DNA of 64,000 nucleotides from Falsihalocynthiibacter arcticus. Lineage in GTDB: Bacteria; Pseudomonadota; Alphaproteobacteria; Rhodobacterales; Rhodobacteraceae. Numbering within the stretch: the first letter of the stretch is position 1; every line of letters begins with the position of its first letter. Below are positions 1 through 64,000 of the stretch, in pieces. The DNA lies in contig NZ_CP014327.1 in assembly GCF_000812665.2 (NCBI RefSeq), positions 1,149,001 through 1,213,000 of the forward strand, in the 5' to 3' direction. Below the pieces are notes generated by a model. It was not told the DNA's origin and did no database searches. It saw only the letters and a list, made by a program, of their open reading frames with translations. The translations under genes were made by a program, and so were the position numbers.

Positions 1-46
1 AATGGCTATACTTACTATGAGTAACAACGAGACGAGGAGAGACGTC

Positions 47-1252
47 ATGGGCAAAACATTGGTAATCGGCGCGGGCGGCGTTTCGTCCGCCGCTGTGCAT
101 AAAATGGCAATGAATTCGGATGTTTTCACCGAGATCACCTTGGCTTCACGGCGCCTTTTTAAGTGCGAGGAGATCGCGGCGGGGGTTAAATCCCGCACAG
201 GCGTCACGATCAAGACGGCCCAAGTTGATGCAATGGATGTTCCGGCCGTTGTGGCTTTGATCCGCAAAACGGGCGCGGAATTACTGGTCAATCTTGCGCT
301 TCCGTATCAAGATTTGGTGCTGATGGATGCCTGTCTTGAGGCAGGAATTCACTATCTGGATACCGCCAACTATGAGCCAGAGGACGAAGCCAAATTTGAG
401 TATCACTGGCAATGGGCCTATCAGGACAAGTTTAAGGCTGCGGGTCTAACCTGCATTCTTGGCTCTGGTTTTGATCCAGGGGTGACCTCGATTTACGCCG
501 CTTGGCTCAAGAAACACAAGTTGGATACCATTCGCCAAATCGACGTCCTTGATTGCAACGGCGGCGACAATGGCAAAGCGTTTGCCACCAATTTCAACCC
601 CGAGATCAACATCCGAGAAGTCACCGCAGACGCGCGTCACTGGGAAAATGGCGATTGGGTGACGAGCCCCGCTATGACCCATAAAGTAACCTTTGATTTC
701 CCAGAAGTGGGCGAGAAGAACATGTACCTCATGTATCATGAGGAACTCGAAAGCATGAAAACCCACTTCCCCGAAATCGAACGGGCGCGGTTTTGGATGA
801 CGTTCGGCGATGCCTATATCAATCACGTGCGCGTTCTTGAGGGCATTGGCATGACGTCCATTGAGCCTATCATCCATAACGGCCAAGAAATTATCCCGCT
901 ACAATTCCTTAAATCCGTGTTGCCAGATCCGTCCGATTTGGGCGAATTGACCAAGGGCAAAACCTGTATCGGGGATATTGCGACGGGTCTCAAAGATGGC
1001 GTGGAAAAAACCTATTATATCTACAATATCTGCGACCACGAGGAGTGTTACGCCGAAGTTGGAAGCCAAGCGGTTTCCTATACGACCGGTGTTCCAGCCA
1101 TGATCGGCGCGGCTATGGTTCTCAAGGGGATTTGGCGCGAGCCAGGCGTTTGGAATACAGAGCAGTTGGACCCAGACGCCTTTATGGACATGCTCAACGA
1201 GCAAGGCCTGCCGTGGGAAGTTCACGAACTTAGCGGCCCTGTGGAGTTCTAA
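47..1252 (+). CDS. Carboxynorspermidine/carboxyspermidine dehydrogenase (saccharopine dehydrogenase family)
   Basis: NADPH-dependent enzyme that condenses aspartate semialdehyde with a diamine (putrescine or diaminopropane) to the carboxylated triamine, in the cytoplasm. The start is a Rossmann motif (VIGAGGVSSAAVHK) at about residues 5-18, followed by the saccharopine dehydrogenase-type NAD-binding and C-terminal domains, 401 aa in all, which is normal for the family. The reading frame is open further upstream, but ATG at 47 is preceded by a GAGGAGA ribosome site and starts right at the Rossmann fold. It is followed after 2 nt by the matching decarboxylase and then by an agmatinase, so the three form a polyamine operon. 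Whether the product is spermidine or norspermidine cannot be told from sequence. Confidence 0.9.
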   Translation: MGKTLVIGAGGVSSAAVHKMAMNSDVFTEITLASRRLFKCEEIAAGVKSRTGVTIKTAQVDAMDVPAVVALIRKTGAELLVNLALPYQDLVLMDACLEAGIHYLDTANYEPEDEAKFEYHWQWAYQDKFKAAGLTCILGSGFDPGVTSIYAAWLKKHKLDTIRQIDVLDCNGGDNGKAFATNFNPEINIREVTADARHWENGDWVTSPAMTHKVTFDFPEVGEKNMYLMYHEELESMKTHFPEIERARFWMTFGDAYINHVRVLEGIGMTSIEPIIHNGQEIIPLQFLKSVLPDPSDLGELTKGKTCIGDIATGLKDGVEKTYYIYNICDHEECYAEVGSQAVSYTTGVPAMIGAAMVLKGIWREPGVWNTEQLDPDAFMDMLNEQGLPWEVHELSGPVEF

Positions 1253-1254
1253 AC

Positions 1255-2430
1255 ATGGCTCAAATCATGCAAACACAAGCTGGCGACGCGGGAGCCTTTT
1301 CGCATTTTGATTTGTCACGCGTTCCCAGCCCGTGTTTCGTGGTGGATGAGATCGCCATCGCACGCAATTTGGCGATTTTGGCCGAAGTTGCGGATCAATC
1401 CGGCGCGCATATTCTGTCGGCGCTCAAGGCCTTCTCGATGTTCGCCTTGGCGCCTATGGTCCGTCAATATCTGCATGGGACATGTGCCTCTGGCCTCTAT
1501 GAGGCGCGCCTAGCCCGTGAAGAATATGGTGGCGAAGTTGCGACCTATTGTGCGGGCTACAAAGAGAGCGAGTTCGCTGATATTCTCGCTCTTTCCGACC
1601 ACATAATCTTCAATTCTGCGGCACAGAAAGATCGCTTTCTGCCACAGGTTAGAGCCTTATCACGAGAGGTTTTGGTTGGATTGCGTATCAATCCGGAACA
1701 CTCAGAGGGCGAAATTCCAAAATACGACCCCTGTGCGCCAAATTCACGTTTGGGAATGCCAATTTCCCAACTGACGCCTGCATGTTTAGAGGGCGTGGAC
1801 GGACTGCATTTTCATACGCTTTGCGAACAGGGGTTCGCCCCTCTTGAACGCACATGGTCGGCAATCGAAGCGCAAGTTTTACCTTATGTTTCGCGTCTTA
1901 AATGGCTCAACTTTGGGGGCGGACATCACATCACCCGCGGCGATTATGATCGCACGTCGCTTATCCAATTCATACGTGATCTGAAGGCGAAAACGGGCCT
2001 TGAAATCTATCTGGAACCAGGCGAGGCCGTCGCTCTTGATGCGGGAATACTTGTCGGCGAAGTTCTGGACCTACTTACCAACGGAATGGCCCTTGCGATT
2101 ACCGATATTTCAGCCACATGTCACATGCCCGACGTGATTGAAGCGCCTTATCGAGCCGCTATGCTTAACGAAGATCCGCGCGGACACATCTATCGATTGG
2201 GTGGCCCCTCTTGCCTCGCGGGGGATGTTATTGGCGACTATGGCCGCACAACTCCGCTTGCCATTGGTGATCGGGTCGCGTTTTTGGATCAGGCCCATTA
2301 TTCCATGGTTAAAACCAACACCTTCAACGGTGTAGCCCTACCGTCGATTGCGCTTTGGAATTCCGAAACCGACGAATTGACCATGGTGAAGCAGTTCTCT
2401 TACGACAATTTTCGCAACAGGCTATCATGA
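1255..2430 (+). CDS. nspC: Carboxynorspermidine/carboxyspermidine decarboxylase
   Basis: PLP-dependent decarboxylase of the alanine-racemase-fold group III (fold related to diaminopimelate decarboxylase LysA). It removes the carboxyl group from carboxy(nor)spermidine to give the triamine. The likely PLP lysine is in ILSALKAFS (about K58); a glycine-rich phosphate-binding loop (LNFGGGHH) lies near residue 220, and the substrate-side segment with GGPSCLAGD near residue 320. Length 391 aa is typical. It begins 2 nt after the dehydrogenase stop and ends 1 nt before the ureohydrolase start, so translational coupling is likely. This pair replaces the S-adenosylmethionine-decarboxylase route; no speD or speE is present here. 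Confidence 0.92.
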   Translation: MAQIMQTQAGDAGAFSHFDLSRVPSPCFVVDEIAIARNLAILAEVADQSGAHILSALKAFSMFALAPMVRQYLHGTCASGLYEARLAREEYGGEVATYCAGYKESEFADILALSDHIIFNSAAQKDRFLPQVRALSREVLVGLRINPEHSEGEIPKYDPCAPNSRLGMPISQLTPACLEGVDGLHFHTLCEQGFAPLERTWSAIEAQVLPYVSRLKWLNFGGGHHITRGDYDRTSLIQFIRDLKAKTGLEIYLEPGEAVALDAGILVGEVLDLLTNGMALAITDISATCHMPDVIEAPYRAAMLNEDPRGHIYRLGGPSCLAGDVIGDYGRTTPLAIGDRVAFLDQAHYSMVKTNTFNGVALPSIALWNSETDELTMVKQFSYDNFRNRLS

Positions 2431-2431
2431 C

Positions 2432-3280
2432 ATGAGCATTTTTCTTGAGAGCGAACTCAGCCCCTCCGAACGCGATGAGACGGCACTGTTTCGCGTCATT
2501 CCGATGCCGTTGGAGCGCACGGTTTCCTATGGTGCGGGCACGCAGTCAGGCCCCGCCGCCATCATCGAGGCGAGCAATGAACTTGAGCGGCTTTGCCAAG
2601 GGATTGTCCCCTGTTCCGAAGGAATTTTTACCGAACCAGATGTGGATTGCAGTGGCCCCTTGCCCGAAATCATGGAACGCCTAGCACAGCGCACCGAATT
2701 TGCCGCTCAGAATGGCAAAATTCCGGTCACTTTGGGAGGCGAACACTCTCTTTCCTATGGTGCGGTGATGGGGGTTGCGCGTGCGCTGAAAAAACCAGTC
2801 GGGATTATTCAGATTGATGCACATGCAGATCTGCGGATTGCCTATCAGGGGGAAAAACACTCGCACGCGTCCGTAATGCATTTGCTAGGCGAAGAGGGCA
2901 TTCAACTGGCGCAATTCGGCGTTCGCGCACTGTGTGAACAGGAAGTTGAAAGCCGAGAGCGGAACAAAGTTTTCTTCGTCGATGCGGAAGAGCTTGTTAC
3001 CGACAATATCCACGCGGTCGACCTGCCTGCAGACTTTCCCGAGCATGTGTATATTTCCTATGACGTGGATGGATTGGATCCGTCACAGATGCCCGCCACA
3101 GGTACCGCCGTTCCTGGGGGCCTTAGTTATTACCAGTCACTACAACTGGTTGAACATGCCCTCAAAGGCCGGAAATGTGTGGGGATCGACGTGGTAGAGC
3201 TTGCTCCAAACGGCGAAATCGCTTGGGATTTTACTGCCGCGCAAATTGTGTATCGCTTGATGGCTGCAGCCCTCAAATAA
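2432..3280 (+). CDS. speB: Agmatinase-type ureohydrolase
   Basis: Mn-dependent ureohydrolase of the arginase/agmatinase family, expected to convert agmatine to putrescine and urea. The metal-binding signatures are all visible: GGEHSLSYG, QIDAHADLR and SYDVDGLDPS, followed by PATGTAVPGG, at the usual spacing over 282 aa. ATG 2432 lies one base after the decarboxylase stop. The context suggests it supplies putrescine to the carboxyspermidine route encoded by the two genes before it. Guanidinobutyrase or another ureohydrolase specificity cannot be excluded by sequence alone, but the operon favours agmatinase. Confidence 0.87.
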   Translation: MSIFLESELSPSERDETALFRVIPMPLERTVSYGAGTQSGPAAIIEASNELERLCQGIVPCSEGIFTEPDVDCSGPLPEIMERLAQRTEFAAQNGKIPVTLGGEHSLSYGAVMGVARALKKPVGIIQIDAHADLRIAYQGEKHSHASVMHLLGEEGIQLAQFGVRALCEQEVESRERNKVFFVDAEELVTDNIHAVDLPADFPEHVYISYDVDGLDPSQMPATGTAVPGGLSYYQSLQLVEHALKGRKCVGIDVVELAPNGEIAWDFTAAQIVYRLMAAALK

Positions 3281-3284
3281 AAAA

Positions 3285-3312
3285 GGAGGGCTCCGACCCC
3301 TCGGAACCCTCC
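3285..3312 (+). terminator. Hairpin after polyamine operon
   Basis: Twelve-base arms GGAGGGCTCCGA and TCGGAACCCTCC around a CCCC loop, with one mismatch, 4 nt after the agmatinase stop. There is no T-run after it, so it may be a 3' stabilising hairpin or a weak terminator rather than a classical intrinsic terminator. Confidence 0.5.
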
Positions 3313-3465
3313 ATCACCCCACGCGCTCCACTTTGCACCACACGTGTTATGTTAGGTTCCTGTCGTCCTGACGGGATAAATTGACCCTAGGCCACGTCGC
3401 GCCATGAGGCAAGAACATTATTTTATATAACTGTTAAAATTCAATATGTTATATGTTTGTTAACG

Positions 3466-3497
3466 AAAAAGGCGCCAAAACTAAGGGCGCCTTTTTT
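3466..3497. terminator. Bidirectional intrinsic terminator
   Basis: AAAAAGGCGCC, a 9-nt loop, then GGCGCCTTTTTT. The A and T runs on both sides let it work in either direction: for the minus-strand DUF2853 gene ending at 3515, and for read-through from the polyamine operon. Confidence 0.75.
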
Positions 3498-3514
3498 AAA
3501 ATTAAATCCGCAAA

Positions 3515-3856
3515 TTATCCGTAGACAGCTTCTTTTCCGAAATATTTTACCAGCAAATAGTACACGACAACGCGATATTTAGTGCGTTCGGATTTGCCGT
3601 AGGTTTCGATGACGGCTTGAATGGCCTCCATCAATTTCGGACCTTCAGCGAGTGAGAGCTTTTTGATGAGGAAATTGTTTTTTACCGTTTCAAGTTCGGA
3701 GTCCTGAGAGCCTGCGACGGTTGAAGCATCGGCATTGTAGATTGCCGGACCACATCCGATGGTCACTTTTGTCAAAAGGTCCATATCGGGCGTTACCCCA
3801 CATTTATTTTTCAAGTCGTCCGCGTACTTCGCAATTAGATCGTCCCGTTTTCCCAC
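3515..3856 (-). CDS. DUF2853 family protein
   Basis: Small cytoplasmic protein of 113 aa matching the DUF2853 family of unknown function, which is common in Rhodobacterales. It shows the family-like core KCGVTPDMDLLTKVTIGCGP, then NNFLIKKL and a C-terminal KYRVVVYYLLVKYFGK. No signal peptide or membrane segment. I chose GTG at 3856 because a GGAG ribosome site sits 7 nt upstream; a TTG two codons earlier is less likely. It stands alone, with a strong terminator after it and about 190 bp of non-coding DNA before it. No function can be assigned. Confidence 0.82.
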   Translation of the reverse strand: MGKRDDLIAKYADDLKNKCGVTPDMDLLTKVTIGCGPAIYNADASTVAGSQDSELETVKNNFLIKKLSLAEGPKLMEAIQAVIETYGKSERTKYRVVVYYLLVKYFGKEAVYG

Positions 3857-3982
3857 AATCAAACTCCATAAATGTCTGGGCCATGCCCGTTAAAAAGAAC
3901 CGCTTCAGGCCCTATAAGACAGGGTAGCCAAGTCGGGGATAATCACAAAGAAAAAATTTCACCAATTGGACAAGAACGCAAG

Positions 3983-4011
3983 AAGGCGCCCCAATTTGCG
4001 TGGGGCGCCTT
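3983..4011 (-). terminator. Intrinsic terminator of ahcY
   Basis: Perfect 11-bp arms AAGGCGCCCCA and TGGGGCGCCTT around a 7-nt loop, about 35 nt past the ahcY stop. On the minus strand it is followed by a T-rich stretch. The rest of the interval between 3863 and 4044 holds nothing I recognise. Confidence 0.7.
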
Positions 4012-4044
4012 AAAATACTGATGAATTATACCGCGACAGCTGTT

Positions 4045-5439
4045 TTAGTAGCGGTAATGTTCTGGCTTGAACGGTCCATCAACGCTGACGCCAATATAGG
4101 CTGCCTGCTCAGGAGCCAATTTCGACAGTTTCACACCGATGCGGTCAAGGTGAAGGCGCGCAACTTTCTCGTCCAGATGTTTCGGCAGAATATACACGTC
4201 GTTTTTATAGTCGTCGCCCTTGGTCCAAAGCTCGATTTGCGCCAGAACTTGGTTGGTGAAGCTCGCGGACATCACAAAGGAAGGGTGACCCGTCGCGTTT
4301 CCAAGGTTAAGCAGACGTCCCTCAGAAAGCAGGATCAAACGCGCGCCAGACGGCATTTCGATCATATCCACTTGGTCTTTGATATTGGTCCATTTGTGGT
4401 TTTTGAGCGCCGCAACTTGGATTTCATTGTCAAAGTGGCCAATATTACCAACGATCGCCATGTCTTTCATTTCGCGCATGTGTTCGATGCGGATAATATC
4501 TTTGTTGCCTGTTGTGGTCACAAAGATATCGGCTGACGAAACGACGTCTTCGAGAAGGACAACTTCATAGCCATCCATCGCCGCTTGCAACGCACAAATA
4601 GGGTCGATTTCTGTAACTTTGACGCGTGCGCCAGCGCCCGAAAGGGAAGCTGAACAGCCTTTGCCAACGTCGCCATAGCCACAAACAACCGCCACTTTGC
4701 CGGCCATCATTGTGTCTGTTGCGCGGCGAATACCGTCAACGAGGCTCTCTTTACAGCCGTATTTGTTGTCGAATTTCGACTTGGTGACGGAGTCATTCAC
4801 GTTGATCGCAGGGAACGGCAAGTGGCCAGTTTTCACTAAGTCATAGAGGCGGTGAACGCCGGTTGTGGTTTCCTCGGAGACACCTTGGATCGCATCACGT
4901 TGCTTTGTGAACCAACCAGGCGAAGCGGCGAGGCGTTTTCTGATTTGTGCGAAAAACGCAACTTCTTCGTCGCTAGTTGGGACATCAAGAAGGTTGGTTT
5001 CGCCAGCTTCGACGCGCGCACCCAGAAGGATGTACATCGTTGCGTCGCCGCCATCGTCGAGAATGAGGTTACATGTGCCGCCGTCGAAATCAAAGATTTT
5101 GTCCGCGTAATCCCAGTACTCTTCCAGCGTTTCGCCTTTGATTGCGAAAACGGGTGTACCACCAGCGGCGATCGCTGCGGCGGCGTGGTCTTGAGTTGAA
5201 AAAATATTGCACGACGCCCAGCGCACATCGGCGCCCAAGGCCACCAAGGTTTCGATCAAAACCGCTGTTTGGATTGTCATGTGAAGCGAACCGGCAATGC
5301 GCGCGCCTTTGAGCGGTTTGCTCTCGCCATACTCAGTGCGTAGCGCCATCAAGCCAGGCATTTCGGTTTCTGCGATGTCCAACTCCTTACGGCCATATTC
5401 TGCAAGGGCAATGTCTTTGATGATATAGTCGTTCGCCAT
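4045..5439 (-). CDS. ahcY: Adenosylhomocysteinase
   Basis: Hydrolyses S-adenosylhomocysteine to adenosine and homocysteine in the activated methyl cycle; cytoplasmic, NAD-containing tetramer. Seen in the sequence: N-terminal substrate domain ([15 protein letters not shown]), NAD-binding [10 protein letters not shown], cofactor-domain ending [10 protein letters not shown], and the C-terminal KPEHYRY tail that reaches across the dimer. Length 464 aa includes the insertion typical of proteobacterial and plant-type enzymes. A GAGGAA ribosome site lies 9 nt before the ATG. It is monocistronic, with its own terminator at 3983-4011. I looked in the 180-bp leader for an SAH or SAM/SAH riboswitch and could not identify one. 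Confidence 0.97.
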
Positions 5440-5616
5440 GGGGCTGATTCCTCATAAATTTAGTTGAACGCCAGATACCACCACAATCGCGACTAGGCAA
5501 CATAAGCCCAACAAACCCGCGTGATCCAGCACGGCTCAAAACCGGGCATCTTTACTTTTGGCAGGTCGGGGTCTAGCCATAACAAGATTGAGCGCGTGTA
5601 AAACAGAGGCAAAACA

Positions 5617-6210
5617 ATGGCAAATCAACCCCGCGCGTGGCAACGCATGCTTTCTGGTCGTCGGCTGGACTTGCTCGACCCAACGCCGATGGATATCGAA
5701 ATCATTGATATCGCGCATGGCCTTGCGTTTGTCGCACGTTGGAATGGACAGACCAAAGGCGATTTCGCTTATTCTGTGGCGGAACACTCCCTGTTGGTCG
5801 AACGCTTATTTTGTCGCATTGTGCCAAACGCTCCTGCAAGATGGAAACTCGCGGCACTTTTGCATGACGCCCCTGAATACGTCATAGGCGACATGATTTC
5901 CCCCGTAAAATCCGCTGTTGGAACGGGTTACGAAGCTTTGGACACAAGGCTAACAGCGGCAATACATCTTCGGTTTGGCCTGCCCGCGTCGATCCCTGTA
6001 TCGGTTAAGAAACAGATTAAAAAGGCAGATAAAATTTCGGCTTGGATGGAGGCTACACAGATTGCTGGCTTCTCAGAACGCGAGGCGGACAAGCTCTTTG
6101 GCAAACCAGACGCCGCTGTTCTAGAAGGGCTAGCGATTGAATTGCGTTCACCGCTTCTGGCGCGCAATGATTTTACCGCGCGTCACGAAGAGCTTCTTAC
6201 CCAAATATAG
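5617..6210 (+). CDS. HD-domain phosphohydrolase (YfbR-like)
   Basis: 197-aa soluble protein with the HD metal-binding pattern: AEHS near residue 56, LLHDAPEYVIGD near residues 84-95, and a later Asp in KADKISAWMEA. This arrangement resembles the YfbR-type 5'-deoxynucleotidases and related HD hydrolases, which dephosphorylate nucleotides. The exact substrate is not clear. It is divergent from ahcY and convergent with regA, 3 nt away, so it is probably its own transcription unit. Confidence 0.78.
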   Translation: MANQPRAWQRMLSGRRLDLLDPTPMDIEIIDIAHGLAFVARWNGQTKGDFAYSVAEHSLLVERLFCRIVPNAPARWKLAALLHDAPEYVIGDMISPVKSAVGTGYEALDTRLTAAIHLRFGLPASIPVSVKKQIKKADKISAWMEATQIAGFSEREADKLFGKPDAAVLEGLAIELRSPLLARNDFTARHEELLTQI

Positions 6211-6213
6211 AGC

Positions 6214-6768
6214 CTAACGTGGCGATCTTTTCGCCAAAATGCGTTGAAGCGTGCGCCGGTGCATGCTCAAGCGCCGCGCGGTTTCGCTCACATTTCGGTC
6301 GCATAATTCATACACGCGCTGAATATGCTCCCAACGCACCCGATCTGCGGACATCGGATTCTCGGGTGGTGGGGGAAGCGCATCTTTTTTTGCTAACAGC
6401 GCGCCAAGAATGTCATTGGCATCGGCGGGCTTTGACAAATAATCCGTCGCCCCGATTTTAACCGCAGCAACGGCCGTCGCAATGGCGCCGTACCCCGTTA
6501 AAACAACGATCTTCGCATCTGGCCGCTTTTCGCGCAACAATTCGACAACGTCGAGGCCGTTGCCATCTTCAAGGCGCAGATCGATCACCGCATAGGCGGG
6601 TGGCCGCGCCGTGGCGATCGCGCGCCCAGCGGCCACTGAACCAGCCATTTCAACCACAAACCCGCGTTTTTCCATTGCGCGCGCAAGACGACGCAAAAAC
6701 GGTTCGTCGTCATCAAGGAGCATGAGAGATTTGTCTTCACCGATGTCCTGCAATTCACGATCTTTCAT
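6214..6768 (-). CDS. regA: Redox response regulator RegA/PrrA/ActR
   Basis: Two-component response regulator controlling respiration, carbon and nitrogen fixation and, where present, photosynthesis genes in response to redox state. The receiver domain has the acidic pocket LLDDDE, the phospho-acceptor Asp63 in VIDLRLEDG, and the conserved lysine in YLSKPA. A proline-rich linker (PPPPEN) leads to a Fis-type helix-turn-helix at the C-terminus (NVSETARRLSMHRRTLQRIL). Length 184 aa matches the family exactly. It follows senC in the same direction, and both face away from regB, the usual arrangement of this cluster. Confidence 0.95.
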   Translation of the reverse strand: MKDRELQDIGEDKSLMLLDDDEPFLRRLARAMEKRGFVVEMAGSVAAGRAIATARPPAYAVIDLRLEDGNGLDVVELLREKRPDAKIVVLTGYGAIATAVAAVKIGATDYLSKPADANDILGALLAKKDALPPPPENPMSADRVRWEHIQRVYELCDRNVSETARRLSMHRRTLQRILAKRSPR

Positions 6769-6855
6769 TTAAGCGCCCTAATTTTATACCTGCCCCCTGT
6801 TCTATGCAGAACCGCAAGGCAGGTCAAATATCGTTAAACCTGAAAGGATGGAAAA

Positions 6856-7473
6856 TCAGGAGTTTTCGACAAAACACGCGACTCGATTGGCCATATCCTC
6901 TGGGGTATCATCGCGGTTGAAATACTCCACGACCCCGTGTTCGGGCAGATAGAGATAGGTGAAGGTCGAGTGATCGACGAGATAATATTCGTCATCGCCC
7001 TCGTTCTTTTTGTAATAGGTTTTATAGGCCCGCGACGCCGCTTTTACGTCCTCTTCGGTCCCTGTGAGGCCAATCATGCGATCATGCATCACGTCGGTAT
7101 ATTCGGCCAAAACCGCTGGCGTGTCGCGCGCGGGATCAATTGAAATAAAGATCGGTGTGGTCTCGATTCCGACTTCATCCAGCAAATCCACCGCTGCCGC
7201 ATTGCGCGCAGAATCCAGCGGACACACGTCGGGACAGAACGTATAGCCGAAGTAGATAATCGACGGTTTGGTCAAAACGTCAGTGTCGGAAACGCGGGCG
7301 CCCGTTTCGTCAATAAGCGAGAACGGCCCGCCAATGGAGGACGTACCACCGGCAATTTTGTTCACACTGCATTGCTCAAACTCGGATTCGCCCGAACTCA
7401 TTTTCAGATAGGCGGTTGAGCCCAGTAAAATAGCGGCAACACCAACTGCAGCAAATGCAAAAATCCGACCCAT
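6856..7473 (-). CDS. senC: SCO1/SenC/PrrC family copper-binding protein
   Basis: Membrane-anchored periplasmic thioredoxin-fold protein that helps insert copper into the CuA site of cytochrome oxidase and links respiration to the RegB/RegA system. A single N-terminal hydrophobic helix (residues 4-22) is the anchor. The copper ligands CPDVCP and a distal His in VDHSTF are present. 205 aa is usual for the family. It is encoded between regA and regB, divergent from regB, with an 87-bp shared promoter region. Confidence 0.93.
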   Translation of the reverse strand: MGRIFAFAAVGVAAILLGSTAYLKMSSGESEFEQCSVNKIAGGTSSIGGPFSLIDETGARVSDTDVLTKPSIIYFGYTFCPDVCPLDSARNAAAVDLLDEVGIETTPIFISIDPARDTPAVLAEYTDVMHDRMIGLTGTEEDVKAASRAYKTYYKKNEGDDEYYLVDHSTFTYLYLPEHGVVEYFNRDDTPEDMANRVACFVENS

Positions 7474-7529
7474 CGTTCAATCCTTTTTGGTTTCGCCGCT
7501 TGATCGCTGTGTTTACCATGACAATCAAC

Positions 7530-7547
7530 TGTGCAACTTGCCGCACA
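7530..7547. promoter_or_regulatory. Inverted repeat in the senC/regB divergent promoter region
   Basis: TGTGC, an 8-nt spacer, then GCACA, located between the divergently read senC and regB genes. Its position would suit an operator for either promoter, but short repeats of this kind arise by chance and it does not match a binding motif I know. Confidence 0.25.
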
Positions 7548-7560
7548 ACATGGGGTGCCA

Positions 7561-8960
7561 ATGATCGAAACACAATCGCTCTTCATCAATCAATCCGCGC
7601 GCAGCGATTGGATTCGGCTACGCACGCTGATTGTCCTGCGCTGGGTTGCGATTGCGGGGCAAATAATTGCAATTTCGGTTGCACGGAGCCAGTTCGACAT
7701 CCAGCTCGATTTGGGCCTTTGTTATCTGGTGATTGCGGCCTCGGTGATCGCAAATTTAATTGCGATTTTCGTCTACCCCGAGAACAAACGCCTCAACGAG
7801 GGGCAAGCCGTCTTGATGTTGCTCTTCGATATTTCGCAACTCATGCTACTGATTTATTTAACTGGTGGGCTGCACAATCCCTTCGCGCTTCTAATTCTCG
7901 TACCGGTCACAATTTCGGCAACTGTTTTAACCCTCCACTCCACAATTCTTCTGGGCACGGTTGCTTTGTGCCTCACAACCCTTGTCGCTCTGCGGAGCAC
8001 CCCGCTTCAAAACAGCGCGGGTCGCATTTTTCAGGCCGATCCCTTCCTTCTGTTTGGGTTTTGGCTGTCTATCGTCATCGGCACAGTATTTCTCGCCATG
8101 TATGCGCGGCGGGTGACCAGCGAGATTCACTCCATGTCCGAGGCGCTTTTGGCAACGCAAATGGCACTGGCTCGCGAGCAGAAATTGACCGATCTCGGGG
8201 GGTCGTGGCTGCAGCGGCGCACGAATTGGGCACCCCTCTCGCGACAATAAAACTCGCGGCCTCCGAGATGCTAGACGACCTTGAGGACGGCTCTGACCTT
8301 ATGGCCGACGCCTTGCTCATCGGCGAGCAAACAGACCGATGCCGCGAGATTTTGCGTTCCATGGGGCGGGCAGGAAAAGACGACCTCCACATGCGTACTG
8401 CGCCATTTGAGGCCGTGGTGCGCGAAGCGGCAGAGCCTCACACGAAACGCGGTCGTGACATTCATTTCAACATCGGCCCTGCCCCAAGTGGTCTGCGCGA
8501 ACACCCCGAAATTCATCGAAGTCCAGAGATTATTCACGGCTTGAGGAACCTCGTTCAGAACGCGGTGGATTTTTCACAGGCAAATGTTTGGATTGATCTC
8601 GCATGGACGAACAATCGCATCCAAATTCGAATTGCGGACGATGGCCCCGGTTTTCCGCCGCATTTGATTGGCCGTATTGGGGAGCCTTTTGTCAGACGCC
8701 GCGATGCAGGGGTGAAACCGCGCCGCCCAGGTTATGAGGGGATGGGCCTCGGACTTTTTATAGCGAAAACACTTCTTGAACGCACGGGGGCCGAATTAAT
8801 TTTCGCCAACGGATCGGACCCCTTTTTAACCGAGCAAGAGCGGCCCCTTAAGTGTGGTGCCGTGATCCAAGTTGTCTGGCCTCTCGATGTTCTTGCTGCG
8901 TCCGCGGAGGCAACGCGTGGGCGTCTCGGTGAAAACAGTCTTTTTGTACCAAAAGCATAG
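7561..8960 (+). pseudogene. regB: Redox sensor histidine kinase RegB/PrrB, frameshifted
   Basis: Membrane sensor kinase partner of RegA. The N-terminal part (ATG 7561 to about 8200) encodes the family's six hydrophobic segments and the start of the dimerisation region (REQKLTDLGG). It then runs into a stop at 8250. The rest, in the next frame, encodes GVVAAAAHELGTPLATIKL with the phospho-acceptor His, then the ATP-binding boxes (N box LRNLVQNAVDFS, G1 ADDGPGFPP, G2 GMGLGLFIAK), ending at 8960. The break lies in a run of six G at 8197-8202; seven G would restore LGGVVAAAAHELGTP. All domains are otherwise intact, so a sequencing undercall or a reversible phase-variable tract is more likely than an old pseudogene. 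Confidence 0.9.
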
Positions 8961-9049
8961 CCATAGACTCCTTTTTTTAAGAAACCTTAATAAGGCGTTA
9001 ACCTTTCCGGAGCGAATATCCTCCCGTACCCATCAAATGGAATGATTCC

Positions 9050-10714
9050 TTGTCTGTGCTCTCTTCAGAAACCCTTTTACTGGTTGCGCTCTCTTCATTT
9101 TTCGCCGCGGCATGTGGTGTATTCGGCGTGGGATACTTTTCCAGTCGTGGAAACAAACAATCACATCGGGCACTCCTTCAAGGGGCGGAAAACTCCTTGG
9201 TTTTCCTCTTCGACGACGAAAAATTGGTCGATGCCACGACGCGCGCCCGCGCCTTGTTAAATTCCCGCCCGCAAGGGTCGTCAGAATGGCGCCAATTTTG
9301 CGTTCTCGCCCAGACCCGCTTCCCGGATTTGCCCCTCGAAATGGCAGAACTGGCGAGTGAGGGTTCCCTCACAATCCAAGCGAGCGATCCCGCCGACTTT
9401 GCCGAAATCCGTGCTGAATGGTGGAACGGAGTGGCCCGAATTGAGCTGGTCGAAGACGCAACCGCCAGCACTGAAACGGTAGTTGACCCTCACAGTATGA
9501 ATGCCATGAAGCGAGAGTTGGAGACTTTGCGTAAGACGGCCGAGATGTCCCCGTATTACGTCTGGCAGCAGACAGTCGACGGCGTGATTACATGGGCTAA
9601 TTCGAGTTACTTCACCCTGTCGCAAGAATTTGATGGCAGTGCAGAGAAGCCCGTTCAAACATGGCCGCCCTCGCGTCTCTTCCAATCTGTCTCACTCGCC
9701 CAAGGCTCGCCTGAAGGACGGGCACATCGTGTTTCAGTGAAATTCCCCGAAGAGACAAATGGTCGTTGGTATGAAGTTTTCAGCACAACTATTGGCGACG
9801 AGTCATTGCATTTTGCAACGAGTGCCGACGGGGTTGTTCGCGCCGAAACCGCTTTGCGGGATTTCGTTCAAACGCTGACAAAAACGTTTGCTCACCTCCC
9901 GACCGGATTGGCCATTTTCGATAAAAAACGTCAACTCGCGCTCTTTAACCCTGCCCTCACCGACCTCACAGGCCTTCAGCCTATGTTTTTATCCCTTCGT
10001 CCAACGCTGGTTAGTTTTTTGGATAAATTACGCGAAGGGCAAGTGATCCCCGAACCCAAGAACTACAAAGGCTGGCGCGCTCAAATATCCGCACTTGAGG
10101 CCGCTGCAGTCGATGGCACCTACTCCGAGACTTGGACGCTCCCGTCGGGCCAAACATATCGCGTAACGGGCCGCCCTCATCCGGATGGGGCTGTCGCGTT
10201 TCTTTTTGAGGATATTTCCGCAGAAGTGTCTCTCACACGGCGGTTTAGGCGAGAACTTGAGATCGGACAGGCCGTTCTCGACAGCTTCCGCGAGGCGATT
10301 GCAGTTTTTGCATCTGACGGAATGCTCACGATGTCAAACTCTACATACACATCCCTTTGGGGTGTCGACCCAGGAACCACTCTCGGCGAAATGAGTGTGG
10401 TTGACGCAATGGCGCACTGGCGCACCAAATGTGAGGACAGCGCATTGTGGTCGTCCATTCAAAGCTACATCGCAACAAATGGATCTCGCGAAGAAAAGAG
10501 CTTCAAACTTCGCTTGTTGGAAGGCGGTAATTTGACCTGCCGACTTGCTCCTGTCGCTGGTGGAGGAACCCTTATCGCATTTGCGGTAATAAGCAGCCCT
10601 GCACTTACCCCTTTGGAACCCATCGAGCCCAAAGCTCTCGACACGGAGGAGGTCCTACACACGGATGGAGCTTCAAAACCAAAGGATCCACTTCTTTTCA
10701 AAATCGAAGCATGA
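9050..10714 (+). CDS. PAS-domain protein with N-terminal membrane anchor, no kinase domain
   Basis: 554-aa protein with one hydrophobic helix at residues 7-27, then two to three PAS-like segments (around residues 155-250, 285-385 and 395-510). PAS features include the repeated form 'GLAIFDKKRQLALFNPALTDL' and 'AIAVFASDGMLTMSNSTY', each split here from its longer context. After the last PAS the protein ends in a low-complexity acidic tail; no histidine-kinase, GGDEF, EAL or phosphatase domain follows. The start is probably TTG at 9050; no ATG is available in frame nearby. It lies 40 nt before tsaE and may be co-transcribed with it. Signal and output are unknown. Confidence 0.72.
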   Translation: MSVLSSETLLLVALSSFFAAACGVFGVGYFSSRGNKQSHRALLQGAENSLVFLFDDEKLVDATTRARALLNSRPQGSSEWRQFCVLAQTRFPDLPLEMAELASEGSLTIQASDPADFAEIRAEWWNGVARIELVEDATASTETVVDPHSMNAMKRELETLRKTAEMSPYYVWQQTVDGVITWANSSYFTLSQEFDGSAEKPVQTWPPSRLFQSVSLAQGSPEGRAHRVSVKFPEETNGRWYEVFSTTIGDESLHFATSADGVVRAETALRDFVQTLTKTFAHLPTGLAIFDKKRQLALFNPALTDLTGLQPMFLSLRPTLVSFLDKLREGQVIPEPKNYKGWRAQISALEAAAVDGTYSETWTLPSGQTYRVTGRPHPDGAVAFLFEDISAEVSLTRRFRRELEIGQAVLDSFREAIAVFASDGMLTMSNSTYTSLWGVDPGTTLGEMSVVDAMAHWRTKCEDSALWSSIQSYIATNGSREEKSFKLRLLEGGNLTCRLAPVAGGGTLIAFAVISSPALTPLEPIEPKALDTEEVLHTDGASKPKDPLLFKIEA

Positions 10715-10754
10715 TCACCCTTGCGGTTGGATGTGGCTGCGTTAAATTCGCTAC

Positions 10755-11225
10755 ATGTTACCGTTTTCACATCAAATTTCACTTTCCTCTCCTGAGGAGA
10801 CAGAGGCGTTCGCCAACCGTCTAGCGCCGCATCTTACGTATGGGGACACAATTCTTCTTGAAGGGCCTATTGGGTCTGGGAAAAGCCTGTTCAGTCGATC
10901 CCTCATTCTGTCAATTCTACCCCATCCCGAAGACATTCCCTCTCCAACCTTTACACTTGTTCAGGTTTACGACGGGCCTAAGTTTCAGATCTGGCACTGT
11001 GATTTGTATCGCCTAACTCATCCCGACGAGGCATGGGAACTTGGTCTGGAAGAGGCATTCGACTCCTCGCTTTGTTTGATAGAGTGGCCAGATAGGCTCG
11101 CGGGGCAAGAACCCAAAGACGCCCTGCACATCACTTTTGTTCCCGAAAACGGTGAAGTTCGCCTTCTGAAGTTTCAATCTCATTCGGCGCGTTGGAACCT
11201 TCTGACAGAGGTCTTGAATGCCTGA
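10755..11225 (+). CDS. tsaE: tRNA threonylcarbamoyladenosine biosynthesis ATPase TsaE
   Basis: P-loop ATPase that works with TsaB and TsaD to make the universal t6A37 tRNA modification. Walker A is GPIGSGKS (near residues 37-44), followed by the family signature SPTFTLVQVY and the HCDLYRL motif with the Walker B-like acidic residue, and an IEWPDRL segment. 156 aa is the normal length. Its stop overlaps the start of the next kinase gene by 8 nt, so the two are translationally coupled. Confidence 0.94.
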   Translation: MLPFSHQISLSSPEETEAFANRLAPHLTYGDTILLEGPIGSGKSLFSRSLILSILPHPEDIPSPTFTLVQVYDGPKFQIWHCDLYRLTHPDEAWELGLEEAFDSSLCLIEWPDRLAGQEPKDALHITFVPENGEVRLLKFQSHSARWNLLTEVLNA

Positions 11226-12207
11226 TCGCTTTGCACAGCTCCTCTTTAGCCCAAGTGGTGTGACCGTAACGCCTCTCGCGGGTGATGCATCCGGTCGCAG
11301 ATATGCGCGCTGGCGCCACCCTGCATTTGGCAGCATGATCCACATGGACGCCCGCAATGATCGGCCTGACGGCGTTGCGGACTTTATCAAAATTGATATT
11401 CATTTGCGAAGCCTCGGCCTCTCTGCACCTGTTATTTTGGCGCAATCTGAGGACGAGTTACTCCTTGAAGACCTCGGCGACGATCTCTTTGCCAATATTT
11501 TGTTGCGAAAACCAACGATGGAGACCGACCTTTACATTGGCGCTGCAAACCTTCTCCTCGAAATTCAGAAAGCGCCGGCGCCAAAAAATCTACCAACGCT
11601 TGACCCAGCAACCATGGCAAAGGCCATTTCTCCGGCTTTTGAGGCCTATCTCTTGGGCGCGACCGGAAAGGAAAATCCGAGTGCTCAAAGCGCGATATCC
11701 CTCGAATTAGAGCGCGTATTGGTTAAGTCTAATTCAAAAGAACCCAAGCTTTTGTTGCGTGATTTCCACGCAGAAAACCTGCTTTGGCTTCCAGATCGCT
11801 TTGGCGTTGCCCGCGTTGGTGTTTTGGATTTTCAGGACGCACACGTGGGACACTCGTGCTATGATCTCGCATCTTTGTTGGAAGACGCGCGCCGCGATGT
11901 GAGCGAGACGACCCGCAAATTCGTTCTCGACCATTTTCTCGACCATTCAAAGCTTGATCCAGGCATTTTCCTTGAGGGATTTTGTGCTCAAGCCGCGCAA
12001 AGGAACCTACGTATTGTGGGTGTTCTGGCGCATCTGTCACTTAACAAAGGAAAGCGGCGATATCTAGAGTTTTTACCCCGTGTCTGGGGCCATTTGATGC
12101 GTGATCTAGAGCACCCAAACCTTACCAATTTGAAGGCGATCCTCATGGAGACCTTGCCGCCGCCATCGCCGGAGGTGCTTTGCCGTCTGGAGGGCCCAGA
12201 TGCCTAA
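11218..12207 (+). CDS. amgK: Anomeric MurNAc/GlcNAc kinase AmgK (aminoglycoside phosphotransferase family)
   Basis: Phosphotransferase-fold kinase expected to phosphorylate N-acetylmuramic acid or GlcNAc at the anomeric carbon in the cell-wall recycling shortcut that bypasses de novo UDP-MurNAc synthesis. The catalytic loop is LLLRDFHAENLLW (Brenner-type HxDxxxxN equivalent) and the metal site GVLDFQDAHVG. 329 aa. The function is inferred from the fold plus the next gene, which encodes the MurU-type nucleotidyltransferase; the pair AmgK-MurU is established in Pseudomonas and alphaproteobacteria. Overlaps tsaE and murU by 8 nt each. Confidence 0.87.
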   Translation: MPDRFAQLLFSPSGVTVTPLAGDASGRRYARWRHPAFGSMIHMDARNDRPDGVADFIKIDIHLRSLGLSAPVILAQSEDELLLEDLGDDLFANILLRKPTMETDLYIGAANLLLEIQKAPAPKNLPTLDPATMAKAISPAFEAYLLGATGKENPSAQSAISLELERVLVKSNSKEPKLLLRDFHAENLLWLPDRFGVARVGVLDFQDAHVGHSCYDLASLLEDARRDVSETTRKFVLDHFLDHSKLDPGIFLEGFCAQAAQRNLRIVGVLAHLSLNKGKRRYLEFLPRVWGHLMRDLEHPNLTNLKAILMETLPPPSPEVLCRLEGPDA

Positions 12208-12883
12208 ATCGATCATGATTTTCACGGCTGGCAAGGGCACACGCATGTTGCCCTTAACGGAAACCCTTCCAAAACCGATGATTTTGGTGAACGGCAAACC
12301 ACTCGCCGACTATGCTTTTGCACTCGCGCAGGATGAAAACCTTCAAACCGTGATGAACCTTCATTACCTTCCAGACAGTATCGTCCAACATTTCGGACCC
12401 AAAGGTGTTCAGTTCTCGAACGAAAAATCCCAACTTCTTGAGACAGGTGGCGGCCTGCGCAAAGCCCTTCCTATTTTACAGAACGCCCCCGTTTTTACCC
12501 TTAATTCTGACGCCATTTGGTCCGGCCCCAACCCGCTGACCCTGTTGCGAAAGGCTTGGAATCCTACCCAAATGGACGCGTTATTGATGCTCGTTCCCTT
12601 AACTCAATCCTTGGGGCACCACGGAAGTGGAGATTTTTCGGCCGATCAAAATGGGCAACTAACGCGCGGTGGCGCCCTCCTTTATACGGGCGCACAGATC
12701 ATCAAAACAGAACGCCTTGCGGAAATTTCAGAGTCCGCATTTTCACTAAACCTATATTGGAATCTGCTCATGCAAAGCGGCCGCGTTTTTGGCGTTACTT
12801 ATTCAGGGAAATGGTGTGACGTCGGGCAACCCTCGAGTGTGCCTATCGCCGAATCCCTCCTGAATCGTGCCCACGATGTTTAA
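12200..12883 (+). CDS. murU: MurNAc-1-phosphate uridylyltransferase MurU
   Basis: Nucleotidyltransferase expected to convert MurNAc alpha-1-phosphate and UTP to UDP-MurNAc, feeding recycled wall sugar back into peptidoglycan synthesis. The N-terminal signature is FTAGKGTRMLPLTETLPKPM with the usual GxGTRxxPxTxxxPKP pattern. ETGGGLRKAL and TLNSDAIW supply the sugar-nucleotide and metal sites. At 227 aa it lacks the C-terminal left-handed helix domain of GlmU, as expected for MurU. It is coupled by overlap to amgK before and addB after. Confidence 0.87.
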   Translation: MPKSIMIFTAGKGTRMLPLTETLPKPMILVNGKPLADYAFALAQDENLQTVMNLHYLPDSIVQHFGPKGVQFSNEKSQLLETGGGLRKALPILQNAPVFTLNSDAIWSGPNPLTLLRKAWNPTQMDALLMLVPLTQSLGHHGSGDFSADQNGQLTRGGALLYTGAQIIKTERLAEISESAFSLNLYWNLLMQSGRVFGVTYSGKWCDVGQPSSVPIAESLLNRAHDV

Positions 12884-15797
12884 GCCGAACATCTATGGCA
12901 TCGCCCCAGGATGTGATTTCCCAGCGGTACTGGTTCATGGCCTTCTGGACCGATATCACGACAAGCCCCCAGAAGAGCTAGCGCGGGTCCAGTTGGTCGT
13001 CAATACCGAGCGGATGAAGCGGCGGGTTGACAGCCTTTTTGCTGCTCAAGGTGCACTTCTATGTCCAAAAATCGGCCTCGTTACGGACCTCGCGTTTGGG
13101 GCTGCGGCGGGTATAGAAAAGGCGGTTTCGCCCCTGAGAAGGCGGCTCGAACTCACCCAGCTCATCGCCCAACTCCTTGATCAGCAACCAGACCTTGCCG
13201 CGCGCGATGCTCTCTATGACCTCGCTGACAGTTTGGCGAATTTGATGGATGAAATGCATGGTGAAGGCGTGGAACCCTCCCGCATTTCGTCCCTTGATGT
13301 GTCTGATCAATCGGGGCATTGGGCGCGTTCCCTTGAATTTATTGGTATCGTTGACCGGTATTTCGACAACACCACCGAACCACTGGACAAAGAAGCGCGC
13401 CAACGCCTCGTTATCGAAGCGCTTATTTCTTCATGGCAAGATCATCCGCCCAAAAACCCCATTATTCTTGCGGGATCAACGGGATCGCGCGGGGCAACCC
13501 ATAAGTTAATGCGCGCGATTGCGGAGCTTCCCAACGGCGCGGTTGTGCTTCCGGGGTTTGATTTTGACATGCCCGCCGAGGTTTGGTCCGGGCTCGATGA
13601 CGCCCTAACAGCAGAGGATCATCCGCAATATCGGTTTCACCATTTGTTGCAGTCGTTTGAAGTGACCAGCGACAGTGTTTCACAGTGGAGCCCATCACCC
13701 GCTCCAAGCCCAGAACGCAATGCACTCATTTCACTTGCTCTGCGTCCCGCCCCCGTAACCGACCAGTGGATGTCTGAAGGCAAGCATCTACCAAGCCTCG
13801 CGTCAGCCTGCGAAAACGTCACTTTGGTCGAAGCCTCCTCGTCCCGCGAGGAGGCGGGAGCTATTGCGCTTAGGTTGAGAGAAGCTGTTGAGAAGGGCCA
13901 GAAAGCGGCTCTAATAACGCCTGATCGTGTGTTGACGCGACAAGTGACCGCCGCCCTTTCGCAGTGGAAAATTGAACCCGACGATAGCGCGGGCACGCCA
14001 CTTGCTCTTTCCGCTCCCGGTCGGTTTTTACGCCATATTTCCGCACTAATGGGGCAGCAATTGACATCAGAGGCTCTCCTCACCTTGCTAAAACACCCGC
14101 TGACAAACACGGGAAGTGGGCAACGGGGCGCGCACCTCAAATTGACACGCGAACTTGAACTCAAGCTGCGCAGATTTGGCCCGCCCCACCCGCACGCGGA
14201 TGACCTTCAACTGTGGGCCTCCACGCTGAAGGGCGACGAAAACGCGAACCTCTGGGTCGAGTGGATCATAGGATGTTTATTTGAACTTTCGACCGTTGGA
14301 ACGCGGAGTCTTTCGGAGCAGTTAGTTTTTCATTTGGCTATCGCCGAAAGGCTCGCAAACGGCCCCGCCCCACAGCATCAAAGCAAGTTGTGGTTGAAAA
14401 AAGCTGGTGAAAGCGCGCTCCAAACCGTTGAAGCATTGAAGTCTGAAGCGGGCTATGGCGGCGATTTTGCGCCCAGAGATTACGTCGACCTATTTCGATC
14501 TGTTTTGGACAAAGAGGTGGTTCGCGATCCGATTCAACCCCATCCAAACATTATGATATGGGGAACACTTGAGGCCCGCGTTCAGGGCGCTGATCTGGTT
14601 ATTCTTGCAGGCTTGAACGAAGGCGTGTGGCCGGAATCACCAAAACCCGATCCGTGGTTGAACCGAAAAATGCGTGCCGATGCGGGTCTATTGTTGCCCG
14701 AACGGCGGATCGGGCTCTCGGCTCATGATTTCCAACAGGCGATTTGCGCACCAGAGGTGTGGATTACGCGCTCCATTCGCAGCGCAGAAAGTGAGACGGT
14801 TCCGTCGCGCTGGGTGAATAGACTCGTGAACCTTTTGGACGGTTTGCCAAAAACTGGTGGCAAAGAAGCCCTTGATCAAATGCGACGTCGTGGGAATACC
14901 TATTTGGCCCTTTTCAAAGCACTTGAGACACCAGAAATCCGGATTGAAAGCGCGAAGCGGCCCTGCCCGCAACCACCAATCCATGCGCGGCCCAAAAAGC
15001 TTTCCGTAACCCAGATCAAGACACTTATTCGCGATCCCTATGCCGTTTATGCGCGCCACGTATTGCGGCTCAAGCCCCTTGACCCCTTGCGGCAAGTGGC
15101 GAGTGCGCCATTACGAGGAACGGTCCTGCATAGTATTTTCGAGGCAGTTGTGCGCGACATCCCCCTATCGAAACTCAATACCGCCTCCCTTATGGCGGTG
15201 GCGGACACAATCCTAGAAGCTGAGGTTCCTTGGCCCGCCGCGCAACGTATATGGCGGGGAAAATTGGGACGCTTGGCCGAGTGGTTTGTCGCAACGGAGC
15301 ACGATAGACAAAGCAAAGCCGCGCCAACTTATTTTGAAAAACGGGGCGAACTGAGGCTGGATAGGCTCGATTTTACCCTTTCAGGCATTGCTGATCGCAT
15401 CGATGTTGCTCCCGATGGGCGCGCTGTGATCTACGACTATAAGACGACGCCGCCCACTGCAAAAGTGGAACACTTGTTCGACAAGCAACTCTTGCTTGAG
15501 GCGACAATGCTTGAGCGCGGTGCCTTCCTTGGCGTTGCGGAAAACAGTGTTCAACGCGCAAGTTACATTGGCATCGGCTCATCCCCTGAAGAACGCGATG
15601 CGAAACTCGAGGAAACCTCTACGACCGACATTTGGGCGGAGTTGCACACATTGATTGAAAGCTATTTCGCACCCGACCAAGGTTATACCTCGCGTCGCGC
15701 TACAAGTGTGGTGGCCCACTATGGCGATTACGACCACCTTGCGCGTTTTGGCGAGTGGGAAGAAAGTGACACCCCCAACCGTGAGGTGGTATCATGA
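12876..15797 (+). CDS. addB: Double-strand break repair nuclease subunit AddB
   Basis: Subunit of the alphaproteobacterial AddAB helicase-nuclease, which resects double-strand breaks for RecA loading (counterpart of RecBCD). The protein has a RecB-type nuclease domain at its C-terminal end: LRGTVLHSIFE, then IADRIDVAPDGRAVIYDYKT with the catalytic D...DYK motif. The degenerate helicase-like N-terminal part starts FKPNIYGIAPG. I chose ATG 12876 over GTG 12867 because the N-terminus then matches the family start; either way it overlaps murU. Its stop overlaps the addA start by 4 nt. Confidence 0.93.
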   Translation: MFKPNIYGIAPGCDFPAVLVHGLLDRYHDKPPEELARVQLVVNTERMKRRVDSLFAAQGALLCPKIGLVTDLAFGAAAGIEKAVSPLRRRLELTQLIAQLLDQQPDLAARDALYDLADSLANLMDEMHGEGVEPSRISSLDVSDQSGHWARSLEFIGIVDRYFDNTTEPLDKEARQRLVIEALISSWQDHPPKNPIILAGSTGSRGATHKLMRAIAELPNGAVVLPGFDFDMPAEVWSGLDDALTAEDHPQYRFHHLLQSFEVTSDSVSQWSPSPAPSPERNALISLALRPAPVTDQWMSEGKHLPSLASACENVTLVEASSSREEAGAIALRLREAVEKGQKAALITPDRVLTRQVTAALSQWKIEPDDSAGTPLALSAPGRFLRHISALMGQQLTSEALLTLLKHPLTNTGSGQRGAHLKLTRELELKLRRFGPPHPHADDLQLWASTLKGDENANLWVEWIIGCLFELSTVGTRSLSEQLVFHLAIAERLANGPAPQHQSKLWLKKAGESALQTVEALKSEAGYGGDFAPRDYVDLFRSVLDKEVVRDPIQPHPNIMIWGTLEARVQGADLVILAGLNEGVWPESPKPDPWLNRKMRADAGLLLPERRIGLSAHDFQQAICAPEVWITRSIRSAESETVPSRWVNRLVNLLDGLPKTGGKEALDQMRRRGNTYLALFKALETPEIRIESAKRPCPQPPIHARPKKLSVTQIKTLIRDPYAVYARHVLRLKPLDPLRQVASAPLRGTVLHSIFEAVVRDIPLSKLNTASLMAVADTILEAEVPWPAAQRIWRGKLGRLAEWFVATEHDRQSKAAPTYFEKRGELRLDRLDFTLSGIADRIDVAPDGRAVIYDYKTTPPTAKVEHLFDKQLLLEATMLERGAFLGVAENSVQRASYIGIGSSPEERDAKLEETSTTDIWAELHTLIESYFAPDQGYTSRRATSVVAHYGDYDHLARFGEWEESDTPNREVVS

Positions 15798-18700
15798 TGC
15801 GCCGTGATCAAGCCTCAGAACGCCAAGTCCAAGCGGCCAGCCCCAAAGATTCAACATGGCTCTCGGCGAACGCAGGGTCCGGGAAAACCCGTGTGCTGAC
15901 GGATCGCGTTGCGCGCTTATTGCTCGATAAAGTGCTTCCTCAACATATTTTGTGCCTGACCTATACCAAGGCCGCCGCCAGCGAAATGCAGAACCGATTG
16001 TTTGCCCGTTTGGGAAGTTGGGCCATGTTAGAGACGGATGAGCTAAAGGCCGACCTCAAAAAGCTTGGGTTCGAGGGGCAGGTAGCCGACGCCGAGTTGA
16101 AAGAGGCCCGTCGCCTTTTTGCCCGTGCAATCGAGGCTCCCGGTGGGTTGAAAATCCAAACCATCCACTCATTTTGTGCCTCTTTGCTGCGCCGTTTCCC
16201 TCTTGAGGCAGGTGTTTCGCCCCAGTTTGTCGAAATGGATGATCGGGCAGGCAACCTTCTGCGGGAGGAAGTAGTCGATGAAATGGTACTTGCAGGTGAC
16301 CAATGGGCCGTTGATGGCGTCGCTGCATTGCTGACGGATCAAGATTTGACCAAGTTCACTTCCGAAATCTCCAAGTATGCAGCCAGTTTTCCCCCCAATC
16401 CAGACGCTGATAGTATCTGGGCGCGATTTGAATTGACCGAAGGGTTTTCGCTGCTCGACCTCGAAGAACGCACGTTTTTGCCGGATGACGGTGCTCTTTT
16501 AACGAGTTTGATGCCCTACTTGGAGGCTGGATCGACCAACGACCAGAAAGCGCACGCGCGTTTGTGCAGCTTAGATTTCACCAATCTTTCCACCGCAGAC
16601 CTCGCGACGCTAGAAGGTCTTTTCTTGACTGGAGCGGGCGCAAAGGAGCCCTTCTCTGCAAAAATAGATGCTTTTCCTACCAAGGCCGTGCAAGCGAAAT
16701 TTAGTGACAGCATGGATCGCTTGAATAACTTCATGATGCGCATCGAGGATGCGCGCGACATTAAAAACAGGCTCTATGCCGCGCGAAAAACCCTCGCGCT
16801 TCAGGAATTTGCCGCCGCATTTTTACCCCGATATCAGAAAAAGAAACTCTGGCGGGGTTGGTTGGATTTTGACGATCTCATTCTAAAAGCACGCGATCTT
16901 TTGACCGATCCTTTGGTCGCGCAATGGGTCTTGTATCGTTTGGACGGCGGAATTGACCACATTTTGGTGGACGAGGCCCAAGACACCAGCCCCGCGCAAT
17001 GGAGCGTTATTGAAAACCTTGCCCAAGAATTCACCAGCGGTGCAGGCGCGCGTTCAGACCAAACGCGTACAATTTTCGTGGTTGGCGACAAAAAACAGTC
17101 AATTTATTCGTTCCAAGGTGCCGATCCGTCCGAATTTGACCGCATGCAAAAGCACTTCGCCGCGCGCTTGACCCAAATTGGCGTGGGCCTCCAGAGTTTG
17201 CAATTGGAACACTCCTTTCGGTCGTCCAGTTCCGTTCTTTCTGTTGTGGACCACAGTTTTTCGGCGCGCCAAGGGCACGGCGTGGGTGGCGAAATGACCC
17301 ATATCGCCTTTAAGGACGCGATGCCGGGCCGGGTAGATCACTGGCCGATCATTGAGAGTGTTTCGGACGAGGATGATCGCCATTGGGCCGACCCCGTTGA
17401 TCGTCTTTCTCAAAATCACCACAATGTTCAACTCGCGCGGATGATCGCAGGTGAAATTCGCCGGATGATCGATGAAAACGTCACTATTCCGCAAGAAATC
17501 GGCAATTCAGGCACCTATGCGCAACGCCCTGTTACCGAGGGCGATTTCCTCATTTTAGTGCAGGGTCGGAGCGGTATTTTTCCGGAAATCATCCAAGCCT
17601 GTAAGGCTGAAAAGCTGGCAATTGCGGGGGCGGACAGGTTTCGGATTGGCGCAAGCCTTGCCGTGAAGGACATCACCGCGCTTCTATCCTTCCTTGCCAC
17701 GTCCGAGGATGACCTCTCGCTCGCCGCGATTTTGCGCTCGCCGCTCTTTGGTTGGAGCGAACAAGATTTGTATGACCTAGCTCAGAAACGGACGCAAAAG
17801 TATCTCTGGCGCGCGCTTCAGGAACGTAAAAAGGAATTTCCCGAAACCGTCGCCACACTCGAAGACCTCCGCGATTCAGCCGATTTCCTTCGCCCCTATG
17901 AACTTATTGAACGCTGTTTGACCGATCATAAAGGCCGCATAAATCTGGTTGCCCGCCTTGGGGCAGAAGCCGAGGATGGCATTGATGCGCTTTTAAGTCA
18001 GGCGTTGAGTTTTGAGCAGATGGAAATCCCGAGTCTTACGGGTTTCCTCACGTGGCTTCAATCTGAGGAGGTTGAAATCAAACGGCAAATGGACAGCGCA
18101 AGCGACCAGATCAGGGTGATGACTGTGCACGGGGCGAAGGGGCTTGAGGCACCAATCGTTATCCTTCCAGACACACATGCGCGTGCAAATGTTGTTAAAT
18201 CGGAGCTTATCCCGCTTGAGGATGGGTTGGTGACATGGAAAATGCGGGCCACCGAAATGCCGCCTAATATGGCCGATGCCATCGACACGAAGAAGGAACT
18301 TCAAGCGCAAGAAAAAATGCGCCTTTTGTATGTGGCGATGACGCGGGCCGAAAAATGGCTCATCACCTGCGGCGCTGGTAAGCTGAACAAAGACGGCCTA
18401 GCTTGGCACCAATTGATCGAAGAAGGCATGAAACAGGCGGGAGCGGTGACATATACGTTCCCGTCAGGGATGGGACTCCGATATCAGAGCCTATCTTGGG
18501 AGGAACTGCCGCAATTGCCATCTAAACAAGCTTCGGAAATGCACTCTCCAATCAAGCCTAACTGGGCAATTACTCCCGCACCCGCGCCCATAAAAGATGT
18601 CAAACCGCTCTCGCCATCAGACCTAGGCGGCGCAAAGGCGCTCGCTGGGCCAAGCGGGTTGAGTGAAGAAGAAGCCAAGGAACGGGGAACGTTGATTCAC

Positions 18701-19180
18701 CTCTTGTTGGAGTACCTTCCTGAGATTTCAGAGGATGAGTGGCCCGCACGGGCGGAAATTTTGGTTGGTGAGATGTTTACTGAGTTACTGCCTGAGGCCG
18801 CGCAATGCTTAAAACACCCTGATTTGGCGTTTCTATTCTCGGGCAACGCTCTTTCGGAGGTGAATATATTTGCCACCCTACCCGAATTGGCACAGGGCAA
18901 TTATACGACGGCGGAGATCTCGGGCTCAGTCGACAGACTGGTGATTGATGAAACTGAAATCCACGTGATCGATTTCAAATCCAACGCCGTCGTTCCTGCA
19001 TCGGCTGATGACGTGCCCGAGGGATTGATGCGCCAAATGGGCGCCTACTGTTCCGCCCTAAGCCAGATTTATCCGAACCACACACTCCGACCCGCGATTT
19101 TGTGGACTAAAACCGCAACCCTCATGCCGCTCAGTCACGCGAAGGTGACAGATGCCCTTGCGCGTGTGAACATGCCTTGA
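15794..19180 (+). CDS. addA: Double-strand break repair helicase-nuclease subunit AddA
   Basis: UvrD/Rep-type superfamily 1 helicase fused to a RecB nuclease domain, 1128 aa. Motifs in order: Walker A NAGSGKTRVLTDR at about residue 25, TYTKAAASEM (Ia), DEAQDTSPAQW (motif II), GDKKQSIYSFQGADP (III), VMTVHGAKGLEAPIV (V), LLYVAMTRAEKWL (VI), and at the C-terminus GTLIHLLLEYLPE and EIHVIDFKSN for the nuclease. It pairs with addB immediately upstream. Start ATG 15794 has GAGGTGG upstream; the adjacent ATG 15797 is also possible. Confidence 0.95.
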   Translation: MMRRDQASERQVQAASPKDSTWLSANAGSGKTRVLTDRVARLLLDKVLPQHILCLTYTKAAASEMQNRLFARLGSWAMLETDELKADLKKLGFEGQVADAELKEARRLFARAIEAPGGLKIQTIHSFCASLLRRFPLEAGVSPQFVEMDDRAGNLLREEVVDEMVLAGDQWAVDGVAALLTDQDLTKFTSEISKYAASFPPNPDADSIWARFELTEGFSLLDLEERTFLPDDGALLTSLMPYLEAGSTNDQKAHARLCSLDFTNLSTADLATLEGLFLTGAGAKEPFSAKIDAFPTKAVQAKFSDSMDRLNNFMMRIEDARDIKNRLYAARKTLALQEFAAAFLPRYQKKKLWRGWLDFDDLILKARDLLTDPLVAQWVLYRLDGGIDHILVDEAQDTSPAQWSVIENLAQEFTSGAGARSDQTRTIFVVGDKKQSIYSFQGADPSEFDRMQKHFAARLTQIGVGLQSLQLEHSFRSSSSVLSVVDHSFSARQGHGVGGEMTHIAFKDAMPGRVDHWPIIESVSDEDDRHWADPVDRLSQNHHNVQLARMIAGEIRRMIDENVTIPQEIGNSGTYAQRPVTEGDFLILVQGRSGIFPEIIQACKAEKLAIAGADRFRIGASLAVKDITALLSFLATSEDDLSLAAILRSPLFGWSEQDLYDLAQKRTQKYLWRALQERKKEFPETVATLEDLRDSADFLRPYELIERCLTDHKGRINLVARLGAEAEDGIDALLSQALSFEQMEIPSLTGFLTWLQSEEVEIKRQMDSASDQIRVMTVHGAKGLEAPIVILPDTHARANVVKSELIPLEDGLVTWKMRATEMPPNMADAIDTKKELQAQEKMRLLYVAMTRAEKWLITCGAGKLNKDGLAWHQLIEEGMKQAGAVTYTFPSGMGLRYQSLSWEELPQLPSKQASEMHSPIKPNWAITPAPAPIKDVKPLSPSDLGGAKALAGPSGLSEEEAKERGTLIHLLLEYLPEISEDEWPARAEILVGEMFTELLPEAAQCLKHPDLAFLFSGNALSEVNIFATLPELAQGNYTTAEISGSVDRLVIDETEIHVIDFKSNAVVPASADDVPEGLMRQMGAYCSALSQIYPNHTLRPAILWTKTATLMPLSHAKVTDALARVNMP

Positions 19181-19239
19181 CGAGGCCGCGCCGCGTACCT
19201 AGGTTTGAGACCTAACAAATTTCCTCTAGGAGAGAGCCG

Positions 19240-19560
19240 ATGGCTACAGTTGCCGTAACCGACCAAACTTTTGACGCCGAAGTCCGCCAGTCTACCGTCC
19301 CTGTTGTTGTAGATTTTTGGGCGGAATGGTGTGGTCCATGTAAACAAATCGGCCCTGCTCTTGAGGAGCTTTCCGCCGAATACGGCGACAAAATCAAAGT
19401 CGTTAAAGTAAATGTCGATGAAAACCCACAGTCCCCCGGTCAAATGGGCGTGCGCGGGATTCCGGCATTGTTCCTGTTTAAAAACGGCGAAGTTTTCTCC
19501 AACAAAGTTGGCGCTGCCCCTAAAGCAGCATTGAAGAGCTGGATTGACGAAGCACTTTAA
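19240..19560 (+). CDS. trxA: Thioredoxin 1
   Basis: Cytoplasmic disulfide reductase, 106 aa, with the active site WCGPC at residues 30-34 and the cis-proline segment [13 protein letters not shown]. It serves ribonucleotide reductase, methionine sulfoxide reductase and other partners. An AGGAG ribosome site lies just upstream of the ATG. It follows addA after 59 nt and is ended by a hairpin terminator. Confidence 0.97.
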
Positions 19561-19584
19561 GCCTTCTTGAATTCGAGTATTAAT

Positions 19585-19613
19585 TGGGCGTCCGTTTTGG
19601 GCGCCCATTTTCG
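19585..19613. terminator. Intrinsic terminator between trxA and the convergent gene
   Basis: TGGGCG, an 11-nt loop, then CGCCCA followed by TTTT. The minus strand carries a matching AAAATGGGCG side, so it may also serve the convergent gene ending at 19614. Confidence 0.6.
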
Positions 19614-20525
19614 TTAAAGTTCCCAGCCACTTTTTCGCATCGCGGCCAAAATGCGCGCTTCTGCATTCTCATTTCCCGCGTTGATCGCGGTTTTACGCAG
19701 AAACCACAGGAGATAGCTGTCATAACTCTGCGCGGGTTGGTGCACATGTCGAAACGCGGCCTCCAACCCAACGCGATCCACGTTTCCTGCGATGTGGTGA
19801 AAATCAATCTGGGCAAACAAAACCGCTGGCTTCTGCAGGAAAAACCCTTTTAGCGCGACCGATGAATTTTGGGTCACAACATAATCGCAGGACGCCAAAA
19901 GCGCGTCCGATGGCGTGTCGCTCAACTGAAACCGAGTGTGTTTACCTTCCAAGGCACGCAATGAGGCCATATCACCCTCTGAATAGGCCTCGTTGGGGTG
20001 CAGGCTGGCGATCACAGGGCGCGTTGCATCAGTGGCAAGTGTCCGTTTAATCATCTCAAGCGGCGAGCAGGATTGAAAGCTTCGGTGTTTCGAAATTTTA
20101 CCCTGCAATGGCATGAAAATATGCCCCTCACGGGTGACAGGCTGATCGCCAAAATGCCGCTTCCGCATCGAGTTTGCGAACGTTTTTGCCATGTTGGACT
20201 CTTGTTTGTCGGCGGGGTAAGGCATGTTTGCGACCCGAAAATTCCACCGTTCGGCAACTTTCTCAATGCGCCAAAATGGATAAAAATACGCCCGCCGAAG
20301 ATTGAGTGCGCGATCATGGAAGGGATCCTCCATATGAAACAGTGAATACCCTTGAAAACCCTGCGACGCATTTCTATTTTTGGCCGTGTTCAAATGGTAA
20401 TCAACCGATACCCCAACACTCGACATCGCTGTTTCAATGCGGTTCATGAGATTGTGGGCACCATTTTCAGCGCTTTTTTTTAAGCCCTCTTCGAGGAAGA
20501 TATGTAGCGTTTTCAAGGAGTCCAT
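19614..20525 (-). CDS. Capsule polysaccharide synthesis-like protein
   Basis: 303-aa soluble protein whose C-terminal half resembles the KpsS/LipB-type capsule glycosyltransferase-like family: KHRSFQSCSPLEMI, PVIASLHPNEAYS, and CDYVVTQNSSVALKGFFLQKPAVLF, the last matching the sugar-nucleotide-binding pattern of these enzymes. The start at ATG 20525 is preferred; a TTG 12 codons upstream also keeps the frame open. No export or ligase genes for capsule are near, so it stands as an orphan between trxA and hslV. The function is unproven: Kdo- or sugar-transfer to a surface glycan is only a guess from the fold. Confidence 0.6.
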   Translation of the reverse strand: MDSLKTLHIFLEEGLKKSAENGAHNLMNRIETAMSSVGVSVDYHLNTAKNRNASQGFQGYSLFHMEDPFHDRALNLRRAYFYPFWRIEKVAERWNFRVANMPYPADKQESNMAKTFANSMRKRHFGDQPVTREGHIFMPLQGKISKHRSFQSCSPLEMIKRTLATDATRPVIASLHPNEAYSEGDMASLRALEGKHTRFQLSDTPSDALLASCDYVVTQNSSVALKGFFLQKPAVLFAQIDFHHIAGNVDRVGLEAAFRHVHQPAQSYDSYLLWFLRKTAINAGNENAEARILAAMRKSGWEL

Positions 20526-20569
20526 GCTGCAGAACTTAGGTCGCCTTCGGAATATTTCCAAGCAAAGAA

Positions 20570-20598
20570 CTTGTGGGATAGCCCCTAGACGGCCATAT
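20570..20598 (+). promoter_or_regulatory. Probable heat-shock (RpoH) promoter of hslV
   Basis: CTTGTG, 15 nt, GGCCATAT, about 24 nt before the hslV ATG. This agrees with the sigma-32 pattern CTTGAA - N13-17 - CCCCATNT at the conserved CTTG and CCATAT parts. The hslVU operon is a classic RpoH target, which supports the reading. Confidence 0.55.
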
Positions 20599-20621
20599 AC
20601 CTAGAAACGACGAGGGGTTTT

Positions 20622-21182
20622 ATGTCAGACGATCAATTTCCAGGGTGGCACGGCACCACAATCATCGGTGTGAAAAAAGACGGTAAAGTTGTGATTGCGG
20701 GGGATGGACAAGTCAGTCTTGGGCCCACAGTTATCAAAGGGACTGCGCGCAAAGTGCGGCGTTTGTCGCCCGGCGGCCATGACGTTGTGGCTGGATTTGC
20801 TGGCTCTACGGCGGACGCGTTTACGCTTCTTGAACGGCTTGAGGCCAAACTCGAAGCAACCCCCGGACAATTGGCGCGTGCCAGTGTGGAATTGGCCAAG
20901 GATTGGCGCACCGACAAGTACCTACAGAAACTCGAAGCGATGCTAATCGTGACGGATGGTACCGATATTTTGGTTATCACGGGCGCGGGCGATGTTTTGG
21001 AGCCAGAACATAACGTAGCCGCCATTGGATCAGGTGGAAACTTTGCGCTCGCGGCTGCGCGAGCCTTGATGGATTCTGATCTGGACGCCGAAGCGATTGC
21101 GCGCAAGGCGATGTCTATCGCCGCCGATATTTGTGTTTATACCAACGGTAAGTTGACCGTTGAAACCATCGAAGCTGTATAA
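20622..21182 (+). CDS. hslV: ATP-dependent protease subunit HslV
   Basis: Proteasome-like peptidase of the HslVU (ClpQY) complex. The catalytic N-terminal threonine is exposed by processing after GWHG, giving [10 protein letters not shown] (Thr12 of the precursor). The catalytic Lys lies in GTARKVRRL, and [14 protein letters not shown] is the family signature. 186 aa. A strong GAGGGG ribosome site precedes the ATG and a likely RpoH promoter lies further upstream. Its stop codon is directly followed by the start of a membrane protein gene, and hslU comes after that. Confidence 0.97.
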
Positions 21183-22259
21183 ATGGTCGAGTTGACCCTA
21201 GATGATGTGCGCGCCGCAGTAGCCGCTGGTGTCCTCAACGAAGTGCAAGCGTCGAAATTGATCACCATGGCCCAATCGCGTCAGGGCGTACGCAATTTCC
21301 TCTCCGGAGAAGACGAGCCGTTTGAGTTTTTCCGTGGCTTTTCTGAGATTTTTGTAACCGTCGGCTTGGGTCTATTGTTCTCGGGCCTGCTGGCGATCAC
21401 ATGGCTAATTGGCGGTGGGGTTTTCGTGCCGATAGTGGGCGTCGTCCTCACGGCACTTTTCGCGATCTACTTCACGAAAAAACGGCGCATGAGCCTGCCG
21501 AGTATCGCGTTATCTGCTGGATTTGGCTTGTTTCTGGCCATCTCGACGGTGACTTTCCTTGGAATTTCGGGAGCAACCACACCAAATGCGAGCCAAGGAT
21601 TAACGATTGGCCTTGTCGGCATGGTGGGCATGGCGTGGTATTTTTCCTACTTTAAACTGCCGTTTTCGATGTTCGTCCTTGGTGTTTTTGGAATTATCAG
21701 CGTCCTTTCTATTGCAGGAATAGTGTCTGACGACCGGCGCTTCATCTTTGATTTACCCACGTCGCTGTTTGATTTGGGCGCGGGATCAGCCATGGCCTAT
21801 GGCTCGCTTATCTTTGGTCTGCTTGCGTTTGCGGGTGGTATTTGGTTTGACCTCAAAGACCCCTACCGCATCAGCCGCTACGCCTCATCCGCCTTTTGGC
21901 TCCACATATTGGCCGCCCCTGCCCTTGTGAATGTGATCGCGCTATCACTCTTTAATCTAGGTGGGAGCTTGGGCGCATTGCTCACGGCTCTCGCTCTCGT
22001 GCTGGTAACATTATTGGCTTTGATCATCGACCGACGCTCTTTTTTGACCGCTGGAATTGGGTACATTGCGATCCTTATTTCCATGGCCATTCAAAATTCC
22101 TCGGACGGCGATATCTCTATCGTTGCTACTCTGCTGTTGCTTGGTGGCGGCATTACAATTCTCGGCACATGGTGGGTGCAAATCCGCGCAACACTCATGC
22201 AAAAGCTTCCCGATTTTCCCCTTAAAAACCGCTTTCCCCCCTACTCGGAGTCCGTATGA
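21183..22259 (+). CDS. Multi-pass membrane protein encoded between hslV and hslU
   Basis: 358-aa integral membrane protein with a soluble N-terminal segment of about 50 residues ([19 protein letters not shown], then [12 protein letters not shown]) and about nine to ten hydrophobic helices from residue 58 to 345. I do not recognise a family with a known job; the N-terminal part looks like a small helical domain. It starts with no gap after hslV (TAAATG) and overlaps hslU by 4 nt, so all three genes are translated from one message. This implies co-expression with a heat-shock protease. A role in membrane proteostasis is inference only. Confidence 0.7.
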
Positions 22260-23563
22260 CCGACCTTACGCCCCGCGAAATTGTATCCGAACTTGACCGT
22301 TTTATCATCGGCCAGAGTGACGCCAAACGCGCCGTTGCCGTGGCGCTTCGCAGCCGCTGGCGCCGCAATCAGTTGTCGGACGATCTGCGCGATGAAGTTT
22401 ACCCTAAAAACATCCTGATGATTGGGCCAACTGGCGTCGGAAAGACCGAAATTTCCCGCCGCCTGGCAAAACTGGCGAAGGCTCCGTTCATTAAAATTGA
22501 GGCCACCAAATTCACTGAAGTTGGATACGTTGGCCGCGACGTGGAGCAAATAATCCGCGACCTCATGGATAGCGCTATTACTCAAACCCGTGATTTCATG
22601 CGCGAAGACGTCCGCGCAAAGGCCCGCGAAGCCGCAGAAGAGCGCGTGATCGAGGCCATTGCCGGCACCGATGCCCGTGAGCAAACCCGTGAGATGTTTC
22701 GCAAGAAACTTCGCTCCGGCGAGTTGGACGACACCATTATTGAACTCGAAGTCGCGGACACTTCGAACCCGATGCAAGGTCTCGACATTCCTGGACAACC
22801 GGGCGGTGGCGCGACAATGATGAACCTTGGCGATTTGTTCGGGAAAGCCATGGGCGGACGCACCACCCGCAAAAAATTGACTGTGGCCCAAAGCTTTGAA
22901 GTGCTTCTTGGTGAAGAGGCCGACAAGCTGCTGGATGATGAAATCGTGGTTAAACGCGCGCTCGAAAGCGTCGAAGAAAACGGTATCGTGTTTTTGGATG
23001 AAATTGACAAAGTCTGCGCACGCTCTGACGCGCGGGGCGCTGATGTTTCGCGCGAAGGCGTGCAACGCGATCTCTTGCCGCTAATCGAAGGCACCGTCGT
23101 TTCCACAAAACATGGCCCTGTTAGAACGGACCATATTTTATTTATCGCATCCGGTGCATTTCATGTGGCAAAACCCAGCGATCTTCTGCCAGAACTTCAA
23201 GGCCGCCTCCCTATTCGGGTTGAGTTACGCGCCCTAACCGAAGAAGATTTTGTACGTATTCTGACTGAAACCGAAAACGCACTAACCCTGCAATACACGG
23301 CTCTCATGGCGACCGAAAAAGTGAACGTGACCTTTGCCCCAGAGGGTATCGCTGCGCTTGCAAAAATCGCGGCGGAAGTGAACCGGACCATCGAAAACAT
23401 CGGGGCCCGCCGACTTTACACTGTTTTGGAGCGGGTTTTTGAGGAGCTTTCGTTTACGGCACCCGACCGAGCTGACGAACATATCGTGGTCGACGCCGAA
23501 TTCGTTGAACAACATCTTGGTGCGTTGGCAAAATCGACCGATATAAGTCGATACGTCCTCTAG
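22256..23563 (+). CDS. hslU: ATP-dependent protease ATPase subunit HslU
   Basis: AAA+ unfoldase that feeds substrates to HslV. Walker A is [11 protein letters not shown] (near residue 60), the pore loop GYVGRD follows, then the I domain (residues about 110-240), Walker [12 protein letters not shown], and the C-terminal sensor 2 and tail ending ISRYVL, the tail that docks in HslV. 435 aa, normal for the family. It overlaps the membrane protein gene by 4 nt. Confidence 0.97.
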
Positions 23564-23582
23564 GACTAATAGGGTTAAAAAT

Positions 23583-24680
23583 ATGCGCGTTCTTTTTGCC
23601 TTATGGTTGGTCGTTTTGTCTGGTTGTGCAATTCAAAACGACCTGAGCTACACTGATCGCGCCGATGTGGGGGCCGTGGTGCCGATCTACGTGGGCACCA
23701 CGCGCAATCCTACCAACGATGGAACTTTCAACAGTTCACTCGCGGACGCCACCAATTACGTACGCTATGATGTATCCATTCCACCCCTGCATGAGCCGGG
23801 AAAAATTGAATGGCCATTGGGTAAAACACCTAATCCCGAAAAGAATTTTGCGGTTACTGCGAAATATACCTACGCGGACGACACTGCGTTCAAGGCATCC
23901 CTGCGTAAGCAGATTATAGAAAAATCGCCCGTAAAAAAGCGCGTGTATGTCTATGTACATGGTTTTTACAACACATTTGGCGACGGACTTTACCGGGCCG
24001 CTCAAATTTCCAACGATTTTTCGGTGAATGCTGTTGTTACGCATTTCGCATGGCCTAGCACCGGAAGCGCTTTTGGATACGCCCATGATCGCGATGCCGT
24101 TTTGACTGCGCGCGACAGCTTTCAGGAATTTCTCGAAACTGTAAAAGACGCGGGCGCATCTGAAATCGTTATTGTAGCGCACTCGCTCGGGGCCGCCCTC
24201 ACGATGGAAACCTTGCGCAGCATCGCCATTGAGGACGAAGGCGCAGTCACGCGTATGATCAAGGGGGTCGCCTTAATTGCCCCTGACCTCGATGTCGATT
24301 TATTCGTAAGTCAGGCGTCGCGCATTGGGAAACTTCCCGATTTCTTTGTGATTTTCACGTCCTCCCGTGACCGCGCCCTGCAACTCTCGGCGCGCGTGTC
24401 TGGCGAGACCGCTCGCCTCGGAAATATTCAGGATGTAACGCCAATCGCGCATTTGGAAACGGTTGTTTGGGATATCTCGGCTCTGGATGGAATTCAAAAG
24501 AGCAACCACTTGGCAGCCTTCGAAAATCCGGAAGCGCTTGAGTTTATTCAACTCATTCAAGGGCGTGAGGCCGTTCTTTCGGTAAGTGGGAAAACGCTTC
24601 CCGGCCCATTCCCAAGCGTTGCGATTTCAATCAACAACCTAACCCGCATCGTGCTGTCACCCGAGAGCGCTAACAATTAG
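23583..24680 (+). CDS. Lipoprotein alpha/beta hydrolase (DUF900 type)
   Basis: 365-aa predicted lipoprotein: a signal peptide (residues 1-14) ends in the lipobox LSGC, with the acylated Cys near residue 15. The mature part is an alpha/beta hydrolase of the DUF900 type, with KRVYVYVHGFYNTFGDG as the oxyanion-hole strand, IVIVAHSLGAALTME as the nucleophile elbow (GHSxG-type, here AHSLGA), and a late His in SNHLAAF. Substrate is unknown; esterase activity is plausible. It is 19 nt after hslU on the same strand and may be its last operon member. Confidence 0.77.
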   Translation: MRVLFALWLVVLSGCAIQNDLSYTDRADVGAVVPIYVGTTRNPTNDGTFNSSLADATNYVRYDVSIPPLHEPGKIEWPLGKTPNPEKNFAVTAKYTYADDTAFKASLRKQIIEKSPVKKRVYVYVHGFYNTFGDGLYRAAQISNDFSVNAVVTHFAWPSTGSAFGYAHDRDAVLTARDSFQEFLETVKDAGASEIVIVAHSLGAALTMETLRSIAIEDEGAVTRMIKGVALIAPDLDVDLFVSQASRIGKLPDFFVIFTSSRDRALQLSARVSGETARLGNIQDVTPIAHLETVVWDISALDGIQKSNHLAAFENPEALEFIQLIQGREAVLSVSGKTLPGPFPSVAISINNLTRIVLSPESANN

Positions 24681-24740
24681 GGCTTTTCGCTCCGCGATCT
24701 TTGCGCCACAAGGTAGGCTCCCTTACAGCAAAGTTATGGT

Positions 24741-25964
24741 ATGACTTACCCCTCTTTTTTACTGGCCAACGCCCGTTGGCTTTCCGCCGGATTTTTGATC
24801 GCATTTGTCTCAAGTTTCGGGCAAACTTATTTCATCGCAATTTTCGCGGGTTCAATACGCGCTGAATTTGATCTTTCTCATGGGGCTTGGGGTGGGATCT
24901 ATCTTATTGGAACGTCTGCTTCTGCCATCCTGATGGTTTGGGCGGGTGGTTTGGTAGACCGTTGGCGTATCCGTACTTTATGCGCGGGTATATTTGCACT
25001 GCTGGCGCTCGCATGCCTCGCGATGGCCACGGTTCCAAATGCGACAGCCCTCATCTTCGTGATCTTTGCTCTTCGTTTCACAGGTCAGGGCATGTTGGCG
25101 CACGCTGCAATGGTTTCAATGGCGCGCTGGTTCGTCGCAACGCGTGGGCGGGCCTTGGCGATTGCTTCGCTTGGCTTCAAAACGGGCGAGGCTGCGCTCC
25201 CGATTGTTTTCGTGCTCCTTATGACGTGGATGTCGTGGCGCGGATTGTGGGTTTTGGCTGCAGGCTTGACCTTTATCATTCTTCCAATTGTCCTTGCCCT
25301 CCTCAGTAACGAACGAACTCCACAATCCCTCGCCAAAATGGAACATTCCAAGGGGATGAATGGTATGGATTGGACGCGCAACCAAACGTTGAAACACTGG
25401 CTTTTTTGGCTGATGATCTTGGCGATTGCTGGGCCGCCCTGCTTCATAACCACCTTCTTTTTCCAGCAGGTGCACATTAGCGAAGTTAAAGGGTTTTCTC
25501 ATATTAGTTTTGTGGCACTTTTCCCCATTTTCACGGTCGTAAGCTCCCTTTCGATGATCGCCGCGGGTTGGGCGATTGACCGGTTTTCAACGCCCCGCAT
25601 CTTGGCCGTGTACCTCGTCCCGATGATCGTCGGATTTATCCTCGGTGCGCAAAGCGGCACCTTGTTTGAAATGGCGTTCGCTATGTCCTTTTTAGGGCTA
25701 TCCCAAGGGGCGGCGTCCGTGCTTTTGCCCGCGTTTTGGGCCGAGTTTTATGGCACGCGCAACCTTGGATCAATCAAAGCAATGGCGGCGGCCGTTATGG
25801 TTGCTGCATCGGCGATTGGGCCCGGATTGTCGGGGGTATTGATTGATCAAGGGATTGATTTTTCACAACAAATGATTGGAATTGCGATCTATTTTGTCGT
25901 CGCAATTGTAGGGGTATGGATCGGAATGTTCCGTGCCACACCTTTGTTATCTGTGGCGGCGTAG
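24741..25964 (+). CDS. Major facilitator superfamily transporter
   Basis: 407-aa inner-membrane protein with about 12 hydrophobic helices in two halves of six. The MFS loop motif is visible between helices 2 and 3 (GGLVDRWRIRTL). A second half-repeat has GWAIDRFSTPRIL. Substrate is not evident; the shape resembles monocarboxylate or oxalate:formate-type MFS carriers, but no diagnostic residue settles it. It is convergent with smr, overlapping by 18 nt. Confidence 0.8.
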   Translation: MTYPSFLLANARWLSAGFLIAFVSSFGQTYFIAIFAGSIRAEFDLSHGAWGGIYLIGTSASAILMVWAGGLVDRWRIRTLCAGIFALLALACLAMATVPNATALIFVIFALRFTGQGMLAHAAMVSMARWFVATRGRALAIASLGFKTGEAALPIVFVLLMTWMSWRGLWVLAAGLTFIILPIVLALLSNERTPQSLAKMEHSKGMNGMDWTRNQTLKHWLFWLMILAIAGPPCFITTFFFQQVHISEVKGFSHISFVALFPIFTVVSSLSMIAAGWAIDRFSTPRILAVYLVPMIVGFILGAQSGTLFEMAFAMSFLGLSQGAASVLLPAFWAEFYGTRNLGSIKAMAAAVMVAASAIGPGLSGVLIDQGIDFSQQMIGIAIYFVVAIVGVWIGMFRATPLLSVAA

Positions 25965-26543
25965 GTACACATAATAAGCACCACCGCCGCCATGTTTGAG
26001 ATGGGCTTCGCTGACTTGGAGCACGGCAGAGCGAAGGGGCGGCATCATCAACCACTGTGGTACTTGATGCTTTAGAACCCCATAGGGAACCGGAATTGGG
26101 CCGGGCTCGTCACGGTACTTGCCCTTGCCCGTCACAACCAAAACCAGACGTCTTCCATCGGCATATGCATCCAGAATAAACCGATTTAGGGCGGGGTGGG
26201 CGTTGGCCATGGTCATCCCGTGTAAATCCAGTTTTCCTTCGGGCGAGAGCCTGCCTTTTTTCATTTTTCCAAAGGTTTTGTGATCCATTTGAACGGGCGC
26301 TTGCGAAATACGGTCCGCGAGGCTTGGGAGCAGGTCATGCCCCTTAACATGCGGAATTGCCGTTTCTCCGATATGGAATGCCCGCAGCCCTGATTTGTTT
26401 ATTTTCAGCGGCTTTCGCGTGGGTTGCACGGTTTTGTCGCTCAACGATTGTGGTTGGCGGATGGGGTGAAGCGGATTGGTTTGAATGGCAACCGTTTGCC
26501 ACAGTTCTTCTTCATCCGGCCTTAAGCCGCGAGGTTTTTTCAT
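25947..26543 (-). CDS. Smr domain protein
   Basis: 198-aa protein with a C-terminal Smr (small MutS-related) domain: KLDLHGMTMANAHPALNRFI and LVVTGKGKYRDEPGPIPVPYGV, matching the family's LDLHG and TGKG motifs. Smr domains are nucleases acting on DNA or RNA. The N-terminal 90 residues are basic and poorly conserved. Its start overlaps the mltA stop by 4 nt; the pair mltA-smr downstream of the Tim44-like gene is common in Rhodobacterales. Biological role in this group is not established. Confidence 0.85.
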   Translation of the reverse strand: MKKPRGLRPDEEELWQTVAIQTNPLHPIRQPQSLSDKTVQPTRKPLKINKSGLRAFHIGETAIPHVKGHDLLPSLADRISQAPVQMDHKTFGKMKKGRLSPEGKLDLHGMTMANAHPALNRFILDAYADGRRLVLVVTGKGKYRDEPGPIPVPYGVLKHQVPQWLMMPPLRSAVLQVSEAHLKHGGGGAYYVYLRRHR

Positions 26544-27565
26544 TCTTGGGCTCCCTCCGGAGCCATGGCAAATGCCAGTTGAATAGGCATCAGAACAACC
26601 ATCCTGCCGCCATCTTTGGTTTGCCCTGCAATTTTCCCCGCAACGTCCCCCGTGCCAAAGAAAATATCTGCGCGTTGAGCACCTTTAATCGCTCCACCTT
26701 TATCTTGAGCGACCATTAGCCGCTGAAGGCTTGGACTGCCTGATTTTTCAATCCAAACTGGTGCACCTAGAGTAGTGTACAAAGGATCAACAGCCAAAGA
26801 TCGCATAGATGTAAGCGGACGGCTCATCGCGCCGTGCGGCCCCTTGTGCGACGGTAGGGACAGTTTGCGAAAAAAGACATACGAGGGGTTCGACCAAAGA
26901 ATCTGCTGCCCAAAACCTGGGTTTCGGCCAAACCAATCGCGAATCCGCGCAGCCGAAGCTTGGCTACGGGGTATAATCCCCTGATCAATCATTGTCTGAG
27001 CGATGGAGCGATTAGGGTGCCCGTTTTCGCCGCCATAGCCCAAGCGGATACTGCTTCCGTCGGTCAGGTTCACACGGCCAGACCCTTGAATTTGCAAGTA
27101 ATAAACATCGACCGGATTGTCGACCCACGCAATCTCAAGGCCGCGCAGCGCGCCAGTTTCATCTATCTGTTGGCGTGTGTAATTTATGTAGGGCTCTTGC
27201 GGTTTTCGGTACAACGGATAGCGATAAATACTGTCTGGAAACCGCGCGCCGTTTAATTCGGGCTCAAAATACCCCGTAAACAGGGTTGGAGTCCCGTTTT
27301 CAATTATTACGGGCCGAAAGAACAACTCAAAGAAAGCTTTTGCATCCGGATTGGATTGGGCAAACGCGCAAAGGCTGGCCCATTCCTGATCCTCCATCCG
27401 CGAACAGGTCCCTTGATACGCTTCAAGGGCAGCTTGGTGATTGTCCGTATGCCAGCCGGAAAGCGAATCAAACGACAGAACGCGCGCGGTCGCCTCGGCT
27501 GAAGCCTCAGAAACAACAAAGGGTGCCAAAAGCACCCCAAGTCCTATTTTTAGTCGCGATATCAC
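26540..27565 (-). CDS. mltA: Membrane-bound lytic murein transglycosylase A
   Basis: Peptidoglycan-cleaving lytic transglycosylase that releases anhydro-muropeptides. Signal peptide at residues 1-23 (ending SEASA) without a lipobox, so it is probably periplasmic rather than lipid-anchored. The MltA domain (LFTGYFEPELNG, then IQGSGRVNLTDG and RLGYGGENG) is followed by the 3D domain with catalytic Asp in DIFFGTGDVAGK. 341 aa. It lies between smr (overlap) and the Tim44-like gene (3 nt gap). It could generate the sugars recycled by AmgK/MurU. Confidence 0.93.
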   Translation of the reverse strand: MISRLKIGLGVLLAPFVVSEASAEATARVLSFDSLSGWHTDNHQAALEAYQGTCSRMEDQEWASLCAFAQSNPDAKAFFELFFRPVIIENGTPTLFTGYFEPELNGARFPDSIYRYPLYRKPQEPYINYTRQQIDETGALRGLEIAWVDNPVDVYYLQIQGSGRVNLTDGSSIRLGYGGENGHPNRSIAQTMIDQGIIPRSQASAARIRDWFGRNPGFGQQILWSNPSYVFFRKLSLPSHKGPHGAMSRPLTSMRSLAVDPLYTTLGAPVWIEKSGSPSLQRLMVAQDKGGAIKGAQRADIFFGTGDVAGKIAGQTKDGGRMVVLMPIQLAFAMAPEGAQE

Positions 27566-27568
27566 GCG

Positions 27569-28225
27569 TTATCCGCCCGTTTGTACAAGCTGCCAGTTGG
27601 GATCAGCGGCACCTAAGGTCCGAGCAAACGTCCAGACATCTTTCTGACGTTTCACTGTGGTCGCATCGCCCTCAACAATTTCACCCGAATTATCGCGTAC
27701 AATGGAGGTCAGTTCGCCAGTGAATTTAATCGTGACTTCACCAACTTTGCTTTTCGGATCAAATTCAGCGCCAACAAGCGCCAATTCACGCACACCGATG
27801 AACTGCGCTTCGATGGTCAAACCACGATCTTCGCGATCCGCGATAACATCGACAAAACTCTGATGAACGTCTTCAGAAAGATAAGGTGCAATATCGTCCA
27901 AATCCCCATGCTCAAAACCCATTAGAATCATTTCATACGCACCGCGTGCGCCGCCTAGAAACTCTGTAATCGAAAGATTTGGTTCAATCTTTTTCATTTG
28001 AGTGATCGCGGCGATTGTGTCGGCGTCGTCCGTGTGATCGACGATGTCGCGATCTGGCCCACCTTCAATCACCGAAAAAGTTGGCCCTTTGACAGCTTTC
28101 GGCGCAAGGGTGTCCTCGCGAGGGGGTTCAAACCCGTCGCGTGTCCCAAGCACATCTTTCAGCTTGAGAATTAAAAATATCGCGATTCCAGCCAATACCA
28201 GAAGTTGCAGTCCGCCACCGTTCAT
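27569..28225 (-). CDS. Tim44/TimA family membrane-anchored protein
   Basis: 218-aa protein with one N-terminal membrane helix (GLQLLVLAGIAIFLILKL) and a C-terminal Tim44-like domain (from about residue 75: ITEFLGGARGAYEMILMGF to the end). The family is the bacterial relative of the mitochondrial import motor anchor Tim44; in Caulobacter TimA is a membrane protein, but its role is not fully known. ATG 28225 is chosen for its GAGG ribosome site and because the membrane helix starts right after it. It is divergent from fxsA and leads the mltA-smr group. Confidence 0.87.
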   Translation of the reverse strand: MNGGGLQLLVLAGIAIFLILKLKDVLGTRDGFEPPREDTLAPKAVKGPTFSVIEGGPDRDIVDHTDDADTIAAITQMKKIEPNLSITEFLGGARGAYEMILMGFEHGDLDDIAPYLSEDVHQSFVDVIADREDRGLTIEAQFIGVRELALVGAEFDPKSKVGEVTIKFTGELTSIVRDNSGEIVEGDATTVKRQKDVWTFARTLGAADPNWQLVQTGG

Positions 28226-28333
28226 CGAAACCTCGTCCAAAATGGAAATAGTTGGAAACTTTCCTTGTGAGAACATATGTAAGGTACCGAAGCACTAGAA
28301 ACAACTGGTGCAAGCAAAGTCTTAGGGGGTCTT

Positions 28334-28819
28334 ATGTGGCTTTTAATCGCTTTTATCGCAATTCCGATAATTGAAATCACACTTTTTCTCGAAGTTGGCG
28401 GAATTATCGGGACATGGCCAACAGTTGGCATCGTAATTCTGACCGCTGTTGTAGGATCGTATTTGATGCGGGTGCAGGGTGCGATGGCGCTTTCGTCGCT
28501 TCAGGCGTCCTTTCAGGAGATGCGCGACCCCACGGTTCCGATTGCAAACGGCGCGATGATCTTGCTGGCCGGGGCGCTCCTCGTGACGCCTGGATTTTTC
28601 ACGGACAGTATCGGGATTTTGCTCCTGTTGCCGCCGTTTCGGGCTTTAGTGATCAAATTCGTCGGGTCCCGGATGAACGTTCAGAGCTTTAGCACGTCAG
28701 GCTTCTCAAACAATCCGCGCTACAAGTCCGACGAAGAGGGAGTTATTGACGGCGATTATGCGCGCGTTGAACCAGATGCGCCCCATATTGACCCGCCTTC
28801 AAACGGGACCAAGGATTGA
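28334..28819 (+). CDS. fxsA: FxsA family membrane protein
   Basis: 161-aa inner-membrane protein with three to four hydrophobic helices and the FxsA signature (IEITLFLEVGGIIGTW, then GSYLMRVQG and LVTPGFFTDSIGILLLLPP), followed by a charged cytoplasmic tail. In E. coli FxsA relieves F-plasmid exclusion of phage T7; the normal role is unclear. It precedes secB by 60 nt on the same strand. Confidence 0.9.
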   Translation: MWLLIAFIAIPIIEITLFLEVGGIIGTWPTVGIVILTAVVGSYLMRVQGAMALSSLQASFQEMRDPTVPIANGAMILLAGALLVTPGFFTDSIGILLLLPPFRALVIKFVGSRMNVQSFSTSGFSNNPRYKSDEEGVIDGDYARVEPDAPHIDPPSNGTKD

Positions 28820-28879
28820 GCGTCGCCCACCAACCTGATACATGAAATTAGAATTTACGATTTTTAGGAGAACTAAGGA

Positions 28880-29395
28880 ATGACCGAAGAAACAACCGGT
28901 GCACCAGAAGCGCCAGCGGCGGCGGCACCGACTGCACCCGCGATGCAAGTTTTAGCCCAATTCATCCGCGATCTTTCGTTTGAAAACATCGTGGCGCAGA
29001 AAGGTATTACCAGCGCTTCGCAGCCTGATGTGCAGGTTCAAGTGAACCTAGATGCGAAAAAACGGACTGTGGATAAGCAATTCGAAGTTTCCATGAAGCT
29101 GAAAATCACCAGCAATGTTAAAGAATCTGGCGAGCCAATGTTCCTTATGGAGCTTGATTACGGCGGAATTTTCCACATCGACAATGTGCCTGAAGATCAA
29201 CTGCACCCGTTCTTGTTGATTGAATGCCCACGGATGTTGTTCCCCTATGTGCGCCGCATTGTTGGCGACGTTACACGGGATGGTGGCTTCCCACCGCTGA
29301 ACCTTGAAACGATTGATTTTCTTGCTCTTTACCGTGCCGAGCTTACTCGTCGCGCACAAGCTGAAGCAGCGGCGAGCCCCGCTCCAGTTTCCTAA
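28880..29395 (+). CDS. secB: Protein-export chaperone SecB
   Basis: Homotetrameric cytoplasmic chaperone that keeps preproteins unfolded and hands them to SecA. Family features: MQVLAQFIRDLSFEN near residue 22, then DYGGIFHIDNVPED and IECPRMLFPYVRRI, and GGFPPLNLETIDF. An alanine/proline-rich N-terminal extension and an acidic-to-alanine tail bring it to 171 aa, normal for alphaproteobacteria. It is convergent with dnaQ with 1 nt between them. Confidence 0.96.
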   Translation: MTEETTGAPEAPAAAAPTAPAMQVLAQFIRDLSFENIVAQKGITSASQPDVQVQVNLDAKKRTVDKQFEVSMKLKITSNVKESGEPMFLMELDYGGIFHIDNVPEDQLHPFLLIECPRMLFPYVRRIVGDVTRDGGFPPLNLETIDFLALYRAELTRRAQAEAAASPAPVS

Positions 29396-29396
29396 A

Positions 29397-30086
29397 TCAG
29401 AGCTTTTTCCAAAGCGCGCCGTCGCCTATTTTGTTGATAAATTCAACATGGGCGGCGGCTTCTTCCTCGGTAAGGCGGCTTGGCAAAGCTGTTTCACGCC
29501 GCTTAGGACGCCAAGAATCTCCATTCGACCCGTCATTCTGCGATTGCTCGCTGGTTTTTAGGGCGAAATCTGGCTGACGACCGCCAATAAGCTCCAAATA
29601 CACTTCCGCGAGGATTTCAGAGTCAAGAAGTGCGCCGTGAAGGGTACGCGACGAATTATCGATGCCAAATCGACGGCAAAGTGCATCTAGGGAAGCGGGC
29701 GATCCGGGAAACCGTTTGCGCGCAATCGCCAGAGTATCCAGCGCTTGTGACATCGGTAAGAGAGGGCGGTTAACCCAGCCCAATTCGGCGTTCAAGAACT
29801 TCATATCAAAGGCCGCGTTGTGAATGACCATGCGATCATTGCCGACGAAATCCACGAAATCCTGCGCGATATCAGCAAAAACTGGCTTATCTGAGAGGAA
29901 TTCAATCGAAAGGCCATGAATTTCAAACGCGCCCTGCGGCATGTCGCGTTTTGGGTTAATATACTGGTGATATGTTCGGCCTGTGGGCAATTGGTTCATC
30001 AGTTCGACAATGCCAATTTCAACAAGGCGGTCGCCCTCTTCGGGCTTAAATCCTGTGGTTTCTGTGTCGAGCACGAGTTCACGCAT
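29397..30086 (-). CDS. dnaQ: DNA polymerase III subunit epsilon
   Basis: 3'-5' proofreading exonuclease of the replicative polymerase. DEDDh motifs: LVLDTETTG at the N-terminus, MVIHNAAFDMKFLN, and HGALLDSEILAEVYL with the catalytic His. The last 40 residues hold the flexible linker and alpha-contact tail. 229 aa. It overlaps coaE by 8 nt; the order maf-aroE-coaE-dnaQ is a tightly packed operon starting next to oriC. Confidence 0.96.
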   Translation of the reverse strand: MRELVLDTETTGFKPEEGDRLVEIGIVELMNQLPTGRTYHQYINPKRDMPQGAFEIHGLSIEFLSDKPVFADIAQDFVDFVGNDRMVIHNAAFDMKFLNAELGWVNRPLLPMSQALDTLAIARKRFPGSPASLDALCRRFGIDNSSRTLHGALLDSEILAEVYLELIGGRQPDFALKTSEQSQNDGSNGDSWRPKRRETALPSRLTEEEAAAHVEFINKIGDGALWKKL

Positions 30087-30678
30087 GGAACGTCCCTTTT
30101 TTTATCCGCTCTACAATATCAGCAACGATTTGTCTTGTCTCGTCGATGTTCAGGGTTGGGATGACGATATCTGCACGCGCACGTTTTTGCGCATCGGGCA
30201 TTTGTTTGGAGAGGATTATGTTGAATGTATCTTCGCTCATCGTACCACGAGCCAAAACCCGTTTGCGCTGAATTTCTGACGGGACTGAGACCACAGCAAC
30301 CGCGTCCATCTGCATTTGTGTACCGTTCTCAAACAAGAGAGGGATATCCAGAACGATGATGTCGGCGGTATTTTTTTCAATGAAGGCTTGCCTATCTGAA
30401 GCCACAAGCGGATGCACAATCGCTTCGATGCGGGACAGGGCCTTAGGGTCTGTGGCAATCCACTCCTTCAAGAGGTCCCGGCTTACGGCACCGTTTACAA
30501 CCGCCTTAGAATGGATTTCGGACAAGGGTACAGCGGCCAATCCGCCCTTTTGATACAAGCGCGCAACTGCCGCATCTGCATCCCAAACGGCACACCCCAA
30601 GTCAGCAAACATTTGGGCGGTTGTCGATTTACCCATGCCTATTGAGCCGGTTAGACCAAGTATGAAAGGATTTTTCAC
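30079..30678 (-). CDS. coaE: Dephospho-CoA kinase
   Basis: Last step of coenzyme A synthesis: phosphorylates the 3'-OH of dephospho-CoA. P-loop GLTGSIGMGKSTTAQMF at the N-terminus, the DADAAVARLY segment, VLDIPLLFENG with the acidic residue that contacts substrate, and R-rich LARGTMSE later. 199 aa. Overlaps both aroE (4 nt) and dnaQ (8 nt). Confidence 0.96.
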   Translation of the reverse strand: MKNPFILGLTGSIGMGKSTTAQMFADLGCAVWDADAAVARLYQKGGLAAVPLSEIHSKAVVNGAVSRDLLKEWIATDPKALSRIEAIVHPLVASDRQAFIEKNTADIIVLDIPLLFENGTQMQMDAVAVVSVPSEIQRKRVLARGTMSEDTFNIILSKQMPDAQKRARADIVIPTLNIDETRQIVADIVERIKKGTFHA

Positions 30679-31511
30679 GCTTCTAGAACTGCGCGGCGCA
30701 ATTCATCGTCAACTTCGGGGCGCACGCCAAACCACCGCTCAAACGCAGGGGCGGCTTGATGCAGGAGCATTCCCAAGCCATCTACCGTGTGGCATCCCAT
30801 TAAATCGGCATCATCAAGGAATTTGGTGCGCAGCGGGGTATAAACAAGGTCGGTTACGACCGTACCTTTGCGCAACCCGTCGAGAGGAATTCGAAACTCA
30901 GACCCACCCGTCATCCCTAACGACGTCGTGTTTACGACGGTAGCGGCATCTTCGAGCATGTTGCCCGCCTGAACCCAATCAACCACGGTCACCTTTTGCC
31001 CAAACTCACTTCGCAACGCTTCTGATCGGTTTTTGGTGCGATTGGCGAGGAGAATTTCCGGAACGCCAACCTCAAGCAAGCTGGCAATCACCGCGCGCGC
31101 CGCACCACCAGCCCCGATAACGGCTGCGGGGCCGAGTTTTGGTTGCCACGTGGGTGCGCCCTGTTTCAGGTTTTCGATAAAGCCGTACCCGTCGGTGTTA
31201 TCGGCATGCACTTTGCCATCTTTGCGAAAGATGAGTGTGTTGGCCGCCCCGATGAGCGACGCGCGATCGGTAACAAGGTCGGCGAATTCCAGAACGGCTT
31301 CTTTATGGGGGATCGTCACATTAATCCCAACGAACCCAAGCTTGGGCAAGGTTTGGATCGCTTCCCCAAGGTCTGCCCGTTCAATGTGCATCGGGATGTA
31401 CTGCCCTGCGATCCCATATTTTTTCAGCCAATAGCCGTGAAGGGCAGGGGAGCGGCTGTGAGCAATAGGGGCGCCAATGACGCCGGCGAGGGGAATTCTG
31501 GTCTCGCTCAT
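30675..31511 (-). CDS. aroE: Shikimate dehydrogenase
   Basis: NADPH-dependent reduction of 3-dehydroshikimate to shikimate in aromatic amino acid synthesis. Substrate-binding motif GAPIAHSRSPALHGYWL, catalytic Lys in NVTIPHKEAVL, nucleotide-binding GAGGAARAVIASL and NRTKNRSEAL, and the C-terminal GLGMLLHQAAPAFE. 278 aa. Overlaps maf and coaE by 4 nt each. Confidence 0.96.
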   Translation of the reverse strand: MSETRIPLAGVIGAPIAHSRSPALHGYWLKKYGIAGQYIPMHIERADLGEAIQTLPKLGFVGINVTIPHKEAVLEFADLVTDRASLIGAANTLIFRKDGKVHADNTDGYGFIENLKQGAPTWQPKLGPAAVIGAGGAARAVIASLLEVGVPEILLANRTKNRSEALRSEFGQKVTVVDWVQAGNMLEDAATVVNTTSLGMTGGSEFRIPLDGLRKGTVVTDLVYTPLRTKFLDDADLMGCHTVDGLGMLLHQAAPAFERWFGVRPEVDDELRRAVLEA

Positions 31512-32107
31512 GAAGGAAGGTCTCCGCGTAGGGTTAGAAAGGACAGGACTTCGAGTAGGGGCAGGCCGAGAACGGTGAAGTAGTCGCCCTCAATACGGGT
31601 AAACAGGCGCACGCCTTCTTTTTCAAGCTGATATCCGCCGACACAGTGGCGAATTTCTTCCCAGTTCCGCTCTACATAGGACTCTATATAGGTGTCGGAT
31701 AAAGTGCGCATTTGCAGGCGGACAATGCCCACATGCCGCCACAAGGGTTTCCCGTCGAGATAGATGACAGCCGCCGAGAGAAGTTGATGTTTCTGACCTG
31801 ACATGGCTCGCAATTGTGCCACAGCTTCGTCCTTGGTCGTGGGCTTGTTGAATATGGCTCCCTTGAAGTCGAGAACTTGATCGCATCCAAGCGTCAGCGC
31901 ATCTGGATTTTTCTGACTGACCTTGCGGGCCTTATACTCGGCGAGAGCATCGGCAATATCCCTTGGTGCTGCTTTTTCGGCAACAAGAGCGGCTTTTATC
32001 GCCTCTTCGTCCACACGCGGCTTTTGCGCGGTAAATTCAACACAGGCGTTCGTGAGCATCTCAGCACGGATTTGAGAGCCTGAGGCCAAAATGAGTGGAG
32101 AGGGCAT
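31508..32107 (-). CDS. maf: Maf family nucleoside triphosphate pyrophosphatase
   Basis: Nucleotide-pool sanitising enzyme: hydrolyses non-canonical or modified nucleoside triphosphates to monophosphates. Maf signature LILASGSQIRAEML at the N-terminus, AEYKARKVS, LGCDQVLDFKG with the catalytic Asp, and YLEKEG-like GGYQLEKEGVRLF. 199 aa. First gene of the operon that reads leftward away from the probable origin. Confidence 0.92.
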   Translation of the reverse strand: MPSPLILASGSQIRAEMLTNACVEFTAQKPRVDEEAIKAALVAEKAAPRDIADALAEYKARKVSQKNPDALTLGCDQVLDFKGAIFNKPTTKDEAVAQLRAMSGQKHQLLSAAVIYLDGKPLWRHVGIVRLQMRTLSDTYIESYVERNWEEIRHCVGGYQLEKEGVRLFTRIEGDYFTVLGLPLLEVLSFLTLRGDLPS

Positions 32108-32511
32108 GTGGACGATCCTGTGGGCGAATCCCCCGTTTAATCAGGGGTTGAATTGTTGATAACTGGGACTCTTCTCGAAAACAGGCAATCTCACTGAGTT
32201 TGTCAAGGTTCACAAAGCATTTATGCACGGTGGATGAGGATAACTTGTCGCGGTGTACAACTGAAAAATGCAAGAGATGTCTACATTCTATACTCAAGCT
32301 ATCCACATTTTAACTTCTCAAATGCTACTAATTATATGGCGCAATGAGACTTACCCACAGGCATTAACGCTTAAACTATCAATGAATGTAAACTTGTATG
32401 AAACTGGGGAGAAATCAATAATCCACAGAAAGAGCGACCCCTACTTAATCATCATCCTTCTATAAATACTTTATTATTATTATAGGGAGGATATGAAACC
32501 TCGAGGTGCCC
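32108..32511. other. Probable chromosomal replication origin (oriC)
   Basis: A 404-bp non-coding, AT-rich gap between divergent maf and hemJ. It holds six sequences one mismatch from the DnaA box TTATCCACA or TTATNCACA: TTATCAACA (minus, 32154-32162), TTATGCACG (32221-32229), TTATCCTCA (minus, 32235-32243), CTATCCACA (32299-32307), TTACCCACA (32351-32359) and TAATCCACA (32419-32427). An AT-only stretch of repeated TTA (32471-32484) is a candidate unwinding element. Housekeeping genes face away on both sides, and parAB with two parS sites is within 7 kb. No dnaA gene is near. Functional proof is lacking, but no coding ORF is seen here. Confidence 0.78.
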
Positions 32512-32964
32512 ATGTTTGATATTCTCCAGTCGATTTACCCTTGGGTGAAATCCCTGCATGTAATTTCGGTTATCGCTTGGATGGCTGGAATGTTCTATTT
32601 ACCACGATTATATGTTTATCATGTCGAAAGCGTTAAGAAGGGCAGTGAAACAGATGCGCTTTTTCAACTTATGGAGCGACGCCTTCTCAAGGTCATCATA
32701 AACCCAGCAATGATCGCCACGTGGGTGTTTGGAATATTACTCGCGCTTACCCCAGGTGTTGTTGATTGGAGCGCTGTATGGCCCTATGCGAAGTTTGCGA
32801 GTGTCTTGGGCTTGAGTGGCGTACATGGGATGCTGTCAAAGTATCGCCGCGCCTTTGAAGCTGGCGAAAACGTAAAGTCCGGTCGGTATTTTCGGATGCT
32901 GAATGAAGTTCCGACGGTTCTAATGGTTATTATCGTCGTATCAATTATTGCGCGCCCATTCTAA
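32512..32964 (+). CDS. hemJ: Protoporphyrinogen IX oxidase HemJ (CopD/UPF0093 family)
   Basis: Heme-pathway membrane enzyme that oxidises protoporphyrinogen IX, used by many alphaproteobacteria without HemY or HemG. 150 aa with four hydrophobic helices. Conserved His and Arg/Lys residues appear in KSLHVISVIAWMAGMFYLPRL (first helix, split: 'KSLHVISVIAW' and 'MAGMFYLPRLYVYH') and SGVHGMLSKYRRAF, with NEVPTVLMVIIV in the last helix. ATG 32512 has GAGG six bases upstream; a GTG two codons earlier is also in frame. It lies directly beside the probable origin. Confidence 0.92.
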   Translation: MFDILQSIYPWVKSLHVISVIAWMAGMFYLPRLYVYHVESVKKGSETDALFQLMERRLLKVIINPAMIATWVFGILLALTPGVVDWSAVWPYAKFASVLGLSGVHGMLSKYRRAFEAGENVKSGRYFRMLNEVPTVLMVIIVVSIIARPF

Positions 32965-32968
32965 AATA

Positions 32969-32997
32969 TTGACTTAAGCAAAGATGCGTCCTATTTA
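32969..32997 (+). promoter_or_regulatory. Probable sigma-70 promoter of rho
   Basis: TTGACT, exactly 17 nt, TATTTA, about 92 nt before the rho start at 33090. The resulting leader of roughly 85 nt could carry the autoregulatory signals known for rho leaders in other bacteria, but I see no defined structure. Confidence 0.55.
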
Positions 32998-33089
32998 GCG
33001 CCTAGGCGGCCGTCCGGTCGTTTGCTTTCTGTATCCATAACCTAAATGCCCGCGTGCCAAATCTTTGGCCGGACAAGGACGTACCCCCC

Positions 33090-34361
33090 ATGACTGAGAA
33101 CACCCTTAATCTTTCTGAACTTAAGGCGCTTAAGCCCAAAGACCTGTTGTCTATGGCGGAAGAGCTTGAGATCGAAAACGCCTCTACTATGCGCAAGGGC
33201 GAGATTATGTTCCACATTCTGCGCGAACGTGCGGATGATGATTGGGAAGTGTCGGGCGACGGCGTTCTTGAGGTTTTGCAGGACGGATTCGGATTTTTGC
33301 GCAGCCCAGAGGCAAACTATTTGCCCGGCCCTGATGATATTTACCTTTCACCCGAGATGATCCGCTCGTTTTCCATGCGCACCGGCGACACGGTAAATGG
33401 TGTTGTGAAGGCTCCCGGCGACACAGAGCGTTATTTTGCGATGACAAAAGTGACGTCAATCAATTTCCAAGAGCCTGAACGCAATCGTCACAAAATCAAC
33501 TTTGATAACCTGACGCCGCTCTATCCTGATGAGCGGTTGATCATGGAAACCGACGATCCAACCACAAAAGACCGCTCTGCGCGGATCATTGATTTGGTTG
33601 CGCCGATTGGTAAAGGTCAACGTTCGTTGATTGTTGCGCCGCCACGGACCGGTAAAACGGTTTTGTTGCAGAATATTGCGTCTAGCATCGAGAAAAACCA
33701 TCCTGAGTGTTATTTGATCGTTTTGCTGATCGATGAGCGCCCAGAAGAGGTGACTGATATGCAGCGTAGCGTGAAAGGCGAGGTTGTTTCCTCAACTTTT
33801 GATGAGCCTGCAACCCGCCACGTCGCCGTTTCCGAAATGGTTATCGAAAAAGCCAAACGCCTTGTAGAGCATAAACGCGATGTTGTGATCCTGCTGGATT
33901 CCATCACCCGCCTTGGTCGCGCCTTTAACACGGTTGTGCCGTCCTCTGGTAAAGTTCTGACCGGTGGTGTCGACGCGAACGCCTTGCAGCGCCCTAAGCG
34001 CTTCTTTGGGGCCGCACGTAACATCGAGGAGGGTGGAAGCCTGACCATTATCGCGACTGCTTTGATCGACACGGGTTCGCGTATGGACGAAGTCATCTTT
34101 GAAGAATTCAAAGGCACGGGTAACAGCGAGATCGTTCTCGATCGCAAAGTGGCCGATAAACGCGTCTTCCCAGCAATGGATATTCTGAAGTCCGGTACTC
34201 GCAAAGAGGAACTTCTGGTGAATAAAATCGATCTCCAGAAAACCTTTGTTCTGCGTCGTATTCTGAATCCAATGGGCACAACCGATGCCATTGAATTCCT
34301 GATTTCCAAGTTGAAACAGACCAAAACAAACTCCGATTTCTTTGATTCGATGAATACCTGA
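33090..34361 (+). CDS. rho: Transcription termination factor Rho
   Basis: Hexameric RNA-DNA helicase that ends transcription. Features: N-terminal helical domain ([20 protein letters not shown]), RNA-binding cold-shock fold with [21 protein letters not shown], Walker A APPRTGKT, Walker [17 protein letters not shown], the secondary RNA-binding loops and C-terminal arginine motif. 423 aa from ATG 33090, the size usual in Rhodobacterales. The open frame extends upstream to a GTG at 33054, but the AAGGAC ribosome site and homology favour 33090. Confidence 0.96.
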
Positions 34362-34383
34362 GCCTTTTTGGTTTTCATCACTT

Positions 34384-34399
34384 ATTGTTTTAAAACAAT
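34384..34399. promoter_or_regulatory. 16-bp perfect palindrome upstream of mnmE
   Basis: ATTGTTTTAAAACAAT, a perfect inverted repeat with no spacer, ending 11 nt before the mnmE start. As an RNA hairpin it would be weak (A/U only), so a protein operator or a remnant of the rho 3' end is possible. It resembles no site I can name. Confidence 0.3.
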
Positions 34400-34410
34400 G
34401 GGTTGTATAT

Positions 34411-35694
34411 ATGGACACGATCTACGCACTTGCGTCGGCGTCAGGTAAAGCTGGCGTCGCAATCGTTCGGATTTCCGGACCTGATGCGCATTCGGCGCTT
34501 ACCTATTTTGGTGCGCGTATTCCAAAAATGCGGGAAGGCGTAGTTCGGAAACTCGTCGATTCCCAGAAGGTGCTTTTGGACGAATCCTTGGTTTTGTGTT
34601 TCGCGGCGGGAAAAAGTTTTACGGGCGAGGATACTACCGAATTACATTTGCACGGCTCGCAAGCGATTATTCGCGCGGTTTTGAAATCCCTTTCTGACTT
34701 TGAGGGTTTTCGCCTCGCAGAACCTGGAGAATTTACCCGTCGTGCCTTGGAAAATGGCTGTTTGGATTTAGCCCAAGTCGAGGGTTTGGCAGATCTGATC
34801 GATGCAGAAACCGAGATGCAACGTAGGCAAGCGTTGAAAGTTCTATCGGGTGCGCTGGGCGCAAAAGCGGAGGAGTGGCGTCGGAAACTTATCCGTTCGG
34901 CAGCTCTACTCGAAGCGACTATTGATTTTGCCGATGAAGATGTTCCGATTGATGTAACGCCAGAAGTGCTTGAACTAATTAATGGCGTGCAGGAAGAGTT
35001 AAAGGCCGAATCCGCAGGAAGCCATATTTCTGAGCGTATTCGTGAGGGGTTTGAAGTGGCTATCGTCGGCCCACCCAATGCTGGAAAATCTACATTGCTG
35101 AACGCACTGGCGGGCAGGGATGCTGCGATCACTTCAGAATTTGCAGGCACAACGCGGGACGTTATCGAAGTTCGGATGGACCTTGAGGGGTTGGCGGTTA
35201 CGATTTTGGATACAGCGGGTTTGCGGGAGACAGAGGACTTTGTCGAAGGTATTGGCATTGAACGGGCCATCGAGCGTGCCAATAGTGCCGACCTGCGCGT
35301 TCTTTTATCTGTAGACAAATCTGGCTATCCAGGATTAATTCAGCACCCCGATGATATTCTTATTTCTGGCAAGGCTGACCTTTCTGGGAATGGGGGTGTT
35401 TCAGGAAAAACGGGGCAGGGTGTTTCTAGTCTCGTTCACCAGATATCGCGTATTCTATCTGAACGTGCACAAGGTGCAGTAACCGCGACCCATGAACGGC
35501 ATAGGATTGCGATTGAGCATGGAATTGGGGCTTTAGAATCGGCACGAGCTGAGGTATTGCAAGGGTCTGAACGGGCCGAATTTGCAGCTGAAGAACTTCG
35601 GTCTGTGGTGAGACGGCTTGATGCGATTGTTGGCCGTGTTGATGTTGAACATCTGCTGGATGAGATATTTAGCAGTTTTTGTCTTGGTAAATAG
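34411..35694 (+). CDS. mnmE: tRNA modification GTPase MnmE (TrmE)
   Basis: With MnmG it makes the 5-carboxymethylaminomethyl (or related) group on wobble uridine 34 of certain tRNAs. N-terminal formyl-THF-binding domain ([20 protein letters not shown]), helical domain, and inserted GTPase: G1 [10 protein letters not shown]2 EFAGTTRD, G3 DTAGLRE, G4-like SGKADLS. The C-terminus ends FCLGK, the CxGK motif with the catalytic Cys. 427 aa. mnmG follows after 3 nt. Confidence 0.97.
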
Positions 35695-35697
35695 GGA

Positions 35698-37572
35698 GTG
35701 TTTCACGTGAAACATTCGGATTTTGATGTAATTGTTGTTGGTGGTGGACATGCGGGCACAGACGCTGCGCATGCATCAGCACGTATGGGCGCCCGAACTG
35801 CGCTGGTAACGCTTAATTTGAGCGGGATCGGCGTTATGTCATGTAACCCAGCGATCGGTGGTTTGGGAAAGGGGCATTTGGTTCGCGAAATCGATGCTCT
35901 CGACGGACTCATGGGGCGCGTTGCCGATAAGGCAGGGATCCAGTTTCGATTGCTCAATCGCGGTAAGGGCCCTGCTGTACAAGGCCCGCGCGCGCAAGCA
36001 GACAGAAAAATTTATCGCAACGAGATGCTTAAAAAAATTCAGGCAACCCCGAATTTGACGGTGGTCATCGGAGAGGCAATTGATTTTGTAATGGATGGCC
36101 ATAAAGTGGCTGGCATTGTGCTTCAGGATGGATCCGAACTCTCATCAAAGTCGGTCATTTTGACTACGGGTACTTTCCTCCGCGGGGTCATTCATATTGG
36201 CGACGTGCGTCGGCCAGGTGGACGTATGGGAGATAAACCCAGTGTTCAACTAGCAGAGCGAATTGACTCATTTGGGTTGCCGTTGGGACGCTTGAAAACA
36301 GGCACGCCCCCTCGGTTAGACGGGCGAACTATCAATTGGGATATTCTTGAAAAACAGCCGGGTGACGATGCGCCGGTTATGTTTTCGTTTCTCTCCAAAA
36401 GTGTGTCCGCGAAACAAATATCTTGCGGCATTACCCATACCAACGAAAAAACGCATGATATCATTCGCGAAAACCTGGGTCGTTCCGCGATGTATGGCGG
36501 CCATATTGATGGCGTAGGTCCACGATATTGCCCGTCAATCGAAGATAAAGTCGTTCGCTTTGCCGACAAAAAATCGCATCAGATTTTCTTGGAACCCGAA
36601 GGTGTTGACGATTTCACTGTGTATCCGAATGGAATCTCGACTTCATTACCCGAAGATGTGCAAGAGGCGTATGTTCGATCGATTGTTGGACTTGAAAAGG
36701 TTGCAATCCTTCAGCCTGGGTATGCGATTGAATATGATTACGTCGACCCATTGGCGTTAAAACATACATTGGAACTTAAGGATGTACCGGGACTTTTCCT
36801 TGCGGGGCAGATAAATGGTACTACTGGGTATGAAGAAGCAGCCGCACAGGGTCTTGTTGCGGGTTTGAATGCAGCAAGGCGAGCCTTTGACAACGAGGAA
36901 GTAATTTTCAGTAGGGCGGAGTCCTACATAGGCGTCATGATTGATGATCTTGTGACGCTTGGTGTTTCTGAGCCCTATCGAATGTTTACTTCGCGGGCGG
37001 AATTCAGGTTGTCTTTACGCGCTGACAACGCCGATCAGAGACTCACTCCTGTCGGTATTGAACTCGGATGTGTCGGAAATGCTCGTCGAAGTGTTTTTGA
37101 AGGTAAAATTGAACGTTTGAAAGCGGCAACTATCCGGTTGGAAAAAATGTCAGTTACATCGAGGGCGATCGCCGAACTTGGAGTTAATATTAATAAGGAC
37201 GGTGTCCGTAGGTCGGGATCAGAGATGCTTTCGATTGCGGGTGTCAATTTCGAGCATTTGGTTTCCCTCCAACCGGATCTGATCGATATTGACGATGAAA
37301 TACAGATTCAAGTTGCCCGCGACGCGTTGTATTCGGTATATATTTCTCGGCAACAAAAGGATGTCGAGGCTGTAAAGCGGGATGAAAACCTTAGAATTCC
37401 AGAAAATATAGACTTCGCGTCATTAGCAGGTTTGTCCAATGAAATTAGGGCTAAACTAATTGAAATTCGACCTCAATCGATTGGCCACGCGAGTAGAATT
37501 CGAGGGATGACCCCCGCAGCATTGACGTTGGTCTTGGCGCGTGCAAGGCAGTTAGATCGGAAAAAGGCCTGA
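35698..37572 (+). CDS. mnmG: tRNA uridine-5-carboxymethylaminomethyl modification enzyme MnmG (GidA)
   Basis: FAD-binding partner of MnmE. FAD motif [22 protein letters not shown] at the N-terminus (given in parts: [11 protein letters not shown]), family signatures [16 protein letters not shown] and [20 protein letters not shown] (split here), and the helical C-terminal domain. 624 aa. The first codons (GTG at 35698, giving MFHVKH) lie on a perfect parS site. A second GTG at 35707, inside parS, has the GGGAG ribosome site at better spacing (8 nt), so the true start may be there. It overlaps rsmG by 1 nt. Confidence 0.96.
35699..35714. other. parS centromere site 1
   Basis: TGTTTCACGTGAAACA, a perfect 16-bp palindrome identical to the canonical bacterial parS sequence bound by ParB. 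It overlaps the start codon region of mnmG and encodes its first residues. parA and parB lie 2.5-4.2 kb downstream. Confidence 0.95.
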
Positions 37573-38197
37573 TGGATCAAGATGGCCGGAAAAACTTTTC
37601 ACAGCATTTCGATGTTTCACGTGAAACAATGGACCGATTGGATGATTTCGTAGCACTTGTTGAAAAGTGGAACCCGAAAATAAATCTGATTTCAAAAAAA
37701 TCAGTGGATGAAATTTGGAGTCGGCACGTTCTAGATAGTGCGCAAGTGTTGGAATTTGGCAATAAATCCGGAAAATGGGTGGATATCGGTAGCGGTGGGG
37801 ATTCCCCGGTATTGTTGCCGCCATTCTCGCATGTGACGTGCTGCCGGAATTGAAATTCGTTTTGGTGGAAAGCGATCAGAGAAAAGCAGCCTTCCTAAGG
37901 GCCGCAGCGCGAACGGCTGATATTAGCCTCGAAATTATTGCCCAGAGGGTGGAAAATATTCCTTCTCTTGAAGCACAGACACTTTCAGCTCGCGCATTAG
38001 CTCCATTGGATAAACTTTTGGAATTTGCTAATCTGCATCTGGCCCCGAATGGGATCGCGCTTTTTCCCAAAGGGGCTTCCTACAAGTCAGAAGTTGAAGA
38101 TGCCCGTAAAAGATGGAATTTTGAACTGGAAGATATTTCAAGTAAGACAGATAGTGACGCAATGATATTAAGAGTTGGAGCCATCACGAATGTCTAA
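37572..38197 (+). pseudogene. rsmG: 16S rRNA (guanine-527-N7)-methyltransferase RsmG (GidB), frameshifted
   Basis: SAM-dependent methyltransferase that makes m7G527 in 16S rRNA; loss gives low-level streptomycin resistance in several bacteria. The N-terminal half reads NLISKKSVDEIWSRHVLDSAQ, then KWVDIGSGG, and stops in a wrong frame at 37853. The next frame continues IVAAILACDVLPELKFVLVE and SDQRKAAFLRAAAR to 38197. A run of four G at 37797-37800 should be five to give the SAM-binding GSGGGFPG. All other parts are intact, so a homopolymer undercall is more likely than real loss. It carries parS site 2 and overlaps parA by 8 nt. Confidence 0.92.
37613..37628. other. parS centromere site 2
   Basis: Second perfect TGTTTCACGTGAAACA, inside the rsmG reading frame about 40 nt from its start, 1.9 kb from site 1. 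Here it is read in a different frame and encodes part of FDVSRET. Confidence 0.95.
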
Positions 38198-39005
38198 CGC
38201 TTTGAGTCACAGTCAGCCCAAAATAATTGCGATAGCAAATCAAAAGGGCGGCGTTGGAAAAACCACAACATCCATTAATTTGGGAGCAGCACTGGCTAAA
38301 ACTGGCTACAGGGTGCTTCTAGTTGATTTGGACCCTCAGGGAAATGCTTCGACAGGTCTAGGAATTGGAAGCGAAAAGCGAATTTCTACGACCTATGATC
38401 TCTTAGTACATGATGCGTCCCTTTCAGAAGTTATTCAGGCTACGGCCGTCGAAGATATGGATATAATCCCTGCCACTACAGACCTGAGTTCTGCGGATAT
38501 CGAGCTTTTAGCTAATGAGAAGCGCAGTTTTTTGCTTCACGATGCGTTGCGGCAGCCGGCAATTTCCTCATACGACTACGATTATGTTCTTATTGATTGC
38601 CCACCGTCCCTGAATATACTAACCGTGAATGCAATGGTCGCCGCGCACTCGGTGCTCGTTCCCCTACAAAGCGAATTTTTTGCGTTGGAAGGGTTGTCTC
38701 AATTAATGATGACCGTACGCGAAGTTCGGGAAACCGCAAATTCCGGTCTTCGCATTGAGGGTATTGTACTGACAATGTACGATAAAAGAAATAATCTATC
38801 GCAAATGGTGGAAGCAGATGCGCGGGAAAACTTGGGCGATCTTGTGTTCAAAACGGTCATTCCACGAAATGTTCGGGTCAGCGAGGCACCATCTTACGCG
38901 ATGCCAGTTGTAGATTACGATCCGAACTCCAAGGGGAGCTTGGCATATTTTGAAGTCGCGCGAGAGCTTGTTTCAAGGCATAACAGTTTAAAAACAAAGG
39001 TTTAA
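38190..39005 (+). CDS. parA: Chromosome partitioning ATPase ParA
   Basis: Deviant Walker-A ATPase that moves the ParB-parS complex and so the new origin across the cell. Motif KGGVGKTTTSINLGAAL near residue 22, ProteinA' VLLVDLDPQGNAS, and Walker B YDYVLIDCPPSLN. 271 aa from ATG 38190, which overlaps the rsmG stop; an in-frame TTG at 38175 is less likely. It forms an operon with parB, 3 nt after its stop. Confidence 0.97.
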   Translation: MSNALSHSQPKIIAIANQKGGVGKTTTSINLGAALAKTGYRVLLVDLDPQGNASTGLGIGSEKRISTTYDLLVHDASLSEVIQATAVEDMDIIPATTDLSSADIELLANEKRSFLLHDALRQPAISSYDYDYVLIDCPPSLNILTVNAMVAAHSVLVPLQSEFFALEGLSQLMMTVREVRETANSGLRIEGIVLTMYDKRNNLSQMVEADARENLGDLVFKTVIPRNVRVSEAPSYAMPVVDYDPNSKGSLAYFEVARELVSRHNSLKTKV

Positions 39006-39008
39006 CAC

Positions 39009-39902
39009 ATGGTGCAAAAGAAAAATGAACGGCGCGGTCTTGGGCGTGGACTTTCTGCACTCATGGCGGATGTAAACATTCCTGCGCCGCAAGATGAGAA
39101 AGAAGCACCAGTTAGGGCCGAGCAAACGATCCCAATTGAGCTTATTGAACCAAATCCAGATCAGCCACGTCGGTATTTTGACGAGGAGGCGCTTCAGGAC
39201 CTGGCTAGATCGATCACGGAAAAGGGTGTAATTCAGCCACTTATCGTTCGCCCGAACCCAAGAAAACAGGGTTTGTATGAGATTGTCGCTGGTGAACGTC
39301 GCTGGAGAGCCTCTCAGATCGCGCAGCTGCATAAAGTCCCAGCAATTATACGCGAGCTCGACGACACAGAGGTGTTGGAAGTTGCTATAATCGAGAATAT
39401 TCAACGTGCTGACTTGAATCCGGTCGAGGAAGCCATTGGGTATCGGCAATTGATGGACAGATTTGGGCATACACAGGAAAAAGTGGCGTCAGCCCTTTCG
39501 AAAAGTAGAAGCTATATCGCAAATCTCCTTCGGTTGCTTCAACTTCCAGAGGATGTTTTGGCCCTACTTCGTGACGGCTCGTTGACCACAGGTCATGCGC
39601 GCGCTTTGATTACGGCCCCGAATGCTTCTGAATTGGCTAAAAAAATTGTAGCTGAAGGGCTATCCGTTCGCCAAACTGAAAAGCTCGTAAAAATTGGGGA
39701 CAATAGTACTAAGAATCAAAAGTCCCCAAAGGCTTCGAAGGATGCTGACACTGTGGCAATCGAAGGGGATCTTTCGGCGGCGTTGGGGATGGATACAGTG
39801 ATTGACCATTTGGCAGGAAAAGAGAGCGGTAAAGTCTCAATCAAGTATAAGTCTCTAGAACAATTAGACGAAATTTGCCGTATATTGTCATCTACGCGCT
39901 AG
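39009..39902 (+). CDS. parB: Chromosome partitioning protein ParB
   Basis: CTP-dependent DNA clamp that loads at parS. An N-terminal ParA-interacting segment (RRGLGRGLSALMADV) is followed by the CTPase/ParB domain with PNPDQPRRYFDEEAL, GERRWRASQIA and EVAIIENIQRADLNPVEEA (split), a helix-turn-helix with SKSRSYIANLLRLLQLP, and a C-terminal dimer domain. 297 aa. Its last 11 nt overlap the 3' end of the convergent DUF454 gene. Confidence 0.97.
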   Translation: MVQKKNERRGLGRGLSALMADVNIPAPQDEKEAPVRAEQTIPIELIEPNPDQPRRYFDEEALQDLARSITEKGVIQPLIVRPNPRKQGLYEIVAGERRWRASQIAQLHKVPAIIRELDDTEVLEVAIIENIQRADLNPVEEAIGYRQLMDRFGHTQEKVASALSKSRSYIANLLRLLQLPEDVLALLRDGSLTTGHARALITAPNASELAKKIVAEGLSVRQTEKLVKIGDNSTKNQKSPKASKDADTVAIEGDLSAALGMDTVIDHLAGKESGKVSIKYKSLEQLDEICRILSSTR

Positions 39903-40244
39903 GCCTGGTCCACAAGAAAGCCATTACGCATAGGAGGCAAACAGCCTGAATGCCTAATACTAATGGCTTAAGGTCAAAGAACACCGATAGCGCAAAGGTG
40001 AAAATTACCGAGAGAGTTGCATAGATTTTTGCACTTATATTGATTGATCCATGCTCGTTCCAATCTTGAATGGGGGCCCCAATTTCGGATGGGAAATGAG
40101 CCAGTTGTGGAGCTTCTCAGACGAGCGAGCAAAAAGAAACGCCGCTAGAAGTAGAAACGGCACCGTTGGAAGAAGGGGTAAAGCTATTCCGATAATTCCA
40201 AGCGTTAGTGCCGCGATACCCAGTATCAGCCATACGGTTTTCAA
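39892..40244 (-). pseudogene. YbaN-like DUF454 inner-membrane protein, frameshifted
   Basis: Small membrane protein of the DUF454 family, function unknown. From TTG 40244 the frame reads WLILGIAALTLGIIGIALPL, then LLPTVPFLLLAAFLFARSS and HNWLISHPKLGPP, and then breaks. The other frame continues IQDWNEHGSINISAKIYATL, two more helices and a stop at 39892, giving the usual length of about 117 aa. A run of five G (plus strand, 40072-40076) should be six to restore LGPPIQDW. The TTG start directly follows the hemW stop, so the two genes are coupled. Same kind of break as in regB and rsmG. Confidence 0.8.
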
Positions 40245-41405
40245 TTAAACATCCGCCAATAATGCGCGTAGAACGGCGTTGAGTATCACACGCCCTTGTT
40301 TCGTGGCTCTGAGACGTTCGCCGTTGTTAACAAGCATTCCCATATCGACCAAGTCATCAATTTTTACGCGACTTAGAGTTTTTTTAGAAAGCGACTCAAA
40401 TCGATCGAGAGAAATTCCTTCCTCCAACCTAAGCCCCATCATTAGCATCTCTGTTGCTTGCTCTAGCTGCGGAATTGTATCTCTCAGTGATTCACCAGTG
40501 CCACGCGTTTCGACGCTAGTCAGCCACTTTTCAGGCTGCCGAAAAGTTTCGACCGCGAATTTTTGCCCCCCGAGAGTTAAGCGACCATGGGCACCTGGGC
40601 CAACCCCAACGTAATCTCCATAGCGCCAGTAAATGAGGTTGTGGCGGCTTTCAGACCCTATTCTGGCATGATTAGACACTTCATAGGCCGACAAGCCAGC
40701 GGCGTCACAAAGTTCTTGTGTGACAAAAAACATGTCAGATGCGAGGTCATCCGATGGAAGACCGCGTAGACCTCCGCGCGCTAGTCTATCTCCGAAGGCG
40801 GTACCGTCCTCGATCGTAAGTTGGTACAGAGAAAGGTGATCTATGGATAATTCCAGCGCTTCTTTCAATTCGGCCTTCCATTGGGTGAGCGTTTGATCCT
40901 GACGGGCATATATCAAGTCGAAACTCACCCTGTCGAACGTTTTCCTTGCGATATCAAAGGCTTGCTTGCCTTCTTGGACGGAATGAAGGCGCCCCAATCG
41001 TTTTAAGTCTATGTCATTCAGAGCCTGAAATCCCATAGATATACGGTTTACACCGCCATCCCGAAAACCAATAAATTTCCCAGCTTCAATTGAAGTGGGG
41101 TTGGCCTCCAGTGAAATTTCTATGTCATTTGCTATAGGCCATAGGTGCTTAGCGCGCTCAATAATTGCACCGACGACTTCAGGGTCCATCAAGCTCGGCG
41201 TGCCGCCGCCAAAGAAAATTGTATTTAGAATGCGTGGTCCGATTTCGGCGGAAACCCTGTCTAATTCAGCCAAATAGGCTCTAAGCCAGCGTTTCTGATC
41301 TACCTCAGCAGAGACGTGGCTGTTGAAATCGCAATAGGGGCACTTGGATTGGCAGAAAGGCCAATGGACATAGAGCCCGAAACCGCCGTTCTGCCAATCT
41401 TCCAT
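40245..41405 (-). CDS. hemW: Radical SAM heme chaperone HemW
   Basis: HemN-like radical SAM protein, now known as a heme chaperone rather than a coproporphyrinogen oxidase. The [4Fe-4S] motif is C18QSKCPYC25 (CxxxCxxC) in YVHWPFCQSKCPYCDFNSH (in parts). It lacks the extra N-terminal Cys of true HemN, as expected. Later motifs FFGGGTPSLMDPE and EANPT are family hallmarks. 386 aa. Runs with the RidA, rdgB and rph genes on the minus strand. Confidence 0.93.
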   Translation of the reverse strand: MEDWQNGGFGLYVHWPFCQSKCPYCDFNSHVSAEVDQKRWLRAYLAELDRVSAEIGPRILNTIFFGGGTPSLMDPEVVGAIIERAKHLWPIANDIEISLEANPTSIEAGKFIGFRDGGVNRISMGFQALNDIDLKRLGRLHSVQEGKQAFDIARKTFDRVSFDLIYARQDQTLTQWKAELKEALELSIDHLSLYQLTIEDGTAFGDRLARGGLRGLPSDDLASDMFFVTQELCDAAGLSAYEVSNHARIGSESRHNLIYWRYGDYVGVGPGAHGRLTLGGQKFAVETFRQPEKWLTSVETRGTGESLRDTIPQLEQATEMLMMGLRLEEGISLDRFESLSKKTLSRVKIDDLVDMGMLVNNGERLRATKQGRVILNAVLRALLADV

Positions 41406-41406
41406 A

Positions 41407-41781
41407 TCAAACTTTCATCGCCGTTACTTCGATTTCAATCTTCATTTCCGGTTTGATCAAGTCGGAAATAATCATGGTTGCCGCAGGGCGCACTTCGGAC
41501 AATGCCGCGCCGAGCTCTGGTAGCAATTCGTCTATCAATGCAGCGTCTGTGAGGGTGTATTGAACGCGTACGATATCTGACATTTCAAAGCCGCCTTCGA
41601 TCAAGGCCGCACCTATGGTTGCGAAGCAGTTACGGGCTTGTTCGGCCACGCTGTCTGGCATCACCATCGTTGCATAGTCGTATCCCGTCGTGCCGGATAC
41701 AAAGCACCAATTTCCCTTCACGATGGCGCGAGAATAGCCAAAGGTTTTTTCAAAGTCGGAACCGGTCGAAATCCGCTTCAT
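41407..41781 (-). CDS. RidA family protein
   Basis: 124-aa enamine/imine deaminase-fold protein of the YjgF/RidA family, which clears reactive enamines produced by PLP enzymes. Family-like parts: FVSGTTGYDYATMVMPDSVA, FATIGAALIEGGFEMSDIVR and RPAATMIISDLI, where the conserved Arg of the active site is visible in RPAAT. Precise substrate cannot be assigned. It overlaps rdgB by 4 nt and is 1 nt from hemW. Confidence 0.88.
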   Translation of the reverse strand: MKRISTGSDFEKTFGYSRAIVKGNWCFVSGTTGYDYATMVMPDSVAEQARNCFATIGAALIEGGFEMSDIVRVQYTLTDAALIDELLPELGAALSEVRPAATMIISDLIKPEMKIEIEVTAMKV

Positions 41782-42392
41782 ACAGAAGTCTCCAGAATAC
41801 TTTTAAACTTTGCAAAGGCATTGGCACGATGGGACATATTGTTTTTCTTAGCTGGGTCCATCTCGCCAAACGTCTCGAATTCGCCGTTTGGGGTAAAGAT
41901 AGGGTCGAATCCAAACCCGAGTTCTCCGCGCATTGGCCATGAGAGCGTGCCATCGACTTTGCCCGCAAAGATTTCGTCGTGACCATCAGGCCACGCCAAA
42001 CAAAGCGTGCAGTTGAAAGCGGCGCTCCGTGGATGCGGCGCGCCATCGGCCTCTAACATGTCCCAAACCTTTTTCATCGCCATCGGAAAATCGCGGCCAT
42101 TCGGTGTTTCGGCCCAATCGGCGGTGTAAACACCAGGTGCGCCATTAAGGGCTTCGACTGACAATCCGCTATCATCCGAAAGCGCAGGTAGGCCTGATGC
42201 TTTGGCTGCGAAATGCGCCTTAATCCGCGCGTTACCTGCGAAGGTGTCTTCAGTCTCCGCAGGCTCCTCAAGGCCAAGTTCACCTGCGGACACAACTTCG
42301 ATGCCATAGGGCAGAAGCAGCGCTGCAATTTCCCGCAACTTTCCCGCATTATGGCTCGCAAGAACGACTTTTTTCTCGGTCAAACTGCGCAT
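41778..42392 (-). CDS. rdgB: XTP/dITP diphosphatase (RdgB/HAM1)
   Basis: Hydrolyses deaminated purine triphosphates (dITP, XTP) so they do not enter DNA or RNA. N-terminal VLASHNAGKLREI, then ALSDDSGLSVEALNGAPGVY (catalytic Asp pair) and FGFDPIFTPNGEFETFGEM, and SHRANAFAKF. 204 aa. Its start overlaps the rph stop by 1 nt, and the pair rph-rdgB is widely conserved. Confidence 0.95.
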   Translation of the reverse strand: MRSLTEKKVVLASHNAGKLREIAALLLPYGIEVVSAGELGLEEPAETEDTFAGNARIKAHFAAKASGLPALSDDSGLSVEALNGAPGVYTADWAETPNGRDFPMAMKKVWDMLEADGAPHPRSAAFNCTLCLAWPDGHDEIFAGKVDGTLSWPMRGELGFGFDPIFTPNGEFETFGEMDPAKKNNMSHRANAFAKFKSILETSV

Positions 42393-43102
42393 TAACTTGT
42401 GGCTGCTTTTTGAGCGGCGACGAGTTCGTCGACACCTTTTTGAGCCAAGTCCAACAGGCCGTTCAATTGCTGGCGTGAAAAGACCGAACCCTCGGCTGAC
42501 ATTTGGATTTCGATAAGTTTACCAGAGCCGGTCATAACAAAATTTCCGTCTACGCCCGCTTCGGAATCTTCAGGATAGTCGAGATCCAAAACCTCTTGGC
42601 CGGCGTAAATACCACAGGAAATGGCGGCAACCGGATCAGTGAGGGGGTCGGAAATAACGTCACCAATTTTCATCAACTTATTTACAGCAAGTTTTAACGC
42701 CACCCAGCCGCCAGTGATTGACGCACAACGGGTTCCGCCGTCGGCTTGAATGACGTCACAGTCGATTGTGATCTGACGTTCGCCCAAGGCAACACGATCT
42801 ACACCCGCCCGCAGGGAGCGGCCGATCAGCCGTTGAATTTCTTGCGTGCGCCCCGATTGGCCTTTTTTTGCTTCACGTTGCATGCGCGTGTTGGTGGCGC
42901 GTGGAAGCATGCCGTATTCGGCCGTTACCCATCCAAGGCCAGAGTTTTTCATGAAAGGCGGTACACGCTCATCAATCGTCGCGGTGCACAGCACATGCGT
43001 ATCGCCGCACTTAATCAGACAGGAGCCCTCTGCATGCTTGGTGACATTGGTTTCGATCGAAATCGAACGCATTTGATCTACATTTCTACCAGAGGGGCGC
43101 AT
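42392..43102 (-). CDS. rph: Ribonuclease PH
   Basis: Phosphorolytic 3'-5' exoribonuclease that trims tRNA 3' ends. The ATG at 43102 gives [19 protein letters not shown], the usual N-terminus, and 236 aa, the usual length; the frame remains open 120 codons upstream, which is not coding. Motifs [20 protein letters not shown] and [20 protein letters not shown] carry the conserved basic RNA-contact residues, and [19 protein letters not shown] the phosphate site. Divergent from hrcA. Confidence 0.96.
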
Positions 43103-43165
43103 GGGAAAATCCTTTATTATGGGCGTGTCCAGATACCCTGCTTTCCTTAGATTTTGCAAGGGCGA

Positions 43166-43190
43166 TTGACGTTCTCCCATAAACCCATCT
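43166..43190 (+). promoter_or_regulatory. Possible promoter upstream of hrcA-grpE
   Basis: TTGAC, 13 nt, CCCATCT in the rph/hrcA divergent gap. It partly resembles a heat-shock (RpoH) promoter. No CIRCE inverted repeat (TTAGCACTC-N9-GAGTGCTAA), the HrcA target, is present in this gap, so hrcA appears not to repress itself here. Confidence 0.28.
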
Positions 43191-43231
43191 AATGTAGATC
43201 GCCAACTATTGTGGGCTGAATGCGGGAGACT

Positions 43232-44296
43232 ATGAATACACAATCCGAAATTCTTAAGGATATGAACGCGAGAAGTCGGGAGGTTTTCCGTCGGGTTGTT
43301 GAGGGTTACTTGAACAATGGCGAACCCGTAGGCAGCCGCACTTTGACGCGGAGTATGACCGAGAAAGTGTCGGCTGCGACTATTCGCAATGTGATGCAAG
43401 ATCTCGAAATTTTGGGTCTGCTCGGAAGTCCGCACGTTTCTGCGGGTCGTATTCCCACCCAATCGGGTCTGCGTATGTTTGTAGATGGGCTTCTTGAAGT
43501 TGGCGACCTTGCGACCGAAGACCAGCGGCGTATTGACGAGACTTTGGGAAGTAATGAGCGCGATATGACCAGTATGTTGGATCGGGTCGGTTCCGCACTT
43601 TCGGGCCTAACGCACGGGGCGAGCCTTGTTTTGTCGCCAAAACATGAAGCGCCGATTAAGCATATTGAATTTGTCAGCCTTGGGCCGGATCGTGCGCTGG
43701 TTGTTCTGGTTTTTGCCGACGGACACGTCGAAAACCGCGTTTTTACACCTCCGCACGGGCAAACGCCGAGTTCGATGCGCGAAGCGGCGAATTTCCTCAA
43801 CGCGGTCGCCGAAGGCAAGACACTGAGTGAACTTTCGGCCGTAATCTTGCGAGAGATCTCATCGCGACGGCAGGAACTCGACGTTCTCGCACGCGCGATG
43901 GTTGAGGACGGTTTGGCGCAGTGGGTGAATAAAGGTGAACGGCATGAGCGCCTCATCGTGCGCGGTCGGTCGAATCTTCTCGAAGGGGAGGTCGATGAAA
44001 AAGACTTGGAGCGTATCCGTTCGCTCTTTGATGATCTCGAACGCAAGCGGGATATTGCCGATTTTCTTGAATTAACCCAAGAAGGCGAAGGTGTTCGCAT
44101 CTTTATTGGCTCGGAAAACAAATTATTTTCACTTTCGGGTTCCTCTTTGGTGGTTTCACCGTATATGAACGCTGAGCGAAAAATTGTGGGCGCGGTAGGG
44201 GTCATAGGACCGACGCGCTTAAATTATGGACGTATTGTGCCGATCGTGGACTACACGGCGCAACTTGTTGGTCGCCTGATTTCAGATCAAGGCTAA
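43232..44296 (+). CDS. hrcA: Heat-inducible transcription repressor HrcA
   Basis: Repressor of groESL/dnaK-type heat-shock genes acting at CIRCE elements. N-terminal winged helix with [20 protein letters not shown] and [20 protein letters not shown], then the inserted GAF-like dimer domain. 354 aa from ATG 43232, chosen because GGGAG precedes it; ATG 43220 is four codons upstream. grpE follows 11 nt later. dnaK and dnaJ are not next to it, as in other Rhodobacterales. Confidence 0.95.
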
Positions 44297-44307
44297 GGAA
44301 AAGTAAG

Positions 44308-44868
44308 ATGGCAGAGCCTAGAAACGACGAATTTTTAGATGATCCAGAGGCCGTGGAGGCCGAACTTTATGCGGACGATATTTTGGAGGCGGACGCTGAG
44401 GCGGACGAGCTTTCAATTGTTACCAAAGAACGGGACGATTTCCGGGATCGCTTTATGCGCGCCCTTGCGGATGCGGAAAATGCGCGCAAACGGTCGGACC
44501 GCGATCGCCGGGAAGCAGAGAATTACGGCGGGTCTAAATTGGCACGCGATATGCTACCGGTTTATGACAATATGAAGCGTGCGCTTGATGCAATCGATGA
44601 AGGCCAGCGGGCAACGAACGCGGCCCTTTTGGAAGGTATCGAGTTGACGATGCGCGAGCTTCTTAATGTATTCGCCAAGCATGGAATTGAACGGATTTTG
44701 CCAGAAGTTGGCGAGAGATTTGATCCGCAACGCCACGAAGCGATGTTTGAAGCGCCTGTGCCAAACACGGTCGCTGGCGACATCATTCAAGTGATGGCCG
44801 AGGGCTTTATGCTTCATGATCGGCTCTTGCGTCCGGCTCATGTTGGTGTGAGTTCACAGCCTAAATAA
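44308..44868 (+). CDS. grpE: Nucleotide exchange factor GrpE
   Basis: Co-chaperone that releases ADP from DnaK. Acidic N-terminal segment, then a long coiled coil (about residues 40-95: KERDDFRDRFMRALADAENA) and the beta-rich head with LLEGIELTMRELLNVFAKHG and FDPQRHEAMFEAP near the end. 186 aa. AAGGAAAAG ribosome site before ATG. Ends with a terminator that overlaps the convergent mutS 3' end. Confidence 0.96.
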   Translation: MAEPRNDEFLDDPEAVEAELYADDILEADAEADELSIVTKERDDFRDRFMRALADAENARKRSDRDRREAENYGGSKLARDMLPVYDNMKRALDAIDEGQRATNAALLEGIELTMRELLNVFAKHGIERILPEVGERFDPQRHEAMFEAPVPNTVAGDIIQVMAEGFMLHDRLLRPAHVGVSSQPK

Positions 44869-44890
44869 CCAAAGAAAAATTGAAGCTTAG

Positions 44891-44925
44891 GGCGCGACAC
44901 TTAGCTGGGTCGCGCCTTTTCTTTT
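44891..44925 (+). terminator. Intrinsic terminator of hrcA-grpE, inside the mutS 3' end
   Basis: GGCGCGAC, 10-nt loop, GTCGCGCC, then TTTTCTTTT. The stem covers the mutS stop codon at 44901-44903 and its last codons, so the same bases code for the MutS C-terminus on the minus strand. Confidence 0.8.
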
Positions 44926-47549
44926 AGGGAATATAGTGCTTGAAGCGCTTCTCTCGGCGTCATTTCATCTGGATGAATATCCGCCAAAGCCTCTTCTATT
45001 TCGCTCGAGTTTTGCACGACCGGCGGGGGAGTGGGCTGGATTGAAAACAACGGGAGATCGTCAATAAACGCCCTTTGCTTGCCGCCCTCCCGTTCGCCTT
45101 TTTCCAACGCATCCAAAACAACGCGCGCACGATTGACGACGGACTCCGGAAGACCTGCAAGCTTCGCGACCTGAACCCCGTAAGACCTGTCCGCAGCACC
45201 TTTTTTGACCTCATGCAAAAATATGACGTCGCCCTCCCACTCCTTGACGGTGACTGTCGCGTTTTCGACCCCCTTTAGCTTGTCCGAAAGAGCGGTCATT
45301 TCATGGTAATGCGTCGCGAAAAGGGCGCGGCATTTGTTTGCATCGTGTAAGTGTTCGAGCGTTGCCCAAGCGATGGAAAGCCCATCATATGTCGCCGTGC
45401 CGCGCCCGATTTCATCCAAAATAACAAGCGCGCGGTCGTCTGCTTGATTAAGGATCGCAGCGGTCTCGACCATCTCGACCATAAACGTAGATCGCCCCCG
45501 CGCAAGGTCGTCACTGGCGCCAACGCGGGAGAAAATCTGGCTCACAAGGCCGATTTTAACACTGTCCGCAGGAACAAAACTGCCCACCTGTGCGAGCAGC
45601 GCAATAAGGGCATTTTGGCGAAGGAACGTCGATTTACCCGCCATGTTTGGACCTGTCAGTAGCCAAATCTGCGCGCCATCGGCCTGCGTTGTCAGTTGGC
45701 AATCATTCGCCACGAAAGGCGCGCCGCTTTGCTTGCGTAACGCGCGTTCAACGACGGGATGCCGTCCTGCGACAACCTCAAAACACCGACTATTATCAAC
45801 CACGGGTTTGCACCAGTTTTCGCCTTTCGCAAGATCCGCAAAAGACAGCGATAAATCAAACTCTGATAGCGCCGATGCGGCGTTTCCTATGGGACCGGAT
45901 TCCGCAAGAATCGACTGTGTTAGGCAAGAATAGAGCCGCTTTTCAATTTCTAACGCCCGTCCACCAGCATTCAGAATTTTGGTCTCCATTTCTGAAAGTT
46001 CTAGGGTCGTGAAACGGACTTGGTTCGCGGTTGTCTGGCGGTGAATGAATTTTTCCGACAGAGGAGCCGCGAGCATTTTATCCGCATGCGCCGCCGTTGT
46101 TTCGATGAAATACCCAAGCACATTATTGTGCTTGATTTTTAAGGCGGATATCCCCGCAGTCTCGATATACTCAGCTTGAAGCGCAGCAATAACGCTTCGC
46201 CCTTCGTCCCGAAGCTTTCGTGCTTCGTCTAGGTCTTCGTTATATCCTGGTGCGATAAAGCCCCCATCACGAGCAAGGAGCGGCGGTTCTGCAACGAGAG
46301 CCTGTTCGAGAAGATCAATTAGCGCAGTGTGATTTTTAAATGCGTCCGCTGCCACCTGGAGTAGTTCGGGTAGGGTCGACGGCAAAGATTTCCCGATCTG
46401 CTCCGCTTGGTTCAACCCGTTGCGAATGGCCGCCAAATCTCGAGGGCCACCGCGCTCAAGGCTGAGGCGCGAAAGGGCGCGGTCCAAATCGGGTGTGCGA
46501 CGAAGGGCTTCGCGGATGCTGTCGGCCACAGCGCCGTTTTCAAGTGTAAAGGATACGGCGTCTTGTCGGGCATGAATGGTTTTGAGGTCGGTGGATGGGG
46601 CCGAAAGACGACGCGTCAGAAGGCGTCCCCCTCCTGCGGTGAGGGTGCGATCAACTGCAGAAAGCAGAGAACCTTCGCGTCCCCCCGACATGCTTTGCGT
46701 GATCTCGAGATTTCGACGGGTCGCCGCGTCGATCTGCACCGTTCCACCGGTTGTCTCTTTTTGCGGGGCGCGAAGGAGAGGGAGCTTGCCCTTTTGGGTG
46801 ATCTCAAGATAGTCGATAATCGCGCCAAGAGCCGATATTTCAGCGCGGGTAAAGGCTCCAAACGCATCCAGAGAGCCAACCTTGAAAAGCGCCAAAATGC
46901 GTTGTTCGGCGGCGGAGCTATCGAAACTGGCTCGGGAAAGCGGCGTGAGCGAAAGACCAAAATCAGTCTCTAATTCGAAGTAATCCTCAATATTTGACTC
47001 AGAAACAACCAGTTCGGACGGCATCAAACGTGCCATTTCTGGCCCCAATCGAGTGGCGTTTGTTTCAATCACATGCAGCGCACCCGTTGAAATATCGACC
47101 CAAGCCAAGGCTGCCTGATCCCGAACCTCAGAAAAAGCGGCAAGGTAGTTGTGTTTGCGCGCGTCCAACAAGCTGTCTTCAGTCAGGGTTCCTGGCGTGA
47201 CCAGCCGCACGACATCCCGCCGGACAATCGCCTTATACCCGCGTTTTTTGGCTTCTGTCGGGCTTTCCATTTGCTCGCAAACTGCGACGCGAAATCCCTT
47301 TTTAATTAGGGTATGAAGATACCCTTCAGACGCATGTATCGGGACGCCACACATGGCAATATCATTGCCTTCATGCTTTCCGCGCTTGGTAAGAGCAATA
47401 TCCAGCGCCGCGGCCCCCGCAATCGCATCATCAAAGAACATCTCATAGAAATCGCCCATGCGATAAAACAGCAGCGCGTTCGGATATTGCGCCTTCAGAT
47501 CAAGATATTGCGCCATCATCGGTGTCACAGTTGTATTTGCAGTGCTCAC
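44901..47549 (-). CDS. mutS: DNA mismatch repair protein MutS
   Basis: Recognises mismatches and starts methyl-directed-type repair. Start GTG 47549 gives MSTANTTVTPMMAQYLDLKA, the family N-terminus; the open frame goes on upstream but is not homologous. Mismatch motif GDFYEMFFDDA (Phe-x-Glu), Walker A LLTGPNMAGKSTFLRQNAL, Walker B LVILDEIGRGTATYDGL and the C-terminal dimer segment. 882 aa. Convergent with grpE and divergent from maeB. Confidence 0.96.
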   Translation of the reverse strand: MSTANTTVTPMMAQYLDLKAQYPNALLFYRMGDFYEMFFDDAIAGAAALDIALTKRGKHEGNDIAMCGVPIHASEGYLHTLIKKGFRVAVCEQMESPTEAKKRGYKAIVRRDVVRLVTPGTLTEDSLLDARKHNYLAAFSEVRDQAALAWVDISTGALHVIETNATRLGPEMARLMPSELVVSESNIEDYFELETDFGLSLTPLSRASFDSSAAEQRILALFKVGSLDAFGAFTRAEISALGAIIDYLEITQKGKLPLLRAPQKETTGGTVQIDAATRRNLEITQSMSGGREGSLLSAVDRTLTAGGGRLLTRRLSAPSTDLKTIHARQDAVSFTLENGAVADSIREALRRTPDLDRALSRLSLERGGPRDLAAIRNGLNQAEQIGKSLPSTLPELLQVAADAFKNHTALIDLLEQALVAEPPLLARDGGFIAPGYNEDLDEARKLRDEGRSVIAALQAEYIETAGISALKIKHNNVLGYFIETTAAHADKMLAAPLSEKFIHRQTTANQVRFTTLELSEMETKILNAGGRALEIEKRLYSCLTQSILAESGPIGNAASALSEFDLSLSFADLAKGENWCKPVVDNSRCFEVVAGRHPVVERALRKQSGAPFVANDCQLTTQADGAQIWLLTGPNMAGKSTFLRQNALIALLAQVGSFVPADSVKIGLVSQIFSRVGASDDLARGRSTFMVEMVETAAILNQADDRALVILDEIGRGTATYDGLSIAWATLEHLHDANKCRALFATHYHEMTALSDKLKGVENATVTVKEWEGDVIFLHEVKKGAADRSYGVQVAKLAGLPESVVNRARVVLDALEKGEREGGKQRAFIDDLPLFSIQPTPPPVVQNSSEIEEALADIHPDEMTPREALQALYSLKEKARPS

Positions 47550-47672
47550 GGCCTCGTCCCCAGATAATTCTGGCCCGACTCTACAAAGCCAGCCGTCCTT
47601 ACGAAAGGCGAATGTTGACCCTTGGCGCGAAGTTGTATTGGATGAAAGTCTTGCAAAAGGATACAGGCCCAA

Positions 47673-49934
47673 ATGTCCACAAAAATGACAATCACAGACG
47701 CCGACGCACTCGCATATCACATGGAACCCAGACCGGGAAAATTTGATGTCTCGCCGTCCACCCCTATGACCACCCAGCGCGATCTATCCTTGGCGTATTC
47801 GCCCGGTGTTGCCGTTCCGTGCGAGGCCATCGCCAAAAACCCAGATGCCGCTTATGACTATACAAACAAGGGAAATTTGGTCGCGGTTATTACGAACGGA
47901 ACGGCGGTTTTGGGGTTAGGAAACCTTGGCGCGCTCGCGTCTAAGCCTGTAATGGAGGGCAAGGCTGTCCTGTTTAAACGCTTCGCGGATGTGAATTCAA
48001 TCGATATCGAGTTGGACACCGAGGACCCCGAGGCCTTTATCAATGCTGTGCGTTTGATGGGCCCAAGTTTTGGCGGGATTAACCTTGAAGATATAAAAGC
48101 GCCCGAGTGTTTTATCATTGAACAACGCCTCAAAGAGGAAATGGACATTCCGGTTTTTCACGACGATCAGCACGGAACAGCGGTTATTTGCGCGGCTGGA
48201 TTGATCAACGCGTTGAAAATCTCTGGAAAGAAAATAGAGGATGTCCGCATTGTTTTAAACGGTGCTGGAGCTGCGGGTATTGCCTGTTTGGAGTTGATAA
48301 AATCCATGGGAGCGCAGCACAATAATTGCGTCATGTGCGACACAAAAGGTGTTATTTATCAAGGCCGTACCGAGGGTATGAACCAATGGAAGTCCGCCCA
48401 TGCGGCCGTAACTGACCTGCGGACCTTGGAAGAAGCGATGCAGGACGCCGATATCTTCTTGGGTGTGTCCGCAAAGGGAGCTGTGACACCAGAGATGGTC
48501 GCGAGTATGGCGAAAGATCCCGTAATTTTCGCCATGGCCAACCCCGATCCGGAAATCACTCCCGAAGAAGCCCACGCCGTGCGCCCAGACGCCATCGTTG
48601 CCACGGGCCGCAGCGATTATCCGAACCAAGTTAACAACGTTCTGGGGTTTCCATACTTATTCCGAGGCGCGCTCGATATCCGTGCTCGGGCCATCAACGA
48701 TGAAATGAAAATTGCTTGCGCACATGCTCTCGCGGATCTGGCGCGTGAAGAAGTCCCTGACGAGGTTGCGATGGCTTATGGTCGGAAACTTCAATTCGGG
48801 CGCGATTATATTATTCCGACGCCGTTTGACCCGCGTTTGATTTATGTCGTGCCGCCCGCCGTTGCAAAAGCGGGGATGGACACGGGGGTTGGGCGACGTC
48901 CGATTGTCGATATGGTCGGATATGAGGAAAGCCTGCGGGCCCGTATGGACCCAACGGCCCACATTCTGCGCTCAATTAATGCGCGTGCTAAGGCCCGTCA
49001 GGCCCGAATGATTTTTGCCGAGGGCGACGATATTCGCGTGTTGCGCGCCGCCGTTAATTACCAACGTTCGGGTCTCGGTAAAGCGCTTGTCGTTGGCCGC
49101 GAAAGTGGTGTGAAGGAGCTTTTGGGGTCCGTAGGAATGGGGGATGCTTTCGGCGAGCTGGAGATTGTTAATGCCGCGAACACGCCACATTTGGATGCTT
49201 ATAAAGAACATCTTTACAATAAGTTACAACGCAGTGGCCATGATCGGCAGGATGTGAACCGGCTTGCTTCGCGGGATCGCCACGTCTTCTCTGCGCTTAT
49301 GTTGGCACATGGGCATGGCGATGGTTTGGTGACAGGGGCGACCCGAAAATCAGCGCATGTTTTGGGGCTTCTCAACCATGTATTTGATGCGCGCGCCGAG
49401 GATGGTGCCGTGGGTGTGACGGCGCTTTTGTTGAATGGGCGCATCGTGTTGATCACAGATACACTGGTACACGAGTGGCCGGATCAGGAAGATTTGGCAA
49501 CGATTGCGGAGCGCGGCGCAGAAGTTGCGCGGACGCTTGGACTAGAACCCCGCGTTGCCTTCGTGAGCTTTTCGACCTTCGGTTCCCCTGTTTCGGAACG
49601 CGCAGAAAAAATGCACCAAGCGCCGAAAGTTTTAGAACAACGTGGCGTGGACTTTGAATTCGAGGGGGAAATGACCGTCGATGTGGCGCTGAACCCACAG
49701 GCCATGTCGCATTATCCTTTCACTCGCTTGTCAGGGCCCGCCAACGTCCTTGTGGTTCCGGCGCGCCATTCCGCGAGTATTTCGGTGAAGCTGATGCAGG
49801 AGATGGCCGGAGCAACCGTAATTGGTCCAATCCTCACCGGAATTGACCAATCCATCCAAATTTGCTCAACAGTGTCCACATCGAGTGACATTCTAAACAT
49901 GGCGATACTTGCTGCCTGTAAGGAGAAAAAGTGA
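47673..49934 (+). CDS. maeB: NADP-dependent malic enzyme, MaeB type, with phosphotransacetylase-like domain
   Basis: Converts malate to pyruvate and CO2, making NADPH. Residues about 1-430 are malic enzyme: SLAYSPGVAVPCEAI, DDQHGTAVICAAGLINAL (with catalytic Lys earlier in KPVMEGKAVLFKRF), and nucleotide site LNGAGAAGIACLELI. Residues about 430-750 resemble phosphate acetyltransferase (PTA), normally a regulatory domain in this fusion. 753 aa, typical. The PfkB-type kinase gene overlaps its stop by 4 nt. Confidence 0.94.
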   Translation: MSTKMTITDADALAYHMEPRPGKFDVSPSTPMTTQRDLSLAYSPGVAVPCEAIAKNPDAAYDYTNKGNLVAVITNGTAVLGLGNLGALASKPVMEGKAVLFKRFADVNSIDIELDTEDPEAFINAVRLMGPSFGGINLEDIKAPECFIIEQRLKEEMDIPVFHDDQHGTAVICAAGLINALKISGKKIEDVRIVLNGAGAAGIACLELIKSMGAQHNNCVMCDTKGVIYQGRTEGMNQWKSAHAAVTDLRTLEEAMQDADIFLGVSAKGAVTPEMVASMAKDPVIFAMANPDPEITPEEAHAVRPDAIVATGRSDYPNQVNNVLGFPYLFRGALDIRARAINDEMKIACAHALADLAREEVPDEVAMAYGRKLQFGRDYIIPTPFDPRLIYVVPPAVAKAGMDTGVGRRPIVDMVGYEESLRARMDPTAHILRSINARAKARQARMIFAEGDDIRVLRAAVNYQRSGLGKALVVGRESGVKELLGSVGMGDAFGELEIVNAANTPHLDAYKEHLYNKLQRSGHDRQDVNRLASRDRHVFSALMLAHGHGDGLVTGATRKSAHVLGLLNHVFDARAEDGAVGVTALLLNGRIVLITDTLVHEWPDQEDLATIAERGAEVARTLGLEPRVAFVSFSTFGSPVSERAEKMHQAPKVLEQRGVDFEFEGEMTVDVALNPQAMSHYPFTRLSGPANVLVVPARHSASISVKLMQEMAGATVIGPILTGIDQSIQICSTVSTSSDILNMAILAACKEKK

Positions 49935-50806
49935 CGATCTTTAATCTAGGATCCATTAACGCGGATCACGTTTATTCAGTACCGCATTTGCCATTACCTG
50001 GGGAAACTTTGGCGGCGACGGGTTTTTCGATTGGCCTGGGCGGAAAGGGCACAAACCAGTCCGTTGCCGCAGCGCGAGCGGGTTCGGATGTTTTTCATAT
50101 TGGTGCTGTAGGCCCCGATGGTGTTTGGGCGCGGGAAAAGCTTGCGGAATTGGGCGTTAATGTAGACGGGGTTTCGCAAATTCAAACACCCACAGGGCAT
50201 GCAATTATAAATGTCGATGCAAACGCCGAAAATGCAATTGTTCTCTTTCCCGGTGCCAATGTTTCCCTCAGCGAAAGCGAAATTTCACGGGCTTTGGAGG
50301 CAGGGAAGGCGGGGGATACTCTATTGTTGCAGAACGAGACATCCCACCAAGCGTTTGCAGCGGAGTTGGCCCAAAAAAAGGGTATTCGGGTCGTGTATTC
50401 CGCTGCGCCATTTTCCATTGAGGCAGTGCGTGCGGTCTTGCCTTTTGTTTCGATGCTCGCAATGAATGAAGGCGAAGCAGCGCAGCTTTGTGCCGCGTTA
50501 GGGACGAATATTGAAAACCTACCAGTCCCAGAGACCCTTGTGACGCTCGGGTCAAAAGGCGCTCAATGGCATGGAAACGGATCAAACTTAAACGTCGAAA
50601 GTTTTTCGGTTGTTCCGGTTGATACCACAGGCGCGGGGGACACATTCGCGGGGTATTTCGCGGCGGCGCGCGATCAGGGAGCGGACGTAGCACAGGCCTT
50701 GAAGTTGGCGTCAGCAGCGGCAGCAATCAAAGTTACCCGCGCGGGTGCAGCTGAAGCCATTCCCGCACGTGCAGAGGTCGATGTTTTTCTTAGTCAGCGG
50801 AGCTAG
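49931..50806 (+). CDS. PfkB family carbohydrate kinase (ribokinase-like)
   Basis: Sugar kinase of the ribokinase family, 291 aa. N-terminal GSINADHVYSV and sugar-binding GGKGTNQSVAAARAG match ribokinase, and the ATP-site/catalytic signature VDTTGAGDTFAGYFAAAR is complete, with the base Asp in GAGD. Ribose is the most likely substrate but other pentoses or nucleosides are possible. GTG start at 49931 preceded by AAGGAG, overlapping the maeB stop. Confidence 0.85.
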   Translation: MTIFNLGSINADHVYSVPHLPLPGETLAATGFSIGLGGKGTNQSVAAARAGSDVFHIGAVGPDGVWAREKLAELGVNVDGVSQIQTPTGHAIINVDANAENAIVLFPGANVSLSESEISRALEAGKAGDTLLLQNETSHQAFAAELAQKKGIRVVYSAAPFSIEAVRAVLPFVSMLAMNEGEAAQLCAALGTNIENLPVPETLVTLGSKGAQWHGNGSNLNVESFSVVPVDTTGAGDTFAGYFAAARDQGADVAQALKLASAAAAIKVTRAGAAEAIPARAEVDVFLSQRS

Positions 50807-51471
50807 TGACCCTGCGCAAACGGCGCGGCGCTATCCCAGAGCGCTAGAACTTTGGCGTCGCGGCCGCATCCTTTGCGGTATTTTTCATAGGCAGTGGACT
50901 GCTTCACAGGCCCAAAACGTGTAAGGACCCGTTTGTTGCCTTTGTAATAATTCTGGTGGTTCGCTTCGGCCACATAAAAGGTCTTTGCGTTCAATACGGG
51001 TGTGACAATCTTTTGTCCAAGTTCCGCTTGAGCTTTGGAAATTGCGGCGTTTGCGATATCCAATTCCGCCTGATTAGAGACGAATATCGCGGTGCGGTAA
51101 CTGTCGCCACGATCACAGAACTGACCTCCCGCGTCCGTAACATCGACGGAGCGCAGAAAGAGATCCAGCAATTTTGAACGGTCAATTTTTGCGCTGTCAT
51201 AAGTGATTTTGACGGCCTCAAAGTGGCCGGATCCACCCTTTGAAACGATTTTATAGGTCGGGTTGGCGACAGTCCCGCCCGTATAGCCGGACACCGCCTC
51301 AATTACGCCAGGCACCGATTCAAAATCGCTTTCGACACACCAAAAACAGCCACCGGCAACCACGAGCGTTTCGTTTTTTCCAGCGCTTGCGGGATCGCAG
51401 TGAAGGATAAACCCAAGCGTTAAGGCAATTGCCAGAGTGATGGATTTAAAGCTGTACGATAGGTTTTTCAT
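50803..51471 (-). CDS. msrA: Peptide methionine-S-sulfoxide reductase MsrA, exported
   Basis: Reduces methionine-S-sulfoxide in proteins. Catalytic GGCFWC motif near residue 45, then GVIEAVSGYTGG, SGHFEAVKITYD and the C-terminal recycling region (EANHQNYYKGNK). Start ATG 51471 has GAGGAG upstream and gives an N-terminal signal peptide (hydrophobic residues about 9-27, cleavage after DPASA), so the enzyme is probably periplasmic. The longer frame upstream has no ribosome site. 222 aa. Overlaps the PfkB gene stop by 4 nt, convergent. Confidence 0.9.
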   Translation of the reverse strand: MKNLSYSFKSITLAIALTLGFILHCDPASAGKNETLVVAGGCFWCVESDFESVPGVIEAVSGYTGGTVANPTYKIVSKGGSGHFEAVKITYDSAKIDRSKLLDLFLRSVDVTDAGGQFCDRGDSYRTAIFVSNQAELDIANAAISKAQAELGQKIVTPVLNAKTFYVAEANHQNYYKGNKRVLTRFGPVKQSTAYEKYRKGCGRDAKVLALWDSAAPFAQGH

Positions 51472-51606
51472 ATTGATCTCCTCGTTACCCAATCTTTTTG
51501 CCCATTTTGGAATCATTGCAATCCCTTGAAACAGAATGTCACGCAAGCTTGAGCAGTCTTTACTGGATGAAAAATGGAGAGTCTGGGCGCTAAAATCGCT
51601 TAGGCC

Positions 51607-51644
51607 GAAAAAAATGGGCTGCCAAAATTAATTCGGCAGCCCAT
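51607..51644 (-). terminator. Intrinsic terminator of argG
   Basis: Perfect 10-bp arms ATGGGCTGCC and GGCAGCCCAT around an 11-nt loop, followed on the minus strand by a run of seven T. It lies 5 nt past the argG stop. Confidence 0.85.
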
Positions 51645-51648
51645 GAAT

Positions 51649-52893
51649 TTATTTAAGTGATTTAACGCGGCGATCGCGCATTGCGATAAGTTTTAGGCGC
51701 AAGGCTTGAAGCTGAATGAAGCCCGCTGCGTCTTTTTGATCATAGGCGCCAGCATCCTCTTCAAAAGTCACATGACTCTCGGAATAGAGGCTGTGATCCG
51801 ACCAGCGGCCGACGGTGCGCGCAACACCTTTGTAAAGTTTGAGGCGCACAGTTCCGGTCACATGCTCTTGCGAAAGGTCGATAGCCGCTTGCAGCATTTC
51901 GCGTTCCGGAGAGAACCAGAAACCGTTGTAAATGAGCTCGGCGTATTTCGGCATCAGCTCGTCTTTGAGATGCATCGCGCCACGATCCATTGTGATGGAT
52001 TCAATGCCACGGTGTGCCTCAAGCAATAGTGTACCGCCGGGTGTTTCGTAAATACCGCGGGATTTCATGCCAACAAAACGACCCTCAACAAGGTCGAGGC
52101 GCCCACAACCATGTTTGCCGCCTAGTTCGTTGAGCTTGGTCAGGATTGTTGCTGGTGACATTTCAACGCCATCAATTGCCGTCGCATCGCCTTTTTCAAA
52201 GGTAATCTCAATGAATTCGGGCGTGTTCGGCGCATCTTCGGGGTGAACCGTGCGCTGGTACACATAATCGGGCGCGTCAATGGCAGGGTCTTCGAGGACT
52301 TTGCCTTCGGAGGACGTGTGCAGCAAGTTCGCATCCACCGAGAAAGGCGCTTCACCGCGTTTGTCTTTGGCGATTGGGATTTGGTGCAGTTCCGCAAACT
52401 CAATGAGCTTGGTGCGGCTTTGTAAATCCCATTCGCGCCAGGGGGCGATCACTTTGATTTCTGGGTTGAGCGCATAGGCGGCAAGTTCAAACCGGACCTG
52501 ATCGTTGCCCTTGCCCGTCGCTCCGTGGGCGACCGCGTCGGCCCCAGTTGAGGCGGCGATTTCGACCAAACGCTTGGAAATCAGTGGACGCGCGATAGAC
52601 GTACCCAGAAGGTAAAGCCCTTCATACTGTGCGTTTGCGCGGAACATCGGGAAAACGAAATCGCGCACGAACTCTTCGCGCAGGTCTTCGATGTAAATAT
52701 TCTCAGGCTTCACGCCCAAAAGCTCGGCCTTCGCACGAGCGGGCTCAAGCTCTTCGCCTTGGCCCAAGTCGGCGGTGAAGGTAATAACCTCACAGCCATA
52801 TTCGATCTCAAGCCATTTAAGGATTATCGAGGTATCAAGGCCACCGGAATAGGCCAGAACAACTTTCTTGGGGGCGGTTTTGGGCGCAGACAT
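51649..52893 (-). CDS. argG: Argininosuccinate synthase
   Basis: Joins citrulline and aspartate with ATP in arginine synthesis. N-terminal ATP-pyrophosphatase P-loop [18 protein letters not shown], then [27 protein letters not shown] and SPAMMI-like later motifs. 414 aa from ATG 52893, which has GGAGAAG 5 nt upstream; the ATG four codons upstream includes that ribosome site and is unlikely. Monocistronic with its own terminator. Confidence 0.97.
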
Positions 52894-53055
52894 GATCTTC
52901 TCCATATGGGTATCGCCGTGGCGTTACAGGGTTTTGTGCGGTGGGGCAAGTCTAGCGAAAGAAAGTGGGAGAGTTTCGAAAAGGTTGATGCGCGTTGACC
53001 TGAAGGTTTTCGGCCTGATAGAGCTATCTGATTGAAAAATTCTGTTGGAGAGACC

Positions 53056-53820
53056 ATGCTTGGCTGGAAAATGTTTACCCATTCTATAAGAATGGTTTTT
53101 AGTGATTTTAAAACGTCCCTCCAGATTTCTGGCGTGCTCTATGCTGCGGTTCTTTTCGTGCAATTCTTTCTTTTCAGGTCTCAGTTTGAAGTTGTCGAGG
53201 CTGGACGCGAAATCGTTACTCCGTCGCTCATTCCGCTCTTGGCAATTATCATTATCTCCGTTGTCGCCAGCCTTTGGATTGCGGTTTCTTGGCATCGATA
53301 TGTGTTGCTTGGGGAAAACGGTGGTGTAATGTTACCGCCGTTCCGAGGGCGCGATATGCTTGGCTATTTGTGGCGAAGCGTTTTGATCGGGCTAACTGTG
53401 CTCGTCGTAGCGCTTTTTCTACTGTTTATTATGACAGCAATATCGTTGGTTTTAAGGCCATTTCTGTCGTCCGTTGGGCCGAGGGGCTTAGCTTTTCTTT
53501 CGGTCATTCTCTTTACGCCAGCGTTTGCTGTATTCTATCGTCTCTCTCCAGTTCTTCCTGCGGCAGCCCTAGGTAAATCGTTAACTCTGAGGGAGGCTTG
53601 GATCGCGACGAAGGATATGCGTGGGGCGATTTTAACTCTAGCGTTTCTAACAATGGCGATCTCGGGCGCGCTTCAACTGTTGGCTTCGCTCATTTTACCC
53701 GCGGGGTTAGTTTCATTGATGTTCCAAAATGCAGTACTCGGATGGGTCAGCATGATGGTCGGCGTGAGTATGTTGACCACAGTTTACGGCATGGCGATTG
53801 AAGGACGTGAATTGCCCTAG
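53056..53820 (+). CDS. Multi-pass membrane protein of unknown function
   Basis: 254-aa integral membrane protein with about six hydrophobic helices (about residues 20-38, 57-76, 107-130, 141-160, 188-210, 220-245). I do not recognise the family. Charged segments such as SWHRYVLLGENG and RGRDMLGYLWRS resemble the loops of small 'glycerophosphoryl-type' membrane domains seen in other roseobacters, but no function can be given. ATG 53056 is favoured by a GGAGAG ribosome site over the TTG eight codons before it. Confidence 0.68.
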   Translation: MLGWKMFTHSIRMVFSDFKTSLQISGVLYAAVLFVQFFLFRSQFEVVEAGREIVTPSLIPLLAIIIISVVASLWIAVSWHRYVLLGENGGVMLPPFRGRDMLGYLWRSVLIGLTVLVVALFLLFIMTAISLVLRPFLSSVGPRGLAFLSVILFTPAFAVFYRLSPVLPAAALGKSLTLREAWIATKDMRGAILTLAFLTMAISGALQLLASLILPAGLVSLMFQNAVLGWVSMMVGVSMLTTVYGMAIEGRELP

Positions 53821-53860
53821 GGGCTTGCTCTGAAGTGCAATTCGCGCGACATCTTGGGGC

Positions 53861-55108
53861 ATGAACGATTTTTCCCAAAAAACCCGTGCGGCAACCGAAG
53901 CAATGCGGGCGCTCTTCCCCGCGACACCGTTATTGCGCAATGATCACCTCTCTGCGAAATTCGACGCCGATATTTGGCTCAAACGCGAAGATTTAAGCCC
54001 CGTCCGGAGTTATAAAATTCGTGGCGCGTTTAATGCTATGTCCAAGGTGCGGGCCAACGATCCGACACAAGAGTTGTTTGTCTGCGCCAGTGCGGGAAAC
54101 CATGCACAGGGCGTCGCGTTTGTTTGCCAGCATTTTGGAGTTAAGGGCGTGATTTATATGCCCGTCACAACACCGCAACAAAAGATTCAAAAGACCGAAA
54201 TTTTCGGGAAAAATTTCGTCGAAATCCGTCTGGTGGGCGACTATTTTGATGCGACTTTAGCCGCGGCTCAGGTGTATTGCGCACAGGCGGGTGGTCATTT
54301 CCTCGCACCATTTGACGATGAGGATGTGATCGAGGGGCAAGCGAGTGTTGCCGTAGAGGCTTTGGCCCAACTCGGTCGTGCGCCTGATATGATGGTTCTC
54401 CCTGTGGGAGGAGGGGGGCTTTCTGCTGGGGTTACTAAATATTTTGCGTCTGAGGCATCCGAAACATCGCTTAAATATATCGAACCCGAGGGCGCAAAAA
54501 GCCTAGCCGCGGCTCTCAACGATGGAGCACCGGTCACTTTGGGCCGAGTAGATAACTTCGTGGACGGGGCTTCAGTTGCACGTATTGGAGCGTTGAATTT
54601 TGTGGCTCTTTCTACGGTTGAGTTGGAAAACGTCTTGTCCGTACCCGAAGATCGCATTTGTTCGACCATTCTTGAAATGTTGAATGTAGAAGGAGTTGTT
54701 CTTGAGCCCGCAGGGGCTATGTCTATCGATGCTCTGGGAGATATTGCGGGTGAAATCCGAGGGAAAACAATAATATGTGTGACGTCAGGGGGGAACTTTG
54801 ATTTTGAGCGACTCCCCGAAGTTAAAGAGCGCGCTCAACGGTTTTTGGGAGTGAAAAAATACTTCATTCTTCGGCTTCCGCAAAGACCAGGAGCGCTCAA
54901 GGATTTCCTGCTTATGCTGGGGCCAGACGACGACATCGCTCGATTTGAGTATATGAAAAAGTCTGCTCGAAACTTTGGAAGCGTGCTTATTGGTATTGAA
55001 ACCAGAAGCGCCAGGAATTTTCCTATTTTGTTGGAAAAAATGGAAAAGGCTGGGTTTGCATATCGGGATATAACGTCCGATCAAACGCTTGCAGAATTCC
55101 TAATTTGA
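53861..55108 (+). CDS. ilvA: Threonine ammonia-lyase (threonine dehydratase)
   Basis: PLP enzyme that deaminates threonine to 2-oxobutyrate, the first step to isoleucine. PLP Lys52 in RSYKIRGAFNAM, phosphate-binding loop PVGGGGLSAGV, ASAGNHAQGVAF for substrate binding. The C-terminal 80 residues form one ACT-like regulatory domain (KKYFILRLPQRPGALKDFLL), as in the shorter IlvA type with feedback control by isoleucine. 415 aa. Serine racemase-like or catabolic forms are less likely because of the ACT-like end. Confidence 0.9.
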   Translation: MNDFSQKTRAATEAMRALFPATPLLRNDHLSAKFDADIWLKREDLSPVRSYKIRGAFNAMSKVRANDPTQELFVCASAGNHAQGVAFVCQHFGVKGVIYMPVTTPQQKIQKTEIFGKNFVEIRLVGDYFDATLAAAQVYCAQAGGHFLAPFDDEDVIEGQASVAVEALAQLGRAPDMMVLPVGGGGLSAGVTKYFASEASETSLKYIEPEGAKSLAAALNDGAPVTLGRVDNFVDGASVARIGALNFVALSTVELENVLSVPEDRICSTILEMLNVEGVVLEPAGAMSIDALGDIAGEIRGKTIICVTSGGNFDFERLPEVKERAQRFLGVKKYFILRLPQRPGALKDFLLMLGPDDDIARFEYMKKSARNFGSVLIGIETRSARNFPILLEKMEKAGFAYRDITSDQTLAEFLI

Positions 55109-55117
55109 CGCAACCGA

Positions 55118-55435
55118 CTATGTCTGATTTGCAAGGAACTCCACTTTGGAGTCTTCGTACGCCTTAAATAACCGAGGCAAATCGACTTCCTCTTTTCGCC
55201 CACCGGATGCCGCCTTTTCTCCTTGCTGGCAAACTTGTCCCATGAGTGTGAAGCCCAAGTTAAGGGCGCTGCCCTTTAAAAAATGCATCTCTTCTTCGAG
55301 GGAGATTGTACCGTTAGTCGACTTCAACCGTTCAATTACCTCATCGACTTCCTCCAGAAATAGGTCGGCTACTTCCTGAAAGTCCTCGATGCCCACTTCT
55401 TCTCGAAGTTCATTTACGCGATCCCAATCGATCAT
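55118..55435 (-). CDS. Hpt domain phosphotransfer protein
   Basis: 105-aa all-helical phosphotransfer protein with the phospho-acceptor His51 in MHFLKGSALNLGF, matching the HxxKGS Hpt pattern. It consists only of the Hpt domain. It is divergently encoded 180 bp from a gene for a receiver/PP2C phosphatase, which may be its phosphotransfer partner. No histidine kinase is next to it, so the source of the phosphate is unknown. Confidence 0.85.
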   Translation of the reverse strand: MIDWDRVNELREEVGIEDFQEVADLFLEEVDEVIERLKSTNGTISLEEEMHFLKGSALNLGFTLMGQVCQQGEKAASGGRKEEVDLPRLFKAYEDSKVEFLANQT

Positions 55436-55617
55436 TGTCTACTCCAAAAACTCATCTCTAATTATTGCCGGAACTAATCTAATAGAAGAATATTTATTGG
55501 ACTAAGCTTAATAATACGTAACTGAAATTACCAAATCCTATCGAATTTTAGGCTTCATCGACTGTTAAGCTGCATGTGTCAGGAGGGGAGGTAGAACCCC
55601 TAGGAGCGACCAAAAAA

Positions 55618-56925
55618 ATGTCCGCAGTTATGTCTAGCAACATAGAAAAAGCCGCCATACCCAAAGCAGTTGAGGGCGCAATAAAACGTATTTTGGTGGT
55701 CGACGATAGTCGTGCACAGCGCCGCCTCCTTTCGACGATGTTGAAGCGATGGGGGTTCTCTGTTCTGGAAGCCGGATCTGGCGATGAAGCCCTTGAAATC
55801 CTTCAGACTCACAGCGCAGATCTCATTCTAAGTGACTGGATGATGCCGGGAATGAGTGGAGTGGAATTTTGCCAAATATTCCGCCAGTTAGACAAGAAAA
55901 AATATGGGTACTTCATCCTTTTGACTTCCAAAAGTGAGAAGGAGGAGGTTGCGCATGGCCTCGAAGTTGGCGCCGACGATTTTCTAACAAAGCCCGTTTC
56001 GTCCAATGAGTTACGTGCGAGAATCACTGCTGCTGAGCGAATTCTGAGCATGGAGCGCGAGCTGATTGAAAAAAATGCGTTGGTCTCCCGCACTCTAGAG
56101 GAAATATCAGCGCTTTATGACACGTTGGATCGTGACCTTATTGAAGCAAAAAAACTCCAGCAGTCCCTAGTGAAGGAAAGATATCGAAGCTTCGAAACAG
56201 CTCAAATATCCCTATTGTTAAGGCCTTCTGGGCATGTTGGCGGGGATTTGGTTGGCATGTTTCCTATTAGCGACACAGAAATTGGGATTTATGCAATTGA
56301 TGTGTCGGGGCACGGCATTACATCGGCCCTAATGACAGCCCGATTGGCGGGGTATCTTTCTGGCGCCTCCCCCAAGCAAAACGTTGCGTTAGAGAAAAAT
56401 GGCAAAGGAGGTTTTGCAGCAAGGCCACCAGCTGTGGCGACAGAACTTCTCAATCGCCTATGCCTAGAGGAAATGGATACAGAACACTACTTCACGCTGG
56501 TTCTCGCTATTTTGAATTTGGTCACGGGTGAAGTGGTTCTAACTCAAGCCGGCCATCCTCATCCCGCGATTCAAAGGGCGGACGGTACAATAGAGTATGT
56601 CGGTAACGGGGGGATGCCCGTAGGGCTTATTGAAGGGGCGACCTATGAAGAATGTCGCGCAACATTGTTGCAAGGTGATCGATTATTGATCCTCTCTGAT
56701 GGTATTACGGAGTGCCCAAATGCTCTTGATGTGATGCTCGAAGAAGAAGGCTTGGAAGCACTTCTGTGGAGAAACCGACATGTCCAAGGGCCAGCGATGC
56801 TAGAAGCTCTCGTTTGGGATTTACAAGAATACGCGGGAGAAAAGGAATTTCCCGATGATGTTTCGGCAGCCATGGTGGAATTCGGCCCCCCACCACCCGT
56901 CTCGCTCAATGATCAAGACGACTAA
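55618..56925 (+). CDS. Response regulator with PP2C (RsbU/SpoIIE-type) phosphatase domain
   Basis: 435-aa protein. Receiver domain at about residues 22-145 (acidic pair VVDDSRAQ, phospho-acceptor Asp73 in LILSDWMMPGMSG, Lys in FLTKPVS), then a coiled-coil linker, then a PP2C-type Ser/Thr phosphatase domain at about 205-425 with metal sites GGDLVGMF, DVSGHGITSALM and LSDGITE. This layout is that of RsbU-like regulators which control anti-sigma antagonists in partner-switching pathways. The start is uncertain: ATG 55618 has AGGAG 11 nt upstream, while GTG 55576 adds 14 residues. Divergent from the Hpt gene. Confidence 0.88.
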   Translation: MSAVMSSNIEKAAIPKAVEGAIKRILVVDDSRAQRRLLSTMLKRWGFSVLEAGSGDEALEILQTHSADLILSDWMMPGMSGVEFCQIFRQLDKKKYGYFILLTSKSEKEEVAHGLEVGADDFLTKPVSSNELRARITAAERILSMERELIEKNALVSRTLEEISALYDTLDRDLIEAKKLQQSLVKERYRSFETAQISLLLRPSGHVGGDLVGMFPISDTEIGIYAIDVSGHGITSALMTARLAGYLSGASPKQNVALEKNGKGGFAARPPAVATELLNRLCLEEMDTEHYFTLVLAILNLVTGEVVLTQAGHPHPAIQRADGTIEYVGNGGMPVGLIEGATYEECRATLLQGDRLLILSDGITECPNALDVMLEEEGLEALLWRNRHVQGPAMLEALVWDLQEYAGEKEFPDDVSAAMVEFGPPPPVSLNDQDD

Positions 56926-57346
56926 CGAAATACCTGTCCCCTTCGTTACCCAAAAGGGACGACGCTTCTCTAATCGTCATCCAATGAGCGGTATGAAAAG
57001 GTTCAGTTGGCGCGCTCAATCGATAGACGGGCTGGGCTGCGAAGACATGACAAAGTTTTTCTGCCCAGATTTCATATTCGGGCATGAAAACAAATCGTCG
57101 AAAAGACCCAATGAATTTTGGGGAAGATATTTTCCAACCAGTTTCTTCACGCACTTCGCGATGCAAGGCGGCAATTCCGTTTTCTCCAAGATCAATGCCT
57201 CCACCAGGCAGCTGAAATTCTACGTAGGGTTTGGATTGTAGGGTCACAAGCAGCTTGTTACCACGCGCCAAAATACCATAGGCTCCGGGCCGTAAGACAT
57301 AGGTTTTTCCCCGCAGTGGCGCTTCTCCGAACCGTCTAATCATCAT
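56906..57346 (-). CDS. NUDIX hydrolase
   Basis: 146-aa NUDIX protein with the box GGGIDLGENGIAALHREVRE and ETGW (the GX5EX7REUXEEXGU pattern), able to cleave a nucleoside diphosphate linked to another group. ATG 57346 is chosen: the ribosome site AAGGG precedes it and the domain begins soon after; the longer upstream frame runs into the promoter of hslO. Its 3' end overlaps the 3' end of the response-regulator gene by 20 nt. Substrate unknown. Confidence 0.82.
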   Translation of the reverse strand: MMIRRFGEAPLRGKTYVLRPGAYGILARGNKLLVTLQSKPYVEFQLPGGGIDLGENGIAALHREVREETGWKISSPKFIGSFRRFVFMPEYEIWAEKLCHVFAAQPVYRLSAPTEPFHTAHWMTIREASSLLGNEGDRYFVSRLDH

Positions 57347-57419
57347 TCTACCCTTGGACTGTTGATTGCACCCCTTATATAGTCGCTGTAAGCCAACGCA
57401 ACGAGCGTAAGGAATCCCC

Positions 57420-58427
57420 ATGACTATTGGAAATAAAATTGCTTGGGACGACACAGTCCTCCCTTTTCAACTTGACCGCGCCGACATCCGTGGACGCGTC
57501 GCGCGCCTAGATGGCGTGCTAAATTCCGTTTTGGAACAGCACGACTATCCGCCAGCTATTGAGGCGTTGGTTGCGGAAATGACGTTATTGACGGCGCTGA
57601 TCGGTCAAACGATGAAATCGAACTGGAAACTTTCGCTACAAGTTCGCGGAACTGGTGGTCCTGTCCGCTTGATTGCGACCGACTATTACGGCCCTTCAAA
57701 GGAGGGCGATGCGGGACGTGTGCGCGCCTATGCAAGCTATGATGCGGAGAAAGTTGACCCAAATGGCCCCGCCTTCGCGCAGCTTGGTAGCGGATATTTT
57801 GCGATCCTGATCGATCAGGGCGCAGGAACGAAACCCTATCAGGGGATCACTCCGATCGCTGGAAATTCTCTCTCGGAATGTGCCGAAACGTATTTCGCGC
57901 AATCTGAGCAACTTGCCACGCGGTTTGAATTGACCTTCGGGCGTTCGACAGAGAAGGGCGGCGTTGAAGGCTGGCGGGCTGGTGGTATGATGCTGCAACA
58001 TATGCCTAAAGCGAGTCCGCTTGCTAAAAAAGACGAGGCGAATGGCGATCAAGGGCTTTTGACGGCAACGGATATGTTGGATCCGGATGAAGAAGACAAT
58101 TGGAATCGCGCAAACATTCTGTTGGATTCGGTTGAACAGCTAGAACTGATTGGACCAATCGTGTCACCAACCCAGCTATTGGTGCGGTTGTTTCATGAGG
58201 AAGCGCCACGCGTTTATGATCCTCAGCCGGTCGAGTTTGGTTGTACGTGTTCGGCCGAGCGTGTCGCGACAACCTTGTCGATATATTCGCCGAAAGACCT
58301 TGCGTATATGACAAAGGATGACGGGTCTATTACTGCGGACTGCCAGTTTTGTGGCGCGCATTATGTGTTAGATCCAGCTACTGTTGGGCGCGATGTCGTG
58401 AAAAATGCGGATGAGGCAAGTGCCTAG
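57420..58427 (+). CDS. hslO: Redox-regulated chaperone Hsp33
   Basis: Holdase chaperone switched on by oxidation. The C-terminal zinc/redox switch has four Cys: CTCSAERV (CxC) and CQFCGAHYVL (CxxC). The N-terminal part holds VRGTGGPVRLIATDYYG and the substrate-binding core. 335 aa. It overlaps the following NUDIX gene by 23 nt or less depending on that gene's start. Confidence 0.95.
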   Translation: MTIGNKIAWDDTVLPFQLDRADIRGRVARLDGVLNSVLEQHDYPPAIEALVAEMTLLTALIGQTMKSNWKLSLQVRGTGGPVRLIATDYYGPSKEGDAGRVRAYASYDAEKVDPNGPAFAQLGSGYFAILIDQGAGTKPYQGITPIAGNSLSECAETYFAQSEQLATRFELTFGRSTEKGGVEGWRAGGMMLQHMPKASPLAKKDEANGDQGLLTATDMLDPDEEDNWNRANILLDSVEQLELIGPIVSPTQLLVRLFHEEAPRVYDPQPVEFGCTCSAERVATTLSIYSPKDLAYMTKDDGSITADCQFCGAHYVLDPATVGRDVVKNADEASA

Positions 58428-59019
58428 AGACCTTCTACAAGCAATTCTGGATGCCGCCTCACGGGGCGGCTCCTCTGACTTTGATCTCAATAGAAATGTC
58501 GTTTTGCCCCCGAACCGTCCTTTGCGTGAAGCGGCTGTCCTTGTGCCTGTGATTGAAACGGACCGTGGGTTTCAGCTTATTTTGACCAAACGGGCATCCC
58601 ACCTAAAGCACCATCCCGGCCAAATTGCCTTTCCAGGTGGAAAGCGCGATGCGGAGGATGACACCCTCGTTACTACGGCCCTGCGAGAGGCGCAGGAAGA
58701 AATTGGACTTTTGCGCGACAATGTCGAAGTTCTGGGCCAGATTCCACCGCATGAAACCGTCACTGGCTTTACAATGACGCCTGTTTTAGGCCTTGTTAGA
58801 GCCGAATTCGTACCAAATCCGGAACAGGGTGAAGTGGCTGAAGTTTTTCGAGTCCCTCTTGCGCATGTGCTTGATATTGAACGCTACCAAGTACAGTCTA
58901 GGAGCTGGCGTGGTGTTGAGAGAAATTATTATACTGTGCCGTTCGGACCCTATTATATCTGGGGTGCGACCGCGCGTGTTTTACGGCGGATGGCGGACGG
59001 TTTAAACAATGCGCATTGA
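58405..59019 (+). CDS. CoA pyrophosphatase-type NUDIX hydrolase
   Basis: NUDIX enzyme of the NudL/UPF0035 group, which cleaves CoA to 3',5'-ADP and phosphopantetheine. The family-specific segment LTKRASHLKHHPGQIAFPGG precedes the NUDIX box KRDAEDDTLVTTALREAQEE and IGL. 204 aa. The start is unsettled: ATG 58405, ATG 58411 or GTG 58420 are all inside the hslO 3' end; GTG has a GAGG but only 3 nt away. It overlaps the CCA enzyme gene by 11 nt. Confidence 0.85.
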   Translation: MRMRQVPRDLLQAILDAASRGGSSDFDLNRNVVLPPNRPLREAAVLVPVIETDRGFQLILTKRASHLKHHPGQIAFPGGKRDAEDDTLVTTALREAQEEIGLLRDNVEVLGQIPPHETVTGFTMTPVLGLVRAEFVPNPEQGEVAEVFRVPLAHVLDIERYQVQSRSWRGVERNYYTVPFGPYYIWGATARVLRRMADGLNNAH

Positions 59020-60172
59020 GGGAAGTTGGTTAGATAACCCAAAGACACAAGCCATTTTTACAATGCTTAAGAGTGGGGGCCATCAGGCGTATTTTGTAGG
59101 CGGATGCGTTCGCAATGCCCTGCTGGGGGTTGCGACAAATGACATTGATATCGCGACAGATGCAGAGCCAACCCGCGTTTTAGCTCTCGCGCAGGAGAAC
59201 GGTATTCGTGCCGTTGAAACAGGTATTGAGCATGGAACTGTCACACTTGTTCAGGGCAAAACACCTTACGAGGTTACCACATTTAGGCGCGATGTCGAAA
59301 CGGACGGTCGACGGGCTGTTGTAGCGTTTTCGACCAATATTAAAGACGATGCGCGGCGACGCGATTTTACGATGAACGCGCTTTACGCGGATTCGGCGGG
59401 GACTGTTGTGGATCCATTGAACGGGTTGCCAGATCTACTTGCGCGTCGGGTTAGGTTCATCGAAAACGCCGAAGACCGCATTCGCGAAGATTATCTCAGA
59501 ATCCTGCGCTTTTTTCGGTTTTATGCGTGGTACGGCGATCCAAATACAGGAATTGATGCTGAAGGTTTGGCGGCCTGTAGCGCGAATTTGGCCGGAATAG
59601 AGACTTTGGCCAACGAACGTATCGGCGCTGAGATGTTGAAGCTTTTGGCGGCCGCTGATCCTGCGCCGGCCATGGCCGCTATGGCTCAATCTGGCGTTTT
59701 AAGCGCGCTTGTTGTGGGTATGGACGCAAAGACACTACCGATTTTGATTCACTTTGAAACTCAAAACGATGTGAAACCAAACCCCATAAGAAGGCTAGCC
59801 ATCCTTGGCGGGCAGGAGATCGAACAATCGCTGCGTTTGAGCAAGAGAGATGCAAAGCAATATAATACTTTGCGGAATGAGATCGGCTCAACGAGTGGCG
59901 CTGCGGCGCTTGGGTATCGGCTTGGTGCTGGGTCTGCTTTGGATGTGCTGCTTTTGCGCGGTGCGGTTTTTAAAACTCCACTGCACCTTGACGCAAAATC
60001 TGAGGTTGCTAGAGGTGCGGCACAGGTTTTTAGTGTAAGTGCGACGGACTTAATGCCAAACTTATCTGGGGCCGCACTTGGCAACGCTCTCAGAAAATTA
60101 GAACTCGAATGGATTAATTCGGATTTTGGTTTGTCGCGACATGCACTCATTAAGCGCGTGAAGGATTTTTAG
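59009..60172 (+). CDS. cca: CCA tRNA nucleotidyltransferase (poly(A) polymerase family)
   Basis: Class II nucleotidyltransferase that adds or repairs the CCA end of tRNA. FVGGCVRNALLG with NDIDIATDA as the catalytic Asp pair near residues 28-50, RRDFTMNALYAD, and EDYLRILRFFRFYAWYG. 387 aa. The alphaproteobacterial members are annotated as either CCA-adding enzyme or poly(A) polymerase; the full set of tRNA-binding motifs and no second paralogue in this window favour CCA addition. Confidence 0.9.
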   Translation: MRIEGSWLDNPKTQAIFTMLKSGGHQAYFVGGCVRNALLGVATNDIDIATDAEPTRVLALAQENGIRAVETGIEHGTVTLVQGKTPYEVTTFRRDVETDGRRAVVAFSTNIKDDARRRDFTMNALYADSAGTVVDPLNGLPDLLARRVRFIENAEDRIREDYLRILRFFRFYAWYGDPNTGIDAEGLAACSANLAGIETLANERIGAEMLKLLAAADPAPAMAAMAQSGVLSALVVGMDAKTLPILIHFETQNDVKPNPIRRLAILGGQEIEQSLRLSKRDAKQYNTLRNEIGSTSGAAALGYRLGAGSALDVLLLRGAVFKTPLHLDAKSEVARGAAQVFSVSATDLMPNLSGAALGNALRKLELEWINSDFGLSRHALIKRVKDF

Positions 60173-60198
60173 CTTCAGCCAATTGATTTAGGAAAAAA

Positions 60199-62031
60199 AT
60201 GAAACTTGATGAGATGATCGACCCTTTCGCACCAGCGTCTTCACCGCCACCGCGCAAGCTCGGAAAGTTCATTAACTGGTGTTTGTCCGGCAGCTATAAA
60301 CCTCTGGGTATAGGAGCGGGTATTTCCTCCTTGGCGGGGATTACCGAGGTTTCGACCGCGTTATTTTTGGGGATGGTGATTGATGCTGCGCTCGCTGGAG
60401 ATCCAAGTAGTTTTTTCTCCGGAAATTCCAGCCTTTTATTGATAGCGCTACTCTTCCTAATCGTTTTGCGGCCAATTCTATTGGGGCTATCGGCTCTCAT
60501 GCAGTCTGTTGTCATCGCTCCCGGGGTTTTTACACAGGTATTGACGCGATTAAACCGCTGGACTTTGGGTCAAACCGTGACCTTTTTTGACAATGACTTC
60601 GCCGGTCGAATTTCCCAAAAGCAAATGCAGGCTGCGGGGTCTATCACAGAGGTCGTTGTCGAGACCCTCAACACATTAGTGTTCGCCGCAACCTCTGTGA
60701 TTGGGGCTGCGGTTGTCATTACCGATGTGGATTACCGGATTACATTGGTTTTTGGGCTTTGGCTTGTCATGTATTGGTTGTTTCTCCGACACTATCTGCC
60801 ACGCGTCAGGGTGCGTGCACGCGCACGCGCTGGGGCGCGCACGGGGGTCACGGGGCAACTGGTTGATACAATTTCAAACATCAAAACCGTTAAATTATTT
60901 GCGCATGTTGATCATGAAGATCGTGCCGCGATCCAAGCGATGAAGGAGTTTCGCGCAAAGGCCACGCACTTCGGCTATCTTTCTGCGCAATTTCGTTTTG
61001 GACTGATGATTATCGCAGGTATTTTGCCTGTTGTGATGGTTGGCGCTACACTGTTTTTCTGGACTCAGGGCACCGCGAGCACGGGTGATATTGCCACGAC
61101 CGGCTCACTGGCCATTCGGTTTGCCCAAATGACGGGTTGGGTTTCGTTTACGTTAATGGGCGTGTTTTCCCACGTGGGTGAGATTGAGGACGGGATGAAC
61201 ACGCTGACTGTGCGGCCAGTGTTGGTTGATGCGGATACCGCTACAGAGCTCGCCGTACCAAGAGGAGAGATTCAATTTGAAGGCGTGACGTTTGCCTATG
61301 GCGGTAAAACGGGCGGGATTTCTAAAACCAACCTTACCATTCGCGCGGGCGAAAAGCTGGGGATTGTCGGGGCTTCGGGGGCCGGGAAATCGACGTTGGT
61401 TTCCTTGCTGTTGCGGCTCTATGATCCTGAGAAGGGGCGTGTTTTGATTGACGGGCAGGACCTGTCGAAAGTGACGCAGAAAAGCCTTCGGCGTCAAATT
61501 GGCATGGTGACCCAAGAGACAGCGATGTTTAACCGCTCGGCCATGGATAACATTATGTACGGCAAGCCCGATGCTGGCGAGCATGAGGTTGTCGATGCGG
61601 CCCAACGGGCAGAAGCGCATGGGTTTATTCAGGATCTCGTCGACTATAAAGGGCGGGAAGGCTATGGCGCATTCCTAGGGGAGCGTGGCGTGAAGCTCTC
61701 GGGGGGGCAACGTCAGCGCGTGGCTTTGGCGCGGGCCATTTTGAAAGATGCGCCAATTTTGGTGTTGGACGAGGCGACAAGTGCGCTGGATTCCGAGGTT
61801 GAAGCGGCCATTCAGACGGCGCTTGAAAACGTCATGGAGGGTAAAACTGTGTTGGCCATTGCCCACCGTCTTTCGACAATTGCAAAGATGGATCGCATAA
61901 TAGTGCTTGATCAAGGGCGCGTAGTCGAGCAAGGAACCCATTCGGAATTGTTGGAGCAAAATGGGATGTACGCCCAGTATTGGAATCGACAGTCCGGTGG
62001 ATTTATCGGCATTGAGGAGACGGCAAGGTGA
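60199..62031 (+). CDS. ABC transporter, fused permease and ATP-binding domain
   Basis: 610-aa half-transporter of the exporter type. Six transmembrane helices in residues about 40-330, then the ATPase: Walker A GASGAGKSTLVSLLLR, Q-loop VTQETAMFNRS, signature LSGGQRQRVALARAIL, Walker B ILVLDEATSALDS, and switch His in IAHRLST. It acts as a homodimer or with a partner. It resembles MsbA/lipid-type exporters, but the substrate is not shown. It overlaps the RNA methyltransferase gene by 4 nt. Confidence 0.9.
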   Translation: MKLDEMIDPFAPASSPPPRKLGKFINWCLSGSYKPLGIGAGISSLAGITEVSTALFLGMVIDAALAGDPSSFFSGNSSLLLIALLFLIVLRPILLGLSALMQSVVIAPGVFTQVLTRLNRWTLGQTVTFFDNDFAGRISQKQMQAAGSITEVVVETLNTLVFAATSVIGAAVVITDVDYRITLVFGLWLVMYWLFLRHYLPRVRVRARARAGARTGVTGQLVDTISNIKTVKLFAHVDHEDRAAIQAMKEFRAKATHFGYLSAQFRFGLMIIAGILPVVMVGATLFFWTQGTASTGDIATTGSLAIRFAQMTGWVSFTLMGVFSHVGEIEDGMNTLTVRPVLVDADTATELAVPRGEIQFEGVTFAYGGKTGGISKTNLTIRAGEKLGIVGASGAGKSTLVSLLLRLYDPEKGRVLIDGQDLSKVTQKSLRRQIGMVTQETAMFNRSAMDNIMYGKPDAGEHEVVDAAQRAEAHGFIQDLVDYKGREGYGAFLGERGVKLSGGQRQRVALARAILKDAPILVLDEATSALDSEVEAAIQTALENVMEGKTVLAIAHRLSTIAKMDRIIVLDQGRVVEQGTHSELLEQNGMYAQYWNRQSGGFIGIEETAR

Positions 62032-63248
62032 AATTAACAATCGAACGTTTGGGACACTTGGGCGATGGCATCGCTGCAGGCCCCGTTTTTGTTCCCATGA
62101 CCTTGCCCGGAGAAGTGGTGGAGGGCGATGTCGTTGATGGCAAGATGCCCACGCCGCGAATCCTCACCCCCTCTACCGACCGCGTGAAGCCGATTTGTAG
62201 CCACTACAAGTCCTGTGGCGGGTGTAGTTTAATGCACGCGTCGGATGATTTTGTTGCAAATTGGAAACAGGACGTTGTGAAAACAGCTTTGGAAGGGCAG
62301 GGCTTGGAAGCCGAATTTAGGCCCATCCAGACTTCGCCTCCAGGATCAAGGCGGCGCGCTGGGCTGGCTGGCAAGCGAACCAAAAATGGCGCGATGATTG
62401 GTTTTCACACACGTGGAACGGGGACGATTATTGAGGTGCCCAACTGCCAACTTCTAGACCCTGCGCTTAAAAATGTCGTCCCTGCTTTGATCGATTTGAC
62501 CATTGCTGGTGCCTCGCGCAAAGGCGAAATAAGCTTCCTCGTTACCCAGTCTTTGGGCGGTGTTGACGTTGTCGCAAAGGGTGGCAAACCACTGGATGAG
62601 GCCGCCCGCGTTGAGTTTGCTCAGATTGCGAACCGTCATGAATTGGCGCGCCTCACATGGGACGAAAACATCGTTTGCGAAATAAATGCACCTATCCAAA
62701 TGTTTGGAAATGCGCGCGTGAATCCTCCGGGGGGGACGTTCCTTCAGGCAACGAGCGAAGGTGAAAAAGCATTGGTTTCTGCTGTGTTAGAAATTGTTTC
62801 TGGCTCCAAAAGAGTGCTTGATTTGTTTTCCGGTTGCGGAACGTTTTCTCTTCCGATCGCGAAGATAGCCGAAGCGCATGCTGTTGAAGGTGACGCTGAA
62901 ATGGTCGCGGCCTTGGATCAAGGGTGGCGTTTCGCGACAGGGCTAAAGCACGTTACAACCGAAGCGCGCGACCTTTTTCGGCGGCCCCTTTTGCCAGATG
63001 AATTTAAGGGTTTTGATGCAGTCGTTATCGACCCTCCCCGTGCCGGTGCAGAGGCTCAGATTGCCGAGGTTGCGGTAAGCGGTGTGAAGGCCATCGCGAT
63101 GGTTTCATGCAATCCCGTGAGTTTTGCGCGCGATGCTGTGGTCCTCAAAAACGCTGGGTACGAGATTGAATGGGTTCAAGTTGTGGACCAGTTTCGGTGG
63201 TCGCCCCACGTGGAAATTGTGGCAAAATTTTCGAAGCGGCGCGCATAG
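62028..63248 (+). CDS. Class I SAM-dependent RNA methyltransferase (RumA/TrmA family)
   Basis: Uridine C5 methyltransferase family, 406 aa. N-terminal TRAM-like domain (GHLGDGIAAGPVFVPMTLPG), [4Fe-4S] cysteines in CSHYKSCGGCSLMH, SAM-binding LDLFSGCGTFSLPI, DPPRAGAEAQIAE and the catalytic Cys in VSCNPVSFARDA. Target could be 23S rRNA (RlmC/RlmD type) or tRNA; I cannot decide. GTG start at 62028 overlaps the ABC transporter stop. Confidence 0.88.
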   Translation: MKLTIERLGHLGDGIAAGPVFVPMTLPGEVVEGDVVDGKMPTPRILTPSTDRVKPICSHYKSCGGCSLMHASDDFVANWKQDVVKTALEGQGLEAEFRPIQTSPPGSRRRAGLAGKRTKNGAMIGFHTRGTGTIIEVPNCQLLDPALKNVVPALIDLTIAGASRKGEISFLVTQSLGGVDVVAKGGKPLDEAARVEFAQIANRHELARLTWDENIVCEINAPIQMFGNARVNPPGGTFLQATSEGEKALVSAVLEIVSGSKRVLDLFSGCGTFSLPIAKIAEAHAVEGDAEMVAALDQGWRFATGLKHVTTEARDLFRRPLLPDEFKGFDAVVIDPPRAGAEAQIAEVAVSGVKAIAMVSCNPVSFARDAVVLKNAGYEIEWVQVVDQFRWSPHVEIVAKFSKRRA

Positions 63249-63314
63249 GAAAGCTTTGCGTTGCGCAAAATTTGTAGTATCAGCGAAGAAAAGAAGAACG
63301 AGTAGGCAAAAAAA

Positions 63315-63809
63315 ATGCGGGCAGTGATCTTTGCGCTTTTAGGCGTAGTGGTATTGATTTTGGCAGGCTGTTCCAGCGCGGTCCAACCGTATACTGGCCC
63401 AGAAGTTACCCGCATTGCGGTCTACAAAGACGCGCGAAAAATGTTCCTTTTGAATAATGGCAAAATCCTCAAGTCTTACAATATCGATTTAGGCTTTGCG
63501 CCCATCGGTGACAAAGAATTTGAGGGCGACGGCAAAACGCCAGAAGGTGCGTACCGCATCGATCGCCGGAACCCCAACAGCGATTTCTACTTGTCGATTG
63601 GGCTAAGCTATCCAAATGTAAATGATGTCGCAGAGGCGCGCGCCCAAGGCAAAAGCCCTGGTGGAGATATCTTTATCCATGGCGAGAGTCGCAACAAAAA
63701 TTTCCGCGGAACCGATTGGACATGGGGCTGTATTTCGGTCTCTAATCAAGAGATGGTCGAGATTTACGGGATGGTAAAACTCAACACAGTAATCACCGTC
63801 TCCCCTTAA
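63315..63809 (+). CDS. L,D-transpeptidase (YkuD) lipoprotein
   Basis: 164-aa lipoprotein: signal peptide ending LILAGC with the lipobox Cys near residue 19, then a YkuD catalytic domain with FIHGES and WTWGCISVSN, the His and Cys of the HxxxxC-type active site. Expected to cross-link or attach to peptidoglycan in the periplasm. Its stop overlaps by 4 nt the 3' end of a convergent CAP-domain gene at the window edge. Confidence 0.9.
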   Translation: MRAVIFALLGVVVLILAGCSSAVQPYTGPEVTRIAVYKDARKMFLLNNGKILKSYNIDLGFAPIGDKEFEGDGKTPEGAYRIDRRNPNSDFYLSIGLSYPNVNDVAEARAQGKSPGGDIFIHGESRNKNFRGTDWTWGCISVSNQEMVEIYGMVKLNTVITVSP

Positions 63810-64000
63810 TTTTCGGCGAATGTATAATTGGTTGAGCCGAAACTATTGCGGCCCGTCACCATTGCCCACCATATTTTACCGCTTGGTTCTTGGTACCACG
63901 AAAAGCCCATGTCCTTAGCTTCGGGATCCAGAATGACGCGGCGACTGTCGGCGGTACCCATCCATGCGGACAGAGTTTCAAGCTCGGTTTCATATGTCTC
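63806..64000 (-). CDS. CAP (SCP-like) domain protein, 3' end only
   Basis: The last 64 residues of a protein cut by the window end, read from the minus strand. LETLSAWMGTADSRRVILDP, then EAKDMGFSWYQEPSGKIWW and AMVTGRNSFG match the end of the CAP/SCP extracellular domain family, with the usual WMGTxxSRxxILDP and GRxxFG pattern. The start and any signal peptide lie beyond 64000. Confidence 0.75.
   Translation of the reverse strand, partial: ETYETELETLSAWMGTADSRRVILDPEAKDMGFSWYQEPSGKIWWAMVTGRNSFGSTNYTFAEN

Follow-up and report, generated by a model that had tools for sequence, protein, structure and literature searches.

Where on its chromosome does Falsihalocynthiibacter arcticus start replication? 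We examined this question in a 64,000-nucleotide stretch (the window; bases 1,149,001-1,213,000 of a 4,329,554-base contig), in which the original prediction had placed a probable oriC between maf and hemJ. The gap between these genes is bounded by the maf start (32107, minus strand) and the hemJ ATG (32512), is 404 bp in size, and occupies chromosomal positions 1,181,108-1,181,511. The closest named relative of the HemJ protein is that of Halocynthiibacter sp. SDUM655004 (83% identity; family Rhodobacteraceae). The locus is arranged as follows:

31508-32107, minus strand: maf
32108-32511, no strand: gap between the divergent genes maf and hemJ, very probable oriC (coordinates exact)
32512-32964, plus strand: hemJ
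33054-34361, plus strand: rho
38175-39005, plus strand: parA, a ParA-like ATPase (family matches; named from its position before parB)
39009-39902, plus strand: parB

Beyond maf, the genes to the left of the gap are aroE, coaE, and dnaQ; to the right are hemJ, rho, mnmE, mnmG, parA, and parB. Adjoining parA is rsmG (gidB; 37572-38197), which is broken into a pair of ORFs that overlap in different frames and both give partial matches to the GidB family; either the gene is frameshifted or the sequence contains an error. A switch in gene direction had been part of the prediction. Although maf and hemJ do diverge, the switch is local, as ORFs picked by length number 25 on the plus and 19 on the minus strand to the left of the gap (window plus 15 kb to its left) and 21 plus and 8 minus to the right (window).

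For the chromosome-wide GC-skew check proposed with the prediction, we took 80 samples of 15 kb, one per 54 kb, representing 28% of the 4.33-Mb chromosome. Skew was negative in 22/22 samples up to position 1,141,501, positive in 35/41 samples after this position and up to 3,355,501, and negative in 16/17 samples after 3,355,501. A two-break fit, which reduced the squared error from 0.269 to 0.100, put the origin switch between the samples centered at 1,141,501 and 1,195,501, a 54-kb interval that contains the gap, and the other switch across the circle, between 3,355,501 and 3,409,501 (the antipode of the gap is at 3.346 Mb). The sole dif-like site within three mismatches of the dif consensus is at 3,396,901-3,396,925; it carries one mismatch and lies 2.22 Mb from the gap in one direction and 2.11 Mb in the other. 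At 54-kb resolution, the prediction thus withstood this check, the chromosomal skew switch falling in the interval that contains the predicted origin.

Closer to the gap, the G excess is higher on the right than on the left, as had been judged by eye. A fit of third-codon-position skew that allowed for gene strand, covering the window and 15 kb to its left, placed the break best at 24.5-29 kb of the window, 3-8 kb left of the gap, with a bootstrap range (-4 to 28 kb) that leaves the gap outside. Because the local break is 3-8 kb to the left, skew places the origin in this neighborhood without singling out the gap, which is instead chosen on account of its boxes, AT-rich core, and conservation.

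The nearby parABS system that had been noted is also present. In addition to the ParA-like gene and parB at 38175-39902, the window contains the only two exact parS sites in the genome, 3.2 and 5.1 kb from the gap:

35699-35714, no strand: parS TGTTTCACGTGAAACA, exact
37613-37628, no strand: parS TGTTTCACGTGAAACA, exact

Origins adjacent to dnaA are common in bacteria, and the origin might instead be at dnaA, near which one imperfect parS occurs (1,399,144), or at another place with DnaA boxes. However, dnaA (1,397,393) is 216 kb from the gap, within the G-rich arm and not at the switch, and the 30 perfect DnaA boxes of the genome are scattered, with chromosomal pairs never closer than about 11 kb. 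We consider this alternative extremely improbable. The parS-like site near dnaA (G000:C1:1399144-1399159) has one mismatch; the end of the dnaA match is about 1.3 kb away and the nearer exact parS about 213 kb. Our search for dnaA on this contig also returned 14 places that match the DnaA family nearly equally well, with open frames of 269-286 aa. These look like IstB-type transposon ATPases and are presumably many copies of one kind of insertion sequence.

We scored DnaA boxes as 9-mers against TTATCCACA. The maf-hemJ gap, the reading we favor for oriC, contains five 9-mers that differ from this sequence by one mismatch, as well as a more degenerate box:

32118-32127, minus strand: degenerate box beside the maf start, in alignment columns with the majority sequence CTGTGGATAA across 85 gaps
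32154-32162, minus strand: DnaA box TTATCAACA, one mismatch
32235-32243, minus strand: DnaA box TTATCCTCA, one mismatch
32299-32307, plus strand: DnaA box CTATCCACA, one mismatch
32351-32359, plus strand: DnaA box TTACCCACA, one mismatch
32419-32427, plus strand: DnaA box TAATCCACA, the conserved-core box, one mismatch

Several such boxes had been predicted, and their clustering exceeds chance. With five boxes, the gap outranks every other 400-bp stretch of the window (the next cluster has three), while 79 other 15-kb samples of the chromosome reached a maximum of three per 400 bp. Given the background in these other samples (234 one-mismatch boxes in 1.178 Mb, or 0.08 per 400 bp), the Poisson P for at least five boxes in 404 bp is ~3e-8 per place and ~3e-4 chromosome-wide. 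When the 9-mer was permuted, 1/2000 permutations attained five matches in the gap.

A second group of boxes, at 29068-29440 (secB/dnaQ), could be the real origin, as it has the sole perfect box in the window plus two one-mismatch boxes and is near the local skew change point. All three boxes are in coding sequence, however, two in secB and one in dnaQ, and in 70 loci of relatives we counted 12 boxes 2.8-3.6 kb before hemJ compared to 141 in the last 400 bp. There is scarcely any chance that this group, rather than the gap, is the origin.

To compare the gap with those of relatives, we collected 110 loci, this one included. Exclusion of 22 loci in which maf was out of reach or further off and of three identical copies left 85 distinct maf-hemJ gaps of 351-474 bp. 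These contain 202 boxes with at most one mismatch, compared to 7.7 in shuffled sequences, and the commonest forms are TAATCCACA (31), TTATCCACA (25), and TTTTCCACA (23). The prediction that no box in our gap is perfect was correct, but the view that this is unusual was not, since 64 of the 85 gaps likewise lack a perfect box (17 have one and four have two). As such absence is usual in the family, and as the C-terminal DNA-binding domain of the DnaA of this genome is normal-looking (we take it to resemble that of E. coli), the data favor weak boxes over the group-specific consensus that had been suggested.

In 60 of 70 loci, each 12 kb long, no other stretch was denser in boxes than the 400 bp preceding hemJ. 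A box-like sequence, TGATCCACA, recurs within dnaQ, about 2.4-2.8 kb upstream of hemJ (loci L119-L198; 50 one-mismatch boxes in the 70 loci). We rejected this peak as a signal: 12/50 inspected share one dnaQ context, and we take the peak to be a coding artifact because the one box that was translated reads VIHNAAFD. Apparently, TGATCCACA spells the IHN of the exonuclease motif, making it a trap for box counting.

The AT-rich TTA repeat mentioned in the prediction falls within the most AT-rich part of the gap:

32442-32501, no strand: most AT-rich 60 bp of the gap (75% AT), candidate duplex-unwinding element; contains TTATTATTATTAT at 32471-32483

Since 75% AT is attained by 0.07% of the 60-mers in the window, base composition indicates a candidate unwinding element beside the boxes. 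The gap lacks an exact CtrA site (TTAA-N7-TTAA), containing one with a single mismatch, and Caulobacter-style CtrA control of the gap is therefore without sequence support; exact sites are present in 8/85 maf-hemJ gaps. No exact IHF site was found in the gap, and GANTC (CcrM) occurs at two places (mean of 1.26 per gap across the 85 gaps). An Rfam scan of 31400-33400 gave a single match, far under the family threshold, and the gap had no match in a plasmid collection.

The best-conserved stretch in the alignment of the 85 gaps is on the hemJ side and consists of TAATCCnCA, CCCTACAnCATCATCATC, and then a T-rich run. A sequence-only profile, R1, was made from 50 sequences, including that of the window. 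The core, which is ~90 bp, is made up of TAATCCACA, CCCTAC, an ATC array, and a T-rich run. Some relatives have a second box in tandem with the first; the window has a single one:

32395-32484, plus strand: conserved origin core, match to R1 (57.3 bits, E 3.8e-15; the window sequence is among the 50 profile members)
32439-32462, plus strand: CCCTAC followed by a period-3 array (TTA ATC ATC ATC CTT CTA, 32445-32462), candidate DnaA-trio-like unwinding track

T-centered triplet runs of at least four occur in 84% of the 85 cores compared to 37% in shuffled sequences. As C-centered runs are nearly as long as T-centered ones (means of 4.1 and 4.5, respectively), this result shows period 3, not T alone.

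We determined how the core is distributed. In its own genome, the 57.3-bit site is the one strong match, with a runner-up at 12.7 bits. At E ≤0.01, R1 found one site each in 30/37 family genomes, own included; the match in G033 was weak (E 0.0036). Among 120 family genomes that are ≥95% complete, R1 had exactly one match in 101 and none in 19 at a cut-off of E ≤0.001, which makes it a practical origin finder for the family. In 97/101 genomes, rho lies <2 kb downstream of the core in the same orientation; in the remaining four, core and rho are on separate contigs (three genomes) or rho had no match (one genome). The 101 include 76 genomes from outside the 37-genome set, some of which may be conspecific with named profile loci, and 72 of these 76 are among the 97. 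The order maf-core-rho was confirmed by homology in five genomes (G003, G010, G012, G020, and G025). We also tried the exact signature CCCTACNNNATCATCAT as an origin finder, but it was too strict (8/61 genomes), and three of its eight matches (in G025, G029, and G035) had none of the flanking genes of the origin around them.

These data bear on whether the gap is only a double promoter or 5′ region of maf and hemJ, with the origin elsewhere nearby. The two genes diverge, DnaA regulates transcription and might control them, and there is a promoter-like match at 32313-32285. However, this match is the only one in or around the gap, which is not above chance (mean of 1.3 in shuffled sequences), and the 79 other samples contain no comparable box cluster. 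Moreover, a double promoter predicts that the core is lost alongside hemJ, and the reverse was seen. The spacing between core and rho is only 111-200 bp in 21 of the 97 genomes, too little for hemJ, indicating that the core persists where hemJ has been lost from this position; the five genomes with a homology-confirmed maf-core-rho order belong to these 21. Because the core is just upstream of rho in 97/101 genomes, 21 of them without room for hemJ, we conclude that it is an origin element and not the hemJ promoter. A gap serving only as a promoter region is thus very unlikely.

Further support for the core as part of oriC came from parS, which was 2.8-5.9 kb from the core in 4/4 family genomes checked (two copies each in G004, G010, and G035; one in G034). 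Skew in three of these genomes was variable and in part speaks against this placement. For G035, the core falls within the best-fitting switch interval, with skew that is weak and a second switch that is not opposite. Skew is ambiguous in G004, with the best-fitting switch off the core and the third-best fit at the core. In G010, skew is clear and the core is ~106-176 kb from the switch, with parS 2.8 and 4.7 kb from the core; the offset perhaps reflects a rearrangement or island near the origin. The G010 switch lies in a 70-kb low-skew stretch (G010:C3:2736001-2806000).

Outside the family, weak R1 matches (E ≤0.01) were present in 10/24 genomes. In four of these (G037, G044, G045, and G056), hemJ follows the match in the same orientation at a distance of 2.0-2.3 kb, and in G056 the match adjoins maf. 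By analogy, this position would fit the hemE-flanked origin reported for alphaproteobacteria (PMC1914354). The other 6/10 matches give this reading no support, because hemJ is on a different contig (G042, G049, G054, G055, and G058) or the genome has no HemJ match (G059); for G049, the flanking genes were not found around the better of two matches. Outside the family, parS is 13-15 kb from the weak core match in G045, is present without a core match in G048, and was not found in G050.

The gap lies in the skew-switch interval with a dif-like site opposite, contains a box cluster and an AT-rich core, is close to parS, and carries a core with exactly one match in most of the family genomes tested (101/120). 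As judged from these sequence features, positions 32108-32511 are very probably the chromosomal oriC, as originally predicted, which settles where the chromosome very probably starts replicating.

In a model that accommodates these features, and in which DnaA binding, strand opening, and fork start at the gap are inferred, ATP-DnaA would bind several of the weak boxes spread over the gap as well as the conserved TAATCCACA beside the AT-rich side. From TAATCCACA, a DnaA filament would extend over the CCCTAC/(ATC)n/T-rich track and open it. Helicase would be loaded and two forks would depart, one passing maf-aroE-coaE-dnaQ and the other hemJ-rho-mnmE-mnmG-parAB. ParB at the two parS sites would then segregate the new origins. 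It is possible, though on balance doubtful, that the origins of Rhodobacteraceae have in common an opening module of ~90 bp, TAATCCACA-CCCTAC-(ATC)n-T-rich, that is present in single copy, is kept without adjacent hemJ, and allows DnaA, nucleating at one weak box, to open a variant trio track. We propose a variant because the lower-strand triplets are 3′-TAG-5′ instead of 3′-GAT-5′. If DnaA does open the ATC track, the known range of unwinding sequences would be extended.

How does this origin compare with known systems? According to a report on Ketogulonicigenium vulgare Hbe602, oriC is predicted in DoriC to have a conserved position next to maf within Rhodobacteraceae (PMC4793288). The gap, which directly adjoins maf in the same family, has parAB near, and keeps its synteny in relatives, is thus a further case of this known position. 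A survey by skew and box counting assigned 101 Rhodobacteraceae origins and left eight strains without one; its criteria were the skew minimum, boxes, and proximity of parAB (PMC6699656), and like features are found here. We also compared the gap sequence across 85 genomes and found the core, while the accessible portions of these two papers describe no such core (PMC4793288, PMC6699656). A search of a limited collection of articles found neither the core profile in print nor a paper joining an ATC motif with "DnaA box" and "oriC". What is new is therefore only the core profile and its possible unwinding role, the maf-adjacent oriC having been published.

The Bacillus subtilis BUS resembles the core in having a box, then a period-3 track whose lower-strand triplets have A in the middle, and AT-rich DNA beyond it (PMC8287927). 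Unlike the BUS, the repeated triplet here is 3′-TAG-5′, not 3′-GAT-5′, and the spacer after the core box in the window is 17, one above the published limit of 16. The BUS rule (a box with at most two mismatches, a spacer of 0-16, and at least three NAN triplets; PMC8287927) identified 57/85 gaps in the core orientation (10.3 in shuffled gaps), yet also 39/85 in the opposite orientation, and the best instance was within 130 bp of hemJ in 36 gaps. In the window, box 32299 conforms to the rule and the core box at 32419 misses it by 1 nt.

Compared with Caulobacter crescentus Cori and the hemE-flanked alphaproteobacterial origins, the gap differs in that its neighbor is hemJ, not hemE, leaving it without a hemE boundary, and in that Cori has five CtrA sites while the gap has no exact one (PMC1914354, PMC4468827). 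It is like these origins in being ~400 bp in size, in having weak DnaA boxes and an AT-rich part, in its distance of no more than 8 kb from parS, and in being flanked on one side by a heme-synthesis gene (PMC1914354, PMC4468827). By analogy, the weak boxes of the gap, together with one conserved box beside the putative opening region, are reminiscent of the G- and W-boxes of Caulobacter, which are of low affinity (PMC4468827).
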